From positions 1 through 16,585 of the forward strand of contig CAMZCV010000004.1 of the NCBI GenBank assembly GCA_947305035.1: 16,585 bases of DNA, written 5' to 3'. The notes beneath the pieces are model-generated. The model was not told where the DNA came from. It ran no database searches and saw nothing but the letters and a program-made list of their open reading frames with translations. Numbering within the stretch: position 1 is the first letter of the stretch; each line of letters opens with the position of its first letter. Positions 1 to 16,585 of this stretch are shown here, piece by piece. The position numbers and the translations under genes were made by a program. The DNA comes from an uncultured Coriobacteriales bacterium. GTDB lineage: Bacteria; Actinomycetota; Coriobacteriia; Coriobacteriales; Atopobiaceae.

Positions 1-278
1 TTGCGGTCGGCCCACATGCCCTGAGCGGCCTTCTCGAAGACCTCGCGCACCAGGTCGGCATTGCCCATCTTGGCGATGGCATTGCGACGAGAGGCGAGAT
101 CGCCCTTCTTGGCCCAGGTGATGATGCGGTCGACATCGGGACGGATAGCCTTGGCACGCTGGTCGAGGGTCTTGATGCGATCGTTCTCGAACAGGGCGCA
201 CACCAGGCTCTTCTTGATTGCCTTGGTATGGCTGGCATCGGTGCCGAGCTTCATACCATGTTTCTTGTTGTGCCTCAT
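1..278 (-). CDS. rplQ: 50S ribosomal protein L17, C-terminus cut by window edge
   Basis: L17 is a large-subunit protein near the peptide exit tunnel. The frame starts at ATG 278-276 with MRHNKKHGMKLG, the characteristic L17 N-terminus, and continues with the family pattern SHTKAIKKSL, RAKAIRPDVDRIITWAKKGD and ASRRNAIAKM. Ninety-two codons are visible; L17 is usually about 115-180 residues, so the C-terminal part is missing only because the window ends. It lies 21 bp downstream of rpoA, the usual position as last gene of the alpha operon. A GGAG-containing stretch precedes the start. No internal defect is seen. Identity is secure; total length cannot be judged. Confidence 0.96.
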   Translation of the reverse strand, partial: MRHNKKHGMKLGTDASHTKAIKKSLVCALFENDRIKTLDQRAKAIRPDVDRIITWAKKGDLASRRNAIAKMGNADLVREVFEKAAQGMWADR

Positions 279-299
279 GATCTAGCTTCTCCTAAACGT

Positions 300-1241
300 T
301 TAAGCCTTAAGGGACAGACCCATGGCCTCGAGCTTATCCTTGACTTCCTCGATGGACTTGACGCCGAAGTTGCGGATGTTCAAGAGGTCGTTCTCGGAGA
401 ACTCGACCAGCTGACGCACAGCGTGGATGCCGGCGCGCTTGAGGCAGTTGTAGGAACGGACCGAAAGGTCGAGATCCTCGATCTGCTTGTCAAGCTCGAC
501 GTTATCCTCCTCGGTGCCCTGGGCGAAAATCGAGGGCTCCTCGTCGTGCTCCTCGGCATCGGCGAGGTTCATGAATGCAGTCATGTGCTGACTGATGATG
601 TTGGCGGCCTCCACCACGGCATCGCGCGGAGAGACGGAGCCATTGGTCTCAACCTCGAGCACGAGGCGATCGTAGTCGGTGTGACGGCCGATACGGCACG
701 CCTCGACGAACTTGGCGCAGCGGCGCACGGGCGAGTAGAGCGAGTCGACGTGCACGATCCCGATGGGATCGCCGTCGCGCTCGTTGTCCTCGCCGGAGAC
801 ATAGCCGCGGCCGCATCCGATGCGCATACGCATGGTGAGATGAGCGTCCTTGCCCAGCGAGCAGATGAAGTGCTCGGGGTTGACGAGCTCGAACTCGGCG
901 GGGATATCGAAATCGCCGCCGGTAACGGTTGCGGGGCCATCGATGTTGATCGAAGCCTCGGCCTCATCGCCGGTGCCCATGGAGCGGAACACAAGACCCT
1001 TCACGTTGAGCACGATGTCGGTGACGTCCTCGTGGACGCCCTCGATGGTGGTGAACTCATGCTGCACGCCATCGATTGCGATGGACTGCACGGCTGCGCC
1101 CTCGAGCGAGGAAAGCAGCACGCGGCGAAGGCTGTTGCCCAACGTCTCGCCATAGCCATGCTCGAGCGGCTCGACGCTGATGCGCGCGAGGTTCTCGTGA
1201 ATCTCCTCTACCGACACCTGCGGTCGGACGAATTCGGACAT
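300..1241 (-). CDS. rpoA: DNA-directed RNA polymerase subunit alpha
   Basis: The alpha subunit dimerises to start RNA polymerase assembly and contacts activators and UP-element DNA. The 313-residue frame has the N-terminal assembly domain (about residues 1-228; motif HGYGETLGNSLRRVLLSS near the start) and a C-terminal domain (about 250-313) with SVRSYNCLKRAGI, where Arg262 matches the DNA-contacting arginine 265 of E. coli. An acidic linker (ADAEEHDEEPS, then TEEDNVELDKQ) joins them. I chose ATG 1241-1239 because GGAGG lies 5 nt upstream; a TTG at 1253 extends the frame by four residues but would bury that ribosome binding site. It sits between rpsD and rplQ, the standard alpha-operon order. 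Confidence 0.97.
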   Translation of the reverse strand: MSEFVRPQVSVEEIHENLARISVEPLEHGYGETLGNSLRRVLLSSLEGAAVQSIAIDGVQHEFTTIEGVHEDVTDIVLNVKGLVFRSMGTGDEAEASINIDGPATVTGGDFDIPAEFELVNPEHFICSLGKDAHLTMRMRIGCGRGYVSGEDNERDGDPIGIVHVDSLYSPVRRCAKFVEACRIGRHTDYDRLVLEVETNGSVSPRDAVVEAANIISQHMTAFMNLADAEEHDEEPSIFAQGTEEDNVELDKQIEDLDLSVRSYNCLKRAGIHAVRQLVEFSENDLLNIRNFGVKSIEEVKDKLEAMGLSLKA

Positions 1242-1262
1242 TGCTACCTCCAATACAGGCGA

Positions 1263-1868
1263 TTACTTGGAGTAGAGCTCGACGATGAGCTGGGGATCGA
1301 TGGTGCCATCGGTGACCAGGTCGACCTGATCGCGGGACGGCGTGGTGAGCACGGTGCCGGCGAGCTTCTCGATGTCAACCTCGAGCCAAGCGGGAACAGC
1401 CATGTGCTCGGTGTAGATGAGGGCCTCCTTGATGGGGAGAAGATCGCGGTACTTGGGAGCGACCTCGATCTTGTCGCCGGCCTTCAGGCGGTACGACGGG
1501 ATGTCGACGCGCTTGCCGTTGACGTTGATGTGGCCGTGGCGCACGGTCTGGCGGGCTTCCTTGCGGGTGCGGGCGAAGCCCAGACGGAACACGACGTTGT
1601 CGAGACGGGTCTCGAGGATCGTCATGAGGTTGTCACCGGTGATGCCCTCGTGCTTGAGCGCGAGCTCGTAGTAGCCGCGGAACTGCTTCTCGAGAACGCC
1701 ATAGATGAACTTGGCCTTCTGCTTCTCCTTGAGCTGCGCACCGTACTCGCTCTCCTGGCGGCGGCGCATCTTGGGCTTGCGGTGGGACTCTTTGTTGATT
1801 CCCATGACAACGGGATCGATGCCGAGGGAGCGGCACCTCTTAAGGACAGGCGTCCTATCAATTGCCAT
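1263..1868 (-). CDS. rpsD: 30S ribosomal protein S4 (zinc-independent form)
   Basis: S4 is a primary 16S rRNA binder that nucleates assembly of the 30S body. The product is 201 residues, a normal length. The S4 RNA-binding domain is visible as TRLDNVVFRLGFARTRKEAR followed by VRHGHINVNGKRVDIPSY, and the protein ends in LIVELYSK, close to the usual LIVEFYSR. The N-terminus has a single cysteine (RCRSLG) instead of the CxxC/C zinc knuckle, so this is the zinc-free form. A GGAAGG ribosome binding site precedes ATG 1868-1866. It lies 18 bp after rpsK and 21 bp before rpoA. In many bacteria S4 represses its own operon; no S4 target pseudoknot was identified here. Confidence 0.97.
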   Translation of the reverse strand: MAIDRTPVLKRCRSLGIDPVVMGINKESHRKPKMRRRQESEYGAQLKEKQKAKFIYGVLEKQFRGYYELALKHEGITGDNLMTILETRLDNVVFRLGFARTRKEARQTVRHGHINVNGKRVDIPSYRLKAGDKIEVAPKYRDLLPIKEALIYTEHMAVPAWLEVDIEKLAGTVLTTPSRDQVDLVTDGTIDPQLIVELYSK

Positions 1869-1886
1869 TGCTCGTATCCTTCCTAG

Positions 1887-2288
1887 CTACACACGACGGC
1901 GCTTCTTGGGGCGGCAACCGTTGTGCGGAATGGGGGTCTTGTCCAGAATGCCCGAAACCTCGAGGCCAGCGGCCTGAAGGGAACGGACTGCGGTCTCGCG
2001 GCCGGAACCAGGGCCCTTAACGAAGACCTGGACCTTCTTGAGGCCGTGCTCCATGGCTGCCTTCGCAGCCGCCTCGGCGGCAAGCTGGGCCGCGAACGGG
2101 GTGGACTTGCGGGAGCCCTTGAAGCCAACGGTACCGCCGGACTGCCAGGAGATGACATTACCCTGCGGATCGGTGATCGAGACGATCGTGTTGTTGAACG
2201 TGCTCTTGATGTGAGCCTGGCCCACAGCGATGTTCTTGCGATCGGCGCGGCGGACGCGCACGGTCTTAACGTTTCTCTTCTGTGCCAT
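1887..2288 (-). CDS. rpsK: 30S ribosomal protein S11
   Basis: S11 lies on the platform of the small subunit beside the E-site mRNA path. The 133-residue product has the S11 signatures [37 protein letters not shown] and the glycine-rich [22 protein letters not shown], and ends in the basic tail [12 protein letters not shown]. The start is ATG 2288-2286, 10 bp after the rpsM stop, so the two are probably translationally linked. Length and motifs match the family throughout. Confidence 0.97.
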
Positions 2289-2298
2289 GTCCTACTCC

Positions 2299-2670
2299 CT
2301 AGCCCTTCTTGCGAGCACCGATCTGACGCTTCTTGCCCTTGCGGGTGCGAGCGTTGGTGTGGGTGCGCTGACCGTGGACAGGGAGGCCCTTGCGGTGACG
2401 GAGGCCGCGGTAGCAGCCGATCTCCATCAGGCGGGCGGTGTTCTGACGAACCTCACGACGGAGGTCGCCCTCGGTGGTGAAGTTAGCATCAATGTAGTCG
2501 CGAAGCTTGGAGACCTCGTCCTCAGAGAGGTCCTTGACGCGAGTGCTGGGGTCGACGCCGGTCTCAGCGCAGATCTTGGTGGCGCTGGTCTGGCCGATGC
2601 CGTAAATGTAAGTGAGTCCGATCTCGACGCGCTTGTCACGCGGAAGATCGACGCCGTTAATACGGGCCAA
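2299..2670 (-). CDS. rpsM: 30S ribosomal protein S13, TTG start
   Basis: S13 is in the head of the 30S subunit and contributes to the bridge with the large subunit and to P-site tRNA contacts. The 123-residue product begins (M)[21 protein letters not shown], has [11 protein letters not shown] (helix-hairpin-helix-like) and ends with the basic tail containing [19 protein letters not shown], all typical of S13. The start codon is TTG (2670-2668); no ATG or GTG fits the family N-terminus, and a GGAG lies about 7 nt upstream. It follows rpmJ by 15 bp. The weak start may tune output, but that is inference. Confidence 0.96.
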
Positions 2671-2685
2671 CTTGGAGCTCCTCTC

Positions 2686-2799
2686 TTAGCCCTGGCGCTG
2701 CTTGTGGCGCGGGTTCTCGCAGATGACGTAGACCTTGCCGTGGCGACGAATGACCTTGCATTTGTCGCACATCTTCTTAACAGAAGGACGTACCTTCAT
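2686..2799 (-). CDS. rpmJ: 50S ribosomal protein L36 (zinc-binding form)
   Basis: A 37-residue protein reading [20 protein letters not shown] and ending in [11 protein letters not shown]36 is the smallest large-subunit protein and sits near 23S rRNA domain VI. Zinc ligands Cys11, Cys14, Cys27 and His32 are all present, so this is the zinc-dependent form. GGAGG lies 8 nt before ATG 2799-2797. The order infA, rpmJ, rpsM is the standard one for Gram-positive alpha operons. A possible promoter and a small hairpin lie in the 124-bp gap before it. Confidence 0.96.
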
Positions 2800-2848
2800 G
2801 ACTGTATCCCTCCAGAAATCGAGGATTCATTCGGTCGTTCTTGTGGCA

Positions 2849-2866
2849 GGTCAGGTGGAGCTGACC
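2849..2866 (-). other. Perfect hairpin in the infA-rpmJ gap
   Basis: On the minus strand GGTCAG and CTGACC form a perfect 6-bp stem around a 6-nt loop. It lies just where a transcript from the candidate promoter at 2872-2899 would begin, about 50 nt upstream of rpmJ. There is no following U tract, so it is not an intrinsic terminator. A 5' protective stem or a protein-binding site is possible; neither is shown. Confidence 0.35.
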
Positions 2867-2871
2867 CGCGC

Positions 2872-2899
2872 TATATACTCGCCCAGCCGCAGGCGTGAA
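2872..2899 (-). promoter_or_regulatory. Possible promoter upstream of rpmJ
   Basis: On the minus strand TTCACG (2899-2894) is followed after 16 nt by TATATA (2877-2872). Both hexamers deviate from consensus, but the TATATA stands out in a GC-rich region and the infA-rpmJ gap of 124 bp is long for this operon. It would give a second start for rpmJ-rpsM-rpsK-rpsD-rpoA-rplQ. This is inference from sequence alone. Confidence 0.35.
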
Positions 2900-2923
2900 T
2901 TGCCGTGCCTAAAGGAGCGCAGC

Positions 2924-3142
2924 CTACTTGTAGCGGTAGGTGATGCGGCCCCTCGTGAGGTCGTACGGGGAGATCTCCACGACGACCCTGTCACCCGGGA
3001 GGATGCGGATGTAGTTCATCCGGATCTTGCCCGAGATGGTGCAGAGGATGGTCTTTCCGTTCTCGAGCTCAACGTTGAACATGGCGTTGGGCAGGGGCTC
3101 GACGACCTTGCCCTCAAGCTCGATTGCGTCCTGCTTGCTCAA
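2924..3142 (-). CDS. infA: Translation initiation factor IF-1, TTG start
   Basis: IF-1 binds the 30S A site during initiation. From TTG 3142 the product has exactly 72 residues, as in E. coli, with the S1-like OB fold: [59 protein letters not shown] and [14 protein letters not shown] ribosome binding site lies 7 nt upstream of this TTG. A further in-frame TTG at 3181 would add 13 unrelated residues and is rejected. The gene follows map after a hairpin and a strong promoter, so it opens the alpha part of the cluster. Confidence 0.96.
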
Positions 3143-3180
3143 AGTGCAACCCTCTCTTACAAACGATAGTGCGACAAACA

Positions 3181-3209
3181 ATCATATCAAAAGAAAACTG
3201 ATTGTCCAA
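3181..3209 (-). promoter_or_regulatory. Sigma-A type promoter for infA and the alpha operon
   Basis: On the minus strand TTGGAC (3209-3204) and TATGAT (3186-3181) are separated by exactly 17 nt, each one or two changes from the consensus TTGACA/TATAAT. The spacer is A/T rich, unlike the surrounding genes. The predicted start lies about 30 nt upstream of the infA TTG. This lets infA-rpmJ-rpsM-rpsK-rpsD-rpoA-rplQ be expressed independently of the spc genes upstream. Confidence 0.72.
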
Positions 3210-3238
3210 GCTGCGATTATGGAACAATCGTGCAGCTT
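3208..3238 (-). terminator. Hairpin at the map stop codon, possible terminator or attenuator
   Basis: On the minus strand AAGCTGC (overlapping the map TAA) pairs with GCAGCTT, and inside it GATT pairs with AATC, giving an 11-bp stem with a 2-nt bulge and a 7-nt loop. The bases after it are T-rich but do not form a clean U run, so termination is likely partial. Its 3' arm overlaps the -35 box of the infA promoter, which fits a boundary between two transcription units. Confidence 0.5.
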
Positions 3239-4022
3239 AATAGCCTCCCTGCATGGGGCACCAAGGGCCTTCGGAATCCTCGGTGAGGATGACGGGGCCA
3301 TCCTTGGTGATGGCGATGGTGTTCTCGTAGTGCGCCGCGAAGCCTCCGTCATCGGTGACGACGGTCCAGCGATTGGGCAGGGTGTAGGTGCCCCACGAGC
3401 CCATGGTAATCATAGGCTCGATGGCGATTACCATTCCTACCTGCAGTTTTACGCCCCTGCCACGATGTCCGTAGTTGGGAACGCTGGGCTCTTCGTGCAT
3501 GACGCGGCCAACGCCGTGTCCAACGTAGTCGCGAACCACACCGTAGCCGTTGCCCTCGGCAAGCTCCTGGACGGCAGCACCGATATCACCGACGTGATTG
3601 CCGGGAACGGCCTGCTCGATGCCGGCGATAAGGCAGTCGCGCGTGCACTCGCACAGTGCCTTGGCCTCATCGGAGACGGAACCTACATAAAAAGTCCATG
3701 CATTGTCGCCCACCCATCCCTCTTTGGTGGCTCCGGTGTCGATGGAGATGATGTCGCCCTCCTGCAGGATGACCGCGGGGGACGGGATGCCGTGCACGAC
3801 CTCCTCGTTGCGGGAGGAGCAGATGCTGCCGGGGAATCCGCCATAGCCCTTGAAGGTGGGGACACCGCGATGGAGGCGGATGAAGCTCTCCACGGCGGCA
3901 TCGATCTCGGCGGTTGAGACGCCCGGGCGCACGAGTGCGCCCGCACGGCGCAGGGCCGCTTTTGAAAGCGACCCTGCGATCTTCATCTCTTCGATATTCT
4001 GGGTGGTCTTAATCTTGATCAT
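3237..4022 (-). CDS. map: Methionine aminopeptidase, type I
   Basis: This cytosolic metalloprotease removes the initiator methionine from nascent proteins. The 261-residue product has the pita-bread fold of the family, and the five metal ligands are all visible: Asp95 (in SIDTG), Asp106 (in GDNAW), His169 (in GHGVG), Glu202 (in IAIEPM) and Glu233 (in HYENT). His77 (VVHGIP) is the conserved active-site histidine. There is no N-terminal SH3-like or zinc-finger extension. Its ATG (4022-4020) overlaps the adk stop in an ATGA arrangement, so translation is probably coupled to adk. The adk-map-infA order is standard for Gram-positive spc operons. Confidence 0.96.
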   Translation of the reverse strand: MIKIKTTQNIEEMKIAGSLSKAALRRAGALVRPGVSTAEIDAAVESFIRLHRGVPTFKGYGGFPGSICSSRNEEVVHGIPSPAVILQEGDIISIDTGATKEGWVGDNAWTFYVGSVSDEAKALCECTRDCLIAGIEQAVPGNHVGDIGAAVQELAEGNGYGVVRDYVGHGVGRVMHEEPSVPNYGHRGRGVKLQVGMVIAIEPMITMGSWGTYTLPNRWTVVTDDGGFAAHYENTIAITKDGPVILTEDSEGPWCPMQGGY

Positions 4023-4645
4023 AGACCGAGCGCTTCTTTCACAAGAACGTACACATCATCGGGATCGCCCTGGCCATCGACCTCGAGGAGCTTATCCTGG
4101 CCCTTGAAGTACTCGATGAGCGGAGCGGTCTTGGTGGCGTAGGTATCGAGACGATTCTGGATGGTGGCGGGCTTGTCGTCATCGCGCTGGTACATCTCGC
4201 CACCGCAGCGCGGGCACACCGTCATGGTGTCGTTGCCGGTGAAACCGCAGGCCTTGCAGGCGCGACGGCGGGACAGGCGGTCGACGATGACGGCGGGGTC
4301 GACGGCCACGAGCAGGGCGGCATCGAGGTTCTTGCCCATCTCGGCGAGCACCGAGTCGAGGGTGACGGCCTGCGCCGTGTTGCGGGGATAACCGTCGAGG
4401 ATGAAGCCGTTCTTGACGTCGTCGGAAGCAAGACGCTCCTTGATGAGTGCGAGCACCAGATTGTCGGGAACGAGCGCGCCGGCATCCATGTAGCTCTTGG
4501 CCTCGAGGCCGAGAGGAGTGCCGGCGGCGATGGCGCCGCGCAGCAGGTCGCCGGTGGAGATGTGTGCCATACCGAACTCTGCGGTGAGCCTCTGGGCCTG
4601 GGTGCCCTTGCCTGCACCAGGTGCGCCGAGCAGAACGATGTTCAT
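4019..4645 (-). CDS. adk: Adenylate kinase with zinc-binding LID
   Basis: Adk interconverts ATP plus AMP and two ADP in the cytosol. The 208-residue product has the P-loop GAPGAGKGT (residues 7-15), the AMP-site motif STGDLLR (30-36), ILDGYPR (82-88) and a long LID domain. Cys130, Cys133, Cys144 and Cys147 form a four-cysteine zinc site in the LID, the type common in Gram-positive enzymes. It lies 28 bp after secY, with GGGGAGAG before ATG 4645-4643, and overlaps map by 4 bp. Confidence 0.97.
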   Translation of the reverse strand: MNIVLLGAPGAGKGTQAQRLTAEFGMAHISTGDLLRGAIAAGTPLGLEAKSYMDAGALVPDNLVLALIKERLASDDVKNGFILDGYPRNTAQAVTLDSVLAEMGKNLDAALLVAVDPAVIVDRLSRRRACKACGFTGNDTMTVCPRCGGEMYQRDDDKPATIQNRLDTYATKTAPLIEYFKGQDKLLEVDGQGDPDDVYVLVKEALGL

Positions 4646-4673
4646 GTCTAACTCTCCCCTCTCGAAACAGCCG

Positions 4674-5951
4674 TTACTTGAAGAAACCGTCGTAGTTGTT
4701 CATCTTGAGCTGGCTCTCGATGGACGAAAGCGTGTCCATGGCAACGCCGACCATGATGAGGATGGACGTGCCGCCGAAAGCCTGGATGAGCTGGTTGCCG
4801 GTGAAGAAGAAGATAATCGACGGGATCACGGAGAGAGCGGCCATGAAGAGGGCGCCCGGAAGCGTGATGTGGTCGATCGTGCTCTTGATGTAGTCGACCG
4901 TGGCCTTGCCCGGACGGATGCCGGGGATGAAGCCACCCTGGGTGCGGAGCTGGGTGGCCGGCTCCTCGGGATTGAACACCCTGGAGGTGTAGAAGTACGC
5001 GAAGAAGACGATCAGGACCACCGAGAGGATCCAGTTGATCCATCCGCTGGAAAGCGCGCTGGCGAAGCTCTGGACCCAGCCGACACCGGGGAAGAACACC
5101 GAGAGCTGCGCGGGGAAGTACAGCACCGCGCTGGCGAAGATGATGGGGATGACGCCGGCGGTGTTGACCTTGATGGGCAGGTAGGTGGACTGTCCACCCA
5201 TCATCTGACGGCCCACGACGCGCTTGGCGTACTGCACCGGGATGCGGCGCTGGCCGCGCTCGATGAAGACGATGACCGGGATGATAGCGATGATCACGAT
5301 GAACGTGATGATGGTCAGCACGATGTTGCCGGTTCCCGTTACGGACGAGATGAGCGCGGAGGGCAGGCCGCTCATGATGTTGCAGAAGATGATGAGCGAC
5401 ATGCCGTTGCCAACGCCGTGCTGCGTCATGACCTCGCCGAGCCACATGATCAGGATGCAGCCGACGACCATGGTGAACACGACGATGAAGGCATGGATGC
5501 CCTCGGGCACGCCCGTGTTGGCAAACGTGACGCCATAGCTCTTGAACAGGAAGAAATAGCCGATGGCGTTGACCGTTGCGAGAAGGATGGTGATATAGCG
5601 GTTGTACTGGGTGATCTTACGACGACCAGCCTCCCCCTCCTTGGCGAGCTCGCCAAGGGAGGGGATGACCGCCTGCATCATCTGCATGATGATCTCAGCC
5701 GTGATGTAGGGCATGATGCCAAGGCTGAAGACCGACATACGCGAGAGTGCGCCGCCGGAGAAGAGGTTGAGCACCGCAAGGGGGCCGTTGCTGGCAAGGC
5801 CCGTCTGATAGGCGGCAAGCATTGCCTGGAACGGGGCACCCGGAACAGGCAGGTATGCGCCAAAGCGGTACAGCAGCAGGATGCTTGCCGTCAGCAGGAT
5901 CTTCTTGCGCAGTTCCGGAATGCGGAATGCGTTTTCGAGTCCCTTTAGCAC
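4674..5951 (-). CDS. secY: Protein translocase channel subunit SecY, GTG start
   Basis: SecY forms the protein-conducting channel of the cytoplasmic membrane with SecE and SecG and works with SecA and the signal recognition particle. The 425-residue product has the usual start (MLKGLENAFRIPELRKKILL), alternating hydrophobic segments consistent with ten membrane spans, the plug-region sequence LNLFSGGALSRMSVFSLGIM, ITAEIIMQMM, and the cytosolic loop ERGQRRIPVQYAKR. It starts at GTG (5951-5949); the rplO TAA lies inside the overlap GTGCTAA, so re-initiation from rplO is likely. The nearest Shine-Dalgarno-like GAAGG is about 11 nt away, which supports coupling. It would export the adhesin encoded at 12189. 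Confidence 0.96.
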   Translation of the reverse strand: MLKGLENAFRIPELRKKILLTASILLLYRFGAYLPVPGAPFQAMLAAYQTGLASNGPLAVLNLFSGGALSRMSVFSLGIMPYITAEIIMQMMQAVIPSLGELAKEGEAGRRKITQYNRYITILLATVNAIGYFFLFKSYGVTFANTGVPEGIHAFIVVFTMVVGCILIMWLGEVMTQHGVGNGMSLIIFCNIMSGLPSALISSVTGTGNIVLTIITFIVIIAIIPVIVFIERGQRRIPVQYAKRVVGRQMMGGQSTYLPIKVNTAGVIPIIFASAVLYFPAQLSVFFPGVGWVQSFASALSSGWINWILSVVLIVFFAYFYTSRVFNPEEPATQLRTQGGFIPGIRPGKATVDYIKSTIDHITLPGALFMAALSVIPSIIFFFTGNQLIQAFGGTSILIMVGVAMDTLSSIESQLKMNNYDGFFK

Positions 5952-6394
5952 GCTGCTTCAACCTTTCCACCAGCTGCCTCGATCTTGGCGATTGCGGAGG
6001 CAGAGACCTTGTCCACACGCACGGTGAGGCTCTTGGTGAGCTCGCCGTCGCCCAGGACCTTGACGGGGATGAACTCGGCCTTGATGACGCCCTTCTCCAC
6101 GAGGGAGGCGCCGTCGACGACGTCGCCGTCGGCGAAGATGGCATCGAGGCGGGACACGTTCACGGGAGCATACTCCACGCGGCTGTGGTTGGTGAAGCCG
6201 GGGAGCTTGGGCAGGCGCATGGCGAGCGGCTGCTGGCCGCCCTCGAAGCCCTTGCCCTTGCCGCCACCGGAGCGGGACAGCTGGCCCTTGTAACCGCGGC
6301 CAGCCGTGGTGCCGGTACCGGAAGAATTGCCGCGCCCGAGGCGCTTGCGATTCTTAGTGGAGCCCTCAGAGGGGCGAAGATCGTTGAGCTGCAT
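5945..6394 (-). CDS. rplO: 50S ribosomal protein L15
   Basis: L15 is a late-assembly large-subunit protein. From ATG 6394-6392 the product is 149 residues and starts MQLNDLRPSEGSTKNRKRLGRGNSSGTGTTA in pattern (Gly/Arg-rich rRNA-binding extension), followed by GFEGGQQPLAMRLPKLPGF, a signature of the family, and a compact C-terminal domain. The frame is open upstream to 6427, but AGAGGT before 6394 and the family N-terminus fix this start. It lies 10 bp after rpmD and overlaps the secY start by 7 bp. Confidence 0.96.
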   Translation of the reverse strand: MQLNDLRPSEGSTKNRKRLGRGNSSGTGTTAGRGYKGQLSRSGGGKGKGFEGGQQPLAMRLPKLPGFTNHSRVEYAPVNVSRLDAIFADGDVVDGASLVEKGVIKAEFIPVKVLGDGELTKSLTVRVDKVSASAIAKIEAAGGKVEAAC

Positions 6395-6404
6395 ATTGGT
6401 ACCT

Positions 6405-6590
6405 CTACATCTCTTCAACTTCGACAAGGTGCTTGATCTTGAAGATCATGCCGCGAATGCTGTCGTTGTCGGGCTGCTCGACGGTGTCGCCAATCTTGCG
6501 GAGACCGAGCGCCTTGGCGGTAGCGGTCTGGTCCTTCTTGACGGACGCGACGGCGCTGCGCACGAGCGTGATCTTGAGTGTCTTGGCCAT
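6405..6590 (-). CDS. rpmD: 50S ribosomal protein L30
   Basis: A 61-residue large-subunit protein, the normal length for bacterial L30. It shows [34 protein letters not shown] and a C-terminal [16 protein letters not shown], matching the family along its whole length. The start ATG 6590-6588 lies 3 bp after the rpsE stop, a tight coupling seen in most spc operons. Confidence 0.95.
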
Positions 6591-6593
6591 CTC

Positions 6594-7130
6594 TTAGTTC
6601 TCCTTCCCGATGAACATCTCCGAGACGGTGAGACCGCGGCGGTTTGCCGCCTCCTCGGGGCTGGAGAGCTCCTTGAGACCCTCAGCGGCCGCCTTGATGA
6701 TGTTGAGGGCGTTGTTGGTGCCGAGGGACTTGGAGAGGACGTTGGTGATACCGGCCAGCTCGAAGAGCGGACGGACGGGGCCGCCGGCGATGACGCCGGT
6801 ACCGGCTACTGCAGGCTTGATGAGGACGCGACCGGCGCCGAAGTGGCCCTCCACGGTGTGGGGGATGGTGCCATTCTCGGTGACGGGCACGTGGAACATG
6901 TTCTTCTTGGCGTCGTCGACACCCTTCTGGATGGCCAGGGGCACCTCGGTGGACTTGCCCATGCCGAGGCCGACGGTGCCCTTGCCGTCACCGACGGCGA
7001 CGAGGGCGACGAGGCTCATGCGGCGGCCGCCCTTGACGACCTTGGAAACGCGGTGGATGTAGACGACGCGCTCCTGGAGGTCGCTCTCCCTCTCCTGCTG
7101 ACGCTGCTGCTGCTTACGTTCACGAGGCAT
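6594..7130 (-). CDS. rpsE: 30S ribosomal protein S5
   Basis: S5 lines the mRNA entry site and affects decoding accuracy. The 178-residue product has a basic, Gln-rich head (residues 1-18), the N-terminal double-stranded RNA-binding domain ([28 protein letters not shown] in pattern, then [12 protein letters not shown]) and the C-terminal domain with [20 protein letters not shown] and [14 protein letters not shown]. No residue of the family core looks missing. It begins 12 bp after rplR with a GGGG-containing ribosome binding site. Confidence 0.97.
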
Positions 7131-7142
7131 GCTAACCCCTCC

Positions 7143-7511
7143 TTAGAAGTTCAGGCCCGCGTTGCGGGCGCCGTCTGCCAGTGCCTTCACACGACCGTGA
7201 TAGATGCGGCCGCCGCGGTCGAACGTGACCGCGGAGACGCCCTTCTCGATCGCGCGCTTTGCGACGAGCTCGCCGACGAGAGCTGCGGCGTCCTTGTTGG
7301 AGCCCAGCTTGCCGGTGGCCTTGAATTCAGGATCGAGCGTGGATGCCGAGCAGATGGTCTTGCTGTCGGCGTCGTCGATAACCTGAGCGTAGATGTGTGC
7401 ATTGGTGCGGTGCACCGAGAGGCGCGGACGCTCGGCCGTGCCGAAGATCTTGGCGCGGACGCGGCGCTGACGGCGCTTGAGTCCTGCCTTCTTCTTCTGC
7501 AACTTGTCCAT
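7143..7511 (-). CDS. rplR: 50S ribosomal protein L18
   Basis: L18 binds 5S rRNA together with L5. The 122-residue product opens with a lysine/arginine-rich stretch ([20 protein letters not shown]), then [19 protein letters not shown], and ends in [20 protein letters not shown] followed by AGLNF, the family C-terminus. ATG 7511-7509 is preceded by AAGGAG. The 63-bp gap to rplF upstream is one of the longer ones in this cluster. Confidence 0.97.
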
Positions 7512-7574
7512 GTAAATCTCCTTTTTCCGTTGCCACCACCTGACGGGGTGATGGTCTTTATGAGCTGGTAGGCG

Positions 7575-8111
7575 TTACTTGGCAGCCTTGCCGAGCTTGC
7601 GGCGGATGAACTCACCATCGTAGTGGATGCCCTTGCCCTTGTAAGGCTCGGGAGGACGCTTCATGCGGATCTCGGCGGCAACCTGGCCGACCTGCTCCTT
7701 GGAAATGCCCTTGACGATGATGTGGGTGTTGTCGGGAACCTCGAACGTGATGTTCTCGGGAGCCTTGTAGATCACGGGATTGCTGTAGCCGAGCAGGAGC
7801 TCGAGGTCGGAGCCCTTGAGCGTTGCACGGTAGCCGACGCCGGTCATCTCGAGCTTCTTGGCGAAGCCCTCGGAGACGCCCACGACCATGTTGTTGATGA
7901 GCGTGCGGGTGAGACCCTGCTGGGCGTTGGAGTCGGCAACGCCGTCGATGAGGTCGACCTTGACCTGGCCGTCCTCGAGGGTGATGGTGGTGCTGGGGGT
8001 GAAGGTGCGCTCGAGCGTGCCCTTGGGGCCGGTGACCTTCACGTTGTGTCCGTCGATCTCAACGGTGACGCCGGCGGGAACGATGACAGGATGCTTGCCG
8101 ATACGGGACAT
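7575..8111 (-). CDS. rplF: 50S ribosomal protein L6
   Basis: L6 sits near the factor-binding site and sarcin-ricin loop. The 178-residue product starts MSRIGKHPVIVPAGVTVEI, contains two repeated alpha/beta domains, and carries the C-terminal signature RMKRPPEPYKGKGIHYDGE with the basic tail RRKLGKAAK. Length and motifs match. AAGGAG precedes ATG 8111-8109, and the gene lies 27 bp after rpsH. Confidence 0.97.
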   Translation of the reverse strand: MSRIGKHPVIVPAGVTVEIDGHNVKVTGPKGTLERTFTPSTTITLEDGQVKVDLIDGVADSNAQQGLTRTLINNMVVGVSEGFAKKLEMTGVGYRATLKGSDLELLLGYSNPVIYKAPENITFEVPDNTHIIVKGISKEQVGQVAAEIRMKRPPEPYKGKGIHYDGEFIRRKLGKAAK

Positions 8112-8138
8112 AATCTTGTCTCCTTTCTTCTCGCCGAA

Positions 8139-8537
8139 TTACCAAAGGTAAGCGATGATCTCGCCGCCAACGCCCGCCTTGCGAGCGTCACGGTCGCACA
8201 TCATGCCCTTGGAGGTGGATACGATAGCGGTGCCGAGGCCGCCGAGGACGCGCGGGAGATCCGCAGCGCTCCTGTAGATGCGGAGGCCCGGCTTGGAGAT
8301 GCGGCGGATGCCCTTGATGGTCTTGGCGCCGCGGTTGCCGTACTTGAGGGTGATGGTGAGGGTCTTCTGGGGCTTGGTATCCTCAACGTCGTAGCCCGAG
8401 ATGTAGCCCTCCTCGCACATGACGCGAGCGACCTCGACGAGAACCTTGCTCGACGGCATGGAGACCGCCTGCTTGTTCGCCGAGTTCGCGTTTCTGATGC
8501 GCGTCAGCATGTCAGAAATGGGATCGGTGATTTTCAT
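8139..8537 (-). CDS. rpsH: 30S ribosomal protein S8
   Basis: S8 is a primary 16S rRNA binder in the central domain and, in E. coli, represses the spc operon by binding the mRNA at the rplE start. From ATG 8537-8535 the product is 132 residues: [18 protein letters not shown], a central beta domain, [14 protein letters not shown], and [21 protein letters not shown] with the closing GGEIIAYLW. The frame is open to 8591, but AAGGA directly upstream and the family N-terminus fix this start. See the rplE leader for a possible target of S8 control. Confidence 0.96.
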
Positions 8538-8595
8538 TGATCCTTCTTCTCCTTCGGTCGTGATGAACCTGCATGTCCGGTTCGCGTGCACCCGT

Positions 8596-8642
8596 GGCGC
8601 AAGCGCCTGGACACGAGAGCTTCCCTTGAACTGGATTACCAG
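8596..8642 (-). other. Two hairpins in the rpsN-rpsH gap
   Basis: The 98-bp space between rpsN and rpsH holds a perfect palindrome GGCGCAAGCGCC (8596-8607) and a second small stem CTGG/CCAG (8631-8642) that spans the rpsN stop codon. The gap is longer than its neighbours. Neither hairpin is followed by a U tract. They may be RNA processing or translational pause structures; this is not established. Confidence 0.35.
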
Positions 8643-8821
8643 CTAGCTTTGCGGATGCCAGGAAGCTCGCCTTTGCTCGCAAGCTCGCGGAAGCACACGC
8701 GGCAGAGGCCGAACTTGCGATAGACGGAGTGGGGACGCCCACAGCGCTGGCAACGGTTCTGCGTACGAGTGGAAAACTTCGGCTCGCGCGACGCTTTGAC
8801 GATCATCGATGTCTTAGCCAC
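8636..8821 (-). CDS. rpsN: 30S ribosomal protein S14, zinc type, GTG start
   Basis: This is the short, zinc-binding S14 of the 30S head. The 61-residue product has the CxxC-x12-CxxC ligands Cys24, Cys27, Cys40 and Cys43 and the family pattern [20 protein letters not shown] followed by [13 protein letters not shown], ending in IRKASW. The start codon is GTG (8821-8819) with AAGGAGG 5 nt upstream. With L36 also of the zinc form, the cluster has the zinc-replete versions. It lies 53 bp after rplE. Confidence 0.96.
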
Positions 8822-8874
8822 AAATCCTCCTTACATATCTTTCTCGCGGCTCCGAAGAGCCTGGGTTTGAAACC

Positions 8875-9465
8875 TTACTCAGCCTTGAACGGGAAGTGGA
8901 AGGCGTCGAGAAGAGCCTTGCCCTCCGCGTCGGTGGGGGCAGAGGTGACGATGGTGATGTCCATACCGCGGGTACGGTCGATCTTGTCGAAGTCGATCTC
9001 GGGGAAGATCAGCTGCTCGGTGACGCCCATGGAGAAGTTGCCACGGCCGTCGAAGCTCTTGGGAGAGATGCCGCGGAAGTCGCGGATGCGGGGGATGGCG
9101 ATGGCGATGAGGCGATCGAGGAACTCCCACATGCGGTCGCCGCGAAGGGTGACCTTGCAGCCGATGGCCATGCCCTGGCGCACCTTGAAGTTAGCGATGG
9201 ACTTGCGGGCATGGGTGACGAGGGGCTTCTGGCCGGTGATGGCGGTGAGGTCGGAGACGGCCGCCTCGATGACCTTGGAGTCCTGAGCTGCCTCGCCGAC
9301 GCCCATGTTGACGACGATCTTCTCGACCTTGGGGATCTGATGGACGTTGGTGTAGTTGAACTTCTTCTGGAGCTCGTCGCGGACGGTGGAGAAGTAGTAC
9401 TCCTTCAGGCGCGGAGTATAGTTCTCGGGCAGTGCGGTGGTGGGCTTGACTTCCTTCTTTGCCAT
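8875..9465 (-). CDS. rplE: 50S ribosomal protein L5
   Basis: L5 anchors 5S rRNA in the central protuberance. The 196-residue product has [19 protein letters not shown], the signature after it ([20 protein letters not shown]), [21 protein letters not shown], and a C-terminus with [20 protein letters not shown]. An N-terminal extension of about 10 residues ([10 protein letters not shown]) precedes the core. AAGGAGG lies 6 nt before ATG 9465-9463. This is the first ribosomal gene of the block: rplX and rplN, which normally sit directly upstream, are absent from the adjacent sequence. Confidence 0.97.
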
Positions 9466-9697
9466 GATTCCTCCTTAGACTCTTGGTGGTTTACGTGCGG
9501 GGATTTTGCCTCGCACCACCCAGGCTTGGCGGGCCCGGGAGCCATGATGCATCTCCATGCAAAGATGGCCTCTACAGAGAGACGCGAAGTAATAATATAT
9601 CCCTAATCAGGGGGCATTTCCAGCGGCTTTTTCGTTTTATGCAGGTTTTTTGAGGCTGTTTTCGAGATGCCGGAGGACAGTATAACCCAGCGTTTGA
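9466..9697. other. AT-richer junction between rplE and the inverted-repeat unit
   Basis: This 232-bp stretch has no credible gene. Nearest rplE is the structured leader. Further out, on the minus strand, there is a T/A-rich run with overlapping -10-like hexamers TATATT and TATTAT (9592-9600), but no convincing -35 at the right distance; this is the likely promoter zone for rplE. A TATACT (9684-9679, minus strand) lies just outside the left arm, also without a -35. A small stem CCCT/AGGG (9601-9612) is present. No remnant of rplX or rplN coding sequence was recognised on either strand. Confidence 0.5.
9485..9539 (-). promoter_or_regulatory. Structured leader before rplE, candidate ribosomal-protein control site
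   Basis: Two stems lie within about 75 nt of the rplE start. In the proximal one, GTGCG (9495-9499) pairs with CGCAC (9512-9516) and the stem continues with GGTG (9485-9488) against CACC (9517-9520), leaving a 6-nt one-sided bulge. The distal one pairs CCCAGGC (9519-9525) with GCCCGGG (9533-9539) with one wobble pair. In E. coli, S8 binds a bulged helix at this position and represses the operon, so an S8 site is a reasonable guess. I did not align it to known S8 sites. Confidence 0.4.
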
Positions 9698-9820
9698 CGA
9701 AGTCGGTAGGTACCCGCACGAAGTCGGTAGCAAATTTGCGATTTGCCGAGTATGCCTTTTTCGTTTGCGCAGGTAGATTGCTCGGACATGATTTGTTAGC
9801 CATAACTAACCTACCGACTT
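9698..9820 (+). repeat. Left 123-bp inverted arm with terminal inverted repeats
   Basis: The arm begins CGAAGTCGGTAGG and ends CCTACCGACTT, so its own ends form a perfect 11-bp inverted repeat (AAGTCGGTAGG). A third copy, CGAAGTCGGTAG, occurs inside it as a direct repeat about 20 bp from the left end. The middle carries a GCAAATTTGC palindrome (9731-9740) and CCGAG/CTCGG, which could pair across about 30 nt. The arm resembles a miniature element with no coding capacity. Confidence 0.8.
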
Positions 9821-10057
9821 TGTCACCCCATCTCGGTGACGGCGATACCGAGGCGCTGTGATGACCTTGTGGATTCCCCGATTCTCGATCTGGAACCCAT
9901 CATCCAACGCGCTAGAGACGTTCGTCTGAGAAAACGCTGCTCACAGGCCCGGCCTCGCGCTGTCCTGAAGAAATGTGCAAGCTACCTGGAATCTCGGCGG
10001 CAGAAATCTGAAAGTGTCGGTTGCTACGATGCGGCCAACGGGAGAAGAGGAGGCCGT
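9821..10057 (+). other. Upstream region of the nuclease gene
   Basis: The frame is open here from a GTG at 9836, but the residues do not look like a conserved domain and a better start exists at 10058. A perfect 6-bp stem CTCGGT/ACCGAG with a 9-nt loop (9832-9852) lies 11 bp from the left arm. A 12-bp palindrome AGACGTTCGTCT (9916-9927) could be an operator. TACGAT at 10025-10030 is a possible -10 box about 28 nt before the start codon; no matching -35 is visible. Confidence 0.4.
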
Positions 10058-10972
10058 ATGGATATGGTGATCAGCCACGAAAGCGCACTTTCGTTTCTCG
10101 ATGCATGCGCACGTAAGAAGTCCAAGCCCGCTTATCAGATCGCGCTTGCGCCGTATCCGGGAGGGCTCCCTTATGAATGCGCCTACCGCAAAGAAGACTT
10201 CGCTCGGTTTTCGCTAAGCAGATTTGCACGTCCCAACAAATGCATCGACGTGCTCGTTCCCGACAAGACGTTCGTGAGGAGGGTGAAAGGATTCACCCAT
10301 CATTCCGCAGGTGGGGTGCTCCCCGACGGCTCGCTGCTCGATGCAGGGGGCGACATACTCGTATGCAGCGCACCGATGTTGTTCGTTCAACTCTGCCAGG
10401 GGAAGAGCCTGATCGAGTGCATCAAGCTCGGCTTCTTTCTCTGCGGCACCTATTCTCCAGAGCCCACCTCTCCAACTGGCACGGTCGAAAGATACCCTCT
10501 CACGACTACAGATGTCCTAGAGAAGTATGTGCCCAAGGCGCGCCGCCTCCGAGGGTCTCGCAATGCCTTCGCAGCGCTGCCTTGGATCCTCGAGGGAAGC
10601 GCCTCCCCCATGGAGACCGAGCTCGCCCTCCCGTTCTTCCTTCCAACAAAGCTCGGAGGGTATGGTTTCGACGCGCCAGTCATGAACTACCCCATTCCAC
10701 TGCCTGAAAAAGGGCGAAGGATTCTCAAGAAGAAAAAGGTCAGAATCGATGTCTACTGGCCTGACCAGCGCATCGGCTTCGAATACGACAGCAAGGCGGG
10801 CCATGGACGTCTGGAGCAGCACGGCTCAGACCAGGCGAAGGCGCTTGTTCTCGAGAGCATGGGCATCCACATCGAGTCTGTGACAAAAGCGCAGGTAGAT
10901 GATCCGCGGCAGCTCGGCATCCTTGCAAATATGCTCCGTGAGTACGGAGTTTCATATAAGTTACCAAGTTAG
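10058..10972 (+). CDS. AbiEi-like protein with C-terminal Vsr/DUF559-type nuclease motif
   Basis: A 304-residue predicted cytosolic protein. Residues about 1-130 (VISHESALSFLDACARKK, ICSAPMLF-like VCSAPMLFVQLCQGKSL, ECIKLGFFLCGTYS) resemble the AbiEi-type antitoxin region I associate with Coriobacteriia. After SASPMETELAL (Glu186), residues about 228-290 carry RIDVYWPDQRIGFEYDS, then His249 and Asp258 and the segment KALVLESMGIHIESVTKAQ. Asp231, Glu242, Asp244 and His249 fit the D-x(n)-E-x-D/H layout of DUF559/Vsr-like PD-(D/E)XK endonucleases. The start ATG 10058 follows GAGGAGG by 4 nt; ATG 10064 is an alternative. There is no adjacent AbiEii nucleotidyltransferase. Likely defence or element-maintenance nuclease; function is not shown. 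Family assignment is by eye. Confidence 0.7.
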   Translation: MDMVISHESALSFLDACARKKSKPAYQIALAPYPGGLPYECAYRKEDFARFSLSRFARPNKCIDVLVPDKTFVRRVKGFTHHSAGGVLPDGSLLDAGGDILVCSAPMLFVQLCQGKSLIECIKLGFFLCGTYSPEPTSPTGTVERYPLTTTDVLEKYVPKARRLRGSRNAFAALPWILEGSASPMETELALPFFLPTKLGGYGFDAPVMNYPIPLPEKGRRILKKKKVRIDVYWPDQRIGFEYDSKAGHGRLEQHGSDQAKALVLESMGIHIESVTKAQVDDPRQLGILANMLREYGVSYKLPS

Positions 10973-10981
10973 AAGCATATG

Positions 10982-11104
10982 AAGTCGGTAGGTTGCGTTA
11001 GGCTAACAATTCAGACCCAAGCGATTTACCTGCGCAAACGCAAAAGGCATACTCGGCAAACCGCAATTTTGCTACCGACTTCGTGCAAGCACCTACCGAT
11101 TTCG
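10982..11104 (-). repeat. Right 123-bp inverted arm with terminal inverted repeats
   Basis: This is the inverted partner of 9698-9820. It has AAGTCGGTAGG at its inner end and CCTACCGAT at its outer end (one change from the left arm), and the internal CTACCGACTTCG copy. Differences between the arms cluster in the third nearest the nuclease gene, while the outer two thirds are nearly identical. Where the left arm has CTCGG the right has CTTGG in the same orientation, which keeps pairing with CCGAG through a wobble. Confidence 0.8.
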
Positions 11105-11197
11105 CGCTGGCCGCTCATCCAAACTGGGCAAATAGGCCCGAATCGCCCCTGCTACACTTGGTTCCAGCAGCCTGGGCAGGAAGGTTGGGGGCCAGCG

Positions 11198-11842
11198 ATG
11201 GACTACGATGCGCGGAGGACCAAAGACGAGCTTGTAGACGGCTGGTGCTGGACCTTCGCCAGCCCCCAGGACCACATCTACCACGACACCGAGTGGGGCG
11301 TACCCGTACACGACGACACGCACATGTTCGAGCACTTCTCGATGGAATGCCTGCAATGCGGCCTCTCGTGGAACACCATCCTGCTCAAACGGCCCGTTCT
11401 GCGCGAATGCTTCGCCGGTTTCGACATCGACGACGTGGCGGCCTTCAGCGAACAGGACATCGAGCGTATCCTCGCAACTCCCGGCATGCTCCGCTCAGAG
11501 CGCAAGGTTCGTGCCATCGTGGGCAACGCACGCGCTGCACAGCGGCTTCGCGAGGAGTTCGGCTCCTTCAGCGCATACTTCTGGGGCTGGACCGACTGCA
11601 AGACAGTCCTCTACGAGGGACACGAGAAGGGCGGCATTCCCGCCAAGAACCTCCTCTCCGAACGCATGGCGAAAGACCTCAAGCGCAGGGGCTTCTCGTT
11701 CGTCGGTCCCACCAACGTCTACGCCCACCTGCAAGCCTGCGGAATCATCTGCGATCACAACGAGCGGTGCCCGCGCTATGCATATATCTCGAGGGAATTC
11801 CCCTGCGTGCGGATGGAGCGCGATGAAGGGGACCGCCCCTAG
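11198..11842 (+). CDS. tag: DNA-3-methyladenine glycosylase I
   Basis: Tag removes 3-methyladenine from alkylated DNA as the first step of base-excision repair. From ATG 11198 the product is 214 residues. Family features are C17 (GWCW), H29 (YHDTEWGVP), Glu50 and Trp58 (ECLQCGLSW), GMLRSERKVRAIVGNA, KRRGFSFVGPTNVYAHLQACG, and H187/C191 (DHNERC). Cys17, His29, His187 and Cys191 match the zinc-binding set of E. coli Tag. GGGGG lies 6 nt before the start. The frame stays open back to 10979, but that part is the right arm in translation and lacks similarity to Tag. The gene is transcribed away from the ribosomal block; a TACACT (11153-11158) may be a -10 box. Confidence 0.94.
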   Translation: MDYDARRTKDELVDGWCWTFASPQDHIYHDTEWGVPVHDDTHMFEHFSMECLQCGLSWNTILLKRPVLRECFAGFDIDDVAAFSEQDIERILATPGMLRSERKVRAIVGNARAAQRLREEFGSFSAYFWGWTDCKTVLYEGHEKGGIPAKNLLSERMAKDLKRRGFSFVGPTNVYAHLQACGIICDHNERCPRYAYISREFPCVRMERDEGDRP

Positions 11843-12188
11843 TCCCCCACCCCTCAAAACTGAGCCTTTTTGGCCCTTGCGCCGTGAGGGCTTTCCTGTT
11901 GTGGCGAAACGATGGTTTCCCACTTCGCGCTTTTGGACGGCGTTCGGGTTACGGCAGGCATGGATGCGCTCGGAAACCGCAGGTCAACTACCTCTTCCAC
12001 GAAACTTCTGAAGATTCCCGCTAGCGCGGAGAGTGCCTCGTGAAAGCTTCCTGTCAGACCGCGTAGCTAGGATTCCCGGATACGAATCGCCCGTCTTCTG
12101 CGCACGCGCGGAACACGGGTTGAATCGCGCATCTGGGAAGCGCGGCCACAGCGCTTGACGTGGCAGGAAGATGAGCTGAGGTGAAGAG
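11843..12188 (+). other. Gap between tag and adhesin, no gene seen
   Basis: The 346 bp hold hairpins near the tag end and a ribosome binding site for the adhesin (GAGGTG, 5 nt before ATG 12189). A TTGACG at 12157-12162 is close to a -35 box but has no -10 at the right distance before the start codon. The minus-strand open frame at 11984-12316 has no recognisable domain and overlaps the adhesin signal peptide, so I do not call it a gene. Confidence 0.6.
11873..11923 (+). terminator. Hairpin pair after tag, probable terminator region
   Basis: GCCCTT (11873-11878) pairs with GAGGGC (11886-11891) and is followed by TTTCCTGTT. Next, GTGG-C-GAAAC (11901-11910) pairs with GTTTC-CCAC (11915-11923) with one bulged C and a GATG loop, a 9-bp stem. 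GCGAA (11904-11908) can instead pair with TTCGC (11924-11928). The U tracts are weak, so I take this as a probable but unproven end of the tag transcript. Confidence 0.45.
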
Positions 12189-15100
12189 ATGCATGTAGCT
12201 CGGAAGATGAGGCGCTTGCCTCCTTTGAAGCATGGGTTGGCGCGGAGAACGGGGGTGATCGCCCTTACCGCGTTGCTTGTCCTGAACAACCTGCTCTTCG
12301 GCATTGCGCCAGCCATGACGTATGCCGACGAGCTGGAGGTAGAGGAGACATCCGTCGAGGTTGAGGAGGAAGAACCCGAGGAGCAGGAAGCTGTGGAGGT
12401 GCTCGATCCTCCCAGCCTGGAAGACGCTAGCGATACTCCGGTGGAGGAACTAGACGAGTCCGTCGTTGTTGATGATGGCGCGGAACCTGACGCGAACGCT
12501 CCCCCAGAAGAGCCTGAGGCAGAGGAGCAGGAGGCCGAGCTACCTGAAGTGCCCGCATGGGTTGCCGCAACTTATCGGATTGCGGGAGATGAGGAGCGCG
12601 CCTTCGAGGAACCTGCAGAGGTGGTTGCGGGAGACGGCGTGAATCGCGTCATTCTCAAAACGGACTTCGATGTTGAGGGGGAAGTGTCCTCGTGCGCGGT
12701 GACGCTTCTGCTCGACGAAGAGGATGTCACCGGCCAGGCACTGGTGGCGCCCGATGCGAGCTGGATCGATGTTCCTTCCGATATCGACCTTTCGAGATGC
12801 AGGGTCGAGGTCTCTGTCGTGATCGAGAGCGCTGCCGAGGCGGATGGGAAAGAGCCTGCAGAACCCGAAGGGGCCATCGACGATGAGATGGCTCCCGAAG
12901 AGGCCGCTCCCGAGACGCCCCTGCCTGTAGAGACGGATGACGAGGAGCCTGTTGAGTCGTTCGACGAAGAGGCCTATGCCGAGCAGCTCGAGATCATCGC
13001 CAGCTACCTCGACGAGGTGGGTGCAACCGATGCCGAGCGCCAAGCGTTCATGATGGACATCGGCGCGCCCCTGCTCCGCTCGGCGGGAACCACGGGCACC
13101 ATCACGAGCATCAAGCCGACAGGCCTCGGAGACGGCATCACCGCGGGATACTGGTGGACGCTCGACGGCAAGCAGGCCTACTGCATGTCCGGGTTCTTCG
13201 CAGACCCGGCGGTAGGTCAGACGCTCACCCGCTACGAGGGCAGCCTCGGCATCGATGAGCTCGATTTCGTCCTCTACCACGGCTACGACGGCGTGAATGT
13301 CACAAGCGTCGGGGGGCTCGATGCCATGCGATCCATCGCCGCAACGCAGGCAGCGGTGTGGTATGTGGTGGGCGACAAGCGCGAGGACGTGCTCGATATC
13401 CGCGGGTGGTTCCACAACGACAACTACTACAACCGACTCTACGGCCTGAACGTCATCGACGGCAGGCAGGATATCTTCCGTGCAGCCAAGTCGCTCGTCG
13501 ACGGAGCGGTAGCCTACGCGAACGCGGGAGGCGGAGGTCCCGAAGCGGGCTTCGCGAAGGTCTATCTCAATGATGGGACGGTCCGTAACAGCGTGGGCAA
13601 TCTCGTGCAGCACATGGTCGCGGTGGGCGAGCGCGAGGGCACGCTCAAGGTGGTCAAAACATCGAGCAACCCTGACACCTATACGCTCTCTGCGTACAGC
13701 ATCGCAGGAGCAAAGTACGGCGTGTACAGCGATAGCGCCTGCAGGAATCTTGTGACGACGATTGCCATCGGATCCGACCGCTCGGGCTCGGCTACGCTCA
13801 CGGCAGGCACCTATTACGTGAAGGAGACCACGGCGGGCGCGGGATATTTGCTCGACACCACGGTGCATACCGCCACCGTCGTCGCAGGAGGCACCGCAAC
13901 GGTTAGCTCGATCGAGGAACCGGAGCCCGCGAAAGCACGGGTGAAGAAGACCTCGTCGTCCGAGATTCCTTCGGGCAGCTCGGGCTATTCGCTTGCGGGC
14001 GCGGAGTACGGGCTCTACGCAACGCGCTCGGACGCCGATGCGGACGCCAACCGTATGGGCACGTTCACCACGAAGAAAGACGGGACCTCCAACGAGATAG
14101 AGGTGCTCGCGGGCACCTACTACGCCAAGGAGCTCAAGGCATCCCCTGGATTCGAACTCGATACAGCCGTGCATGCCATAACGGTGTCCCCCGGCCAGGT
14201 CGGCACCTTCACGTCGGTCGAGAAGCCCAGGCAGGGCAGTATCGAGATCGTGAAGGTCTCGGCAAATCCCTCGCTCACGGCCAGCCTTTCCTGCTACTCG
14301 CTCGCAGGGGCGAAATACGGCGTCTATGCGTCGCGCACAGACGCCCAAAAGGACACGAACCGCATGAAGACGATCGTCACCAATGCAAACGGTAAAGGCT
14401 CCGCGCAGCTCTTCGCGGGATCCTACTTCGTGCGCGAGGTCGAGGCGAGCCCTGGCTTCCTGCTCGACTCCACGGTGCATTCCGTCACCGTCTCTCCAGG
14501 CAGTACGGGCACGGTCAAGTCAACCGAGCAGCCGTTCAGCGTCCCCCTGGACGCCCGGGTGCAGAAGGTCGACAAAAACACGGGCGAGGCACTCCCCTCA
14601 GGCAGCGGGTCGCTCGCGGGGGCGGAATTCATGCTCAGCTTCTACGACAACGTTGCGGGAAGCACGTCGGGTTCGCCCGCGCGCTCCTGGGTATTCTCCA
14701 CGGATGAAAGCGGAGCGGTTGACTTCAGCTCCGCAACGCCGGTATCCGGCGATGCGTTCTTTTCCAGCGCAAACGGCACGCGCGTCTTCCCCGTGGGCAC
14801 CTATACCGTGCAGGAGACAAAGGCGCCCATGGGGTATCAGCGCGACACCACCGTTCATAAGCAGGTCATCAACGCCAATGATGGTGGGAAGGTCGCAGCT
14901 GCGCTGTTCGGAGCCTCAGGCGGAAGCATTATCGTAAACGAGCAGGTCAAACGTGGCGACGTTCGCTGGGTCAAGGTCGATGGCGACGGCAACCCCATGG
15001 CGGGCGTCGAGTTCAGAATCACCAACTCGAAAGGCGAATCCATCATCGTGGCGACAGACGCCGAGGGCATCTTCGACAGCTCGCGTCCCGAGGATAAGGC

Positions 15101-16585
15101 GCAGGCATGGATGCCCGTGGGCACGGAGGTTGACGAGCAGTTTGGCTCCTTCCCGTACGACTCCTACACGGTGACCGAGCTGCGCACCGCCGCTAATGCG
15201 TCTTCAAGCACGATGCTCGAGTTCCCGTTTTCCATCGATGATGCGACAGCGGGAACGGTTGTCGATCTTGGCAGCAAACCCAACGAGATTGTGACCATCG
15301 GCACCGTACTCGCCACGGATGCGGGGACGCACTACGCGCCCGCAGTTGGGTCTGTCGTTCTCACCGACACCATCTCCTACACCAACCTGGAGTCTGGAGC
15401 GACCTACTGGTTCGAAGGCAAGCTCGTCGACAAGGCGACGGGCGAGAGCATCGGAGTCACAGCCACAGGAGATACGTTCATCCCCGAGGAGCCCGAGGGC
15501 ACCGCCACGATGACCTATATGATCGAGGATGCAGCCATCCTCGAGGGCAAAACCATCGTGTGCTTCGAGACCCTGCACCGTGAGGACGATGAGGGCTTTG
15601 CTGTGGTCCACGAGGACATCGACGACGTCGCGCAGACCGTCTACTTCCCCGAGATCGGCACCACGCTCACAGGTGCCGAGGGAAGCCATGAGGTTCTTGC
15701 AGCTGAGAACGTCACCCTCACCGACACCGTCGCATACACCAGCCTCGAGCCTGGCAAGTCCTACACCGTGACCGGCGAGCTCATGGATCGAGAATCCGGC
15801 GAACCCACGGGCATCACCGCCTCCACCGTATTCACCCCCGAGGAGACAAACGGCACCGTCGAGGTATCCTTCGAGTTCAAGGGCGTCGCGGTAGCGGGCA
15901 AGACCGTCGTGGCTTTCGAGACGGTCGAGCATAAGGGCAGGATCTGGGCGGTGCATGCGGATATCGAGGATGATGCCCAAACCGTCAGCTTCCCCAGCAT
16001 CTCCACCACATTTGTCGACCGTGAGGGCGAGCACGAGTCCGCCGTCGTGGACGAGACCGTCATCCTCACCGATACCGTCGAGTACAGGAACCTCATCCCC
16101 GGCAAGGAGTACGTGCTCAACGCCGAACTTGTCGACAAGGACACCGAGGAGGTTCTGGCAACCGGCACCGCCGCCTTCACCCCCGAGGAGCCGAGCGGAA
16201 CCGTCGACGTAACCATCGAGGTCGCCCTGGCGGACGTTAAGGGGAAGGTCACCGTGTGCTTCGAGACGCTCGAGCGGGAGGGTCGCGCAGTGGCCGTTCA
16301 CGCCGAAATCGAGGATGCGGGGCAGACCGTGAACTTCCCCGATGCGTGCACCACGCTCACGGACACCGAGGGAAACCAGGAGGTTCTCGCTGCGGAGACT
16401 GTCGCCCTCACCGACACCGTCGCGTACAGCGGCCTCAACGTTGGCAAGACCTATACCGTGACCGGCGAGCTCTTCGACAAGAAGAGCGGCGAGAGCACGG
16501 GGATCGTCTCCGAACCTGTGGAGTTCACACCCGAGGAATCCAGCGGCACCGTCGAGGTGGTTTTCAACTTCCCCGGCGTCGAGTG
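12189..16585 (+). CDS. Thioester-domain adhesin with SpaA-like and VaFE repeats, C-terminus beyond window
   Basis: One open frame of 1465 codons runs to the right edge without a stop. ATG 12189 follows GAGGTG by 5 nt. Residues 1-46 are a signal peptide (basic head, then VIALTALLVLNNLLFG, cleavage likely after TYA46). Residues 47-120 and about 240-290 are Glu/Asp-rich. A thioester domain spans about 310-450 with Cys332 (GKQAYCMSG) and Gln387 in ATQAAVWYV, matching the TQxAIW motif, so an internal Cys-Gln bond for covalent attachment to host amines is likely. Five SpaA/Cna-B-like domains (about 485-1034) show Lys near the start and YYVKE, YYAKE, YFVRE, YTVQE, YTVTE motifs typical of isopeptide bonds. 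VaFE repeats follow from about 1036. The sortase motif should lie beyond the window. Such proteins are cell-wall anchored host or mucus adhesins or pilus tips. Confidence 0.88.
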   Translation, partial: MHVARKMRRLPPLKHGLARRTGVIALTALLVLNNLLFGIAPAMTYADELEVEETSVEVEEEEPEEQEAVEVLDPPSLEDASDTPVEELDESVVVDDGAEPDANAPPEEPEAEEQEAELPEVPAWVAATYRIAGDEERAFEEPAEVVAGDGVNRVILKTDFDVEGEVSSCAVTLLLDEEDVTGQALVAPDASWIDVPSDIDLSRCRVEVSVVIESAAEADGKEPAEPEGAIDDEMAPEEAAPETPLPVETDDEEPVESFDEEAYAEQLEIIASYLDEVGATDAERQAFMMDIGAPLLRSAGTTGTITSIKPTGLGDGITAGYWWTLDGKQAYCMSGFFADPAVGQTLTRYEGSLGIDELDFVLYHGYDGVNVTSVGGLDAMRSIAATQAAVWYVVGDKREDVLDIRGWFHNDNYYNRLYGLNVIDGRQDIFRAAKSLVDGAVAYANAGGGGPEAGFAKVYLNDGTVRNSVGNLVQHMVAVGEREGTLKVVKTSSNPDTYTLSAYSIAGAKYGVYSDSACRNLVTTIAIGSDRSGSATLTAGTYYVKETTAGAGYLLDTTVHTATVVAGGTATVSSIEEPEPAKARVKKTSSSEIPSGSSGYSLAGAEYGLYATRSDADADANRMGTFTTKKDGTSNEIEVLAGTYYAKELKASPGFELDTAVHAITVSPGQVGTFTSVEKPRQGSIEIVKVSANPSLTASLSCYSLAGAKYGVYASRTDAQKDTNRMKTIVTNANGKGSAQLFAGSYFVREVEASPGFLLDSTVHSVTVSPGSTGTVKSTEQPFSVPLDARVQKVDKNTGEALPSGSGSLAGAEFMLSFYDNVAGSTSGSPARSWVFSTDESGAVDFSSATPVSGDAFFSSANGTRVFPVGTYTVQETKAPMGYQRDTTVHKQVINANDGGKVAAALFGASGGSIIVNEQVKRGDVRWVKVDGDGNPMAGVEFRITNSKGESIIVATDAEGIFDSSRPEDKAQAWMPVGTEVDEQFGSFPYDSYTVTELRTAANASSSTMLEFPFSIDDATAGTVVDLGSKPNEIVTIGTVLATDAGTHYAPAVGSVVLTDTISYTNLESGATYWFEGKLVDKATGESIGVTATGDTFIPEEPEGTATMTYMIEDAAILEGKTIVCFETLHREDDEGFAVVHEDIDDVAQTVYFPEIGTTLTGAEGSHEVLAAENVTLTDTVAYTSLEPGKSYTVTGELMDRESGEPTGITASTVFTPEETNGTVEVSFEFKGVAVAGKTVVAFETVEHKGRIWAVHADIEDDAQTVSFPSISTTFVDREGEHESAVVDETVILTDTVEYRNLIPGKEYVLNAELVDKDTEEVLATGTAAFTPEEPSGTVDVTIEVALADVKGKVTVCFETLEREGRAVAVHAEIEDAGQTVNFPDACTTLTDTEGNQEVLAAETVALTDTVAYSGLNVGKTYTVTGELFDKKSGESTGIVSEPVEFTPEESSGTVEVVFNFPGVE
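13116..13538 (+). other. Thioester domain of the adhesin
   Basis: This segment holds both reactive residues expected of a TED: Cys332 (TGC 13182-13184) and Gln387 (CAG 13347-13349), 55 residues apart, with aromatic/hydrophobic context (YWWTLDGKQAYCM, RSIAATQAAVWYVVGD). In characterised Gram-positive adhesins these side chains form a thioester that reacts with host protein lysines. Whether the bond forms here is not known from sequence. Confidence 0.75.
13641..15293 (+). repeat. Five SpaA/Cna-B-like domains
   Basis: Approximate units are 13641-13925, 13926-14228, 14229-14534, 14535-14945 and 14946-15293. The first three are close relatives (SLAGAKYGVY, SLAGAEYGLY, SIAGAKYGVY; then an extended YYVKE-like strand and a GF/GY-L-D-T-x-VH motif). 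The fourth is longer, with an insert around a SYD-like loop, and the fifth is divergent. The near-identity of the first three suggests duplication within the gene. Confidence 0.75.
15294..16585 (+). repeat. VaFE repeats, four visible, last one cut
   Basis: Units are 15294-15650 (119 codons), 15651-15995 (115), 15996-16340 (115) and 16341 to the edge. Each has an LTDTVAY-type strand, a PGK-YxVxGEL-DK-SGE stretch, an FTPEEPSGT-like turn, the VxFETL motif that names the family, and a closing VHADIEDxxQTV-FP. Units two and three have exactly equal length. In unit two the DK-TGE lysine is Arg (MDRES). More units are expected beyond the window. Confidence 0.85.

Follow-up and report, generated by a model that had tools for sequence, protein, structure and literature searches.

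The nuclease locus and its two palindromic units

The window, by which we mean the whole stretch of 16,585 nucleotides that was analysed, carries a nuclease gene at 10058..10972 on the plus strand, encoding 304 amino acids when read from the start that is conserved in relatives. Its left neighbour is rplE (8875..9465, minus strand), identified by tblastn and by synteny with three genomes of the same genus; on this side the ribosomal block ends with this gene. The right neighbour is tag (11198..11842, plus strand), encoding DNA-3-methyladenine glycosylase I, which was recognized from an Adenine_glyco match (E 2.8e-63) and the start of which was placed by eye. Downstream of tag, from 12191 to 16585, internal repeats recur at a spacing of 340-360 bp up to the contig end, and by eye this stretch resembles the gene for a repetitive surface protein.

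An earlier note on this DNA described two inverted 123-bp arms of equal length around the gene, with the stop codon 9 bp before the right arm, and both points are borne out. A repeat search places the arms at 9698-9820 and 10982-11104, 123 nt each, 85% complementary and 1161 nt apart, and 9 bases separate the nuclease stop from the right arm. Compared with one another by BLASTN, the left and right flanks aligned with an E value of 1.6e-36 and a score of 141 bits, whereas four shifted window pairs from the same contig gave at most 31.9 bits.

Each arm is an inverted repeat in its own right, formed by 9695-9711 and 9809-9825 on the left and by 10981-10993 and 11091-11103 on the right. The motif GAAGTCGGTAG is present in one, two or three copies spaced 21 bp apart and faces an inverted motif at a start-to-start distance of 90-91 bp; the same step and facing distance are also seen in other units of this genome. 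The left palindromic unit, corresponding to the earlier left arm, was delimited by repeat and motif searches to 9695..9825 (no strand assigned) and contains GAAGTCGGTAG at 9699-9709 and 9720-9730 on the plus strand, 21 bp apart, and an inverted copy with one mismatch at 9811-9821 on the minus strand. The right palindromic unit, the earlier right arm, spans 10981..11104 (no strand assigned) in the opposite orientation, with GAAGTCGGTAG at 10981-10991 on the plus strand, an inverted copy at 11072-11082 on the minus strand and another, with one mismatch, at 11093-11103 on the same strand. When folded as single-stranded DNA, the left unit surpassed its shuffled versions on both strands (z of -4.53 and -2.40), and the right unit did no better than shuffles (z of -0.83 and -1.03). 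The arms are best explained as two palindromic repeat units and not as the ends of one transposon, within an overall reading that we hold to be rather probable. The palindromic nature of each arm, like the gene-less copies elsewhere in the genome, was overlooked by the earlier note.

By eye, a promoter-like layout consisting of CTACCTGC, about 16 bases and CATACT recurs inside most units of this genome. Examples in the window (11020-11070 and 9745-9790), one on either side of the nuclease gene, face away from it.

The protein and its family

Counted from the Met encoded at 10064, a nuclease domain of the Vsr/EDxHD type extends over residues 181-296. In a model built from this Met the domain matches I-Bth0305I and Vsr, and an EDxHD-type catalytic fold is accordingly predicted for the window protein; Foldseek by itself gave no match for this protein at E<=0.001. 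Among 28 aligned family members E184, D229, E240 and H247 are invariant and D256 nearly so. The assignment of E, D, H and D residues to the EDxHD motif is our own reading, with H247 standing opposite no histidine of 3r3p in the sequence alignment. Residues 1-176 tentatively resemble the C-terminal half of the AbiEi antitoxin: the model aligns with AbiEi residues 69-195 only, and the helix-turn-helix half has no match. DUF559 (PF04480) and MTES_1575 (PF18741) matched 11 and 13 of the 28 members, respectively, weakly and at E<=1, and the MTES_1575 match to the window protein (E 0.15) fell below the cut-off. The label of an AbiEi-like/DUF559-type nuclease that had been given to the gene is sharpened to a homing-endonuclease-like (Vsr/EDxHD) catalytic domain, with a tentative AbiEi-like part and weak DUF559/MTES_1575 matches. 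No transposase or integrase appears among the family matches of the nuclease gene or of the downstream ORF, which agrees for these two with the earlier statement that none is recognised. PADLOC gave no match, no relatives were found in viral contigs in scans of IMG/VR, and Rfam matched only tRNA across eight sources, with no intron family in the window.

The four closest proteins (P0001-P0004) are 69-99% identical to the window protein, and 138 of 200 relatives hold a family match at E<=1e-20. A sample of 80 family loci, the best 80 of 89, was drawn from a collection of species genomes; nearly all are assigned to Coriobacteriia or a subgroup of it, a few are placed only as Actinomycetes, and one as Propionibacteriaceae. 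The genome of the window itself contains, by two methods, five paralogous matches besides the window gene, 25-32% identical, and the paralogues on contigs C29 and C10 are flanked by other repeat pairs of their own. The gene is best explained as a member of a large Coriobacteriia nuclease family with a Vsr/EDxHD-like domain and, tentatively, a domain like the AbiEi C-terminal half.

Repeats beside family genes

The flanks of the 80 loci and of the window were compared, and 80 of these 81 could be scored, one flank of L126 being too short. A repeat shared between left and right flanks (at least 35 bits) was found at 24 of 80 loci, compared with 2 of 259 shifted control pairs; at the other 56 the left-right repeat stayed below 35 bits. 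The repeats of the 24 pairs are direct in 17 cases and inverted in 7. Inverted repeats within one flank, scanned for with a loop of 30-150 and a score of at least 12, are far commoner at family genes than in control windows (78/158 flanks versus 9/260; 4 of 162 flanks were too short). They occur upstream in 48/79 cases and downstream in 30/79; 66 of 81 genes have one in at least one flank, and 12 of 77 have one in both. A second sample, made up of 30 loci from 41 match rows in four same-genus genomes together with the five paralogues and run with no separate control, gave 19 loci with a shared left-right repeat of at least 35 bits among the 32 that could be scored, mostly of the same genus, and an inverted repeat scoring at least 12 in 22 of 35.

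The repeat sequences vary from gene to gene, close relatives excepted, and some units have long arms. Protein identity and stem similarity are correlated across 61 genes, with one flank taken for each (Mantel r 0.295, reached in 0 of 2000 permutations). Most of this correlation derives from proteins that are more than 60% identical, so that shared descent accounts for part of it. A CAGGT core common to all units seemed general by eye and was dropped, since C(C/G)AGGT is present in 15 of 71 loops where genomic controls lead one to expect 10.8.

Units without a gene

The assembly of this genome comprises 1.66 Mb in 339 contigs and is 69% complete. It holds the full 1407-base stretch from 9698 to 11104 once, with arm-like stretches on C262, C36, C17 and C84. 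The check proposed earlier, for whole-unit copies at other loci with precise ends, therefore came out negative in this 69% complete assembly: no second whole 1.4-kb copy was found, nor were terminal repeats found as the ends of whole-element copies, as in an insertion sequence or a composite transposon. Exact matches to GAAGTCGGTAG number 18 in the genome, 9 on each strand, against 0 for a reversed control pattern. When up to two mismatches to the motif are allowed and sequence similarity is used as well, gene-less units occupy seven places on five other contigs (two each on C17 and C36, one each on C68, C84 and C262); a lone motif on C128 has no partner and was left out of the count. None of these five contigs has a match to the nuclease family at E<=1. 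Arm-like units thus lie beside unrelated genes without the nuclease, an arrangement that the earlier note itself had named as speaking against an element boxed by its arms.

On C17 the units are flanked by the end of gyrA on one side and by the end of another gene on the other. On the three contigs where a crude gene caller could place them, the gene-less units of this genome lie between convergent gene ends; the C84 unit was unplaced and that on C262 is at an edge. The idea that units occur only between convergent genes was dropped, because most placed rows in other genomes are tandem. Of 47 unit rows, some of which are pieces of one unit, none falls inside a called gene and 9 are at an edge, by the same crude caller, which at L076 placed its call on the strand that does not carry the family gene.

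We searched nine genomes with nine unit pieces from eight genomes, scoring up to 40 candidates in each genome. In counts that take in gene flanks, partial rows and rows from both strands, there were at least 64 matches in G204, at least 61 in Rubneribacter badeniensis (G201), at least 36 in Paraeggerthella (G202), at least 15 in G205, at least 13 in Gordonibacter An230 (G207), at least 11 in G004 and at least 5 in G203. Among the matches listed, all 5 of Olsenella phocaeensis (G200) are at the nuclease gene itself, and one of the 4 in G206 is outside the gene contig. These counts indicate that dispersal is strong in some genomes, with none seen in others.

The unit edges were measured in one family, by means of a set of 21 Rubneribacter/Gordonibacter-type units. 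Of these, 19 come from Rubneribacter, including two that flank the gene, and the other two from Gordonibacter An230; an antisense row that duplicated another was dropped. Mean pairwise identity is 93% in the arms, 68% in the interior and 30-43% in the bases outside. Conserved arms with a diverged interior and diverged surroundings imply that units of this Rubneribacter-type family have sharp edges, the ends being kept while the middle drifts. At 603 of 629 stem positions the bases pair, a number reached by 3 of 5000 shuffles (mean 592.6). An230 carries these Rubneribacter-type units, and the two An230 stretches that were checked have no matching gene.

Units and genes within the genus

A presence/absence table was drawn up for six unit families in five genomes, namely that of the window and G001-G004, two of which are about 68% complete; the candidates scored were those from a first look, 40 of 48 in G004 and 40 of 56 in G001. 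Among the candidates scored, the unit family of the window has 8 matches, all in its own genome, and 99 other relatives lack the exact facing pair of GAAGTCGGTAG motifs. Two families that come from G004 and G001 were found, again among candidates scored, in those two genomes only, and both genomes hold syntenic orthologues of both source genes. Two families from G002, on C78 and C155, are confined to G002 on the same basis, and the C29 family is found at C29 of the window's genome, G002 adding a single match of 44 bases. None of the six families tested was seen in G003; a profile search detects four other members of the protein family there, none of which reached E<=1e-20 in the first search. 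In these five same-genus genomes, then, the six unit families were found only where the source gene or its syntenic orthologue is, apart from the one 44-base match.

The two orthologous gene pairs of G001 and G004 keep their positions, with similar repeats. At nine gene-less unit sites of G001, G004 also has a unit in five (one a partial match of 56 bases, one judged from a single flank), and the remaining four give no clean empty/filled pair against G004; the gene-less units move slowly. At L251 and L249 (G001 contigs C21 and C81), the flanks of gene-less units map to different G004 contigs. Units may on this account sit at rearrangement breakpoints, and contig ends may explain part of the pattern.

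The same site in relatives

In all three relatives that could be assayed (G001, G003 and G004), neither the nuclease gene nor its units lie between rplE and tag, in line with the empty sites that the earlier note had proposed to look for; G002 has no rplE match. No other family gene lies between rplE and tag in these three, and among the candidates scored no window-family unit was found there. The proximity of tag to rplE recurs in these relatives without the element. G004 and G001 have the order rplE, a gene read by eye as thymidine kinase, tag, with another family member 3.7 kb past tag in G001. In G003 rplE is followed by a tag that is inverted relative to the window, G001 and G004 (L179, 5600-6500), and homology between the window and G003 ends near 9652, about 45 bases ahead of the left arm. 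The earlier claim that the element marks the point where the ribosomal cluster breaks off is correct in that the cluster ends here; that the element broke it is rejected, since the end at rplE is common to G001, G003 and G004, which lack the element, and the element need not have broken the cluster.

At the gene-less sites on C17 and C36, all four relatives have both flanking genes and no window-family unit in the sequences inspected. Some have a short spacer instead (G001 at gyrA) and others different palindromes. The palindromes at these two intergenic sites thus vary between species, CCAGTTGTTTGTA in G003 and GTGACAAGGGGACAGGTCATTCGTCAC in G004 being examples (L289-L295, L281-L287). From their sequences, sites of the C36 and C17 type look as if they were landing places for several repeat families. 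Ten further stretches that look like repeats were chosen by eye at the two orthologous intergenic sites, and one had a match close beside a family gene, on C166 of G002, with 18 bases identical (E 0.001). For two of the G004 stretches there were weak matches, with E between 1e-4 and 5e-4, at a distance of about 1.5 kb from one family gene, and a motif resembling the G002 stretch (GTGGTGATGCAGA) occurs in the repeat beside the C29 gene of G003.

A probable partnership of nuclease and repeat

Our best explanation, which we take to be probably right, is a REP/RAYT-like partnership between palindromic units and an unrelated nuclease, with gene subfamilies that are each paired with their own unit. 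From the unit anatomy, the dispersal in several genomes, the association of genes with units and the predicted nuclease fold we infer binding, cutting and spreading. The protein likely binds units; it would do so at its own unit as a dimer or oligomer, with two facing half-sites and further half-sites at 21-bp steps. The upstream unit may then serve as an operator that represses the nuclease gene. Nicking or cutting at units would be followed by repair that copies, converts, spreads and homogenises them. Whether the nuclease in this way drives the spread or upkeep of the units we consider an even bet.

The strongest alternative is that the units are operators only. An AbiEi-like protein would autoregulate its gene and a few other sites, and the nuclease would do something else, for instance defence, without spreading units. 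AbiEi proteins regulate their own genes through inverted repeats, with two sets of them in one case (PMC7319586). Of the 43 inverted repeats upstream of genes of the present family, 24 have their end 6-47 bp ahead of the approximate start, as operators might, and conserved arms around a diverged interior also fit binding sites. Operators are unexpected between convergent gene ends, however, where the placed gene-less units of the window's genome lie; the AbiEi match covers the C-terminal half without the helix-turn-helix half; and downstream copies, together with tens of matches in some genomes, are hard to fit to a regulon. On this evidence operators alone appear unlikely, though they deserve serious consideration.

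We regard it as distinctly improbable that the units are structural or 3'-end elements, such as terminators, mRNA stabilisers or nucleoid sites, with nuclease genes merely situated among them. The absence of placed unit rows from called genes and the long arms of several units are what such elements would lead one to expect. Against this reading stand the unit families that track gene subfamilies in the genus tested, the similar stems of similar proteins and the excess of units at family genes over control windows. Least probable is a single mobile element that ends at 9698 and 11104 and moves by means of its nuclease: although gene and arms are absent from the site in G001, G003 and G004, this 69% complete genome holds no second whole copy, arm-like units occur alone, the repeat pairs are mostly direct and two orthologous gene pairs stay put in G001 and G004, and a single boxed transposon is therefore rejected. 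What survives of the mobile or selfish element proposed earlier is the association of nuclease and repeats and the empty site in three of three relatives, without a single unit ending at 9698 and 11104; a broader selfish or homing-like version may hold.

Beyond the locus, the partnership of nuclease and units raises the idea of a second, independent origin of REP-like repeats, in which Coriobacteriia Vsr/EDxHD nucleases of many specificities would each seed and homogenise their own unit by cutting and repair. We put this forward tentatively, as somewhat less than an even chance. Among open-licence papers, screened by title or by the start of the abstract, we found no description of this nuclease-repeat association. 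If true, gut Actinobacteria would have an unrelated second nuclease with palindromes to match, and gene-repeat partnerships would have arisen more than once. There would also be a natural set of many nuclease-target pairs from which to read DNA specificity, and the spread of REP-like repeats could be tested with a different enzyme chemistry.

Comparison with known systems

Several known systems come close to this arrangement. The AbiE type IV toxin-antitoxin differs in that a nuclease domain is added here and the helix-turn-helix half is unmatched, the frame upstream of 10058 lying outside the model; no gene for an AbiEii nucleotidyltransferase toxin adjoins, the neighbours being rplE and tag. 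Likeness to DUF559 and MTES_1575 (PF04480, PF18741) is limited to weak matches in some family members, with the window protein below the cut-off, and we know of no repeat association for these families. Compared with the EDxHD homing endonuclease I-Bth0305I (PMC3943268), the window has no intron family match, the N-terminal part of the protein is another one, and the candidate targets are dispersed repeats. The gene-free site seen in relatives would correspond to the empty allele of a homing system.

REP-type repeats are common, and to our knowledge the RAYT family is the only enzyme tied to them. RAYTs are related to IS200/IS605 transposases and are always flanked by two inverted REPs, as PMC2817692 states. 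At the nuclease gene of the window two inverted flanking repeats are likewise present, but not throughout the family, where pairs are more often direct than inverted and many genes have a detected unit on one side only. The enzyme is also different: a Vsr/EDxHD-like nuclease accompanies units of about 85-190 bp, and neither the window protein nor any of the 28 members has a Pfam match to Transposase_17 (IS200/IS605-type). Since the enzyme's domain resembles other folds and not every gene has paired inverted repeats, this is not a RAYT. The likeness lies in the arrangement, since, as with REP/BIME and RAYT in PMC2817692, palindromes beside a gene have counterparts scattered between genes, the repeat is present where the gene is (here in a small sample and with one 44-base exception), and repeat and protein co-vary, with complementary changes kept in the stems. 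Dispersal in intergenic DNA is seen as for REP/RAYT, though not in every genome, units of Olsenella phocaeensis being at the gene only among the matches listed. The closest working analogue is the RAYT with its REPs (PMC2817692).
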